43,128 nucleotides of DNA. Origin: Candidatus Rokuibacteriota bacterium. Lineage in GTDB: Bacteria; Methylomirabilota; Methylomirabilia; Rokubacteriales; CSP1-6. Location of the stretch: positions 1-43,128 of the forward strand of contig JACPIQ010000042.1 of the NCBI GenBank assembly GCA_016188005.1, given 5' to 3'. This document shows positions 1 through 43,128 of the stretch, piece by piece. Positions within the stretch are counted from its first letter, which is position 1; the number at the start of each line of letters is the position of its first letter. Under the pieces are notes generated by a model. The model did not search any database, was not told the DNA's origin, and was given only the letters and a program-made list of their open reading frames with translations. A program made the translations under genes and the position numbers.

Positions 1-1038
1 GAGAACGAGCGGAGCGTCGTCAATGCCCAGATCGTGGCGACGCAGGCCGGCGTGCGCACGAGCTTCGCGACGAACTCGGAGGGGCTCGTCTTCGCGTACC
101 AGCCGCTCTTCTGGGCCGCGTACGGGCGCGTGCCGATCGTGGTCCACGTCGCCCACCGGGCCATGGAGCCGCCGACGGTGATCGTCACGGACGACCATGA
201 CACCATCATCTTCCGGGACGCGCACTGGCTGCAGTTCTACTGCGAGAACGCGCAGGACGTGTTCGACACCACGCTGCAGGCGTACCGCGTCGCGGAGGAC
301 CACGAGGTGCTCTTGCCCGCGTTTGTCACCTACGCCGGCTGGGAGGTGTCCCACGCGAGCTTCCCGCTCACGGTGCCGACCCAGGCCCAGGTGGATGCCT
401 TCCTGCCGCGCTACACGCTGCCGCCGGGCCTCGACGTGCTCGAGACCAATCTGCGCGAGCTCTACGGCCGCCGGCGGACGACCTCGGCCGGGTGGTCGGC
501 CGAATACATGGAGCTTCGCGCCAACGTCGACCGGGCCCTCAACGTGACGGCCAGGGAGAAGATCCGCGCCGCGCACCGGGAGTTCGTCCAGGTGTTCGGG
601 CGCGGGTATGGCGGCCTGGCCGAGGGCTACCAGACCGAGGATGCCGAGGTGGTGCTGGCGGTCATGGGCAACGTGGCCACGGTGGCGCGGGACACGATCG
701 ACGCGCTGCGCGCCGACGGCCGGCGGGTCGGGATGCTCAAGCTCCGCACGCTCCGCCCGTTCCCCCTGGAAGAGGTACGCGCGGCGTGCGTCGGCGCCAA
801 GGTGGTGCTGGCGCTGGATCGCAACCCCGTCTACCTCATGTACCACGAGCTCCGGTCGGCGCTGTACGGGCAGCCCGGGGCCCCGCTCGTCCTGGGCCGG
901 GTGATCGCGCTTGGGGGCAGGAACTTCACGAGTCACGACATGCGCGAGCTGGCCCTGGAGGGGCTCGAGGCGGCCCGGACGGGACGTGGCGAGGAGCTGG
1001 CCTGGCGCTTCCGTGTCGCCAAGGGCGAGAAGGAGTGA
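1..1038 (+). CDS. porA: Pyruvate/2-oxoacid:ferredoxin oxidoreductase alpha subunit, 5' end cut by window
   Basis: The frame is open from base 1 and ends in TGA at 1036-1038, giving 345 visible codons; the true start lies upstream. The protein matches the PorA family, which carries the transketolase-like pyrimidine and C-terminal domains of ferredoxin-linked 2-oxoacid oxidation to acyl-CoA and CO2. Visible family features are the GVRTSFATNSEGL segment near the start, PIVVHVAHRAMEPP, and QFYCENAQDVFDTTLQ followed by a run resembling the PorA core. The later VVLAVMGNVATVARDTID segment is the usual Rossmann-like C-terminal part. PorB follows 4 nt downstream, so the two form a complex. The gamma and ferredoxin (delta) subunits are not in the window and may lie upstream. 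The exact 2-oxoacid cannot be read from sequence. Confidence 0.9.
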   Translation, partial: ENERSVVNAQIVATQAGVRTSFATNSEGLVFAYQPLFWAAYGRVPIVVHVAHRAMEPPTVIVTDDHDTIIFRDAHWLQFYCENAQDVFDTTLQAYRVAEDHEVLLPAFVTYAGWEVSHASFPLTVPTQAQVDAFLPRYTLPPGLDVLETNLRELYGRRRTTSAGWSAEYMELRANVDRALNVTAREKIRAAHREFVQVFGRGYGGLAEGYQTEDAEVVLAVMGNVATVARDTIDALRADGRRVGMLKLRTLRPFPLEEVRAACVGAKVVLALDRNPVYLMYHELRSALYGQPGAPLVLGRVIALGGRNFTSHDMRELALEGLEAARTGRGEELAWRFRVAKGEKE

Positions 1039-1042
1039 GGGC

Positions 1043-1951
1043 ATGTCCATGAAAATGGTGCTCGAGACCGCTGACCAACGCGCGTACCGCAACATCGACG
1101 CCGGGCAGTGCCCCGGGTGCCCGTCGAACCTCGCCGCCAAGCTCGTGATGCAGATCGTGTTCCAGGTCGCTGACCGGGAGGGCACGGAGCCCATCATGTT
1201 CGGCCAGGGCTGCGGCATCGGTCGCGACATCCTCCAGCGGAGCGGCATCGGCACCCACGACAGCGCCTGCGTGGGGCTCCGGCTGGCCATGGAGATGCGG
1301 GGGATCGACCGGCCCGTGGTCGTCATCGATGGCGACGGGCAGCTCGACATGGGATTCGATGACTTCACGGGCGCCTTCCAGCTGGGCTATCCCTACCTGC
1401 ACATCATCTGCGACAACCAGGCCTATGCCTCCAGCGGCAGCCACGCGACGGGCATGACCGACCTGCTCGCCCGGGTCAGCACCCGGCCGAGCGGGCGTGT
1501 GAGCAAGCCCGACGGCCGCAGCGTGGTGCGCAAGCAGCCCGCGATGATGATCAAATTCAGCGGGGCCCGCTACACCGCCACCGCGTCGACGTCGCACCTG
1601 CCCGATTTCATCAAGAAGATCGAGCGCGGGCTGCGCGAGATGCCCGCCTTCATCCAGCTCTTCACTCCGTGCAACGTGAACTGGGGGTACGACGACGACC
1701 AGTCGGCCCACATCACGCGACTCGGCGTCACCTCCGGCATCTGGCCGCTCTGGGAATGGGGCGACGACGGCTTTCGCCGCACGATTCCCTTTGCCCGCGA
1801 CGGCTTCGGAGACAACCTGGGTGAATACCTGCGTGGCCAGCGCCGCTACGGGCACCTCAAGGACGGCGGCACGGGCGAGGTCGAGCAGTACGTCCTCGAG
1901 CTCAACGACCTGGTGGACAGGCTCGAGCGAGGCTTCGGCGGCCCGAAGTAG
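1043..1951 (+). CDS. porB: Pyruvate/2-oxoacid:ferredoxin oxidoreductase beta subunit (TPP-binding)
   Basis: A 302-aa thiamine-diphosphate subunit of the ferredoxin-linked oxidoreductase. The ATG at 1043 follows the porA stop by 4 nt with a GGAGTGAGGG ribosome-binding stretch. Cys23 and Cys26 (QCPGCPSN), the Cys of GQGCGIG and the Cys of FTPCNVNWGYD correspond to the four ligands of the proximal [4Fe-4S] cluster in PorB proteins. The TPP/Mg motif is VVIDGDGQLDMG, ending with the Asn in CDNQAYASSG. The usual GDGD is GDGQ here, a mild variant. Codons between 911 and 1042 in the same frame belong to porA sequence and are not part of this protein. Family assignment is firm; substrate preference is inferred only. 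Confidence 0.92.
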   Translation: MSMKMVLETADQRAYRNIDAGQCPGCPSNLAAKLVMQIVFQVADREGTEPIMFGQGCGIGRDILQRSGIGTHDSACVGLRLAMEMRGIDRPVVVIDGDGQLDMGFDDFTGAFQLGYPYLHIICDNQAYASSGSHATGMTDLLARVSTRPSGRVSKPDGRSVVRKQPAMMIKFSGARYTATASTSHLPDFIKKIERGLREMPAFIQLFTPCNVNWGYDDDQSAHITRLGVTSGIWPLWEWGDDGFRRTIPFARDGFGDNLGEYLRGQRRYGHLKDGGTGEVEQYVLELNDLVDRLERGFGGPK

Positions 1952-1958
1952 TCTGGCC

Positions 1959-2741
1959 GTGGGCCCGCCCCGAACGGCCCGTGCGCTCTACCTCATGAGT
2001 GGCGGCTGGTGTTCCGTTGAGCGGAGTGTCCTGAACGCAGGCGTCGGCATCGCGGGAGAGCGCGTTCTCACCCCGATTCCCATGGCCGTGGTGGACACCC
2101 GTGACGGGTGGCTCCTGTTCGACACGGGGATGAACTGCGAAGGCCTCCATGATCCCGAGGGCACGTGGGGCGAGCGGGCGAAGACGATCCAGCCCAGGCT
2201 GGTGCCCGAGGACGACGTCCGTCATCGGCTCGGCGAGGTGGGCGTGAACCCCGAGGAGATCCGTGTGGTCGTGAACTCGCACCTCCACTGGGATCACTGC
2301 GGGGGCAACCGCCTGTTCCGCCACTGCCCGATCGTGGCGCAGCGCGCCGAGATGGCCTTCGCGCGCGAACCGTCGGGGTGCGTCGGCGGCGGGTACATGG
2401 CGAACCATTTCGACCTGCCGCTCACGTACGACTTGATCGAGGGGAACCAGGAGATCGCGCCCGGCGTGCGCACCATGACGACTCGCGGCCACACGCCCGG
2501 GCACCAGTCACTGCTGGTCGACCTCGAGAGCGGCCGCCGCGTGGCCTTGTGTGCCGACGCCGCCTACACGTACGCCACCCTCGAGCACCGCCTGCTGTCG
2601 GACAACGTCTGGAACGGCGACGAGACTGCCAGCAGTCTCGAGCGCCTCCGGCGCCTCGATGCCGAGGGCGTGATGCTCGTCCCGGGACACGAGCCCGCGC
2701 TGTGGGCGCGGCTGGGTGCACCCCCGGTGCGGCTGACCTGA
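1959..2741 (+). CDS. Metallo-beta-lactamase-fold hydrolase, N-acyl homoserine lactonase-like
   Basis: A 260-aa MBL-fold protein. The zinc motif HLHWDH appears in VVVNSHLHWDHCGGN, later ligands in TRGHTPGHQSLL and CADAAY, and a C-terminal PGHEP histidine, in the order typical of AiiA/AttM-type lactonases and related hydrolases. I prefer the GTG at 1959 because the segment RALYLMSGGWCSVERSVLN looks like the conserved first beta strand of this family. An ATG start at 1995 would cut that strand. No strong ribosome-binding site supports either start. It lies 7 nt after porB and 49 nt before an enolase-superfamily gene. Quorum quenching is possible, but hydrolysis of another lactone or ester in the neighbouring catabolic pathway is equally likely. 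Confidence 0.82.
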   Translation: MGPPRTARALYLMSGGWCSVERSVLNAGVGIAGERVLTPIPMAVVDTRDGWLLFDTGMNCEGLHDPEGTWGERAKTIQPRLVPEDDVRHRLGEVGVNPEEIRVVVNSHLHWDHCGGNRLFRHCPIVAQRAEMAFAREPSGCVGGGYMANHFDLPLTYDLIEGNQEIAPGVRTMTTRGHTPGHQSLLVDLESGRRVALCADAAYTYATLEHRLLSDNVWNGDETASSLERLRRLDAEGVMLVPGHEPALWARLGAPPVRLT

Positions 2742-2790
2742 TGAGCCGCGACGTGCCCGACGAAGAGGTCGGGCGGCCAGGAGCTGACAC

Positions 2791-3918
2791 ATGAAGGTTA
2801 CGACCATCGCAGCCGGCATCGTCGAGATTCCCCTCCGCAACACGTTCACCACGGCCCATGGCTCGCTGGCCGTCCAACGGAGCGTGATCGCGCGCGTGGA
2901 CACCGACGAGGGCCTGGTGGGATGGGGGAACGTCGACCCCGCCCCGGGCTATTCGGAGATGACCGTCGACCAGGTGCTCACCAGCGTGGACGATGCCCTC
3001 GCGCCGGCGATCGTCGGCCTCGACCCGCTGAACGTGACTGCGGCGCTCGAGCGGCTCGAGGGCCAGCGGCCCCACGACAAGGAGGCCCACGCGCTCCTGG
3101 AGATGGCGCTCCTGGACATCAAGGGGAAGGCGCTCGGGGTGCCGGTCTGGTCGCTGCTGGGCGGGCAGGTGCGGGAGCGCGTGGCGCTGAACGCGTGGAT
3201 CGGGGCCGTGCCGGCGGCTCAGGCGGCCAGCGAAGCGGCCGGATGGTGCGCCCAGGGGTTCCGGTCGGCGAAGATCAAGGTCGGGGGACGGTTCGAGGAC
3301 GACGTGGCCCGTGTGGCGGCCGTGCGAGAGGCGGTGGGCGGGCGAATGAGCCTGCGGGTGGATGCCAACGAGGGGCTGGACGTGGACGGGGCCATCCGGC
3401 TGGCGCAGGGACTGGCCCCGTATGACCTGGTGCTGTTCGAGCAGCCCGTGCCCCGGCGAGATCTGCCGGGTCTCGCCCGGGTGCGGCGTGCGAGCCCGAT
3501 CCCCATCATGGCGGACGAGAGCGTGCGGGACGGGCGCAGCGTGATCGAGATCATCCGACACGAGGCGGCAGACCTCATCAAGGTCAAGGTGATGAAGCAG
3601 GGGGGCCTCCTGCGCACGCTCCAGCTGGTGGCGGTCGCGGAGGCCGCCGGACTCCGGGTCGTCCTGGGACACGGCTTCGGCCTGTGGGTGAGTACGCTGG
3701 CCGAGGTGCACGTCGCCGCCGCGGCCCCGGCCATCATCGAGGGGTGCGAGGCCGTCGGGCCCCTCAAGATGGCGGGCGAGGTCGTCGTGAATCCACCGGA
3801 GATCGTCGGCGGGAGCGTGCGGGTCCCCGATCTCCCAGGCCTGGGCGTCGACATGGACGAAGACCGGCTCGCCGGCTACGGGTGGCGGACTCAGGCGGGG
3901 CATGGATCTCGGGCTTGA
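2791..3918 (+). CDS. Mandelate racemase/muconate lactonizing enzyme family protein (enolase superfamily)
   Basis: A 375-aa protein with the muconate-lactonizing subgroup pattern: an N-terminal capping domain (about residues 1-125) and a TIM barrel. The barrel carries the KIK catalytic dyad (SAKIKVGG), metal ligands in VDANEG, LFEQPV and ADES, and the second base lysine in IKVKVMKQGG. These enzymes abstract a proton alpha to a carboxylate, as in cycloisomerases, dipeptide epimerases and acid-sugar dehydratases; the substrate cannot be read from sequence. The ATG at 2791 is preceded by AGGAG at about 2779. The 3' end overlaps the next SDR gene by 17 nt, so they are translationally linked. The neighbours suggest catabolism of a cyclic or hydroxylated acid. 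Confidence 0.88.
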   Translation: MKVTTIAAGIVEIPLRNTFTTAHGSLAVQRSVIARVDTDEGLVGWGNVDPAPGYSEMTVDQVLTSVDDALAPAIVGLDPLNVTAALERLEGQRPHDKEAHALLEMALLDIKGKALGVPVWSLLGGQVRERVALNAWIGAVPAAQAASEAAGWCAQGFRSAKIKVGGRFEDDVARVAAVREAVGGRMSLRVDANEGLDVDGAIRLAQGLAPYDLVLFEQPVPRRDLPGLARVRRASPIPIMADESVRDGRSVIEIIRHEAADLIKVKVMKQGGLLRTLQLVAVAEAAGLRVVLGHGFGLWVSTLAEVHVAAAAPAIIEGCEAVGPLKMAGEVVVNPPEIVGGSVRVPDLPGLGVDMDEDRLAGYGWRTQAGHGSRA

Positions 3919-4690
3919 GGGCCAGTGCTGCCTGATCACCGGCGGCAGCCGCGGGATCGGGCGTGCCGCGGCGCTGGCACTCTGTCGCGAGGGAGCGCGC
4001 GTCGCGGTGGCAGCCCGGGAGCCGGCAGTCCTGGATGAGACGGCGGCTGCGATCGAGGCTGAGACCGGGCGGCGGCCCGTGACCGTCACGGCCGACTGTA
4101 CGCGCCCGGCCGACGTGACGGCGATGGTGAGCGCGGTGACCGGGCGGCTGGGCCGGATCGACATCCTGGTCAACTCCGTCGGGGCGGCCAAGGGCGGTGA
4201 CTTTCTCCGGCTCACGGAGGAGGACTGGGAGGACAGCCTTGCGCTCAAGCTCATGGGCCAGATCCGCTGCTGCCGTGAAGTCCTGGCGGGGATGCGTGCC
4301 CAGGGCGGGGGGACGATCGTCAACGTCATCGGGCACCGGGGCAAGCAGCCGGACGGGCACGCCCTGCCGGCGGGCGTGGCCAACGCGGGGCTGATGAACT
4401 TCACGCTCGGGCTCGCCCAGGAAGAGGCCCGCCACGGCATCCGCGTCGTCGGCATCAACCCGGCCCCGGTCGAGACGCGTCGGCTGCAGTCGGTGTTCGA
4501 GACGGAGGCGCGGCTGCAGGGCGTTTCGACAGAGGAGGTCCGCCGCCGCTGGCTCGCTCACGTCCCGCTCGGGCGGGCGGCAAGTCCCGCGGAGATCGCC
4601 GCCGTGATCGCGTTCCTCGCCTCGCCGCGGGCGAGCTTCGTCACCGGGGCGATTCTCCACGTGGACGGTGGGGCGACGCGATGTCTATGA
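3902..4690 (+). CDS. SDR-fold protein with a non-canonical active site
   Basis: A 262-aa short-chain dehydrogenase/reductase-fold protein. The cofactor glycine motif is GGSRGIGRAAAL near the N-terminus and NSVGAAKGG replaces the usual NNAG region. The catalytic part is unusual. The active-site Asn before the central helix reads LKLMG instead of VNLxG, the Ser segment is NVIGHRG, and the YxxxK dyad is absent because its position reads GHALPAGVANAGL. The C-terminal VTGAILHVDGG is typical of the family. The protein may keep dinucleotide binding with altered chemistry, or belong to a divergent SDR subgroup with an NVIG motif that I recall from proteobacteria. It overlaps the upstream enolase-superfamily gene by 17 nt, which argues for a shared pathway. 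Confidence 0.82.
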   Translation: MDLGLEGQCCLITGGSRGIGRAAALALCREGARVAVAAREPAVLDETAAAIEAETGRRPVTVTADCTRPADVTAMVSAVTGRLGRIDILVNSVGAAKGGDFLRLTEEDWEDSLALKLMGQIRCCREVLAGMRAQGGGTIVNVIGHRGKQPDGHALPAGVANAGLMNFTLGLAQEEARHGIRVVGINPAPVETRRLQSVFETEARLQGVSTEEVRRRWLAHVPLGRAASPAEIAAVIAFLASPRASFVTGAILHVDGGATRCL

Positions 4691-4709
4691 GCGGTTTCCA
4701 GGATCTGTA

Positions 4710-4744
4710 GCGCCGGCCCCGGCGGCATGCGCCGGGGCCGGCGC
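4710..4744 (+). terminator. Perfect 15-bp GC stem-loop after the SDR gene
   Basis: Bases 4710-4724 (gcgccggccccggcg) are the exact reverse complement of 4730-4744, leaving a 5-nt loop, gcatg. The hairpin starts 20 nt after the SDR stop and ends 29 nt before the amidohydrolase ATG. No T-run follows, so it is not a textbook intrinsic terminator; it could be an attenuator, an mRNA-stabilising hairpin or an internal operon boundary. Confidence 0.5.
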
Positions 4745-4773
4745 GGAACGATTTCGACGAAAGGAGCCCGCGA

Positions 4774-5853
4774 ATGGACAAGTACTACGTGATCGACGCA
4801 GACGGACACGTGGTCGAGCCGCTCTCGCTCTACCGCGAGTACACCGACCCCAAGTGGCGGGATCTCGTCCCCAAGGGGCGGCCATACAAGATGCTGAATG
4901 TCGGCAAGCCGCTGGGGGTGCCGGAGGCGACCGACGAGGTGCCGCGGCCGAGCGAGAACTCCAGGATGCTGCCGGGCGGTGACCGGGATCCCCACGTCCG
5001 GGTCAAGGACATGGACACGGACCTGATCGACGTTGCGGTCTGCTTCCCGTCGCTCGCCACCAGCCTGTGCGCCCTGGAAAACATCGAGCTCGAGGCGGCG
5101 ATGCTCACGGCCTACAACCGCTGGATGGCTGACCACTGTGCCCCGTATCCCAAGCGGCTCAAGGGCGTGATGATGGTGGCGATGCGGGACATGGATCTCG
5201 CCGTGAAGGAGATCCGCCGGTGCGCCAAGGAGCCGTGGGTTGTGGGGATCTGCGTCTCGGGCCACATGGACGACAAGAACCTCGACCACCCGTTCTTCTC
5301 CCCCCTCTGGACGGAGGCCCAGGAGCAGGACCTGCCCATCTGCGTCCACGCGGGGACCGCGCGGCCCCCGTACCCGCTGGGGACCCTCGAGCTGGGCAAC
5401 AACTTCTTTCTGCTCCACAGCATGCAGCACCCCATGGAGCAGCAGCGGGCCGTGGGCGCGCTCATCGGAGGCGGCGTGCTGGACCGGTTCTCAAGAGTCC
5501 GCTTTGCGTTCCTCGAGTCCGGGTGCGGATGGGTGCCGTGGTTCATGGAGCGGCTGGACGAGCGCTTCGAGAAGCTTCGCCAGCACGTACCGTTGTGCAT
5601 GAAGTCGCCGCGGGAGCACATGACCGGACCGCAGTGCTTCTTCGCCTGCGACCCTGACGAATCGAGTGTCGAGCACTTTCTCGCAGTGATGGGAGAGGAT
5701 CGTCTGATCTACGCGTCTGACTATCCGCACTGGGACGCGAAGTTCCCCGGCACGGTCGAGATGATCGCCGCTCGCACGACGCTGTCGGATCGACAGAAGG
5801 CGAAGGTCCTGGGCGGGAATGCCATGCGGCTCTTCGCGCGGCTCAGCGCCTAG
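4774..5853 (+). CDS. Amidohydrolase family protein (amidohydrolase-2 TIM barrel)
   Basis: A 359-aa metal-dependent hydrolase or decarboxylase of the amidohydrolase-2 group. The N-terminal YVIDADGHVVEP supplies the first metal-binding Asp/His pair, ICVHAGTARPP a barrel histidine, and YASDYPHWDAKFPG the C-terminal catalytic Asp, as in aminocarboxymuconate-semialdehyde decarboxylase-like proteins. The ATG at 4774 is preceded by AAAGGAG with good spacing. It sits in a run with an enolase-superfamily enzyme and an ABC importer, so a role in degrading an imported organic acid or aromatic ring-cleavage product is plausible. The precise reaction, hydrolysis or non-oxidative decarboxylation, cannot be decided from sequence. 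Confidence 0.88.
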   Translation: MDKYYVIDADGHVVEPLSLYREYTDPKWRDLVPKGRPYKMLNVGKPLGVPEATDEVPRPSENSRMLPGGDRDPHVRVKDMDTDLIDVAVCFPSLATSLCALENIELEAAMLTAYNRWMADHCAPYPKRLKGVMMVAMRDMDLAVKEIRRCAKEPWVVGICVSGHMDDKNLDHPFFSPLWTEAQEQDLPICVHAGTARPPYPLGTLELGNNFFLLHSMQHPMEQQRAVGALIGGGVLDRFSRVRFAFLESGCGWVPWFMERLDERFEKLRQHVPLCMKSPREHMTGPQCFFACDPDESSVEHFLAVMGEDRLIYASDYPHWDAKFPGTVEMIAARTTLSDRQKAKVLGGNAMRLFARLSA

Positions 5854-5863
5854 AAGCCAAGGC

Positions 5864-5893
5864 ACGCCGGTCGGGGATACCCCGACGGTCGGC
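5864..5893 (+). other. Stem-loop between amidohydrolase and small-protein genes
   Basis: GTCGGGG (5870-5876), a 3-nt loop ATA and CCCCGAC (5880-5886) form a perfect 7-bp stem. It can be extended by GCCG/CGGC on either side across a 3-nt bulge. It begins 11 nt after the amidohydrolase stop and no T-run follows. It may be a weak terminator or a processing hairpin. Confidence 0.35.
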
Positions 5894-5906
5894 GTCCGGG
5901 GCGCCC

Positions 5907-6116
5907 ATGAGCGAGACACCGCTGAACGAGTTCGGACGAGTCGTGTGCGAGGTGGATCTCGAACCTCAGCAGCTCGAGTACGTGCGGCGCATGATGACGC
6001 GGTACGAGCTCCCCGACATCGCCAAGGCGATCAGGGTCCTCGTGAACCACGCGCAGGCGGCTCCTCAGCTGGAGGAGCAGATCTTCAAGAAGGTGCGCTG
6101 CCGACACTGCATCTGA
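5907..6116 (+). CDS. Small protein, ribbon-helix-helix-like core, C-terminal CxxC
   Basis: A 69-aa acidic-to-basic protein starting at ATG 5907. The middle reads DLEPQQLEYVRRMMTRYELP followed by DIAKAIRVLVNHAQ. That alternation of a strand-like stretch with a KAIRVLV helix recalls small ribbon-helix-helix DNA-binding proteins. The C-terminus ends in VRCRHCI, a possible metal-binding or redox CxxC pair. No named family is recognised. It lies between an amidohydrolase and the binding-protein gene of an ABC importer, in the same direction, so it could be a local regulator or an accessory protein. The coding call rests on an intact frame, a fitting position in the run and protein-like composition; the ribosome-binding site is weak. 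Confidence 0.6.
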   Translation: MSETPLNEFGRVVCEVDLEPQQLEYVRRMMTRYELPDIAKAIRVLVNHAQAAPQLEEQIFKKVRCRHCI

Positions 6117-6169
6117 TCTCGAACAGGTGAGAGAGGGGCCCTTGTGGCCCGAACAAGAGGAGGATGCCC

Positions 6170-7210
6170 ATGGCTAAGCGGCTGGGTGGTCTTCGCTTCT
6201 CGGTGATGGTGGGCGTCGTGTTGCTCGGGGTCGCTGCCTCGGGCGTGGCCGTCGGCGCGGACCCCAAGTACGACGCCGCCAAGAAGGAAGGCAAGGTCGT
6301 GTGGTACGTGTCGATGTTCGACGTCGACACGGCCGAGCAGGTGCGCAAGGCGTTCGAAGCAAAGTATCCCGGGGTGCACGTGGACGTCGTCCGGGCGACG
6401 GCTGGCGTGATCTACCAGCGTGTTCTCCAGGAAAGCCAGGCCGGCGTGTATCCGAACGACGTCTTCAGCAGCACGGAGGAAGGGCACTACGTGGGGCTGA
6501 AGGGGAAGGGGCTCCTCGAGCAGTACGTACCGGTCGATGCAAACAAGGTCATCAAGCGGTTCCAGGGACTCGATCCCGAGAATTACTACCAGGTCGCGTC
6601 GGTGGGACTGATCCTCATCACGCACAACTCGGAGAAGGTGCCGCCGGGCACGGCGCCGAAGACGTGGAAGGAGTTCCTGGACCCGAAGTGGAAGGGCAAG
6701 ATCAGCATCGGGCATCCTGCGTTCAGCGGCTACGTGGCGACGTGGGTACTCGCCGTGACGAAGCTCTACGGATGGCAGTACTTCGAGGCCCTGGCCAAGC
6801 AGAATCCGCAAATCGGGCGCTCCATCATCGATACCGTCACGATGCTCAACGCGGGAGAGCGGATGGTCGCGGCCGGGCCTGACTTCATCACGCTGAAGAG
6901 CAAGAACAAGGGAAACCCCGTGGACCTCGTCTACCCGGAGGACGGCTCCGTGTTGATGACGGCTCCATCGGCCATCATGAAACGGGGGCCGCACCCCAAC
7001 GCGGCGAAGCTGTTCATGGACTTCGTGATGTCGGTCGAGTACTCGCAGGTGCTGGCCAAGAACGGCGGCGCGCCGCTCCGGCCGGAGGTCACCCCCCCGA
7101 AGGGGCTCCGCCCGCTCACGGATGTCAAGCTGCTGAGGCCGACCCTGGAGGAGATCAAGACAGGCATCCCGGCGATCATCGAGAAGTTCCGGTCGACGTT
7201 CGGGGTCTAG
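6170..7210 (+). CDS. ABC transporter substrate-binding protein (Fe3+/small-anion type)
   Basis: A 346-aa periplasmic binding protein. A basic N-terminus and a hydrophobic stretch (about residues 9-30) end at a likely signal-peptidase site near VAVGA|DPK. The mature part begins YDAAKKEGKVVWYVS and carries the fold of the FbpA/AfuA-like family (SBP_bac_6/11), which binds iron(III) or small organic anions. Two in-frame ATGs are possible: 6164 lies directly against the AGGAGG at 6158-6163, whereas 6170 has a normal 6-nt spacing, so I chose 6170. Permease and ATPase genes follow immediately. Given the catabolic genes upstream, an organic acid or phosphonate-like ligand is as likely as iron. Confidence 0.9.
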   Translation: MAKRLGGLRFSVMVGVVLLGVAASGVAVGADPKYDAAKKEGKVVWYVSMFDVDTAEQVRKAFEAKYPGVHVDVVRATAGVIYQRVLQESQAGVYPNDVFSSTEEGHYVGLKGKGLLEQYVPVDANKVIKRFQGLDPENYYQVASVGLILITHNSEKVPPGTAPKTWKEFLDPKWKGKISIGHPAFSGYVATWVLAVTKLYGWQYFEALAKQNPQIGRSIIDTVTMLNAGERMVAAGPDFITLKSKNKGNPVDLVYPEDGSVLMTAPSAIMKRGPHPNAAKLFMDFVMSVEYSQVLAKNGGAPLRPEVTPPKGLRPLTDVKLLRPTLEEIKTGIPAIIEKFRSTFGV

Positions 7211-7220
7211 CGGGCCGGCC

Positions 7221-8948
7221 GTGGCGACGCTGGCGATCGGCGCACGGGCTCACCTGGCCGGACAGCGGTTGCGTGTCCTGACCGGCGGCAGGACGCTCGT
7301 CTGGGGCGGCGTCGCGTTGGTGCTGGTGGTGCTTGTCGTGTACCCCATGATCTGGCTGGTGCTCAAGTCGCTCTCGCGGCCCGGCGGCGAGGGCCTGACG
7401 CTCGGGAACTACGTCGTCGCGTTCGGCACGTGGCGCTACCTCGAGGCCATCTGGAACTCGCTGCAGGTGGCCTTCGCGGTGGCGGTGCTCGGCCTCCTGA
7501 TGGGCGTGCCGAGCGCCTGGGCGGTGGCGCGCACCGACATGCCGCTGAAGCGGCTCGTGCAGACGTGCGTGCTGGGCTCCTTCATCACCCCGGCCTTCCT
7601 GGGAGCGATCGCCTGGATCCTCCTGGCCGGACCGAATGCGGGCTGGCTCAACCAGGTCTTCACGACCCTGACGGGCGCGGCCGCGGGGCCGTTCAACGTC
7701 TATTCCCTGACGGGGCTGATCGTCGTCATCGCGCTGTACACGTATCCCTACGCATTCCTCTTCACCACCACGGCGCTGGAGCTGATGTCCTCCGAGATGG
7801 AAGACGCCGCCGCGATCCTGGGCGCAAGCGTCTTCCGGACCATGGCGGCGGTGACGGTGCCGCTGGCCCTGCCGGCCCTCGCGGCCGCGTTCATCATGGC
7901 GTTCCTGGAATCGGTCGCCATCTTCGGCTCGCCGCTCCTCATCGCGGTGCCGGCGCGGATCCAGGTGATCACGACGCAGCTCTTCCAGTTCTTCCAGTTC
8001 CCCTCGAAGGTCGAGCTGGCGGCTGCCTACGCCTTGCCCCTGTTGCTCATGACGGCGGGGCTGCTCTGGGTCCAGCGGCGGCTCCTGGTGCGGAAGCACT
8101 TCGCCACCTTCGGCGGAAAGGGCGGCGCCCGGCGCATCGTGCGCCTCGGCCGCTGGCGCTACGTGTTCCTCGGGTACTGCCTCCTGGTCGCCACGCTGTC
8201 GCTGTTCCTCCCGTACCTCGTGCTGCTGAGCGCGTCCCTGTCGAAGGCCTGGGCGCGCGGATGGACGTGGGCGAATTTCACGCTGGAGCACTTCCGCTGG
8301 GTCCTGTTGACGCACGACACGACGCGGGGCGCGATCGTCAACAGCCTGATATTCAGCGCCGCGGCGGCCACCGCAGCGGTGGCGCTCGCGTTCCTGGTCG
8401 CGTACATGTCGAACCGGCGGCTCGGCCGCGGTGCCCACCTCCTCGGATATGTCGCGATGGCCCCGTACGTGATCCCCGGAATCGTGCTCGCGATCGGCTT
8501 CCTCGCTGCGTACGCGCGACCGCCGCTATTTCTCTACGGCACGGCCTGGATCATGATTCTCGCGTTCACCACGCGCTTCCTGCCGATCGCGTACGCCAAC
8601 AGCGACGCGGCGTTGAAGAGCGTGCACTCGGAGCTGGAGGACGCCGCGCGCATCGCCGGCGCGGGCCCGTTCCTCACCTTGCGGGAGGTCACCGTGCCGC
8701 TCATCAAACGCGGCATCCTGGGGGGGTGGCTGCTGGTGCTGATCGCAGCCCTGCGGGAGCTGTCGTCCGCCATCTTCCTCTTCTCCGCCAACACGAAGGT
8801 GATGTCCATCGTGCTCATCGACTTGAGTGAGGAGGGCGACTTCGAGCGCCTGGCGACGCTCGGGGTCGTCATGCTGGTTGTGACGACCGGGCTCGTGCTG
8901 ATCGGATACCGGATCGTGGGTCGCCAGTTCCTGGCGACACGGGAGTAA
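7221..8948 (+). CDS. ABC transporter permease, two fused membrane domains (FbpB-like)
   Basis: A 575-aa inner-membrane protein made of two homologous permease halves, about residues 25-290 and 310-570, each with about six hydrophobic helices. The ATPase-coupling EAA-type loops are seen twice, as EMEDAAAILGASVFRT (about residue 192) and ELEDAARIAGAGPFLT (about residue 471). This fused layout is typical of Fbp/Afu iron importers and related 2-aminoethylphosphonate and thiamine-type systems. The start is GTG 7221, 10 nt after the binding-protein stop. The ATPase gene begins 3 nt after its stop. One polypeptide would therefore form the whole pore, paired with an ATPase dimer. Confidence 0.92.
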   Translation: MATLAIGARAHLAGQRLRVLTGGRTLVWGGVALVLVVLVVYPMIWLVLKSLSRPGGEGLTLGNYVVAFGTWRYLEAIWNSLQVAFAVAVLGLLMGVPSAWAVARTDMPLKRLVQTCVLGSFITPAFLGAIAWILLAGPNAGWLNQVFTTLTGAAAGPFNVYSLTGLIVVIALYTYPYAFLFTTTALELMSSEMEDAAAILGASVFRTMAAVTVPLALPALAAAFIMAFLESVAIFGSPLLIAVPARIQVITTQLFQFFQFPSKVELAAAYALPLLLMTAGLLWVQRRLLVRKHFATFGGKGGARRIVRLGRWRYVFLGYCLLVATLSLFLPYLVLLSASLSKAWARGWTWANFTLEHFRWVLLTHDTTRGAIVNSLIFSAAAATAAVALAFLVAYMSNRRLGRGAHLLGYVAMAPYVIPGIVLAIGFLAAYARPPLFLYGTAWIMILAFTTRFLPIAYANSDAALKSVHSELEDAARIAGAGPFLTLREVTVPLIKRGILGGWLLVLIAALRELSSAIFLFSANTKVMSIVLIDLSEEGDFERLATLGVVMLVVTTGLVLIGYRIVGRQFLATRE

Positions 8949-8951
8949 GAC

Positions 8952-10031
8952 ATGGCGCGCGTCGTGCTGGAAGGGCTGACGAAGCGATTCGGAGAGGTGG
9001 GGGCGGTGCGGGATGTGGACCTGACGATCGAGGACGGACAGTTCGTGTCCCTGCTCGGGCCATCAGGGTGCGGAAAGACCACCACGCTCCGGTTGCTCGC
9101 CGGGTTCCAGGAGCCGGACGCGGGCCGCATCGTGGTCGACGGCAAGGTGCTGTCCGAGCCCGGCAGGGTCGTGCCGCCGGAGCGCCGCAGCATGGCCATG
9201 ATCTTTCAGAGCTATGCGATCTGGCCCCACAAGACGGTCTTCGAGAACGTGGCGTTCGGGCTGCGGCTGCGCAAGGTTCCGCGGCGCGAGATCGAGGACC
9301 GCGTGAGTCGTATCCTGGGTGTTGTCCGGCTCCAGGGATTGTCGGGCCGGTACCCCAACGAGCTCTCCGGCGGCCAGCAGCAGCGTGTCGCCCTTGCCCG
9401 TTCGCTGGTGGTCGAGCCGCAGATCTTGCTCCTGGACGAGCCGCTGTCCAATCTCGACGCGAACCTGCGGGAGGAGATGCGGTTCGAGATCCGACGGCTG
9501 CACGACGAGTTCCGGATCACCACCGTCTACGTGACTCACGACCAGGCCGAGGCGATGGTCACCTCGGACCGGATCGCCGTGATGCACGAAGGTCGCATGG
9601 AGCAGATCGGGCCTCCGGAGGACATCTACGAGCGGCCGCAGACGCAGTTCGTTGCCGGCTTCATCGGCCGGACGAACTGCCTCCAGGGACGGCTGACCCT
9701 TCCCGATCGAGTCGAGTGCAGTGGCGTGGTGCTGTCCGTGCGGTGCGAGGGGCGGCGGCTCGAGCCCGGAGCCCCCGTCGTGGTCTCCGTCCGACCACAG
9801 GCGATCGCCATCGGGGAGAAAGGGGGCGGAGAGGCGTGCGCCGGGCTCAACGTCTTCGAGGGGCGAATCGTGCGCCAGGTCTATCTGGGGGAGGCCCGGG
9901 ACTATCTCGTGGGCCTCGCTGGCACCGACCTCACGCTCCGGGTTGCGACGGGCCCGCGACAGGCTTTCCAGCCCGGCGAGATGGTCCGGCTGACGATCGC
10001 GCCGGAGGCCTGCCGGGTCATCCCCGTGTGA
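8952..10031 (+). CDS. ABC transporter ATP-binding protein with TOBE-like domain
   Basis: A 359-aa ATPase of the FbpC/PotA type. Walker A is GPSGCGKTT (residues 36-44), the signature LSGGQQQR lies near 138, Walker B with the D-loop reads ILLLDEPLSNLD near 158, and the switch His is in VYVTHDQAEAM. Residues from about 240 onward form the C-terminal TOBE/OB-type domain found in this subgroup, which can sense substrate or regulators. It completes the three-gene importer with the upstream binding protein and fused permease and is probably translated from the same message. A minus-strand gene ends 32 nt downstream, so this is the 3' end of the run. Confidence 0.94.
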   Translation: MARVVLEGLTKRFGEVGAVRDVDLTIEDGQFVSLLGPSGCGKTTTLRLLAGFQEPDAGRIVVDGKVLSEPGRVVPPERRSMAMIFQSYAIWPHKTVFENVAFGLRLRKVPRREIEDRVSRILGVVRLQGLSGRYPNELSGGQQQRVALARSLVVEPQILLLDEPLSNLDANLREEMRFEIRRLHDEFRITTVYVTHDQAEAMVTSDRIAVMHEGRMEQIGPPEDIYERPQTQFVAGFIGRTNCLQGRLTLPDRVECSGVVLSVRCEGRRLEPGAPVVVSVRPQAIAIGEKGGGEACAGLNVFEGRIVRQVYLGEARDYLVGLAGTDLTLRVATGPRQAFQPGEMVRLTIAPEACRVIPV

Positions 10032-10062
10032 CCGCTTCGCCTGCGTTCGTGGGTCCGCGGCG

Positions 10063-10917
10063 CTACGAATCGTGCACGGTGGCGAGAGCCGAGGGCAGGG
10101 CGGCGAGCACCTCCCCGAGGCACTGGCGCACACGGGCGATGTTCTCTTCCGCCTTCTCGGGGATTCTCCCTCGTGACACCTGGGCGATGAACTCGTCGCG
10201 GCTGGTCGTCATCAGCAACGACGCGTTGATCTCCAACTGCATGGCGTGGACGCGACGGGTCCGGGGGTGACCGTACGTGGCGACGAGGTTGCCCCCGGTA
10301 TAGCCGCTGACGTTCTCGTGCACCTCGAAGCCGTGGCGGGTGAACACCGCCGCCACGGTCGCCGCGAGCTGGGGAGCGCACGTGGCGTCGTGGCGCGTCC
10401 CGATGATCACCTGATGGTCCTTCATCCGGCGCGGGCTCCCGGTATGGCCATCGAGGAGCATCGCATACCCGTAGGCCCGCCGCAGCTGGGCGAGCCAGTG
10501 CTCCACAGCCGAGTAGTAGGGATCGTAGAGCGTCCGCAAGCGCTCTTCGAGGTCGCTGAGCCCGAGGGGGCGGGTGAAGATGGCCGCATCGCGCATGGTG
10601 TGGGTGCGCACCACCCCACGGCGGGAGCGCACCTCGCCGTCGTGGTGCTCGAAGTCGTCGCGGCGGCGATTGACGTCGACGAACATGCGGGAAAACGGCG
10701 TCACGAGGACCGTGGCCCCGTGCTCATGCAGGTCGCTGTAGAGATCGCCCACGAAGGTATCGGCAAACCCGTAGGCGAGGGTCTCGAACCAGGGCTCGCG
10801 GTAATCGGCGCGGGTGATGTGCGGCAACGGCTGCGTGCCGTAGTGGGGCACGCTCACCAGGACCGGGCTGCGCTTCCCCGGTGCGGGGTGTCTGACGATC
10901 GGGAAGGCTTGCTCCAT
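10063..10917 (-). CDS. N-formylglutamate amidohydrolase family protein
   Basis: A 284-aa zinc hydrolase-like protein. Conserved blocks are LVSVPHYGTQPLP near the N-terminus, a DVNRRRDDFE stretch, LLDGHTGSPRRM and LEINASLLM, matching the HutG/FGase family that releases formate from N-formylglutamate or related N-acyl amino acids. The frame opens further upstream, but the ATG at 10917 starts just before the first conserved block. A TACAAT hexamer on the minus strand (10935-10940) fits a -10 element for it. It is convergent with the ABC ATPase gene and divergent from the LLM oxidoreductase. No other histidine-degradation gene is nearby, so the true substrate may differ. Confidence 0.82.
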   Translation of the reverse strand: MEQAFPIVRHPAPGKRSPVLVSVPHYGTQPLPHITRADYREPWFETLAYGFADTFVGDLYSDLHEHGATVLVTPFSRMFVDVNRRRDDFEHHDGEVRSRRGVVRTHTMRDAAIFTRPLGLSDLEERLRTLYDPYYSAVEHWLAQLRRAYGYAMLLDGHTGSPRRMKDHQVIIGTRHDATCAPQLAATVAAVFTRHGFEVHENVSGYTGGNLVATYGHPRTRRVHAMQLEINASLLMTTSRDEFIAQVSRGRIPEKAEENIARVRQCLGEVLAALPSALATVHDS

Positions 10918-11072
10918 CGCTCGGTGGTGGCGCCATTGTACCGCCTGCGGAGGCGCGCGGCGAGCCCGCCCGAGCGCCCCGGGCCGTGCAGGCGAGCGCG
11001 TCATCGTCTGGCGACGGCGTCACCGCTCGAATTCAGCCGCTGCGTGCGCGGCCCGGCAGGGTCGGCCTGTCG

Positions 11073-11108
11073 TATACTCGAGCCGGCTGCGAGCCGCTCG
11101 AGCGGCTC
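11073..11108 (+). promoter_or_regulatory. TATACT -10-like hexamer followed by an 18-bp perfect palindrome
   Basis: The 257-nt gap between divergent genes (10918-11174) holds a TATACT at 11073-11078 and, 12 nt later, the self-complementary GAGCCGCTCGAGCGGCTC at 11091-11108. The palindrome is flanked by GCCGGC on both sides, 3 nt away on the left and adjacent on the right. No convincing -35 box is seen. Its position would place it at the start of the LLM gene's transcript, where it could be an operator or a 5'-leader hairpin. Confidence 0.4.
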
Positions 11109-11174
11109 GCCGGCCCGGCGTCTTCGCCCCGGAGAGCATGCGCGGGAGATCGCGGGAGCGCGGAGGAGGTCAGG

Positions 11175-12236
11175 ATGAAGGTCGAGACGCAGCTTCCGCT
11201 GGGCAAGGTGGACCCGGGCCTGCGCAGCGCCCCGAAGCTGGACCTGGCGGCGGTGCCGGACGGGGCGCGCGAGATCGAGCAGCTCGGCTTCGACGGCATG
11301 GTCACGGGCGAGATCAAGACTGACCCCTTCATCCCGCTGGCGCTGGCGGCGGGCACGACGGAGCGGATCAGCCTGACCACGGCGGTTGCCATCGCCTTCC
11401 CCCGGAGCCCGACGGTCACCGCGATGATGGCGTGGGACCTCCAGACCCTGTCCAGGGGCCGGTTCATCCTCGGGCTGGGGACGCAGGTGAAGGGCCACAT
11501 CCAGCGCCGCTACGGCCTGTCCTGGGCCCCGCCCGTGCCCCGGCTCCGCGAGTACATCCAGGCGCTCCGGGCGGTCTGGGAGTGCTGGCAGCACGGCAAG
11601 CCGCTCGACGTCCGTGGGGAGCACTACAACCTCTCCGTCATGGTCCCGCTCTTCAACCCGGGCCCCATCGCGCACCCGCATATCCCGGTCCATATCGCCG
11701 CCATCAACAAGCACATGTGCCAGCTGGCCGGGGAGGCGTGCGACGGGATCCGGCCGCACCCGATCACGACGCGGAGGTTCATCACGGAGGTCATGCTGCC
11801 CAACGTGAAGATCGGGGCCGCGAGGACGGGCCGCCGGCTCGAGGGGTTCGAGGTTGCCCTGAGCCCGCTCGTGGCCGTGGGGGAGGACGACGCGGAGCTG
11901 GCCGCGCGGCTGCAGGACGTCCGCGCGCGCATCGCCTTCTACGCTTCCACGCGGACGTACCGGCCCGTGTTCGAGACGCATGGCTGGGGCGGGCTGGTGG
12001 ACCGGCTGCACGGGCTGTCGACACAGCAGCGCTGGGAGGAGATGCCCGGGCACATCTCCGACGAGGTGGTCGAGACCATCGCCGTCGTGGGGACGTACCG
12101 GGACCTGGGACGGAAGATCCTGGAGCGCTACGGCGACTTCGCGACGCGGATCGAGTTCAGTCTCCCGGTGCGCAAGCCCGGAGACGCCGAGCGGCTGCGG
12201 GGGGTGATCCGGGAGCTTCAGGGCAGCGGCGCCTGA
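11175..12236 (+). CDS. LLM-class (luciferase-like) oxidoreductase, probably F420-dependent
   Basis: A 353-aa TIM-barrel flavin/F420 oxidoreductase. Typical segments are IEQLGFDGMVTGE, the strand ISLTTAVAIAFPRSPT, LQTLSRGRFILGLGTQV with its glycine-rich phosphate-binding region, and VPRLREYIQALRAVW. This arrangement is that of the subgroup often annotated as F420-dependent (TIGR03617-like). The ATG at 11175 has a GGAGGAGGTCAGG ribosome-binding stretch; an extended frame upstream has no such support. It is monocistronic on the plus strand, as the next gene is convergent 25 nt away. Cofactor choice (F420 or FMN) is inferred from subgroup resemblance only. Confidence 0.87.
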   Translation: MKVETQLPLGKVDPGLRSAPKLDLAAVPDGAREIEQLGFDGMVTGEIKTDPFIPLALAAGTTERISLTTAVAIAFPRSPTVTAMMAWDLQTLSRGRFILGLGTQVKGHIQRRYGLSWAPPVPRLREYIQALRAVWECWQHGKPLDVRGEHYNLSVMVPLFNPGPIAHPHIPVHIAAINKHMCQLAGEACDGIRPHPITTRRFITEVMLPNVKIGAARTGRRLEGFEVALSPLVAVGEDDAELAARLQDVRARIAFYASTRTYRPVFETHGWGGLVDRLHGLSTQQRWEEMPGHISDEVVETIAVVGTYRDLGRKILERYGDFATRIEFSLPVRKPGDAERLRGVIRELQGSGA

Positions 12237-12261
12237 TCGCCGCCGCCACGCCCCCGGCCGC

Positions 12262-13785
12262 TCAGCCGGTCTTCCGGTACTGCTCCTGCAGGACGCGCTT
12301 GAGGGTCTTGCCCGCCACGTTCCGCGGGAAATCGTCCACGATCATCACGTCGCTCACCCGCTGGAACTTCGCGCCCACGCGGGCGTTGATCCAGTCAGCG
12401 AGGGCGCCCGCCGACACCGCGCCCGCGGAGCGGAGCACCACCGCGGCCACCGGCGTCTCTCCCCACCTGGAATCAGGCACGCCGAACACCGCCGTCTCCC
12501 GCACCGCCGGGTGCTGGACCGCCACCTCCTCGATGTCGCGTGGGTAGACGTTCACGCCGCCCGAGATGATCATGTCCTTCTTGCGGTCCACGAGGTAGAG
12601 GTAGCCGTCCTCGTCCACATAGCCGAGATCGCCGGAGTGCAGCCAGCCGCCGACGATGGCCTGGGCGGTGAGATCGGGGCGCTTGTAGTAGCCGGCCATC
12701 ATCATCGGACCACGGCCGCAGATCTCGCCCACCTGACCGGCGGGCACTTCCCGGCCGGCGTCGTCCAGGATGCGCATCTCGTAGAAGGCCAGCGGGACGC
12801 CCACGGAGGCCATCTTGCGTACGGCGTCGGTCCTGTCGAGGACGGTGACGAAGCCCTCGGTGAGGCCGTACAGCTCGTAGAAGCGGCCGGGCAGCGCCTC
12901 GTTCAGCCGCTGCTTGTGCTCCACGTGCAGCGGCGCGCCCACGGTGAGCAGCATCTCGAGGGACTCCAGGCGCTGCGGGGCGAAGCCGGGGCTGTGGAGC
13001 ACCGCGACGATCTGCGAGGGCACCATGACGATGTGCGTGACGCGGCTCCGCTCGATCTCGGCGATGACCGCGTCGGCGTCGAAGGCCCGGTGCAGGACGT
13101 AGGTGGCGCCCAGCATGAGCCACGGCATCATGTCGATGAAGGCGCCGTTGAAGACGAGCGAGCCCGCGTGCAGCACCACGCTCTCCGGCGTCATGCGGCA
13201 CGCCGCGCCGAGGAGCGTGCAGTAGCCCGCCCGCACGTCGTGGGTGTGGACGATACCCTTGGGCTCGCCCGTGGTGCCGCTCGAGTAGATGATGTTGTAC
13301 GGGTCGCTGCCAGTGATCCCGGCCTCCGGCGGCTCGCTCTCGAGGGCGCCCGCCACCAGCGCCGCGTACGAGCGGAATCCCGGGTGCGCACCGTCCACCA
13401 GGACGTAGCGATCGTCGCGGATGGCTGGGAGCCCCGCGCGCAGCCGTTCGAGCGTGCCGGCGAAGGCCGCGGTGGTGACGACCATGACCGCGTCGGAGTT
13501 CCGGAGCAGCGAGGCGAGCCCGCTCTCCTGGAGCATGGGGCTCAGCGGGACGACGACGGTGCCCGTCTTGGTCGCCGCCAGGTAGATCTCGAGCTGCTCG
13601 ATGCAGTTGGGCAGCACCGTGGCGAGCTTGTCCCCCTTCCGCAGCCCCGCGGCGACGAGGCCGTTGGCCAGGCGGTTCACGCGGGCGTTGAGCTCGCGGA
13701 AGGTCAGGCGGTCGTCGCCGCACACCAGCGCGAGGTGGTCGGGGCGGCAACGGGCGTGCTTCGGCAGCAGGGTCCCGAGGTTCAT
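12262..13785 (-). CDS. AMP-dependent acyl-CoA ligase
   Basis: A 507-aa adenylate-forming enzyme that would activate a carboxylic acid to its CoA thioester. The AMP-binding loop reads [11 protein letters not shown], the adenine-binding block is YELYGLTEG, and [16 protein letters not shown] is the hinge region. The C-terminal catalytic lysine lies in [10 protein letters not shown]. The ATG at 13785 overlaps the stop of the upstream CoA-transferase gene by 4 nt (ATGA), so the pair is translationally coupled. Chain length and substrate cannot be read directly. The pairing with a CoA-transferase suggests two routes to the same CoA ester, or two consecutive acids of one pathway. Confidence 0.92.
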
Positions 13786-14990
13786 GGCCCGAGCCCGGGG
13801 CGGCACCTGATCACGCACTGCGCTTCCAGGTCGCGGATCGTGTCGGGCGAGTAGCCGAGCTCCCGCAGGACCTCCTCGGTGTGCTCGCCCAGAAGGGGCG
13901 CCGGGCGGACGGCGGCGGGGGCGGCACCGTGGAGGCGCACCGGCTGGCTCACCATGACCGTCCGTCCCGCGGCGGGATGCGTCGTGACGGCCAGCATGTC
14001 GTTGGCCTGGGCCTGGGGATAGTCGAGCGCCTCGTCGGGCTCGAGGATCGGGGCGGAGGGGACGTCGGCCTCGGCCAGCGCGGCGAGCCACGCCTCGCGA
14101 TCTCGCGTCCCGAAGGCGCCGTCCAGCACGCGGGCGAGCTCGGCGCTCTCGCGCGCGCGCCCCAGTGGGGTGGCGTAGCGGCCATCGTCGGCCAGATCGG
14201 GGCGGCCGATGGCCCCGCACAGGCGGCGCCACTGCTCGTCCTGGACCACTACGAGGATGAGAAACCGGCCATCCCGGCACCGGTACGGGGCATACATCGC
14301 CTGCGCCGAGTAATCGCTCCCCGCCTCGGCGGGCTCATCGCGCTCGACCCGCACGAGATCGGGCAGCTGCATCGCGAGCGCCGCGTGCAGCAGCGATGTC
14401 GTCACGAGCTGCCCCTGGCCCGTCCGCTCGCGCGCCAGGAGCGCCAGCGCGATCCCGTAGGCCAGCTCCATCGGCGCCGAGCAATCCGCCACCCAGACGC
14501 CCGAGCCCAGCGGGGTCCCGTCGGGCCGGCGGCGGCGGGCGAGGATGCCCGACAGCCCCTGGAAGAGCATGTCATAGCCGGGGCGCAGGGCGAATGGTCC
14601 CTCGGCGCCGTAGGCCGTGATCCAGGCGTAGACGAGCCGCCCGTTGAGGTCCCGCAGCGTCGGGTAGTCGTACCCGAGCCGCTCGGCGACGCCCGGCCTG
14701 AAGTTGTGGATGAGGACATCCACCCGGGGGACGAGGGCCCGGACGACCTCGCGCCCGCGGGGATGCCGGATGTCGAGCGCGATGCCGCGCTTGTTGCGGT
14801 TCAGCGCCAGGAAGGCCCGGCTCTCGCCGCCCGCGACGGGCGGCCGCGTGAGCGTCCGTCGGCCCTCATCCCCGGCGAGCGGCTCGACCTTGATCACGTC
14901 GGCGCCGTGATCGGCCAGGTACATGGCTGCGCCCGGCGCCGCCCACATCTGGGACAGATCGAGAACCCGGATTCCCGCCAGCGTCTGCAT
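13782..14990 (-). CDS. CaiB/BaiF family (class III) CoA-transferase
   Basis: A 402-aa CoA-transferase. The N-terminal [19 protein letters not shown] and [16 protein letters not shown], then [12 protein letters not shown] and [17 protein letters not shown], are hallmark blocks. The catalytic aspartate that forms the acyl-enzyme anhydride corresponds to the Asp in VWVADCSAP. Enzymes of this family move CoA between organic acids such as formyl/oxalyl, carnitine or succinyl/aromatic acids. ATG 14990 precedes the first conserved block directly. Its stop overlaps the start of the downstream acyl-CoA ligase (ATGA). The donor and acceptor acids are unknown. Confidence 0.93.
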
Positions 14991-15155
14991 GTCCGGAGGG
15001 CTGTCTCCCCAGGGAACGCTCGTGTCGAGCGACGCCGAGTCTAGCACATCGTAGTAGAATCCGCTCCAGCCCCCCGGCCCAGGACGACAAGCGCCGGCGC
15101 GCCGGCACGGTCGGCGCAGGCTGACCCATGAACCCGCTCGCGGAGGAGGACACCG

Positions 15156-15443
15156 ATGCTCGCCGTCGTCGCGACGATCAAGATCAAGCCCGGGATGGAC
15201 AAGGAGTTCGAGGCCGTGGCCAGGGAGCTCGTGGCCAAGGTCAACGCCAACGAGCCGGGGTGCGCGCTCTACGCGCTTCACCACGGCGAGGCGGCCGGCA
15301 CCTACGTCTTCCTCGAGCGCTACGTGGACCAGGCCGCCGTCGAGGCCCATCGGGCCGCCGACCACTTCAAGACCCTCGGCCGCAAGCTGCGGGAGTACAT
15401 GGACGGACGGCCCGAGCTGCTCCGTCTGCGCGAGGTCGAGTAG
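15156..15443 (+). CDS. Antibiotic biosynthesis monooxygenase (ABM) domain protein
   Basis: A 95-aa single-domain ferredoxin-like alpha/beta protein. VVATIKIKPGMDKEFEAVA, CALYALHHGEAAGTYVFLERY and VEAHRAADHFKTL follow the ABM/YgiN pattern, including the conserved His of the AHRxxxHF helix. Members are small quinol or polyketide monooxygenases, or ligand-binding proteins of unclear activity. The ATG at 15156 is preceded by GGAGGA. It starts a group of three short plus-strand genes and is divergent from the CoA-transferase/ligase pair. Function is inferred from fold only. Confidence 0.85.
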   Translation: MLAVVATIKIKPGMDKEFEAVARELVAKVNANEPGCALYALHHGEAAGTYVFLERYVDQAAVEAHRAADHFKTLGRKLREYMDGRPELLRLREVE

Positions 15444-15484
15444 CCTCCCCGCGCCGCAGTACACCACTCACCAGGAGGATCGCC

Positions 15485-15784
15485 GTGATTGCCGACCGCT
15501 ACACGAAGGCCGTGTTGACCGTCATCGCGCTGGCGCTGGCCGTGATCGCCGTGCGCCCGTGGCTCCCGGAGGCCGGGCTCGGCGCCGCGCTGCGCCCCGA
15601 GCCGGCGCAGGCCCAGACCGCCGCGGCCAAGTACGAGGTCACCGTGCCCCGGGCCTGGGGCAAGTACATCGCCTACAGCAACAACAACCTCCTCCTGGAG
15701 GGGCCGGAGGGGATGCGGATCGTAGACGTCGAGGGCAAGCCCCCCGAGTACCCGAAGGTGAAGGTCTTCATCCGCTGGCAGTGA
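15485..15784 (+). CDS. Small membrane-anchored or secreted protein, unknown function
   Basis: A 99-aa protein with an N-terminal hydrophobic segment (about residues 8-24, VLTVIALALAVIAVRPW), an Ala/Pro/Gln-rich linker ending near PAQAQT, and a soluble tail (YEVTVPRAWGKYIAYSN to KVKVFIRWQ). The start is GTG 15485, chosen because AGGAGG lies at 15473-15478 with 6-nt spacing; the long upstream extension in the same frame is out-of-frame sequence of the ABM gene. The PAQAQ end of the hydrophobic region could be a signal-peptidase site. No family is recognised. I recall small proteins of this build (membrane anchor, AQ linker, short beta-rich tail) in environmental high-GC genomes. Confidence 0.72.
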   Translation: MIADRYTKAVLTVIALALAVIAVRPWLPEAGLGAALRPEPAQAQTAAAKYEVTVPRAWGKYIAYSNNNLLLEGPEGMRIVDVEGKPPEYPKVKVFIRWQ

Positions 15785-15968
15785 CCGGCATCGCGCTCCC
15801 GGGAAGGGTTCACAGCGGAGTGTCGCGGCGCCGGAGGCCCCTGTCGACTACCCGGGAGGTAAGAGGCGCCCCGCCGACCCCGAGGATTCGTGCGTTCGGC
15901 GCCGAGGTGGTGCACCAGGGAGGCGCTCGTGATCAGCCAGCGGTTACCCCTTGCCCGAGGAGGCGCCA

Positions 15969-16283
15969 ATGCTCTACATGGTCGGCAGCTTCGACTTCAA
16001 CTCCGAGCACTTCACCCTGGATGAGGCCGAGCGGCATTACCGGGACTACCACGTGCCGCTGGCCCGGCAGCTGCCGGGACTGCGCCGGTACGTGATCGGC
16101 CGCCTGGTCCAGACGCGAACCGTGCCGGCCGAGCGTTACCGCGCCGCCATCCTGGGCTTCGACGGCCTGGAAGGCCTCCGTGCCGCCTACGCCTCACCCG
16201 TCGGCCAGGAGCTCAGGGCCGACGAAGACCGCCTCATCGCCAGGCCGCGGGCCCTGCTCCTCGGGGGGGAAGAAGTGCTATAG
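15969..16283 (+). CDS. EthD-like dimeric alpha/beta-barrel protein
   Basis: A 104-aa protein. MVGSFDFNSEHFTLDEAER, HYRDYHVPLARQLPGLRRYV and the YRAAILGFDGLEGLRAAYA helix fit the EthD/ABM-type ferredoxin-like fold; HYRDYHVPLA with its two histidines is the typical EthD motif. Such proteins assist in ether or aromatic degradation, or act as small oxygenases. ATG 15969 is preceded by AGGAGG at 15958-15963; an in-frame TTG at 15951 is less likely. The 184 nt upstream (15785-15968) hold no gene I can support. It is followed by an AT-richer gap before iorA. Confidence 0.8.
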   Translation: MLYMVGSFDFNSEHFTLDEAERHYRDYHVPLARQLPGLRRYVIGRLVQTRTVPAERYRAAILGFDGLEGLRAAYASPVGQELRADEDRLIARPRALLLGGEEVL

Positions 16284-16293
16284 CGTACTAGTG

Positions 16294-16307
16294 CAATTGG
16301 CCTATTG
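16294..16307. promoter_or_regulatory. Near-perfect palindrome CAATTGGCCTATTG upstream of iorA
   Basis: This 14-nt sequence is self-complementary apart from one central T/T pair (CAATtGGCCtATTG). It lies in a short AT-richer stretch 71 nt before the iorA start, the only such stretch in the surrounding few kilobases. It could be an operator for the iorAB-korABC operon. No clear -35/-10 pair was found around it. Confidence 0.3.
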
Positions 16308-16377
16308 TGAGGGCTCCCCATGCTCCTCTATCGTCGAAAACTAGTTGTCCCATCAGCGTGTTCGACGAGGGGATGGA

Positions 16378-18225
16378 ATGAGCGCATCCAAGCCAACGGC
16401 ATCACCGGACCCCGCCGCGGTGAGCCCGCCGGCCCCCAGCCGGCCGATTCTGCTCTCGGGCAACGAGGCGATCGCGCGGGGTGCCCGGGAGGCGGGCGTG
16501 CGGGTGGCGGCCGGCTACCCGGGGACGCCCAGCACCGAGATCCTGGAGAGTCTCGTGCGCATGGATCCGGGGCGGCAGGTGTACATGGAATGGTCCACCA
16601 ACGAGAAGGTGGGCCTGGACGTGGCGCTGGGAGCGGCCATGGGGGGAGCCAGGGCGCTCTGCGCCATGAAGCACGTGGGCCTCAACGTCGCGGCCGACAC
16701 CTTCATGACGGCGGCCTACACGGGCGTCCGCGCCGGGCTCGTCGTGGTCAGCGCCGACGATCCCGGCATCCACTCCTCGCAGAACGAGCAGGACAACCGC
16801 CTCTTCGCCCGCTTCGCCGGGGTGCCGATGCTCGAGCCCGCGGACAGCCAGGAGGCGCGCGACTTCACGGTGGAGGCCTTTGCGCTCTCCGAGCGCTTCG
16901 ATGTGCCCGTGCTGATCCGCACCACCACGCGGGTCTCCCATGCCCGCGGTGTCGTGGCGCCCGGGCAGATCCAGGTCGCTCCCGTGCTGGGCTTCGAGCG
17001 CGCTCCCGCCAAGTTCGTGATGCTCCCGGCGCATGCCCGCCCGCGCCATCGGGACCTGCTCCAGCGGCTCGAGGCGATGGAGCACGAGGTGGAGCGGAGC
17101 CCGTTGAACCGCGTCGAGTGGCGCGGGCGCGCCGTGGGCGTGGTGACGAGCGGCATCGCCTACCACTACGTGCGCGAGGTCTTCCCCGAGGCCAGCGTCC
17201 TCAAGCTCGGCTGGAGCCACCCGCTGCCGCGGGGGCTGGTGCGCGAGCTGGCGGCGGGCGTCGGCCGCCTCCTCGTGGTCGAGGAGCTGGAGCCCTTCCT
17301 CGAGGAGCAGGTGCGCGCCCTGGGCCTGGCCGTCGAGGGCAAGACCCACTTCTCGCGCGTGGGTGAGCTGGCGCCCGAGTCCGTCCGGCGTGGCTTCGAG
17401 CTCGCGGGGTGCCTGCCGCCCACCGAGGCAGCCTCGCGATCCCTGGGGCCGACCCTGACGCGCCCCCCGGTGATGTGCCCCGGGTGCCCTCACGTGGCGC
17501 CGTTCCTGGCCCTCCGCGCGCTGGGAGCGGTGGTGGCCGGTGACATCGGCTGCTACACCCTGGCGGCCACCGAGCCGCTCACGGCCATGGACTCCACGGT
17601 GGCCATGGGCTCGAGCATCGGCATGGCCATCGGGCTGGCGCGCTCGGGAGGCGCTCCCGGGCCCGTCGTGGCCGCCATCGGCGACTCCACGTTCCTGCAC
17701 GCCGGGATTCCCGCGCTGGCCGACGCCGCCTACAACGGCACGCGGATGACGGTGCTCATCCTGGACAACGCCACCACCGCCATGACGGGGGGCCAGGCCC
17801 ACCCCGCCGCGGGGGTGACGATCCGCGGCGATGCGGCCTCCGTGGTGGACCTGCCGGAGCTCTGCCGCGTCCTCGGCGCCTCGTCGGTGCGCGTCGTGGA
17901 CCCCTATGACATCGCCGCGACGCACGTGGCCCTCGAGCAGGCCGCCGCGGCGCCTGGCCTCTCCGTGGTGATCACCAACCGCCCCTGCGTGGAGGCGCCC
18001 GCGAAGGTGCGGGACCATCCCTTCCACGTGCTCGACGAGCGCTGCACCGCCTGCCAGGCCTGCATGAACCTCGGCTGTCCCTCCATCACCTGGAGCGAGG
18101 CCTGGCACGACGGGCGGCGGAAGGTCCAGATCGACGTCCCGACGTGCACCGGGTGCACGCTCTGCGCCCAGGTGTGCCCCACCGAGGCCATGGTGCCCGT
18201 GCCGGGGTGGAGCCGGAAGCGATGA
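16378..18225 (+). CDS. iorA: Indolepyruvate:ferredoxin oxidoreductase alpha subunit
   Basis: A 615-aa TPP- and iron-sulfur-containing subunit that oxidises aryl pyruvates (transaminated Trp, Tyr, Phe) to aryl-acetyl-CoA with ferredoxin. The N-terminal half starts with LLSGNEAIARGAREAG and VAAGYPGTPSTEILES. The central CPGCPHVAPFLAL and VAAIGDSTFLHAGIPAL with ILDNATTAMTGGQ form the TPP site. The C-terminus carries two ferredoxin-type motifs, CTACQACMNLGCP and CTGCTLCAQVCP. ATG 16378 is used, with a GAGGGGATGGA ribosome-binding stretch; an earlier in-frame GTG at 16345 is less likely. The stop overlaps iorB by 4 nt (ATGA), giving strict coupling. CoA ligation of the products could be provided by the ligases in this window. 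Confidence 0.95.
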   Translation: MSASKPTASPDPAAVSPPAPSRPILLSGNEAIARGAREAGVRVAAGYPGTPSTEILESLVRMDPGRQVYMEWSTNEKVGLDVALGAAMGGARALCAMKHVGLNVAADTFMTAAYTGVRAGLVVVSADDPGIHSSQNEQDNRLFARFAGVPMLEPADSQEARDFTVEAFALSERFDVPVLIRTTTRVSHARGVVAPGQIQVAPVLGFERAPAKFVMLPAHARPRHRDLLQRLEAMEHEVERSPLNRVEWRGRAVGVVTSGIAYHYVREVFPEASVLKLGWSHPLPRGLVRELAAGVGRLLVVEELEPFLEEQVRALGLAVEGKTHFSRVGELAPESVRRGFELAGCLPPTEAASRSLGPTLTRPPVMCPGCPHVAPFLALRALGAVVAGDIGCYTLAATEPLTAMDSTVAMGSSIGMAIGLARSGGAPGPVVAAIGDSTFLHAGIPALADAAYNGTRMTVLILDNATTAMTGGQAHPAAGVTIRGDAASVVDLPELCRVLGASSVRVVDPYDIAATHVALEQAAAAPGLSVVITNRPCVEAPAKVRDHPFHVLDERCTACQACMNLGCPSITWSEAWHDGRRKVQIDVPTCTGCTLCAQVCPTEAMVPVPGWSRKR

Positions 18226-19103
18226 TGCAGGACGGCGGCAGCATCCTCCTCATCGGTGTCGGCGGGCAGGGAGTGGTGCTGGCCAGCGCCATCGTGGCCG
18301 ATGCCGCGCTCCGGGCAGGCTGGGACGTCAAGCAGAGCGAGGTGCACGGCATGTCACAGCGCGGGGGGGTCGTCTCCTCCCACCTGCGCTTCGGCCGGGG
18401 CGTCCACTCGCCGCTCATCGAGGCGGGCCGGGCCGACGCCGTGGTCGCCATGGAGTGGAACGAGGGGCTGCGGGCGCTGCCGTATCTGCGCCGGGGCGGC
18501 CCGCTCGTCATCAATCTCCAGCGCACCGTGCCACCCGGCGCCTGCCGCGACAGGCTCGGGGGAGGGACGGCCTACCCCGCGCTGGCGCTGGACGCCCTGA
18601 TCAGCGAGGTGGGCGACGTGCGGGCCTGCGACGCCATGGAGATGGCGGGCCTGGTCGGCAGCCCCAAGGCCCAGAACAGCGTCCTGCTCGGTGTGCTGGC
18701 GCCCTTGCTGCCGTTCCCGGACGAGGCCTGGCGCGGCTCCCTGGACGACCACGTGCCGCGCGCCACCGTGGCCGCCAACGAGAAGGCCTTCGCGGCCGGC
18801 CGGGCGCTCGGCTTCCCCGCGGAAACGCTGGCCCATGCCGCGCGTGCCGCCGCCGCCACCAACGGGCATGCGCGTGGACGCGGCCGGGCGGCGCGTCTCG
18901 AGATCACGGAGGCATGGTGCAAGGGCCGAGCCTGCGAGATCTGCGTGCGCGTCTGCCCCGAGCGCATCCTGGCCATCGGTTCGGCTCGCGGGGGCCGGGG
19001 CGCGGACACGGTGCGCGTCCTCCGGGAGGAGGCCTGCACCGGCTGCCGGCTCTGTGAATTGCTCTGCCCCGACTTCGCCATCGCTGTCCACGAGGGGACC
19101 TGA
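18222..19103 (+). CDS. iorB: Indolepyruvate oxidoreductase beta subunit with fused C-terminal ferredoxin domain
   Basis: A 293-aa protein. Residues 1 to about 220 are IorB, a POR-gamma-like domain, with ILLIGVGGQGVVLASAIVAD, VHGMSQRGGVVSSHLRFG and NSVLLGVLAPLLPFP. From about 225 a separate ferredoxin-like tail follows. It has a first cluster motif WCKGRACEICVRVCP (C-x4-C-x2-C-x3-C, one spacing longer than usual) and a second CTGCRLCELLCPD. Ordinary IorB proteins end near residue 200. The tail resembles the delta subunit (KorD) of 2-oxoglutarate:ferredoxin oxidoreductase, and the korA gene follows after one base. The start ATG 18222 overlaps the iorA stop; an ATG at 18225 is equivalent. The tail may therefore serve the neighbouring Kor complex. 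Confidence 0.92.
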   Translation: MMQDGGSILLIGVGGQGVVLASAIVADAALRAGWDVKQSEVHGMSQRGGVVSSHLRFGRGVHSPLIEAGRADAVVAMEWNEGLRALPYLRRGGPLVINLQRTVPPGACRDRLGGGTAYPALALDALISEVGDVRACDAMEMAGLVGSPKAQNSVLLGVLAPLLPFPDEAWRGSLDDHVPRATVAANEKAFAAGRALGFPAETLAHAARAAAATNGHARGRGRAARLEITEAWCKGRACEICVRVCPERILAIGSARGGRGADTVRVLREEACTGCRLCELLCPDFAIAVHEGT

Positions 19104-19104
19104 G

Positions 19105-20256
19105 GTGGCGGGAGGCGGCGAGCTGGTCCAGGGCAACCAGGCCTGCGCGCGCGCGGCGCTGGACGCCGGCTGCCGCTTCTACGCGGGCTATCCCATCACC
19201 CCCTCCTCGGAGATCGCCGAGGCCATGGCCATCGCGTTGCCGCCGCGCGGTGGCGTCTTCCTCCAGATGGAAGACGAGATCGCCTCCATGGGCGCGGTGC
19301 TCGGAGCCTCGCTGGCGGGGCGCAAGGCCATGACTGCCTCCAGCGGGCCCGGCTTCTCCCTCATGCAGGAGCATCTCGGCTACGCCGCCTTCACCGAGAT
19401 CCCCTGCGTCGTCGTCGATGTGATGCGCGCCGGGCCGAGCACGGGGCTCCCCACCAGCCCCGCCCAGGGCGACGTCATGCAAGCGCGCTGGGGGACGCAC
19501 GGCGACCACCCGATCATCGTGCTGGCGCCGGCGTCCGTGGCGGAGGTGTACGCCCTCACGGTGGAGGCCTTCAACCTGTCCGAGCGCTACCGAACCCCCG
19601 TGATCCTCCTCTACGACGAGGTGGTGGGGCATGTGCGCGAGCGGGTGTGGCTGCCCGACCCGGCGACGCTGGTGCTCGGGGAGCGGCCGCGCCCCGGGGG
19701 CCCCGCCGCCGGCTACCGCCCGTATGCCGCCACCGAGAGCGGCGTGCCTCCCTTGGCGGATTTCGGCTCGGGCTACCGCTTCCACGTCACCGGGCTCACC
19801 CACGACGAGCGCGGCTACCCGACGCAGGAGGCTGCCGAGGTGGCCCGCCTGCAGGAGCGGCTCTGCGCCAAGCTCGAGCGCGGGCGCCAGGAGATCGTTT
19901 CCTGGGAGGCCACGGGAGTGGAGGACGCCGAGACCGTCGTCGTGGCCATCGGCATCGCCGCTCGCGCCGCGCGTCGGGCGATGACCCTGGCGCGGGCCCG
20001 CGGCGAGCGGGTCGGTCTCTTCCGTCCGCGGACGCTCTGGCCCTTCCCCGACCGGGAGCTGGCGGGGATCGCGGGCCGGGCGCGGCGAGTCGTCGTCGCC
20101 GAGATGAACATGGGGCAGATGCTGGGCGAGGTGGAGCGCGCCCTGGGCGGGCGGGTGCCCGTGCTGCCGTGCCTGCGCGCGGACGGGCTGCCGCTGATGC
20201 CGGAGGATGTGCTCGCAAGCCTCGAGCGGCAGGCGCCGGCCGGAGCCTCCCGATGA
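19105..20256 (+). CDS. korA: 2-oxoacid (2-oxoglutarate-type):ferredoxin oxidoreductase alpha subunit
   Basis: A 383-aa alpha subunit of the separate-subunit 2-oxoacid:acceptor oxidoreductases. ELVQGNQACARAALDAGCRF, YAGYPITPSSEIAEAMA, FLQMEDEIASMGAVLGAS and TASSGPGFSLMQEHLG are diagnostic and coordinate the substrate and TPP. The later VVAIGIAARAARRAM and LFRPRTLWPFPDREL belong to the C-terminal domains. The start is GTG 19105, one base after the iorB stop; no ATG lies upstream in this frame without running deep into iorB. The 3' end overlaps korBC (ATGA). This type oxidises 2-oxoglutarate or related 2-oxoacids to acyl-CoA; the exact acid is not determinable here. Confidence 0.94.
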   Translation: MAGGGELVQGNQACARAALDAGCRFYAGYPITPSSEIAEAMAIALPPRGGVFLQMEDEIASMGAVLGASLAGRKAMTASSGPGFSLMQEHLGYAAFTEIPCVVVDVMRAGPSTGLPTSPAQGDVMQARWGTHGDHPIIVLAPASVAEVYALTVEAFNLSERYRTPVILLYDEVVGHVRERVWLPDPATLVLGERPRPGGPAAGYRPYAATESGVPPLADFGSGYRFHVTGLTHDERGYPTQEAAEVARLQERLCAKLERGRQEIVSWEATGVEDAETVVVAIGIAARAARRAMTLARARGERVGLFRPRTLWPFPDRELAGIAGRARRVVVAEMNMGQMLGEVERALGGRVPVLPCLRADGLPLMPEDVLASLERQAPAGASR

Positions 20257-21728
20257 GCATGGTGGCCCCGGAGCAGATCGACTACCGGCAGTACCTGCGC
20301 CTGGACATGATGCCGCATATCCTCTGCCCGGGCTGCGGCCACGGCATCGTGCTGAAGGCCATCCTGCGCGCCATTCACCGGCTCGGGCTCAGGCAGGACG
20401 AGGTGGTCTTCGTCTCCGGCATCGGCTGCTCGAGCCGCATCGTCGGCTACGTGGACTTCTGCACGCTGCACACCACGCACGGCCGCCCGCTCACCTTCGC
20501 CACGGGCCTCAAGCTCGCGCGGCCGGAGCTCACCGTGATCGTCATCACCGGCGATGGCGACGGGCTGGCCATCGGCGGCAATCACCTCATCCACGCGGCC
20601 CGGCGCAACGTGGACCTCACCTGCCTGCTCCTCAACAATGCCGTCTACGGCATGACGGGAGGCCAGGGCGCGCCCACGACGCCCGAGGGCATGCGCAGCA
20701 GCATCACACCCGGCGGCGCCATCGAGCCCGCCTTCGACGCCTGCCGGCTCGCGCTGGGCGCGGGCGCCTCCTTCGTCGCGCGAGGGCTCACGGCCCAGCC
20801 GCTCCAGCTCGACGACCTGATCGTCCAGGCCATGCAGCACCGGGGCTTCTCCTTCCTCGAGGTGGCGAGCGACTGCCCGGAGTTCTTCGGCCGCTACAAC
20901 GATCTCGGGCGCGGCCCGGAGATGCTCCAGGCGCAGCGGAGCCATGTGCAGTGGCTCGGCGCCAAGCTCACCGACAAGAGCTTCGTTCCGGGGCTGGGGC
21001 TCGACGTGCCCCATGGCGGGGCCGCGCCCGCCTTTGACGCCGGCGTCCTCCACCGCGAGGAGAGGCCCGACCTCGGCGCGCTGCTGGCCAGGCGCGCGGC
21101 AGCCTCGCCGCCACGAGCGAGGCGCCCCGAGATCGTTCCCCCTGCGGCCGGGACCGCGGGCGCCACGGCGGGGAACGGATCCTCCTTCGCCGGCCCCGTC
21201 CGGATCAGGCTCGCGGGCGCCGGCGGGCAGGGCATCGTGCTGGCGGGGCTCCTCCTGGCCGAGGCCGCCGTGGCTGCGGGACGCAATGCCACCCATGCCC
21301 AGGCCTATGGACCCGAGTCCCGCGGCGGCGCCAGCAAGGCGGAGGTCATCATCAGCGACGGCGAGATCGAGTTCCCCTGCGCCGACCGCGTGGACGCCCT
21401 GGTGGCGCTGACGCGGGTGGCCTGCGATCGCTACCTCTCCCTGCTCGAGCCCGGCGGGACACTCGTGGTGGACGGGGACGAGGTGCCCCTGGCGGAGGGC
21501 ATGGATTTCGCCTGCCACGCCCTGCCCATCACCGCCACGGCCCAGCGCGTGCTCGGCACCGCCATGGGGGCGAACCTCGTGGCGCTGGGCGCCATCGTCG
21601 CGCTCACCGGGGCCGTGCCGCTGGAGGCCGCCGAGCGCGCCATCGCCGTCCGCCGCCCCGGCGGCAGCATCGAACGGGCGCTCCGCGCCTTCCGCGCGGG
21701 GTCAGGTCTTGCATTACGACATCGGTAG
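20253..21728 (+). CDS. korB: 2-oxoacid:ferredoxin oxidoreductase beta-gamma fusion (KorB-KorC)
   Basis: A 491-aa fusion. Residues 1 to about 285 are the TPP-binding beta subunit: MPHILCPGCGHGIVLKAI, SGIGCSSRIVGYVDF, ITGDGDGLAIGGNHLIHA and LLNNAVYGMTGGQ. Residues about 310-485 are the gamma subunit: RIRLAGAGGQGIVLAGLLL, THAQAYGPESRGGASKAEV and GTAMGANLVALGAIVAL. A low-complexity Ala/Arg/Pro linker (about 287-310) joins them. The genes are usually separate. ATG 20253 overlaps the korA stop by 4 nt. The last nine codons and the TAG stop (21699-21728) are encoded by a mobile-looking palindromic repeat (21698-21760), so the natural C-terminus was probably replaced. The protein could still function, as the gamma domain looks complete. 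Confidence 0.93.
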   Translation: MSMVAPEQIDYRQYLRLDMMPHILCPGCGHGIVLKAILRAIHRLGLRQDEVVFVSGIGCSSRIVGYVDFCTLHTTHGRPLTFATGLKLARPELTVIVITGDGDGLAIGGNHLIHAARRNVDLTCLLLNNAVYGMTGGQGAPTTPEGMRSSITPGGAIEPAFDACRLALGAGASFVARGLTAQPLQLDDLIVQAMQHRGFSFLEVASDCPEFFGRYNDLGRGPEMLQAQRSHVQWLGAKLTDKSFVPGLGLDVPHGGAAPAFDAGVLHREERPDLGALLARRAAASPPRARRPEIVPPAAGTAGATAGNGSSFAGPVRIRLAGAGGQGIVLAGLLLAEAAVAAGRNATHAQAYGPESRGGASKAEVIISDGEIEFPCADRVDALVALTRVACDRYLSLLEPGGTLVVDGDEVPLAEGMDFACHALPITATAQRVLGTAMGANLVALGAIVALTGAVPLEAAERAIAVRRPGGSIERALRAFRAGSGLALRHR

Positions 21729-21760
21729 GGCCGACGTGTTGGATTGCAAGGCCTGACCCT
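21698..21760. repeat. REP/MITE-like palindromic repeat, copy 1
   Basis: The left arm GGGGTCAGGTCTTGCA (21698-21713) and the right arm TGCAAGGCCTGACCCT (21745-21760) are inverted with two mismatches around a 31-nt centre. Another copy at 32136-32216 shares the 28-nt left end and the right end but has a different centre. The element covers the last nine codons and stop of korBC on the plus strand. It also holds two of the three bases of the stop codon (21759-21761) of the convergent TolB-like gene. No transposase is present. From memory, such GGGTCAGG-tipped palindromes accompany IS200-like/REP-associated transposases; this was not checked. Confidence 0.75.
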
Positions 21761-22841
21761 AGAGCCAGTCGGCGATGAAGATGTCGAGGTCGCGCGGGGC
21801 GCGGGCGCCGCGATTGCTGCAGAAGACGAGCTGGCGACCGTCGCGGGAGAACATGGGGAACGAGGCGAACGACTCGGCCCAGGTGAGCCGCTCGAGCCCC
21901 CCGCCGTCAGCGTCCACCCGGTAGAGCGAGAAGCTCCGCCCCGAGGGGTCGTGGAGATTCGACGAGAAGACGATCTGCCGGGAGTCCGGATGCATGAAGG
22001 GGGCGAAGTTGGCGGCGCCGTTCCGCGTGACCTGGGTGAGACCGCTGCCGTCCGTCCGCATGTAGAAGATCTCTAGGCGCCGCGGCCGCACCAGCGACTG
22101 GCCCAGCAGCGACCGGTACTCGTCGAGATCGACCCCCGGGGCCGGACGGGCAGCGCGGAAGACGATGTGCCGTCCGTCCCAGGAGAAGAAGGGCCCGCCG
22201 TCGTAACCGATGCCCTCGGTGAGCCGCCGCACGTGGCCCCCATCCGCGTCCATCGTGTAGAGGTCGAGGTCCCCCTCCCGCAGCGAGGTGAACACGATGC
22301 GCCGGCCGTCCGGCGCGACGGCCCCCTCGGCGTCGTACCCGTCGTTGTGGGTGAGCCGTGTCAGGGCGCCCGTGTCGAGGTCGGCAGCGAAGATCTCGTA
22401 GGAGCGGTAGATGGGCCAGACATACCCCTGCGACCGGTCTGGCGCCACGGGGCACTCGGGCGCGCCGAGATGTGTCGAGGCGTAGATGATGCGCCGGCCG
22501 TCGGGGAAGAAGAAGGCGCAGGTGGTGCGTCCCTTGCCGGTGGAGACCAGGCGCACGTCGCCGCCGTCGGCGCGCATGGTGAAGATCTGGTCACAGCCGA
22601 AGGGCGGGCGCGTGGACTGGAAGACGAGGCGGGTGCCGGTCCAGTCGAAGTAGGCCTCGGCGTTCTGGCCGCCGAAGGTGAGCTGCCGCAGATTCGCGAG
22701 CCGGCGCTCCCGGGCGTCGGCGGGGACCGCTGCGGCCTGGGCCCTGCGTCGGCGGGCCTGGATGGACTCCACCAGCGCCCAGGCGGAGCCGGTGAGCCCG
22801 AGTTGCAGCATCGTCCGGCGATCGAGCCGCCACCGGATCAC
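21759..22841 (-). CDS. TolB-like PD40 beta-propeller protein, exported (Tat-like leader)
   Basis: A 360-aa protein starting at GTG 22841. The N-terminus has LDRRTMLQLGLTGSAWALVES, a twin-arginine followed by a hydrophobic stretch, which looks like a Tat signal. The body has at least five repeats ending in signatures such as DGGDVRLVST, TGALTRLTHN, DGGHVRRLTEG, DGSGLTQVTRN and DGGGLERLTWA, each followed by a P/SPDGRRIVF-like strand, as in TolB/PD40 propellers. Its start overlaps the stop of an M28 peptidase gene by 4 nt (GTGA), so it is translationally coupled to that enzyme. The last codon lies within repeat copy 1. A periplasmic binding or scaffolding role is likely; the ligand is unknown. 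Confidence 0.86.
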   Translation of the reverse strand: MIRWRLDRRTMLQLGLTGSAWALVESIQARRRRAQAAAVPADARERRLANLRQLTFGGQNAEAYFDWTGTRLVFQSTRPPFGCDQIFTMRADGGDVRLVSTGKGRTTCAFFFPDGRRIIYASTHLGAPECPVAPDRSQGYVWPIYRSYEIFAADLDTGALTRLTHNDGYDAEGAVAPDGRRIVFTSLREGDLDLYTMDADGGHVRRLTEGIGYDGGPFFSWDGRHIVFRAARPAPGVDLDEYRSLLGQSLVRPRRLEIFYMRTDGSGLTQVTRNGAANFAPFMHPDSRQIVFSSNLHDPSGRSFSLYRVDADGGGLERLTWAESFASFPMFSRDGRQLVFCSNRGARAPRDLDIFIADWL

Positions 22842-24640
22842 TGCCGCCGCTCCTGGAGCACGGCCTCGACGCGCTCCTCCGCCCCGTCGCGCAGGAGCCG
22901 CAGCTCAACGCGGTCGCCCGGGCGCTGGGCACGCAGCGCGAAGGTGAGGTCGTTGAGCGTCTTTACCGTGACGGGACCGAATCTCACGATGAGGTCTCCC
23001 GCGCGGACGCCGGCCTTCTCGGCCGGGCTGCCGGCGCGCACGGAGCTGACCTTGACGCCGGGGCGCGGGGACTCGCCGAACTCTGGAATGACGCCGAGAT
23101 ACGGCCCGTACCCGCCGGCCCTCGGCCCGCGCGCCGGCGGGGCCTCGATCTTCACATAGGTCGGCGCCGCCGGGGCCGCTGCCACGGCCCCCACGAGCCG
23201 CGTGGCGAAGGCGGTCACTGTCTCAAGCCCCTGCGCCGAGATCTTCTCCCAGGTGTCCGACGGCCGGTGGTACTCCTCGTGGGCGCCGGTGGTGAGGAAC
23301 ACGACGGGCCGCCCGCGCGCGTAGAAGGAGGTGTGATCCGAGGGCGCGTGGGGATCCCCACGGAGCTGGAGATCCAGGGGCAGTCCCCGGGCGGCCTCGG
23401 TGACGAGGGCGCGCAGCCCGGTGCCGCTGTCCACTCCGGAGGCATAGAGCTTCCCCTCACGCAGCCGCCCCACCATGTCCAGGTTCAGCATGAGGGCGAT
23501 GCGGTCCAGCGGCAGCGGCGGGTGCGCGACCTGGTGGGCCGAGCCGAGCAGCCCCATCTCCTCCCCCGCGAAGGCCACGAAGACCAGGGTGCGCGGCGCC
23601 CCCCCGGCTGCGGCGAAGGCACGGGCCATTCCGAGCACGGCCGCCGTGCCCGAGGCATTGTCGTCGGCGCCGGGATGGATGGTGCCGAGCAGATCCGGGG
23701 CCAGGGAGCCCTCGCCGCCGCGGCCGAGGTGATCGTAGTGGGCGCCGATCAGGACGGCCTGGTCGGCCAGGGCCGGGTCGGTGCCGGGGAGGATGCCGAC
23801 CACGTTGACCGCCGTCCCACGCTCGCGGGTGAGGCTCACCTCGAGGCGGACCCGCATCCCGGCCACAGACAGCGAGCGCGGGGCCATCGCCTGGTCGATG
23901 GCCGCGGCCAGGGCGCCGAGCTTCTTGCCGGCTGGCGCCAGGAGCGAGTCGGCGACCGCCCGCGTCACGAACGCCGCCAGCACGCCCCAGGGCTGGCTGA
24001 TGCCGGCCAGCCGCGGCAGGCGCTCCGCCTCGGCCTCCGGATGCTCCACGAGCAGGATGGCGCGCGCGCCGTGTTGCCTGGCGTTGATGACCTTGTGGCT
24101 GCGCTCGGAGTAGTGGTAGGCCTCGGGCCGTCTGAACGGGCTCGACGGGTCCCGCCCCCGCGGCTCGCGGCTCAGGACCAGCACGACCCGGTCTCGCACC
24201 TCGAGCCCCGCGTAGTCGTCGTAGCCGAGCTCCGGCGCCGTGATGCCGTAGCCGGCGAAGACGAGGTCGCTCTCGACGGTGCCGTCTGCCGAGACTGCCA
24301 GGGGCGTGTAGTCCCGTCCGAGCGTGAGGCCGAGCGGCGCGGGCGCGAGGATCCGCAGCGCATTGGCCGGGCCCAGCCGGATCCCCGTCGTCACCTGGAA
24401 GGGCTGGAGATAGCCTCCGGCATCCCCGCCAGGCCGGAGACCTGCCTGGCGGAAGACGGAGACGGCATGCGCGGCGGCGCGGTCGGCGCCCTCGGTGCCC
24501 GAGGCGCGGCCCTCGGTGTCCGGGGCGGAGAGCCTCTTGACCTGCTCCAGCAGCCACGTCGGGGACTGGGGTGAGGGCGCGGTGGCGCAGGCCTGAGTTG
24601 CCGTCAGGGCCAGGACGAGGACCAGCGCACGGAGGCTCAC
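22838..24640 (-). CDS. M28 family zinc aminopeptidase with C-terminal PDZ domain, exported
   Basis: A 600-aa protein. The N-terminal leader ALVLVLALTATQACATAPS has a Cys that could be lipid-modified, although the lipobox is weak. A PA-type insert (about 110-250) precedes the di-zinc peptidase core: IGAHYDHLGRGG, GADDNASGTAAVLG, FAGEEMGLLGS, LNLDMVGR and SDHTSFYARGRP give the metal and catalytic residues. Residues about 500-595 form a PDZ domain (PYLGVIPEFGES to LRDGAEERVEAVL). The start is GTG 24640; no in-frame ATG precedes it. A TAGAAT hexamer sits at 24647-24652, only 6 nt upstream, so the mRNA may be leaderless. It is coupled to the downstream propeller protein and probably releases amino acids from peptides in the envelope. 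Confidence 0.9.
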   Translation of the reverse strand: MSLRALVLVLALTATQACATAPSPQSPTWLLEQVKRLSAPDTEGRASGTEGADRAAAHAVSVFRQAGLRPGGDAGGYLQPFQVTTGIRLGPANALRILAPAPLGLTLGRDYTPLAVSADGTVESDLVFAGYGITAPELGYDDYAGLEVRDRVVLVLSREPRGRDPSSPFRRPEAYHYSERSHKVINARQHGARAILLVEHPEAEAERLPRLAGISQPWGVLAAFVTRAVADSLLAPAGKKLGALAAAIDQAMAPRSLSVAGMRVRLEVSLTRERGTAVNVVGILPGTDPALADQAVLIGAHYDHLGRGGEGSLAPDLLGTIHPGADDNASGTAAVLGMARAFAAAGGAPRTLVFVAFAGEEMGLLGSAHQVAHPPLPLDRIALMLNLDMVGRLREGKLYASGVDSGTGLRALVTEAARGLPLDLQLRGDPHAPSDHTSFYARGRPVVFLTTGAHEEYHRPSDTWEKISAQGLETVTAFATRLVGAVAAAPAAPTYVKIEAPPARGPRAGGYGPYLGVIPEFGESPRPGVKVSSVRAGSPAEKAGVRAGDLIVRFGPVTVKTLNDLTFALRAQRPGDRVELRLLRDGAEERVEAVLQERRQ

Positions 24641-24827
24641 GCCGACATTCTACACGCACGCCCGGGGGCCGTCGCTTCACCCCGACTTCAAGACGTGCGC
24701 CGTGCGCCTCGAGGAGGCCTGGTCTCCGGGGGGAGCCAGGCCGGCGCGGGGAGAGCCGTCCGGGCGCCGGATGGGTTAGACTGGGCCCCGTGCGCCAGGT
24801 GACGGCGCACCCGGGAGGGACCAGGAC

Positions 24828-25871
24828 ATGCCGAGGGGATGGGCAGGCGGGCTCCTGTTGATGGCGCTGCTCTGGGCCCCCGCCGCCGCCCCGGCCGAGA
24901 TGCTCCTGCCGCCGGGCTTCAGCGCCGAGGTCTACGTGACGGGCCAGGGCTTCGACCCGGACGCGGGGCGCGCGGGCCGCGGCATCCCGGCCACCTCGAC
25001 CATCGCCTTCGATCACGCGGGCGTCCTCTTCCTCGCACGGACGGCGCGCCGCTACACCGGCGGCGAGGTCGAGGATCTCTACCCCGTGTACCGCGTGCCC
25101 GCCGGCGGCACGCGGCTGACCCCCGGGAGCGAGGCGCGCTACTTCCACGGCCCGCCGCTCAGGAACCCGCAGATCGCCGCCGTCCGGAACAGCCGGGAGC
25201 TGTTCGTGAGCACCTTCGATCGCGAGCGGCGCATCGGCGTCCTCTACCGGTTGAGCGACGGACGTGCCACGCTCTTCGCGGGCGGCACCCCGCCCGAGGG
25301 GCAGGCGCCGCTGCTGCGACAGCCCGAGGCCGCGGCGTTCGACGACGGCGGCCACGTCTACGTCGCGGACCGGCAGCAGGACATCGTGGCCCGGCTCGAT
25401 GCCTCCGGGCACGTGCTGGACGCGCGCTGGCTGAGCGTGAAGCGGCCCCGTCTACTCGCCTCCGGACCCGGAGGTCAGCTCTGGGTCGGCGCCGATGGGC
25501 AGGCCGAGGCTCCGTGGCAGCGCGGACCGGGGGAGATCTGGAAGGTCGCGCCCGACGGCGCCGCGAGCCTGGTCCTCCGCGGGCCGGTGGCCGCCGGGAT
25601 GGCGGTGAGCCCCGGCGGCCGGCTCTTCGTGGCTGACCGTCACGGCTCGCAGCTCTTCATCCTGGGCCCCGGCGGCGAGCAGATCGAGTTCGCCCGCTTC
25701 ACCAACGGGGACTTCCCCCGGGCACTGGCCTTCGCGCCGATCACCGCGGAGACGCAGCGGGCGGGCATCGCCGGCAGCCTGTTCGTCGTGGTCATCCACC
25801 GCAGCGCGTGGCCCGTCAACGAGGTGATCCGGGTCTCGGGGCCCTTCGAGGGCTTCGTCCGGAGCAGGTGA
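24828..25871 (+). CDS. Secreted beta-propeller protein, NHL/sorbosone-dehydrogenase-like
   Basis: A 347-aa protein with a clear signal peptide (GGLLLMALLWAPAAAPAE, about residues 7-24). The mature part begins MLLPPGFSAEVYVTGQG, the start typical of membrane-linked sugar/aldose dehydrogenase-like propellers. Recurrent strands such as LFLARTARRY, HVYVADRQQDIVARLD and RLFVADRHGSQLF suggest six or so blades. I see no obvious quinone-cofactor motif, so activity is open; a binding or lactonase role is possible. ATG 24828 follows a plausible AGGGACCAGGACATG leader. It diverges from the M28 peptidase and converges with the aldehyde ferredoxin oxidoreductase. The gap 24641-24827 holds no other gene. 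Confidence 0.82.
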   Translation: MPRGWAGGLLLMALLWAPAAAPAEMLLPPGFSAEVYVTGQGFDPDAGRAGRGIPATSTIAFDHAGVLFLARTARRYTGGEVEDLYPVYRVPAGGTRLTPGSEARYFHGPPLRNPQIAAVRNSRELFVSTFDRERRIGVLYRLSDGRATLFAGGTPPEGQAPLLRQPEAAAFDDGGHVYVADRQQDIVARLDASGHVLDARWLSVKRPRLLASGPGGQLWVGADGQAEAPWQRGPGEIWKVAPDGAASLVLRGPVAAGMAVSPGGRLFVADRHGSQLFILGPGGEQIEFARFTNGDFPRALAFAPITAETQRAGIAGSLFVVVIHRSAWPVNEVIRVSGPFEGFVRSR

Positions 25872-25881
25872 GGGGCGGGCG

Positions 25882-27771
25882 TCAGGCTCCCGCGGACCGG
25901 GCGAGCGCCTCGTCCAGGCCCAGTTCGGCGAGCTTGGCCGCGGTGGGCCGGCCCGTGTCGGGGTCCCAGCCCGCCATCTCGTAATAGAGCCTGCGCGCCG
26001 CCAGGAACTCGGCCGGGTCGATCTTTTCGCCCTTGAGCGGGCCGTTGCCGATGCCCTCGTGGAGCCGCTTCGGCAGGAGGTCGTCCTCCGGGGTGAACCC
26101 CTCGCGGCAGTTGAAGAGGCGCATCAGGGTGTTGGCGCGCTCGCCCACCTTCATCATCTCGTAGAGGCTCAGGTTCCAGCCGGTGACCCCGTTGACGTAG
26201 TCGACCAGCGGCTCGAGCCCGAGGGCGTTGAGCGGTGTGCCGACGAAGTCGCACATCCCGACGCAGTTGTAGAAGCTCCACACCTGCTGGGTGACGAAGA
26301 AGGCACGGACCTTCTTGGCGTCCAGCGTCAGCGGGTCCAGCGGCTCGATGAGCCCCAGCGAGCCAAGCGGGTGCCCCTGGGGGTGGAAGCCCGCGTAGAA
26401 CGGATCGTGGGGCGCCTCCATGTGGTCGGCCCCCGTGGGCGACACCGCGTAGGCCAGCGAGAGGCCCTTCTTGCCGCGCGGGTCGTGCATGGGCAGCTCC
26501 TGCCCCTTGACGTGCAGCGCGAAGCGCTCGGCGCCCTTGCCGATCCGCCGCGCCGCCAGGCGCGCCCCCTCGGCCAGGAGGTCGCCGAGGCCCTCGCGCC
26601 GGCCGATCATGCCCACCAGCGTCTCGACGGCCCGGGCATTGCCCCAGGTCAGCTCGAGGCCGCCGGTGTCCTGCGTCGTCAGGATGCCGTGCTCGAAGCA
26701 CTCCATGGCGAAGGCGATGACGGCGCCCGTGGAGATCGAGTCCATCACGTACTGCCCCATGAGCTGGTTGATCCTGGCCACGGCGTGGAGATCGCCCACG
26801 CCGCAGAGGGACCCCGTGGCGGCCACGGTCTCGTACTCGGGCCCGCCGTACCTGGGCTCCACCCCCTCGTCCTTGATCTCGACCTCGCGCTTGCAGGCCA
26901 CGGCGCAGGCGTAGCAGGTGCCGCGGTTGACCAGGATGGTCTCGGCCATCGTCTGGCCGCTGATGGCCCGGGCGTGCTCGAAGGAGCCGTCGCGGAAGTT
27001 GCGGGTGGGCAGGATGCCGCTGGCCTCCAGCGCCAGCACCCCGCCGGCCGTGCCCACCTGATGGAAGCGGTCGTGGGCGCGGTCGTAGTGCTCGCGGAAC
27101 CAGCTGAGCGCCGTCTTGGCCGCGGCCTTGTCCTGCGCCACGGGGGGCTTGCTGCCCCGCACGGCGATGGCCTTGAGGCGCTTCGACCCCATGACGGCGC
27201 CGAGCCCCGAGCGGCCGTGGAAGTGCTTGAGCTGGTTCACGATGGCCGCGAAGCGCACGAGCTTCTCGCCGGCCACCCCGGTCTGCAGCACGCGGATGCG
27301 CCTGTCGCCCAGCTCCTGCTCGAGCCCGTCCTGCACCTCGCCCGACAGCCGCCCCCAGTGGGCGCTCGCGTCCCGGAACTCGACCTCGCCGTCCTTGATC
27401 CACAGATACACCGGGCTCTCGGAGCGCCCGCGGATGGCCAGCCCGTCGAAGCCGGCCGCACGCAGCTCGGGCGCCCACCAGCCGCCCGCCTCCGACTCGC
27501 CGTAACCGCCGGTGAGGGGTGACTTGGCCGCGGCGGTGTAGCGGTTGGTGCCCGACAGCGACATCCCGTTGATCACGCTCGTGGTGAAGACGAGCACGTT
27601 GTCGGGACCCAGGGGATCCACCCGCGGGGGCAGCTCGCGGAGGAGGAGATGGCAGGCGAGCGCCCCTCCGCCCATGTACGTGCGGAGGATGGCTTCGGGG
27701 ATCTCCTCGACACGCGTCCGGCGGGACGACAGATCCACGTGGAGGACCTTCTGGGTGAGGCCCGATGCCAT
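25882..27771 (-). CDS. aor: Aldehyde:ferredoxin oxidoreductase (tungstopterin enzyme)
   Basis: A 629-aa protein of the AOR family, which oxidises aldehydes to acids (or reduces acids) with ferredoxin at a tungsten-bis-pterin centre. The N-terminal VLHVDLSSRRTRVEEIPE and YMGGGALACHLLL are typical, and TGGYGESEAGGWWAPELR and GRSGLGAVMGSKRLKAI lie in the pterin-binding part. Cluster ligands are in CYACAVACKRE (CxxCxxxC, about residue 284), with the fourth cysteine in NCVGMCDF (about residues 502-508). ATG 27771 follows GAGAGGAGAGCCC; longer extensions of the frame overlap the PPOX gene. It is last in a co-directional set with a PPOX-fold flavoprotein and a CoA-transferase. A molybdenum-carrier-like gene lies about 3 kb away on the other strand. 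Confidence 0.94.
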   Translation of the reverse strand: MASGLTQKVLHVDLSSRRTRVEEIPEAILRTYMGGGALACHLLLRELPPRVDPLGPDNVLVFTTSVINGMSLSGTNRYTAAAKSPLTGGYGESEAGGWWAPELRAAGFDGLAIRGRSESPVYLWIKDGEVEFRDASAHWGRLSGEVQDGLEQELGDRRIRVLQTGVAGEKLVRFAAIVNQLKHFHGRSGLGAVMGSKRLKAIAVRGSKPPVAQDKAAAKTALSWFREHYDRAHDRFHQVGTAGGVLALEASGILPTRNFRDGSFEHARAISGQTMAETILVNRGTCYACAVACKREVEIKDEGVEPRYGGPEYETVAATGSLCGVGDLHAVARINQLMGQYVMDSISTGAVIAFAMECFEHGILTTQDTGGLELTWGNARAVETLVGMIGRREGLGDLLAEGARLAARRIGKGAERFALHVKGQELPMHDPRGKKGLSLAYAVSPTGADHMEAPHDPFYAGFHPQGHPLGSLGLIEPLDPLTLDAKKVRAFFVTQQVWSFYNCVGMCDFVGTPLNALGLEPLVDYVNGVTGWNLSLYEMMKVGERANTLMRLFNCREGFTPEDDLLPKRLHEGIGNGPLKGEKIDPAEFLAARRLYYEMAGWDPDTGRPTAAKLAELGLDEALARSAGA

Positions 27772-27785
27772 TGTGGGCTCTCCTC

Positions 27786-28259
27786 TCAGTACCCGGTGCC
27801 GAGCTTGCGGTGGTCCCAGGTGACGATGCGGGTCGGGTGGAAGCGCAGGCCGATGCGCTTGGGCGCCTGCCTGGCGACCAGCTGTCGCCGCTCCTCCGTC
27901 GGCACAGTGCCTCCCGTGGCCGCGGCGTAGCGGACGCCGAGGCGCAGCCCGATCTCGGTGACGGCGGGGAGGTCGCGGATCAGCTCCACGTCGCATTCGA
28001 GCATGGCGCCGCGCAGCTCGACGTAGCGGTCGCCCGCCTCCACCTGCAGCGTCGCCCGCGGAAGCCGCTCGAGGTTCCGCACCTTCTGCGACTTGCCGAA
28101 GGTCCAGGTGGTGATGATCGTGCCGTCGGCGACGTACCAGAGCGGCATGAGGTGCGGGCGCCCGTTGGGGCCCATGGTGGCGCAGGTGACGACGCGCTCC
28201 TGCGCGAGGAAGGCCTCCAGCTCGGCGCCGGACATGGTGATCTGCGATCGCTTCAGCAT
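27786..28259 (-). CDS. Pyridoxamine-5'-phosphate oxidase-fold (PPOX/F420-type) protein
   Basis: A 157-aa split-barrel flavoprotein. MSGAELEAFLAQERVVTCATMG, GRPHLMPLWYVADGT and IITTWTFGKSQKVRNLERLP define the N-terminal barrel that binds FMN or F420, followed by the usual ATLQVEAGDRYVELRG strand. The C-terminal TRIVTWDHRKL closes the fold. The family includes F420-dependent reductases and biliverdin-reductase-like proteins, so a role in reducing an electron-poor substrate is plausible. ATG 28259 is preceded by AGAGGAGAGG. It is 14 nt upstream of the aldehyde ferredoxin oxidoreductase gene and 17 nt downstream of a CoA-transferase, which supports one message. Confidence 0.84.
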   Translation of the reverse strand: MLKRSQITMSGAELEAFLAQERVVTCATMGPNGRPHLMPLWYVADGTIITTWTFGKSQKVRNLERLPRATLQVEAGDRYVELRGAMLECDVELIRDLPAVTEIGLRLGVRYAAATGGTVPTEERRQLVARQAPKRIGLRFHPTRIVTWDHRKLGTGY

Positions 28260-28276
28260 GCCTCTCCTCTGCGGGG

Positions 28277-29476
28277 CTAGAGGACGACCTTCCGGTCGCG
28301 AAGGGCCTGGATGCGCTCCGGCGCGTAGCCGCACTCGGCCAGGATCTCGTCGGTGTGCTCGCCGCGCAGCGGAGCGGCCTGTCGCACGCCGGGCGCCATC
28401 CGCGAGAACCTGAGCGGCGTTCCCACCACGGGGATCTCCCCCAGCCGCGGGTGCCGCGCCCGCTGGACGATGCCGCTCTGGACGGTCTGGGGATCGCGCA
28501 TGACCTGGTCCACGGTGTTCACCGGCGTCGCGGGCACGTCCGCCCGCTCGAGGAGCGCCAGCAGCGGCTCGCGCTCGTGACCGGCGATGGTGTCCTCGAG
28601 GATCGCCTCCAGCTCGGCGCGGTGCTCGACGCGCTGCTCGTTCCGGGCGAAGCGCGGGTCGGCGGCCAGGTCCTCGCGGCCCAGCGCGTGGGCGAGCTTC
28701 TGCCAGAAGCGGTCGTTAGCCGCGGCGATGAAGATCCACTGGCCATCCTTGCAGCGGAAGTTCCGGTAGGGCGAGAGCGACGGGTGGCCGGACCCGAGCG
28801 CGCGCGGCAGCGCCCCGGTCAGCAGGTACCCCTCCGCGTGGAAGGCCAGCAGGCTCACGGCCGTCTCGAGGAGGGAGGCGTCCACGCGCTGCCCGAGGCC
28901 GGTGCGCTGGCGCTGGAGCAGCGCCGCCGAGATGCCCAGCGCGCAGAGGATCCCCGTGGAGAGGTCCAGGAAGGAGACGCCGGCTCGCACCGGCTGGCCG
29001 CCGGGCTCGCCGGTGATGGACATGATGCCGCTGAAGGCCTGCATCAGCGCCTCATAGCCGGGGCTGTCCTTGCGGGGGCCGGTCCGGCCGAAGGCCGAGA
29101 CGGAGCAGTAGATGAGCCGCGGGTTGATATCGGCGAGCCCCTCGTAGCCGAGGCCGAAGGACTCCATGGTGCCGGTGCGGAAGTTCTCGACGAGGGCATC
29201 GGCCCCGCGGGCGAGGTCCCTGACGACCTGCGCCCCCTCGGGAGCCTTGAGGTCCAGCGCCATCCCGCGCTTGTTGCGGTTGAAGAGGAGGTAGGCCGCG
29301 GCCTCCCCGTCCCGGTACGGCGGCCAGGTGCGCGACTCGTCGCCCTGGCCCGTGTCCTCGATCTTGATCACGTCCGCGCCGAGATCGGCGAGCAGCGCCC
29401 CGCACCAGGGGCCCGCGATGACGCGCGAGAGATCGATGACGCGGACCCCCGCGAGCGCCAGCGGAAAGGAGCTCAT
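28277..29476 (-). CDS. CaiB/BaiF family (class III) CoA-transferase
   Basis: A 399-aa CoA-transferase, similar in architecture to the one at 13782 but a distinct protein. GVRVIDLSRVIAGPWCGAL, GADVIKIEDTGQGDESR, LFNRNKRGMALDLKAP and GADALVENFRTGTMES are hallmark blocks. The catalytic Asp is in VSFLDLSTGILCAL. ATG 29476 begins just before the first conserved block; an upstream in-frame extension (to 29512) has no support. The gene is followed at short distance by PPOX and aldehyde ferredoxin oxidoreductase genes, so the three may handle one acid: aldehyde to acid, then acid to CoA ester. Confidence 0.93.
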   Translation of the reverse strand: MSSFPLALAGVRVIDLSRVIAGPWCGALLADLGADVIKIEDTGQGDESRTWPPYRDGEAAAYLLFNRNKRGMALDLKAPEGAQVVRDLARGADALVENFRTGTMESFGLGYEGLADINPRLIYCSVSAFGRTGPRKDSPGYEALMQAFSGIMSITGEPGGQPVRAGVSFLDLSTGILCALGISAALLQRQRTGLGQRVDASLLETAVSLLAFHAEGYLLTGALPRALGSGHPSLSPYRNFRCKDGQWIFIAAANDRFWQKLAHALGREDLAADPRFARNEQRVEHRAELEAILEDTIAGHEREPLLALLERADVPATPVNTVDQVMRDPQTVQSGIVQRARHPRLGEIPVVGTPLRFSRMAPGVRQAAPLRGEHTDEILAECGYAPERIQALRDRKVVL

Positions 29477-29528
29477 GGACGCTACTATGGACGAAAGCTG
29501 GGGAGGTGGCAACGGCCAAGATCCCGCC

Positions 29529-29566
29529 CGGCCGGTTGCGCGGGGCGCGCTGCGCGCAGCCGGCCG
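29529..29566 (-). terminator. 14-bp stem-loop downstream of the peroxiredoxin gene
   Basis: The arms cggccggttgcgcg (29529-29542) and cgcgcagccggccg (29553-29566) pair over 14 positions with one G-T wobble and a 10-nt loop. Read on the minus strand, it starts 10 nt after the peroxiredoxin stop codon and lies before the CoA-transferase start. No T-run follows, so this is a terminator-like or mRNA-protecting hairpin rather than a textbook terminator. Confidence 0.45.
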
Positions 29567-29575
29567 AGCGCAGGC

Positions 29576-30193
29576 TCAGCCCTTGAGCGCCTCGTGGACC
29601 CTGCCGACCATCTTGGCGCCGGGGTTGACCAGCGTCTTGTCCCCCTCGTCCTTCCACTTGGACGGACAGGCCTCGTTGGTCTTCTTGGCCATGTAGATGT
29701 TGGCCTTGAACTTCCGCAGCAGCTCGTCGATGTTGCGGCCCATGTTGTAGAAGTTCACCTCGGAGTTGAGCAGCGTACCCTCGGGGTTGATGATGAACGT
29801 CCCCCGGAGCGCCAGCCCCGTGCCCTCGTCGTAGACGCCGAACATCCGCGAGACCTTCCCCGTGGGGTCGGCGCCCATCGGGTACTTGACCTGGGCCAGC
29901 TCCTTCTCGTCCCGCTGCCACGCCAGGTGCACGAACTGGGTGTCCGTGCTCACCGTGACGATATCACACCCCATCCTGACGAACCGCTCGTGCTGCTCTG
30001 CCAGAGCAGCGAACTCGGTCGCTCAGACGAACGTGAAGTCGGCCGGATAGAAGAAGAGGATGGTCCAGCGCTTCTTGGCGAGCTGCTCCGACAGGCTGAG
30101 CTTGCCGAAGTCGCCCCTGGCCGGTTCGTACGTGGTGAGCGAGAAGTCCGGCACCTTCTGGCCGAGCTTGAGTCCCCCATCCATCTCGGACAT
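29576..30193 (-). CDS. Typical 2-Cys peroxiredoxin with in-frame TGA at the peroxidatic position (probable selenoprotein)
   Basis: A 205-aa peroxiredoxin (AhpC/Prx1 type) if the TGA at 30023-30025 is read as selenocysteine. The frame runs unbroken from ATG 30193 (AGGAGG 9 nt upstream) to the stop at 29576-29578. The active-site pattern PxxxTxxC appears as YPADFTFV followed by the TGA and then ATEFAALAEQHERF, so Sec57 takes the place of the peroxidatic Cys. Pro50, Thr54 and Arg130 are present, and Cys176 in NEACPSKW is the resolving cysteine. A stem-loop with the layout of a bacterial SECIS lies 12 nt downstream of the TGA. The protein would reduce peroxides in the cytoplasm. The alternative is a nonsense mutation or sequencing error, but every other position looks conserved. 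Confidence 0.85.
29992..30010 (-). promoter_or_regulatory. Candidate bacterial SECIS stem-loop
   Basis: Read on the minus strand, the TGA (30025-30023) is followed by 12 nt and then GCTGCTCT-GGC-AGAGCAGC: an 8-bp perfect stem with a 3-nt loop whose first bases are G. The apical loop begins 20 nt after the TGA, inside the spacing I recall for bacterial SECIS elements. A lower stem is possible between GACCG near the TGA and CGGTTC after the hairpin, with one bulge. It would be bound by the elongation factor SelB during translation. SelA, SelB, SelD and the Sec tRNA are not in this window. Confidence 0.65.
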
Positions 30194-30361
30194 GCCTTGG
30201 CGCCTCCTGTGCGCGTGGTCGGTTGAGGGGAGCTTCCGGCTCCTGCGACGCCCCATATGCTACTCATCTCCGGCAAGCTCTGCCCGGCGATCTGCGCCGG
30301 GAGCCCCCGGGGCCGGAGGGCTGGGCTATGATGGGTCAGCCCACACGGAGGGGGCGCACCC

Positions 30362-30898
30362 ATGCTCACCGCCGCCGAGTTCATCAAGGCCGGGATCACG
30401 CAGCTTCACCGTTCGCTGGACAAGGCCACCGCCGACCTCACCCCGGAGCAGCTGCACGCGGTGCCGGGCGGCCACCCCGGGGCCAACACCATCGCCTTCG
30501 AGATCTGGCATCTCGTCCGCACGGAGGACAACGTGGTGCGCTTCGTGATCCAGAACCGGCGGCCCACTGTCTGGACCGAGGGCGGCTACGCCGAGCGGCT
30601 TGGCCTGCCGCCCGTGGCCCAGGGGACGGGCATGCCCGTGGCGGAGGCACAGGCCCTCCGCATCAAGGACGTCCCGCTGTTCAGGGAGTACGTGCGGCAG
30701 GTGTGGGCGAGCACTGACGAGCTGTTCGCCGGGGCCGATCCCGCGACGCTCGAGAAGACCGTGGTCGTCAAGCCGCTGGGGGAGATGCCCGCCATCCGCG
30801 CGCTGGGCCAGGTCGTGCTCACCCACGGGTTGACTCATCTGGGCGAGATCGAGCTGATCCGCACCCTCGTCGGCACGGGCCCCGTCGTCTCCGTCTAG
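30362..30898 (+). CDS. DinB-family (DinB/YfiT-like) four-helix protein
   Basis: A 178-aa helical protein. The N-terminal FIKAGITQLHRSLDKATADL, then TIAFEIWHLVRTEDNVVRF with the first metal-ligand His, and HGLTHLGEIELIRTL with two more His residues, give the three-histidine metal site of the DinB/YfiT superfamily. Members are metal-dependent, often thiol- or mycothiol/bacillithiol-linked transferases. ATG 30362 is preceded by GGAGGGGG, and a TATGAT hexamer lies at 30327-30332, although no matching -35 was found. It diverges from the peroxiredoxin gene across 168 nt, so a shared regulatory region with an oxidative-stress link is possible. Confidence 0.85.
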   Translation: MLTAAEFIKAGITQLHRSLDKATADLTPEQLHAVPGGHPGANTIAFEIWHLVRTEDNVVRFVIQNRRPTVWTEGGYAERLGLPPVAQGTGMPVAEAQALRIKDVPLFREYVRQVWASTDELFAGADPATLEKTVVVKPLGEMPAIRALGQVVLTHGLTHLGEIELIRTLVGTGPVVSV

Positions 30899-30961
30899 GC
30901 CACCCGGAGTACGTTGACAGCGTGCGGCGGCGGGAGCACGCTGGACCCGAGAGGCCGCGCG

Positions 30962-31447
30962 ATGAAGGAAGCTTGGTTCATCACCATTGTGTCCGGGGGG
31001 CAGACGGGAGCGGATCGCGCCGCGCTCGACTGGGCCACCGCCCACGGCGTGCCTCACGGCGGCTGGTGCCCCCGCGGGCGGCTGGCCGAGGACGGCACGA
31101 TCGACTCGCGCTACCACCTCACCGAGACGCCCGACGAGCACTACTCGCAGCGGACCGAGTGGAACGTCAGGGACTCGGACGGCACGGTCATCTTCTCCGT
31201 CGCCGATGAGCTGGCGGGCGGGTCCAGGAGCACCGCCGAGTTCGCCCGCCAGTGGAGCAAGCCCTGCCTGCATCTCTCCCGCGCCGCGACTCCGAACGGG
31301 GCCGGTGAGCGACTCCGGCGCTTCCTGAGAGAGCATGGCATCCGCGTCCTCAACATCGCCGGGCCGCGTGGCTCCGACGAGCCGGAGGTGGGCGACTTCG
31401 TCAAGGAGATCCTCTCGGAGGCGTTCTTCTCGCCCGAGGACCCCTGA
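30962..31447 (+). CDS. Putative molybdenum (cofactor) carrier-like protein
   Basis: A 161-aa Rossmann-like protein. The N-terminal ITIVSGGQTGADRAALDWA is the signature of the molybdenum-cofactor carrier-like and lysine-decarboxylase/YpsA superfamily, followed by HGGWCPRGRLAEDG, YHLTETPDEHYSQRTEWNV and GTVIFSV. The typical role is storing or protecting molybdopterin. The frame opens at 30914, but ATG 30962 is the best start, as the conserved domain begins 8 residues later. It is 63 nt after the DinB-like gene. The proximity of a tungstopterin aldehyde ferredoxin oxidoreductase makes a cofactor link attractive, but this is inference. Confidence 0.83.
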   Translation: MKEAWFITIVSGGQTGADRAALDWATAHGVPHGGWCPRGRLAEDGTIDSRYHLTETPDEHYSQRTEWNVRDSDGTVIFSVADELAGGSRSTAEFARQWSKPCLHLSRAATPNGAGERLRRFLREHGIRVLNIAGPRGSDEPEVGDFVKEILSEAFFSPEDP

Positions 31448-31595
31448 GCCCGGCTGGGAATGCCGCGCCGTGGGCGGCGCCCCGCGCGAGCGCCGGCTCC
31501 AGCCGCAGCAGGGAGGCCCCTCAGCCTTCCTGCTTGTGCCCGGGGGTATAGTGACCACAGGGGGGCATGACCCTTCCCCCTTGGAGGTGACAGCA

Positions 31596-32129
31596 ATGGG
31601 ATCGACACGGTCGACTCTCGCTCGATCCATTCGTGCTGTCTCGATACAGATCGCCAGCCCGCTCCTGCCGCTGGGGCTCGTGACGCTCGCCCTGGCCCGG
31701 GAACGCACCGCGTTGCCGGCTCCCACTGCGCTGCCGGTTCCCACCGCGCCGCCGCTCCCCCAGGTCCCGGACGACGCCATCGCCGGCGGGGCGGTGGCGA
31801 TCCCCCTGGTCCTGCTGATCCTTGCAGTGGTTCTCGCAGTGAGGCTCGTGGACCTGCGGCGCCAGCGCGCCCACGAGGCGGGTCAGCTGGAGGCGAGGAT
31901 CGCGGAGGCGCTGGCGACAGAGGGCGCACTGGCAGGACTTCCCGTCACGCCCAGGGTGCGCGTGCCGCTGTGGAGCGATGAGCCGGTGGTGGAGGTGACG
32001 GGCCAGGTTCCCGCCCCCGAGATCGAGGCGGCGGCCCTGCGGGTGGTGGAGCGCGAGGCGTCGGCGGTGGCCTCGGGCGTCCGCGTCGAGGACCACCTCC
32101 GCGTGGTCCGCGCGCCCCGCGCCGCGTAA
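31596..32129 (+). CDS. Membrane protein with C-terminal alkaline-shock/BON-like domain
   Basis: A 177-aa protein. Two hydrophobic segments are visible: IASPLLPLGLVTLAL (about residues 20-34) and IAGGAVAIPLVLLILAVVLA (about residues 63-82). A proline-rich linker (APTALPVPTAPPLPQ) lies between them. The cytoplasmic tail after RLVDLRRQRAHE ends in a beta-rich region, RVRVPLWSDEPVVEVTGQ and VRVEDHLRVV, that resembles an alkaline-shock or BON-type module. ATG 31596 follows GGAGGTGA, a strong ribosome-binding site. A TATAGT hexamer at 31547-31552 is a possible -10. It ends 6 nt before repeat copy 2. Function is unknown; an envelope-stress or membrane-organising role is plausible. Confidence 0.72.
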   Translation: MGSTRSTLARSIRAVSIQIASPLLPLGLVTLALARERTALPAPTALPVPTAPPLPQVPDDAIAGGAVAIPLVLLILAVVLAVRLVDLRRQRAHEAGQLEARIAEALATEGALAGLPVTPRVRVPLWSDEPVVEVTGQVPAPEIEAAALRVVEREASAVASGVRVEDHLRVVRAPRAA

Positions 32130-32135
32130 CGAGTC

Positions 32136-32216
32136 GGGGTCAGGTCTTGCATTACGACATCGGGCAGGGTGCGGCCTTGCCTGGCCATATGGTGTTGGAT
32201 TGCAAGACCTGACCCC
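32136..32216. repeat. REP/MITE-like palindromic repeat, copy 2
   Basis: A perfect 16-bp inverted repeat: GGGGTCAGGTCTTGCA (32136-32151) and TGCAAGACCTGACCCC (32201-32216), with a 49-nt centre. The first 28 nt equal those of copy 1 (21698-21725) and the right end differs at two bases; the centre is longer and different. It lies immediately after the membrane-protein stop and before the acyl-CoA synthetase promoter. It is non-coding and carries no transposase. Confidence 0.78.
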
Positions 32217-32232
32217 CCTGGCCGCCTGCCCC

Positions 32233-32262
32233 TTGACAGGGCCGCGGCGGCCCCGCTAACAT
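32233..32262 (+). promoter_or_regulatory. Sigma-70-like promoter of the acyl-CoA operon
   Basis: TTGACA (32233-32238) is a perfect -35 hexamer; after 18 nt, TAACAT (32257-32262) matches the -10 consensus at four of six positions. It lies 54 nt before the acyl-CoA synthetase ATG (32316), with the dyad at 32271-32286 directly downstream. It is the clearest promoter in the window and would drive the long operon to 43107. Confidence 0.65.
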
Positions 32263-32270
32263 GCCGCGTC

Positions 32271-32286
32271 GATCGAACGCTCGATC
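32271..32286. promoter_or_regulatory. Dyad operator GATCGA-ACGC-TCGATC
   Basis: The inverted hexamers GATCGA (32271-32276) and TCGATC (32281-32286) surround ACGC. They start 8 nt after the -10 box, thus over the likely transcription start and 29 nt before the first start codon. This is the size and position of a TetR-type operator, and a deleted TetR-family gene lies in the same operon (35047-35318). The binding protein is unknown. Confidence 0.55.
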
Positions 32287-32315
32287 AAGACGACCCGCGC
32301 CCCGCGCCGAGGCCC

Positions 32316-33995
32316 ATGCGATACTCGCTTGCCGACCAGACTGTGAGGGACGCCGCCTCCTGGGAGGAGGCCTGCGCCCGCCATGTCTGGAAGATCCCGG
32401 CCCGCTACAACATCGCGTGGGACTGCTGCGACAGGCACGCCGACGGTAGCGGCCGGCCTGCCCTCCTCTGGGAGGACGGGCACGGCGGGGGCGCGGCCTT
32501 CTCCTTCGACGATCTCAAGCGTCTCTCCGACCGCGTCGGCGGCGGGCTGCGCGCGCTGGGCGTCGAGCGGGGGGCGCGCGTGGCGCTCATGCTGCCGCAG
32601 ACCCCCGAGCATGCCGCCGCGCAGCTCGGCATCTTCAAGGCGGGGGCGGTGGCCGTGCCGCTCTCTCGCCTCTTCGGCCCCGACGCCCTCCGCTATCGCC
32701 TCGACGATTCCGGCGCCCGCGCGATCTTCACGGACGCCGAGAACCTCCCGAAGATCCTGGCGCTGCGCGAGACGCTGCCGGGCCTGGCCCACGTGGTGCT
32801 CTGCGATGGCGGGCCCCGGCCTGCGCCGGCGCCCGGGCTCCTCACCTTCGACGAGGTGCTCGCCGCCTCGGCCGGGGACTTCGCGGCCGAGGACATGGAG
32901 GCCGAGGCGCCGGCGCTGCTCATCTACACCTCCGGGACCAGCGGTCCGCCCAAGGGGGCACTCCACGCCCACCGCTACCTCCTCGGCTACAACGGCGTGG
33001 ACTACGCCAACAACCTGTTCCGCCCGGGCGACCTCTACTGGAGCCCCGCGGACTGGGCCTGGGTGGGCGGGCTCCTGGTCGGGCTCTTCGGCCCGCTGGC
33101 CTACGGCATCCCCGTGCTGGCCTCGGCGGCGCGCTTCGATCCCGTGGGCGCGCTGGAGCTGATGGAGCGCCGGGGCGTCACCAACACGCTCCTCTCCGCG
33201 ACGGCGCTCAGGAAGATGGCCATCCAGGTCGAGGACCCGCGCCGCTTCAAGCTCAGCCTCCGCTGCATTCTCAGCGGCGGCGAGCGCGTGACCCCGGAGA
33301 TCGCGCAGTGGACGGAGGAGCGCCTCGGCATCCCGATCAACGAGGTCTACGGCCAGACCGAGGCCAATCTCCTCATCGGCGAGAACGACCCCCACACTCC
33401 GCCGCGGCGCGAGCCCCTGGGCCGGCCATACCCGGGGCACGAGGTGGCCATCGTGGACGAGGACGGGCGCGTGGTCCCGCCGGGTGAGCTGGGTGTCATC
33501 GCCGTGCGCCGCGGAGATCCCGTCATCATGCTCGGCTACTGGAACCGCCCCGAGGCCACCGCGGCCGCCTACCGCGGCGACTGGTTCTCCACCGGTGACC
33601 TCGGCGTCATGGACCGGGAGGGGTATGTCCACTTCAAGGGGCGGGCCGACGACGTGATCGGCAGCGCGGGCTTCAGGATCGGCCCCGCGGAGGTGGAGGG
33701 CTGCCTCCTCGAGCACCCGGCGGTGGAGCAATGCGCGGTCATCGGCGTTCCGGACGACACGCGCGGCGAGGCCGTGAAGGCCTTCGTGATCCTGGTGCCG
33801 GGGCAGGCGCCGTCCCCGGCCCTGGCGGAGGAGCTGATGGGGCACGTCAAGACGCAGCTCGGCGCCTTCCAGCGCCCGCGCGAGATCGAGTGGGTGGATG
33901 AATTGCCCATGACGGTGTCGGGGAAGATCAAGCGCGCCGAGCTGCGCCAGCGGTCGCAGGCCGCGGCAACGGCGCGCCGAGAGGAGGGACGCTGA
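32316..33995 (+). CDS. Acyl-CoA synthetase, medium-chain/acetate-type (AMP-forming)
   Basis: A 559-aa adenylate-forming ligase. The ATP-binding loop is LLIYTSGTSGPPKG, followed by YWSPADWAWVGGLL, the adenine-binding INEVYGQTEANLLIG, and the hinge YRGDWFSTGDLGVMDREG. The catalytic lysine is in MTVSGKIKRAELR. The N-terminal VWKIPARYNIAWDCCDRHADG resembles medium-chain and acetyl-CoA-type synthetases more than long-chain ones. ATG 32316 is the first good start; longer in-frame extensions overlap the promoter. It is the first gene after the clear sigma-70 promoter, and the next gene begins with an ATG that overlaps or abuts its TGA (33993-33995). It probably activates the acid that the downstream genes oxidise. 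Confidence 0.9.
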   Translation: MRYSLADQTVRDAASWEEACARHVWKIPARYNIAWDCCDRHADGSGRPALLWEDGHGGGAAFSFDDLKRLSDRVGGGLRALGVERGARVALMLPQTPEHAAAQLGIFKAGAVAVPLSRLFGPDALRYRLDDSGARAIFTDAENLPKILALRETLPGLAHVVLCDGGPRPAPAPGLLTFDEVLAASAGDFAAEDMEAEAPALLIYTSGTSGPPKGALHAHRYLLGYNGVDYANNLFRPGDLYWSPADWAWVGGLLVGLFGPLAYGIPVLASAARFDPVGALELMERRGVTNTLLSATALRKMAIQVEDPRRFKLSLRCILSGGERVTPEIAQWTEERLGIPINEVYGQTEANLLIGENDPHTPPRREPLGRPYPGHEVAIVDEDGRVVPPGELGVIAVRRGDPVIMLGYWNRPEATAAAYRGDWFSTGDLGVMDREGYVHFKGRADDVIGSAGFRIGPAEVEGCLLEHPAVEQCAVIGVPDDTRGEAVKAFVILVPGQAPSPALAEELMGHVKTQLGAFQRPREIEWVDELPMTVSGKIKRAELRQRSQAAATARREEGR

Positions 33996-35047
33996 TGGCG
34001 CCCGTGCCCGTGAGCGAGTGGGGACGCCGGCTGTCGGACGCGATCCGCGAGGCCGTCGACCGGGGCGACCTCGCCGCGGCGCGCCGCCTCGTCGTCGAGG
34101 GCGACGGCCAGGCCAGGAGCCTCGAGAAGGAGTACTCCCTCATGTACAAGGGGCTCGGCATCACGCTGCGCGTGCTGCTGGGCCAGCTCCGCGAGCTGCC
34201 GCCGCGCGGCGACCTGCCCGCCCTCCTCGCGCGCTTCACGGGGGAGATGGCGGCGCGGATGACGCAGGCCTACGGGAGGCCGGAGGCGCAGCCGGCCGTC
34301 GAGGCGGCCCGTGCCCTCGCCGCGCCCTCGGCGGGCGAGAGTCTCGCGGCCGCGGTGGAGCGGACGGGGCGCTTCCTCTCGGCGGCCGAGGAGGTCTTCA
34401 CGCGCGAGCAGTCCCGCCTCGCCGCGGAGGTCGTGCGCGCGCTGGACGATGGGGACGCCGCCCGGGCCCGGGCGCTGGTGGACGAGAAGGAGCAGCGCCA
34501 GTACGTCCCGCTCCACGACCGGATCATCCTCTTCATGGCGCAGGTGTTCGGCCACGTGCTGACGCACCATGGCCCCGACGAGCTCCAGCGCTTCCACCTG
34601 GGCTCGGCCGAGGGACAGCGGCAGGGCTTCGAGGGCTGGGAGCGCATGAGCGCGGCCGACTTCGCCCGCGCCAGCGCCTTCCTGCTCAAGCAGCACATGG
34701 GGCGCGTCGAGGTGCGGGAGGACGCGGAGAAGTTCACCTGCGCCCAGTCGCTGTGCGGGAGCGGCGGCCGGCTGCGGATCACGGGCGCCTACGAGGGGCC
34801 CGGCGCGCTCCCCTTCGTGCCGGGGCCCAGCGCGGCGACGGCGGGCGAGGCGCGCCTGCCCGTCTACTGCTCGCACTGCCCCATCTGGAACGGCGTGGCG
34901 CCCATCCAGTGGTTCGGCCGCCCGCACTGGGTCTTCGACGGTCCCGCCCGGCCCGACGGCTCCTGCACGCTGCACATCTACAAGCGGCGCGACGGCGCTC
35001 CGGCGGAGTACTTCCGCCGGCTCGGGCTCGCGCCGCCGGCGCGCTGA
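33995..35047 (+). CDS. Unknown Cys-rich protein with an internal helical duplication
   Basis: A 350-aa protein with no recognised family. Two similar helical units are seen: AIREAVDRGDLAAARRLV (about residues 16-33) and VVRALDDGDAARARALVDE (about residues 148-166), each followed by an amphipathic region of about 40 residues. This suggests an internal duplication. The C-terminal third is Cys-rich: FTCAQSLCGSGGRLRI, LPVYCSHCPIWNG and PDGSCTLHIYKR, with conserved-looking FGRPHWVFD and AYEGPG. The cysteines could bind zinc or an Fe-S cluster. ATG 33995 overlaps the acyl-CoA synthetase stop by one base, and the stop overlaps the TetR remnant's ATG (TGATG), so it is a fixed member of this operon. 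A role in the pathway's electron transfer is possible, but this is inference. Confidence 0.8.
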   Translation: MAPVPVSEWGRRLSDAIREAVDRGDLAAARRLVVEGDGQARSLEKEYSLMYKGLGITLRVLLGQLRELPPRGDLPALLARFTGEMAARMTQAYGRPEAQPAVEAARALAAPSAGESLAAAVERTGRFLSAAEEVFTREQSRLAAEVVRALDDGDAARARALVDEKEQRQYVPLHDRIILFMAQVFGHVLTHHGPDELQRFHLGSAEGQRQGFEGWERMSAADFARASAFLLKQHMGRVEVREDAEKFTCAQSLCGSGGRLRITGAYEGPGALPFVPGPSAATAGEARLPVYCSHCPIWNGVAPIQWFGRPHWVFDGPARPDGSCTLHIYKRRDGAPAEYFRRLGLAPPAR

Positions 35048-35318
35048 TGCCGCCGCGCGCCCTGTCGGGGCCCGGACGCCGCACGCGGCGTCCCATCGAG
35101 ACCGTGGTCCAGGACAAGGATCTCGTGGCGGAGCGCCACGAGCAGATCTTCCGTGCGGCGAGCTGCAGCTCTCCGCCGATGCCATCGCCTACCTCTGCTC
35201 CATCCTCGCGCTGAGGCGCTGGAACCTCCGCGCGCGGTTCTCGAGCGCGGAGGTGCAGGAGGCGCTGGTCGAGTTCATCCTGCGCGCTCTCGGCGCGGGC
35301 AAGGAGGCCGAGCGATGA
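35047..35318 (+). pseudogene. TetR-family regulator remnant with internal deletion and frameshift
   Basis: From ATG 35047 the frame reads a TetR-like start, RRPIETVVQDKDLVAERHEQ followed by IFRAA, and then closes. A second frame, shifted by one or two bases, continues with ELQLSADAIAYLCSILALRR, WNLRARFSSAEVQ and EALVEFILRALGAGK, like the end of a TetR C-terminal domain, to TGA 35316-35318. The HTH and the middle of the ligand domain are missing, so roughly 100 or more codons appear deleted, with a frame change at about 35156-35162. The stop overlaps the ATG of the next gene (ATGA), as in intact coupled operons, which argues that a real gene once stood here. Confidence 0.65.
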
Positions 35319-36382
35319 AGGCGGTGCGCTGGCACGGGCCGAAGGACGTGCGCGTGGAGGAGGTGCCGGAGCCCGCGGCGGCGCCGGGCGAGGTGGTGGT
35401 GTCGGTGGCGGCCTGCGGGCTCTGCGGCTCCGACCTGCACGAGTATCTCCACGGGCCCGTGTACATCCCCAAGCGGCCCCACCCGCTGACCGGCGTGATG
35501 CCGCCGGTGACGCTCGGCCACGAGTTCTCGGGCCGGGTCGCGGACGTGGGCCGGGGCGTGACGCGCGTCCGGGCCGGCGACAGGGTGACGGTGAACCCGT
35601 GTGTCGTCTGCGGAGAGTGCCGCTGGTGCCGGCGCGGCCAGCCCAATCACTGCGCGAAGCTCGCCTCGATCGGCCTCTCGCGCGACGGGGCGCTGGCGCC
35701 CTATGTCCTGGTCCCTGAGTACGGCTGCCACTTGCTCCCGGCCGAGGTGAGCGACGAGGCCGGGGCCACGGTGGAGCCGCTGGCGGTGGCGGTGCACGCG
35801 GTGCGTCGGGCGCGGCTGGCGGGCGGCGAGCGCGTCGTCGTCATGGGCGCCGGCCCCATCGGGCTCCTCGTGCTCCAGGTGCTCCGGGCGAAGGGCGCCT
35901 CGTGGGTGGCCGTGGTGGAGCCCCGCGCCGACCGGAGGCGGCATGCCCAGGCCCTCGGCGCCGATGTCGTCCTGGACCCCGGCGCGGGCGATCCCTCGCA
36001 GGCCATCGCCGAGGCGACCGACGGCGATCGGGCGGGGGTCGTCTTCGAGTGCGTGGGCAGCGCCGCCGCCTTCGCGGGCGCCTTCCGCGCCGCGGGGAAG
36101 ATGGGGCGCATCGTGCTCGTGGGGCTCACGCCGGAGTCGGTGCCGCTCAACGCGCTGCTGCTCCTGGCCCACGAGAAGGAGCTCGTGGGCTCCTCGGCCT
36201 ACACCGACGAGTTCCCCGAGGCCATCTCGCTGCTCGCGCGGGGGCTGGTGCGGACGGCCCCGCTCATCACGGCCCGCGTGCCGCTCGAGCGGAGCCGGGA
36301 GGACGGGCTCGAGGCCCTGCTCAGGAAGGACGACGGCCACATCAAGATCCTCGTCATGTCCGGGACGGGAGGGCGGTCATGA
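35315..36382 (+). CDS. Zinc-dependent alcohol dehydrogenase (2,3-butanediol dehydrogenase-like)
   Basis: A 355-aa medium-chain zinc dehydrogenase. Catalytic zinc residues are in CGLCGSDLHEYLHGP and TLGHEFSGRVADVG; the structural zinc is in NPCVVCGECRWCRRGQPNHC. The nucleotide-binding motif is VVVMGAGPIGLLVLQVL, followed by the acid VVEPRADRR (NAD preference likely). The pattern with LHEYLHGPVYIPKRPHPLTG resembles butanediol dehydrogenases. ATG 35315 overlaps the TetR remnant stop, and its own stop overlaps the acyl-CoA dehydrogenase start (ATGA). With the E1 alpha, E1 beta and lipoyl genes downstream, a butanediol/acetoin route is plausible. Substrate is inferred. Confidence 0.9.
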   Translation: MKAVRWHGPKDVRVEEVPEPAAAPGEVVVSVAACGLCGSDLHEYLHGPVYIPKRPHPLTGVMPPVTLGHEFSGRVADVGRGVTRVRAGDRVTVNPCVVCGECRWCRRGQPNHCAKLASIGLSRDGALAPYVLVPEYGCHLLPAEVSDEAGATVEPLAVAVHAVRRARLAGGERVVVMGAGPIGLLVLQVLRAKGASWVAVVEPRADRRRHAQALGADVVLDPGAGDPSQAIAEATDGDRAGVVFECVGSAAAFAGAFRAAGKMGRIVLVGLTPESVPLNALLLLAHEKELVGSSAYTDEFPEAISLLARGLVRTAPLITARVPLERSREDGLEALLRKDDGHIKILVMSGTGGRS

Positions 36383-37527
36383 ACTTCGAGCTCACCGACG
36401 ACCAGCGTTCGCTCCAGGCCCTCTGCCGGGATTTCGCCCGGAAGGAGATCATCCCCAACAGGGACGAATGGAACACCGCGGGGCGCTTCCCCATCGAGGT
36501 GTTCCGGAAGATGGCCGACCTGGGCCTGATGGGGCTGCTCGTGCCCGAGGAGTATGGCGGCACGGGCGTGGGTGCCGTGGCCTACGCGGCCGCCATGGAG
36601 GAGATCGGGAAGGCCGACCAGTCGGTGGCCTCCACCTGGAACGCGCATCTCACCATCGGCTCGCTGCCGCTGCTCTACTTCGGCACCGAGGCGCAGAAGC
36701 AGCGCTGGCTCGTGCCGCTGGCCCGCGGCGAGAAGCTCGGCGCCTTCGGCCTCACCGAGCCCGGGGCGGGATCGGATGCGCGCGGCATCCGCACCACGGC
36801 CACCCGAGACGGCGACGGCTGGGTCATCAACGGCACCAAGATGTTCATCACCAACGCCGGCACCGAGATGAGCCTGGGCGTGACGCTGCTCGCCGTGAGC
36901 GGCACCCGCCCCAACGGCGAGCGCGAGTACTCGGCCTTCCTGGTCGAGCGGGGGACGCCGGGCTTCAACGTGGGCAGGAGGATCCCCAAGATCGGCTGGC
37001 ACTCCGTGGACACGCGCGAGCTGATCTTCGAGGGTTGCCGCATCCCGGCCGACAACCTCGTAGGGAAGCAGGGGGTGGGGCTGCGGCAGTTCATGAAGGC
37101 GCTGGCCATCGGCCGGATCAGCGTGGCCGCGCTGTCGCTGGGCTGCGCGGCGGCCTGCCTGGAGCTGGCGCTGGACTACGCCAAGCAACGCCGGCAGTTC
37201 GACCAGCCCATCAGCCAGTTCCAGGGCATCCAGTTCAAGCTGGCCGACATGGCGGTGGCCGTGGAGAACTCGCGGCTCCTCATCTACAAGGCGGCGTGGC
37301 TCTACGACCAGGGGCGGGAGTTCGCCAAGGAGGCGGCCATGGCGAAGCTCTACGCCTCGGACACCGCCATGGCGGCGGCCTCCGAGGCCGTGCAGATCCA
37401 CGGCGGCTACGGCTACACCGACGAGTACGTGGTCTCCCGCTTCTTCCGCGACGCCAAGATCCTGCAGATCGGCGAGGGGACCAACGAGATCCAGCGCATG
37501 GTCATCGCGCGGCTGCTCGGCTGCTGA
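36379..37527 (+). CDS. Acyl-CoA dehydrogenase
   Basis: A 382-aa FAD-dependent acyl-CoA dehydrogenase that introduces the alpha-beta double bond and passes electrons to ETF. NFELTDDQRSLQALCRDFA, MGLLVPEEYGGTGVG, GAFGLTEPGAGSDARGI, KMFITNAGTEMSLGV and the C-terminal QIHGGYGYTDEYVVSRFFRD are characteristic. The catalytic base sits in the ILQIGEGTNEIQRMVIAR segment, as in short-chain types. Its start overlaps the upstream dehydrogenase stop by 4 nt. It is followed 22 nt later by the E1 alpha gene. It most likely acts on a short or branched acyl-CoA made by the operon's ligases. Confidence 0.95.
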   Translation: MNFELTDDQRSLQALCRDFARKEIIPNRDEWNTAGRFPIEVFRKMADLGLMGLLVPEEYGGTGVGAVAYAAAMEEIGKADQSVASTWNAHLTIGSLPLLYFGTEAQKQRWLVPLARGEKLGAFGLTEPGAGSDARGIRTTATRDGDGWVINGTKMFITNAGTEMSLGVTLLAVSGTRPNGEREYSAFLVERGTPGFNVGRRIPKIGWHSVDTRELIFEGCRIPADNLVGKQGVGLRQFMKALAIGRISVAALSLGCAAACLELALDYAKQRRQFDQPISQFQGIQFKLADMAVAVENSRLLIYKAAWLYDQGREFAKEAAMAKLYASDTAMAAASEAVQIHGGYGYTDEYVVSRFFRDAKILQIGEGTNEIQRMVIARLLGC

Positions 37528-37549
37528 GCCGCCGCGCAGGGGAGAGGGC

Positions 37550-38512
37550 ATGAGGGAGCCGACGCGGGAGCAGGGCCTCGCGATCTACCGGATGATGCAG
37601 CTCATCCGGCGCTTCGAGGAGCGCGTGGCCGAGTGCTTCGCCGGGGGCGAGATCCCCGGCTTCATCCACCTGTCGGTGGGCCAGGAGGCGCCGCCGGCGG
37701 CGGTGTGCGCGCTGCTCGGGCCCGACGACCTCGTGGGCGCCACCCACCGCGGCCACGGGCAGTGTCTCGCCAAGGGCGCCCCGCCCGACCGCATGATGGC
37801 CGAGCTGTTCGGGCGCGCCACGGGCACCTGCCGCGGCAAGGGCGGCTCCATGCACCTCTGCGACATGGCCCATGGAGTGCTGGGCACCAACGGGGTCGTG
37901 GGGGCGAGCCTGCCCATCGCCGTGGGCACAGCGCTCGCCTCCCGCGTCCGCGGCTCGGGGCAGGTGACGGCCGCCTTCTTCGGGGACGGGGCGGCCAACA
38001 CGGGGGCGGCGCACGAGGCGCTGAACCTGGCCAGTGTCTGGGAGCTGCCCGTGGTCTTCGTCTGCGAGAACAACCTCTACGCCGAGTTCACGCCGCAGTC
38101 GGTCCACACCAAGGCCGGCTCGATCGCCCAGCGCGCGGGAGCCTACGGCATGCGCGGCGTGCGCGTGGACGGCAACGACGTGCCGGCCGTCTTCGCCGCC
38201 GCCGCCGAGGCCGTGGAGCTGGCGCGGGGCGGTCGGGGCCCGACCCTCATCGAGGCCATGACCTACCGCTTCCGCGGCCATCACGAGGGCGATCCCATGG
38301 CCTATCGCCAGAAGGCGGAGCTGGAGGAGTGGCGCGCGAAGGACCCGCTCCCGCGCTTCCGCGGCTGGCTCGGCGAGCGCGGCTGGCTGACCGACGCCGA
38401 GCGCGCGCGGCTCGAGGCCGAGGTCCAGGCCGAGGTGAACGCGGCCACCGAGTTCGCCAGGCAGAGCCCGTGGCCCGCGCCCGAGGCGGCCCTCGAGGGC
38501 GTGTATGCCTGA
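37550..38512 (+). CDS. 2-oxoacid/acetoin dehydrogenase E1 component, alpha subunit
   Basis: A 320-aa TPP-dependent dehydrogenase subunit. RMMQLIRRFEERVAECFAGG, GFIHLSVGQEAPPAAVCALL, THRGHGQCLAKG and the TPP/Mg motif GDGAANTGAAHEALNLAS ending in VFVCENNLYAEFT are those of pyruvate/branched-chain/acetoin E1 alpha chains. CRGKGGSMHLCD is also typical. The length fits the short alpha subunits of the acetoin and Gram-positive-type PDH systems. ATG 37550 has GGGGAGAGG upstream. The stop overlaps the E1 beta start by 8 nt. The preceding butanediol-dehydrogenase-like gene favours acetoin, but pyruvate or a branched-chain 2-oxoacid cannot be excluded. Confidence 0.93.
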   Translation: MREPTREQGLAIYRMMQLIRRFEERVAECFAGGEIPGFIHLSVGQEAPPAAVCALLGPDDLVGATHRGHGQCLAKGAPPDRMMAELFGRATGTCRGKGGSMHLCDMAHGVLGTNGVVGASLPIAVGTALASRVRGSGQVTAAFFGDGAANTGAAHEALNLASVWELPVVFVCENNLYAEFTPQSVHTKAGSIAQRAGAYGMRGVRVDGNDVPAVFAAAAEAVELARGGRGPTLIEAMTYRFRGHHEGDPMAYRQKAELEEWRAKDPLPRFRGWLGERGWLTDAERARLEAEVQAEVNAATEFARQSPWPAPEAALEGVYA

Positions 38513-39479
38513 GATCAGGTACGTGAAGGCCATCGCGGATGCCATCACCGAGGAGATGGCCCGCGACGAGCGCGTCATCCTCCTCGGCGAGGATGTGGGG
38601 GCGCCGGGCGGCACGTTCGGGGCGACCAAGGGGCTGCTCCAGCAGTTCGGCGGCGAGCGCGTGCGCGACACGCCGATCAGCGAGACGGCCATCGTCGGCG
38701 CGGCGATCGGCGCGGCCGCCAACGGACTGCGCCCCATCGTCGAGATCATGTTCATGGACTTCATCGGCACCTGCTGGGACCAGGTCGTGAACCAGATGGC
38801 GAAGATGCACTACATGTTCGGCGGGCAGGTGCGGCTGCCCGTGGTGCTGCGCACGCACACGGGCGCCGGGCTCAATGCCGGCCCCCAGCACTCGGGGAGC
38901 CTCGAGGCGTGGGCTGTGCACGTGCCCGGGCTCAAGGTCGTCATGCCCAGCACGCCCGCCGACGTCAAGGGGCTCCTCAAGTCGGCGATCCGCGACGACA
39001 ACCCCGTCATCGTCGTCGAGAACAAGACCCTCTACGCCACGAAGGGCGAGGTGCCGGCGGGAGAGCACCTGGTGCCCATCGGCCGGGCCGAGGTGAGGCG
39101 CGAGGGGAAGGACGTCACCGTGGTCGCCCTGTCGCGCATGGTCCACGAGGCCCTCAAGGCGGCCGACCTGCTCTCGAAGGACGGCATCAGCGCGGAGGTG
39201 CTGGATCCCCGGACGCTGTCGCCGCTCGATCGCGATGCGCTCCTCGGCTCCGTGGCCAAGACGGGCCGGCTGGTGATCGCCCACGAGGCCTGGGGGCCGT
39301 GCGGGTTCGGCGCCGAGATCGCGGCCATCGCGGCGGAGGGGGCTTTCCGCTCGCTCAAGGCGCCGGTCAGGCGGGTCACGCCGCCCTTCACGCCCGTGCC
39401 CTTCAGCCCGCCCATGGAGAAGCGCTGGCTGCCCGACGCGGGGAAGATCGCCGCGGCGGTACGGGAGGTGTGCGCCTGA
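38505..39479 (+). CDS. 2-oxoacid/acetoin dehydrogenase E1 component, beta subunit
   Basis: A 324-aa beta subunit pairing with the upstream E1 alpha. EIRYVKAIADAITEEMARDE, VILLGEDVGAPGGTFGATKG, FGGERVRDTPISETAIVGA, GLRPIVEIMFMDFIGTCWDQ and the later HTGAGLNAGPQHSGSLEAW are hallmark segments. The C-terminal half has EVLDPRTLSPLDRDALL and VIAHEAWGPCGFGAEIAA. ATG 38505 lies within the end of the alpha gene, and the stop overlaps the lipoyl gene by one base (TGATG). Together they give the decarboxylating part of an acyl-CoA-forming complex, with no E2 or E3 in this window. Confidence 0.94.
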   Translation: MPEIRYVKAIADAITEEMARDERVILLGEDVGAPGGTFGATKGLLQQFGGERVRDTPISETAIVGAAIGAAANGLRPIVEIMFMDFIGTCWDQVVNQMAKMHYMFGGQVRLPVVLRTHTGAGLNAGPQHSGSLEAWAVHVPGLKVVMPSTPADVKGLLKSAIRDDNPVIVVENKTLYATKGEVPAGEHLVPIGRAEVRREGKDVTVVALSRMVHEALKAADLLSKDGISAEVLDPRTLSPLDRDALLGSVAKTGRLVIAHEAWGPCGFGAEIAAIAAEGAFRSLKAPVRRVTPPFTPVPFSPPMEKRWLPDAGKIAAAVREVCA

Positions 39480-39727
39480 TGCGGGTGAAGGTGAAGATGC
39501 CCAAGCTGGGGCTCACGATGACCGAGGCCACCATCGTCGAGTGGCGGAAGGCGGTGGGCGAGGCCGTCGCGGCGGGGGAGCCCCTGCTCGTCATCGAGAC
39601 AGAGAAGGCCGAGGTCGAGGTGGAGGCCCCGGCCAGCGGCACGCTGGTGGAGATCGTGGGACAGGTGCGCGCGGTGTACCCCATCGGCGAGGTGCTCGCC
39701 GTCATCGACATGCCCGGAGGCGCATAG
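39479..39727 (+). CDS. Standalone lipoyl-domain protein
   Basis: An 82-aa protein that is one lipoyl/biotinyl-type domain: MPKLGLTMTEATIVEWRKAVG, the loop IETEKAEVEVEAPASGTL with the modified lysine at position 43 (ETEKA), and VYPIGEVLAVIDMPGG at the end. No peripheral-subunit-binding or acyltransferase domain follows; the stop is at 39725-39727. It is coupled to the E1 beta gene by one-base overlap. It would accept the hydroxyethyl group from the E1 chains, but the transferase that completes the reaction must come from elsewhere or not be needed. A gene truncated by the adjacent inverted-repeat element (39757 on) is an alternative. Confidence 0.88.
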   Translation: MRVKVKMPKLGLTMTEATIVEWRKAVGEAVAAGEPLLVIETEKAEVEVEAPASGTLVEIVGQVRAVYPIGEVLAVIDMPGGA

Positions 39728-39756
39728 TGCCGGGATACCTGGCGCGCGAGGCGCCC

Positions 39757-39965
39757 GGGTCCGGAGGGCGGGCCCACCAGACACACGCCGGGTGGCTCGC
39801 CTGGACGCCGCACCTCGCTCGGGCGGGCCGAGCGCGACCCCCCATCCCCCACAGGGGGCGGCGCGAGGCGAAGCGACCCGCGATCGCGCGCTCGCCCCGC
39901 CCTGCGCATCGGGCGGCGCCACGGCTCGCCACAGGGTGCGCCCGGCGGGCCCGCCCCCCGGACCC
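39757..39965. repeat. Long imperfect inverted repeat in the 39728-40016 gap
   Basis: The 289-nt gap between the lipoyl gene and the SDR is extremely GC-rich. Its outer arms, 39757-39775 (gggtccggagggcgggccc) and 39947-39965, are reverse complements at 18 of 19 positions across 171 nt. Nested shorter complementarities exist, such as CCCCC-ACA-GGGGG near 39847. I see no gene that the codon pattern or a ribosome-binding site supports. It could be a MITE-like insertion, an mRNA-processing structure or a fragment of a lost E2 region. Confidence 0.55.
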
Positions 39966-40016
39966 CGGCGTCAGCCGCTTCCGCGGCACTTTTCTTGGGA
40001 GGTACCTGGAGGAGCC

Positions 40017-40781
40017 ATGGCGACGAGTAACGATCTGAAGGGGACGGTGGCGCTGGTGACGGGAGCCAGCCGCGGGCTGGGCCGCGCCATGGCGCTGGCG
40101 CTGGGGGAGGCGGGCGCTGATCTCGCGCTGGCAGCCCGCAGCCAGCCGGACCTCGAACGCACGGCGGAGGAGGCGCGGCGCCACGGCGTGCGCGCGGAGA
40201 TCTTCAGGGCCGATATGCGCGAGCCCCGGGCCATCGAGGCGATGGTGGCGGCGGCGGAGACGGCCTTCGGCAGGATCGACGTCCTCGTGAACAATGCCGG
40301 GATCTCGGGCGCGGAGAAGCGGTTCGTGGACCTGACGGCCGAGGAGTGGGACGAGGTGCTCGCCGTGGACCTGCGCGCGCCCGCGCTCTGCGCCCGCGCG
40401 GCGGCGCGCGGGATGATCGAGCGCAAGCGCGGGCGCATCGTCAACATCGCCTCCATCGGCGGGCTCGGGGCCATGGCGCGGCTGGGCCCGTACTGCGCCA
40501 GCAAGGCGGGGCTCATCCAGCTGACCAAGGTGATGGCGCTGGAGCTGGCCCGCTACAACGTGCAGGTCAATGCGCTCTGTCCCGGCTACTTCGCCACACC
40601 GATGAACGAGACCTTCTTCGCCTCGCCCACCGGCCAGGAGGTCATCAAGCGCTCGATCCCGCTGCGCCGGCTCGGCGATCCGGTGGAGCTGGGCCCGACC
40701 ATCGTCTACCTGGCCTCCGAGGCCTCGCGCTTCATGACGGGATCGGTGCTGGTGATCGACGGCGGCCAGCTCCTGACATGA
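40017..40781 (+). CDS. SDR family oxidoreductase (3-oxoacyl-ACP/CoA reductase-like)
   Basis: A 254-aa classical short-chain dehydrogenase/reductase. VALVTGASRGLGRAMALA is the NAD(P) motif, NNAGISGAE the following motif, and the catalytic residues lie in NIASIGGLG and YCASKAGLIQLT (Ser, Tyr, Lys). LCPGYFATPMNET and FMTGSVLVIDGGQ are usual C-terminal marks. The arginine after the first strand (LALAARSQPDLE) suggests NADP(H). ATG 40017 follows ACCTGGAGGAGCC, a good ribosome-binding site; an earlier in-frame start would run into the repeat. Its stop overlaps the ligase gene (ATGA). It probably works with the adjacent acyl-CoA genes as a hydroxyacyl-CoA dehydrogenase. Confidence 0.93.
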   Translation: MATSNDLKGTVALVTGASRGLGRAMALALGEAGADLALAARSQPDLERTAEEARRHGVRAEIFRADMREPRAIEAMVAAAETAFGRIDVLVNNAGISGAEKRFVDLTAEEWDEVLAVDLRAPALCARAAARGMIERKRGRIVNIASIGGLGAMARLGPYCASKAGLIQLTKVMALELARYNVQVNALCPGYFATPMNETFFASPTGQEVIKRSIPLRRLGDPVELGPTIVYLASEASRFMTGSVLVIDGGQLLT

Positions 40782-42313
40782 GCGCCTACAACCTCGCGGG
40801 CATCCTCGCCCATCACGCCGACCGCTTCCCCGAGCGCCCCTGCCTCGTCTGGGGCGACGAGACGATCAGCTACGCCGAGCTCGACCGGCGCGCCGGCCTG
40901 GCCGCGGCGGGGCTCGCCTCGCTGGGCATCAAGCGCGGGGACGTGGTCGCCCTCCTCCTCTACAACTGCCCCGAGTTCATCGAGGCGATGTTCGCGGTGG
41001 CCCGTCTCGGCGCCGTCGTCATGCCGGTCAACTGGCGGCTCGCGGGGGCGGAGGTCGCCTACATCGCGAGCCACGCCGGCGCCGCCGCGCTGATCTCGGA
41101 GCCCGAGCTCCTGCCGCTGGCCGAGGCCGCGCGGACGCGGCTCGGCGGCGCGCGCTTCATCTCGGTGGGCGAGGCCCCCGCGGGGTGGACGCGCTTCGAC
41201 GCCCTCCGCGAGGCCGGCCCCCCGCCCCCGCCGGCGGCCGTGGACGGGGACGACCTCCATCGGCTGATGTACACCTCGGGCACGACGGCGCGCCCCAAGG
41301 GCGTGATGATCACGCATGCGAACCTGTACTGGAAGAACATCGGCCACGTGGTGGAGTTCGGCCTCACGGGCGCCGACAAGGGGCTGGCCTGCGGGCCGCT
41401 CTACCACGTGGGGGCGCTGGACCTCACGAGCACTACGATCCTCTACGTCGGCGGCACCATCCTCATCCACAGGAAGTTCGAGGCCGACGCCGTGCTGGAC
41501 GCCCTCGAGAGGCGCCGCATCTCCAATGTCTGGCTCGCCCCGTCCATGGTCAACGCCCTCCTGGCGCACCCGACGCTCGAGCGCCGCGACCTCTCGGGCG
41601 TCAGGCTCATCATCGACGGCGGCGAGAAGATGCCTTTGCCCCTCATCGAGCGGCTGGTGCGCGCCTTCCCCAGCGCCTGGTTCGCGGATGCCTATGGCCT
41701 CACCGAGACCGTGTCCGGCGACACCTTCCTCGACAAGAAGAAGACGGTGGAGCGACTCGGGTCGGTGGGCAAGCCCTGCATCCACCTGGAGGTCGAGATC
41801 TGGGACGAGCAGGACAGGCCGGTGCCGGCCGAGGCGCTGGGCGAGATCGTGCTGCGCGGCCCCAAGGTCTTCAAGGGCTACTGGAAGGATCCCGACGCGA
41901 CGGCGGCAGCGTTCCGGGGGGGCTGGTTCCACACGGGGGATATCGGGCGGCTGGACAGCGACGGCTTCCTCTACATCGCCGACAGGAAGAAGGACCTCAT
42001 CATCAGTGGCGGGGAGAACATCGCCTCGCCCGAGGTGGAGCGCGTCCTCTACGAGCACCCGGCGGTGCTGGAGGCCTCGGTGGTGGGCCGGCCCGATCCG
42101 AAGTGGGGCGAGGTGCCGGTGGCCTTCGTCGTCTTCCGCGAGGGGCAGCAGGCCTCAGCCGAGGAGCTGATGGAGTTCTGCCGCGCCCGCCTGGCCCGCT
42201 TCAAGGTCCCGCGCGCCGTGCGCGTCATCGAGGCGCTACCGCGCAACCCCTCCGGCAAGGTGCTCAAGCGCGTGCTGCGCGAGCAGGCCGCCGCGCCCGG
42301 GGCTGCGGCATGA
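40778..42313 (+). CDS. AMP-dependent acyl-CoA ligase (fatty-acid type)
   Basis: A 511-aa adenylate-forming ligase. The nucleotide-binding loop is LMYTSGTTARPKGVM, the adenine-binding block FADAYGLTETVSGD, and the hinge RGGWFHTGDIGRLDSDG. The lysine of LPRNPSGKVLKRVLR is catalytic. The N-terminal AYNLAGILAHHADRFPERP is typical of long-chain and aromatic acid ligases. ATG 40778 overlaps the SDR stop, and the stop overlaps the enoyl-CoA hydratase ATG (both ATGA). It is the second ligase of this operon and differs from the one at 32316, so the operon may serve two acids or successive steps. The substrate is not deducible. Confidence 0.94.
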   Translation: MSAYNLAGILAHHADRFPERPCLVWGDETISYAELDRRAGLAAAGLASLGIKRGDVVALLLYNCPEFIEAMFAVARLGAVVMPVNWRLAGAEVAYIASHAGAAALISEPELLPLAEAARTRLGGARFISVGEAPAGWTRFDALREAGPPPPPAAVDGDDLHRLMYTSGTTARPKGVMITHANLYWKNIGHVVEFGLTGADKGLACGPLYHVGALDLTSTTILYVGGTILIHRKFEADAVLDALERRRISNVWLAPSMVNALLAHPTLERRDLSGVRLIIDGGEKMPLPLIERLVRAFPSAWFADAYGLTETVSGDTFLDKKKTVERLGSVGKPCIHLEVEIWDEQDRPVPAEALGEIVLRGPKVFKGYWKDPDATAAAFRGGWFHTGDIGRLDSDGFLYIADRKKDLIISGGENIASPEVERVLYEHPAVLEASVVGRPDPKWGEVPVAFVVFREGQQASAEELMEFCRARLARFKVPRAVRVIEALPRNPSGKVLKRVLREQAAAPGAAA

Positions 42314-43107
42314 CAGCCACCGTGAGGCTCGACCTCGACTGGGCGCCCTCCGCGGCGCTCCTCACCTTCGACAGGCCGGAGGCGCTGAACGCGGTGAACG
42401 CCGCGGTGCTCGACGACCTCGAGCGCGCGGTGGACAGGCTGGCCGGGACCGACGCCGTGCGGGTGGTGGTGCTCACGGGAGCGGGGCGCGCCTTCGTGGG
42501 CGGCGGGGACATCGCCCACATGGGCGCGCTCACCCCCGACGAGGGCGAGCGCTTCGTCTATCGCGGCCAGGCGCTGCTCCGGCGCCTCGAGCGGCTGCGC
42601 CAGGTGTCCCTCGCCGCCGTCAATGGGTGGGCGCTGGGCGGCGGGCTCGAGATCGCGCTGGCCTGCGACCTGCGCCTCGCCGCCGAGACGGCGGAGCTGG
42701 GGGTGCCCGAGGTCTCCGTTGGGCTCATCCCCGGCTGGGGCGGCACCCAGCGGCTGGTGAGGCTCCTGGGCCGCGGCATCGCCAAGGACCTGGTCTTCAC
42801 CGGCCGCCGCGTTCCCGCGGCCGAGGCGCTCGCCCTCGGTCTGGTCAACCGCGTCGTGCCGGCGGACGGGCTCCTCGAGGCCTGCCGCGCGATGGCGGCC
42901 GCCATCGTCCGCAACAGCCCCATCGCCGTGCGCCAGGCCAAGAAGGCCATCGACGAGGGCGCCGATCTCTCGCTCGACCAGGGCCTTGTCGTCGAGGCCG
43001 AGGCCTGGCTCGTCAACTTCTGCTCGGCCGACCGCGTGGAGGGGCTGCGCGCTTTCGTGGAGAAGCGACGCCCCGCGTGGCGCGGCCACCACGGGGCGGC
43101 GGGGTAG
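42310..43107 (+). CDS. Enoyl-CoA hydratase/isomerase family protein
   Basis: A 265-aa crotonase. LTFDRPEALNAVNAAVLDD, VVVLTGAGRAFVGGGDIAHM (oxyanion hole), and NGWALGGGLEIALACDLRLA with PEVSVGLIPGWGGTQRLV carry the two glutamates (LEIAL and PEVSV) used for hydration of enoyl-CoA in this family. The oxyanion loop reads GGGDI where AGADI is common. ATG 42310 overlaps the ligase stop (ATGA). It closes the beta-oxidation set of dehydrogenase, hydratase and SDR. Twenty-one bases remain after the stop; a further ATG at 43119 may begin another gene, which cannot be judged. Confidence 0.94.
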   Translation: MTATVRLDLDWAPSAALLTFDRPEALNAVNAAVLDDLERAVDRLAGTDAVRVVVLTGAGRAFVGGGDIAHMGALTPDEGERFVYRGQALLRRLERLRQVSLAAVNGWALGGGLEIALACDLRLAAETAELGVPEVSVGLIPGWGGTQRLVRLLGRGIAKDLVFTGRRVPAAEALALGLVNRVVPADGLLEACRAMAAAIVRNSPIAVRQAKKAIDEGADLSLDQGLVVEAEAWLVNFCSADRVEGLRAFVEKRRPAWRGHHGAAG

Positions 43108-43128
43108 CCCGGGTTGCCATGGACTTCC

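Follow-up and report, generated by a model that had tools for sequence, protein, structure and literature searches.

Selenocysteine (Sec) peroxiredoxins of the PxxxTxxU family have been known since PrxU of Eubacterium acidaminophilum was described and 12 of them had been counted in 2006 (PMC13188914; PMC1794560), in line with the statement in a first-pass annotation of the DNA studied here that such enzymes exist in some bacteria. One catalogue places the Sec peroxiredoxin family under COG1225 (Bcp) (PMC9312934), and, according to a citation in PMC13188914, 63 selenoprotein genes were predicted in a reported Methylomirabilota MAG. The gene described here lies in the window, a stretch of 43,128 nucleotides that makes up contig C42 of a Candidatus Rokuibacteriota genome (5.37 Mb, 98% complete, fragmented, estimated contamination 4.67%). 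Like the PxxxTxxU/PrxU family, its predicted product is a bacterial protein with Sec at the peroxidatic position, encoded by an in-frame UGA with a downstream SECIS, and Cys homologues are widespread. In contrast to the Bcp assignment of that family in PMC9312934, the window protein is of the AhpC type, and the host phyla of its clade are not those reported in PMC1794560. Its score with the PrxU equivalog model of NCBIfam (NF040737), 174.9 bits, lies under the curated cut-off of 270, the relation to PrxU being judged from profile scores alone.

The other close comparison is AhpC itself (TIGR03137; Salmonella PDB 1n8j, 4ma9, 1yf1), with which the window protein shares fold, length, the PxxxTxx(C/U) motif, the arginine and the resolving Cys in CPxKW. 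It differs in carrying predicted Sec for Cys and UATEFAALAE for CPTELxDLA, in scoring 184.8 bits with the AhpC equivalog, under the curated cut-off of 272, and in residing in a genome for which the profile search found no AhpF above cut-off. Sec peroxiredoxins as a kind are already known and the AhpC-type branch is little described; among the open-licence literature, we found no publication on this Sec-AhpC clade. Beyond the first-pass annotation, we describe the SECIS hairpin, its codon constraint, a single Sec clade and an AhpC type that scores under both cut-offs.

A frame with one internal TGA

Translation of the minus strand from the ATG at 30193 to the TGA at 29576 gave 205 codons with a sole internal stop, the TGA of codon 57, which stands in the context YPADFTFV-TGA-ATEF and aligns with the peroxidatic Cys of AhpC-type peroxiredoxins. 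The first-pass annotation had described one minus-strand frame with these limits, interrupted solely by a TGA at the catalytic position of the PxxxTxxC motif, and was exact on both counts. Of the 879 TGA triplets that the window contains over its six frames, only the one at codon 57 has stretches of 40 or more open, coding-like codons on either side. The GC content per codon position of the peroxiredoxin frame amounts to 0.54/0.39/0.93 before the TGA and to 0.58/0.39/0.95 after it. As had been anticipated, ordinary annotation misses the gene: a standard ORF call on this locus recovers only a 132-aa piece that starts at the ATG at 29974 and lacks the active site.

Features of the peroxiredoxin locus (positions in the window)
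Feature	Position	Strand	Basis or detail
AhpC-type peroxiredoxin CDS, 205 residues with predicted Sec57	29576..30193	-	translation; TGA stop 29576-29578
TGA codon 57, read as putative selenocysteine at the peroxidatic position	30023..30025	-	translation and homologue alignment
Shine-Dalgarno AGGAGG, 9 nt before the ATG	30203..30208	-	sequence
Predicted bSECIS hairpin, 8-bp stem GCUGCUCU/AGAGCAGC, loop GGC (30000-30002)	29992..30010	-	20 nt from UGA to loop
Pro50 of PxxxTxxU	30044..30046	-	translation and alignment
Thr54 of PxxxTxxU	30032..30034	-	translation and alignment
Arg130, conserved active-site arginine	29804..29806	-	translation and alignment
Cys176, resolving cysteine, E-A-C-P-S-K-W	29666..29668	-	translation and alignment with AhpC Cys

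In an alignment of 28 sequences, residue 57 was invariant together with Pro50, Thr54, Arg130 and Cys176, the four residues that had been noted earlier as kept. The Pfam AhpC-TSA domain (PF00578) matched the Sec57 peroxiredoxin with 124 bits, the nearest solved structures by sequence were AhpCs of the Salmonella/E. coli type, and Cys176 aligned with the C-terminal resolving Cys of AhpC. As AlphaFold run on the single sequence reached a pLDDT of only 37, the model built from the 28 aligned relatives was used instead (pLDDT 92, monomer); its top match in the PDB was Salmonella AhpC, with TM values of 0.84/0.93 and 40% identity. Since domain, fold match, invariant residues and the alignment of Cys176 agree, the protein is assigned by fold family, on sequence and model, to the AhpC/Prx1 typical 2-Cys type. 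Scores under both NCBIfam cut-offs, for AhpC and for PrxU, were likewise obtained with two Sec relatives and with two Cys relatives from among the nearest.

The SECIS hairpin and its footprint on the protein

A candidate hairpin, GCUGCUCU-GGC-AGAGCAGC, starts 12 nt 3' of the UGA inside the coding sequence, with a folding energy (MFE) of -21.6 kcal/mol and a 3-nt loop whose first two letters are G. In the published model of bacterial SECIS elements, the loop has 3-9 nt and begins with two Gs, the stem has 4-16 bp, the distance between UGA and loop is 16-37 nt and the MFE is -7.5 or below (PMC13188914); the window hairpin fits this model throughout and shows nothing that lies outside it. A scripted test found these constraints satisfied in 24 of 24 Sec genes and in none of 13 Cys genes. 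By itself, the folding energy sets the window hairpin only moderately apart (z -2.1).

Codons +6 to +9 read GCT CTG GCA GAG in all of the 22 distinct Sec genes, although elsewhere in the same genes GCT and GCA account for only 15 and 37, respectively, of 274 Ala codons. With per-gene codon usage, the chance of such a pattern among ten representatives of less than 75% DNA identity is about 1e-29, a figure which assumes that the ten are independent. Across the Sec genes, the stem is 99.4% paired. At stem column 18/32, the U-A pair is replaced twice by C-G and once by G-U, with both sides changed in three sequences: GCT became GCC or GCG on one arm, and CAG (Gln) became CGG (Arg) or CTG (Leu) on the opposite one; in L049, the arm at this column reads TCC. 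As six of the eight pairs never vary, compensation was seen at one stem pair only. The strong evidence for the predicted SECIS is conservation and not folding energy. A possible shared SECIS cassette was considered and rejected: the sequence GCTCTGGCAGAGC occurs twice in the genome, here and at C97:20529, where no fitting TGA stands just 5' of it, and the sequences that follow the TGA in SelD and in the other Prx genes differ.

The constraint on the RNA is visible in the protein. Sec forms read U-A-T-E-F-A-A-L-A-E-Q where Cys forms read C-P-T-E-L-x-D-L-A. Position +6, which is Ala in every Sec form and mostly Asp in Cys forms, falls in the SECIS stem, as does Gln +10, and the latter changes to Arg or Leu in step with the opposite stem base; because the base change at column 18/32 alters Gln to Arg or Leu, the amino acid here appears to follow the RNA. 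Pairing does not account for two further differences that lie beyond the stem, Pro to Ala at +1 and Leu to Phe at +4; at +1 (window positions 30020-30022), 12 of 13 Cys forms have Pro and all Sec forms Ala. Judged from the alignment, the change from CPTELxDLA to UATEFAALAE is partly dictated by the putative RNA hairpin. This makes for an unusually clean comparison between the Cys and the Sec version of AhpC, a textbook enzyme, the footprint of an RNA signal being visible on the protein, and the system could therefore serve as a test bed for what selenium brings to a peroxiredoxin and what a SECIS costs to protein sequence.

Homologues and the selenocysteine machinery

Homologues carrying the TGA were found at 24 loci (22 distinct), and in all 24 it was the sole internal stop, at the codon 57 site. 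Their hosts belong to Methylomirabilota, Nitrospirota and Planctomycetota, plus one MAG labelled Acidobacteriota. In a survey of the phylum, 12 of 95 genomes had a close homologue, each with exactly one stop, a TGA. One homologue of 78% identity (L034), which is the same protein as the L027 one of a same-family genome, is labelled Candidatus Rokuibacteriota and so places the host in that group. The Acidobacteriota-labelled case, on a Terriglobia MAG contig (L043, JAIQEZ010000042.1), encodes a peroxiredoxin of 84% identity that groups with Methylomirabilota, pointing to either transfer or a binning error. In farther relatives, which begin at roughly 60-66% identity in Aquificota, a Myxococcota-placed MAG and Desulfovibrionaceae and extend to ordinary AhpC, the site is TGC or TGT. 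The first-pass annotation had proposed this comparison of Cys and TGA at the site and had named random stops along homologous frames as grounds for refutation; none were seen.

The closest Cys relatives (L045-L053; Aquificota, Desulfovibrionaceae and the Myxococcota-placed MAG) are 51-67% identical to the window protein and share its group with support of 100/100. Unlike it, they have a TGC or TGT codon of their own and the residues PTEL and DLA, and they lack a SECIS. In the tree, the Sec forms lie on one side of a branch with support of 98/90, or of 84/92 when the 12 SECIS-covered residues were masked. As the Sec forms make up a single clade and Cys forms occupy all outer branches, this phylogeny suggests a single Cys-to-Sec change behind the Sec clade, with the tree rooted by midpoint only. 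Beyond the TGA, dN/dS values are well below 1 (0.120/0.518 relative to L026 and 0.096/1.072 relative to L118), and there is purifying selection on both sides of the TGA.

Taken together, these data could be read as one conversion of Cys to Sec in an AhpC-type enzyme, which would have given rise to a Sec-AhpC clade over Methylomirabilota, Nitrospirota and Planctomycetota in which the hairpin dictates residues beside the active site and Pro +1 was lost, perhaps as Sec chemistry no longer needs it. For this joint reading as a whole, we consider the chances of being right or wrong evenly balanced.

The genome carries the machinery that the first-pass annotation had expected elsewhere (selA, selB, selC and selD). 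Contig C4 has, in this order, tRNA-Sec (at C4:43285; Rfam 69.3 bits; SeC with anticodon tca according to ARAGORN), selA and selB, where selA was assigned from its own sequence and its position as the ORF just before selB and not by profile. The selD gene, on C86, has an in-frame TGA of its own (CAGU). Among 11 hosts of Sec forms outside Methylomirabilota, SelB above cut-off was found in 10 and a strong tRNA-Sec in eight. One Nitrospiraceae MAG chromosome (L042, CP070644.1; genome G102) encodes a Sec-AhpC with an intact SECIS and gave neither SelB above cut-off nor a tRNA-Sec match, and two further hosts among these 11 gave no tRNA-Sec match; incompleteness of the MAGs is the likely cause.

Several other genes of this genome have in-frame TGAs. 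The selD gene (L114; G000:C86:102037-102972, minus strand) appears to be a selenoprotein gene, with SYAACAG-U-ASKM and a strong hairpin after the TGA. A Tat-signal, Sec-type FdhA (L124:2944-3898 on G000:C8, just downstream of 90696-91595) contains QSRVUHSATVP, and a thioredoxin-reductase-like gene lies near this formate dehydrogenase alpha gene. Two peroxiredoxin-like genes have TGA at the catalytic position, with DWTPGUST (L004, G000:C8:121669-122043) and DWGSIUTP (L003, G000:C99:27721-28158), bringing the predicted Sec genes of the peroxiredoxin family in the genome to three with the window gene. Judging from this gene content, use of the Sec trait in the genome is clear. In addition, ARAGORN reported a tRNA-Ser (tga) antisense inside selB (L032:9210-9306, minus strand), which is probably a false positive.

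Decoding of UGA57, catalysis and possible reductants

The data are best explained by a working selenoprotein gene that encodes an AhpC/Prx1-type peroxiredoxin with Sec as the predicted peroxidatic residue, a reading we hold with high confidence on the strength of the Sec machinery genes, the conserved sole TGA and the SECIS, and one that agrees with the true selenoprotein proposed in the first-pass annotation. Decoding of the UGA as something other than Sec, be it Trp by code reassignment or Cys via the Sec machinery, is very unlikely, even though sequence by itself does not separate Sec from Cys on tRNA-Sec: the peroxiredoxin gene itself ends in TGA, only one of the 879 TGA triplets in the window looks internal, relatives have Cys and never Trp at the site, and selD as well as selA are present.

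Sec decoding of a UGA is always in competition with termination, and an in-frame ATG stands at codon +17, so that the locus might be thought to yield two proteins, one a 56-aa peptide ending at the UGA and the other a C-terminal fragment of 132 aa made by re-initiation, with the UGA as a regulated switch. This is improbable in the extreme, as the fragment would lack the entire active-site loop, GAGCGGTTCGTCAGG before that ATG offers no convincing ribosome-binding site, and conservation of the SECIS requires Sec decoding. An error of sequencing or assembly, by which TGC or TGT was misread as TGA, might be suspected from the fragmentation and estimated contamination of the assembly; however, such an error is implausible and has hardly any probability left, because the same TGA, together with a hairpin that is absent from Cys forms, recurs in many assemblies that were made independently in different laboratories and represent different phyla. 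A pseudogene, that is, an ordinary Cys peroxiredoxin hit by a nonsense mutation, would account for a frame that looks broken to standard annotation, but this barely credible reading is, as far as sequence can tell, already refuted by conservation, given that 24 of 24 TGA homologues in several phyla share this TGA and no other stop, that dN/dS after it is low with the same coding composition, and that the SECIS is conserved.

The locus is thus best regarded as a well-supported candidate selenoprotein gene from uncultured soil and groundwater lineages, which standard annotation would truncate. In AhpC biochemistry, the peroxidatic residue reduces the peroxide and bonds with the resolving Cys, after which a thiol donor recycles the enzyme. 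For the Sec enzyme, we infer Sec insertion, catalysis and partner by analogy. SelB together with Sec-tRNA-Sec would bind the in-CDS hairpin and the ribosome would decode UGA57 as Sec. Activated by Pro50, Thr54 and Arg130, Sec57 would then become a selenenic acid through attack on H2O2 or on an organic hydroperoxide. Condensation of this acid with Cys176 in the partner subunit would form a selenenylsulfide, which a thioredoxin- or glutaredoxin-like donor may in turn reduce.

No reductant gene was found adjoining the peroxiredoxin gene. A predicted Sec-containing AhpF-N-domain/glutaredoxin-like protein (L125/L131, G000:C102:2185-2844; TTPTUPHC) was considered as a dedicated reductant and rejected. 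Within the phylum, 52 of the 95 genomes have a homologue of it, 51 of them with an in-frame TGA (one with two) and one (G086) with no stop, yet only 6 of the 12 Sec-AhpC genomes are among them, and on these frequencies the two are not associated. Neighbour genes conserved across the whole Sec family were not found, and the CoA-transferase III gene, which comes next downstream, is common to the genus only. Four other loci (L119, L121, L035 and L039) have a Fur/PerR-like gene next to the peroxiredoxin gene or upstream of it, which fits a role in peroxide stress.
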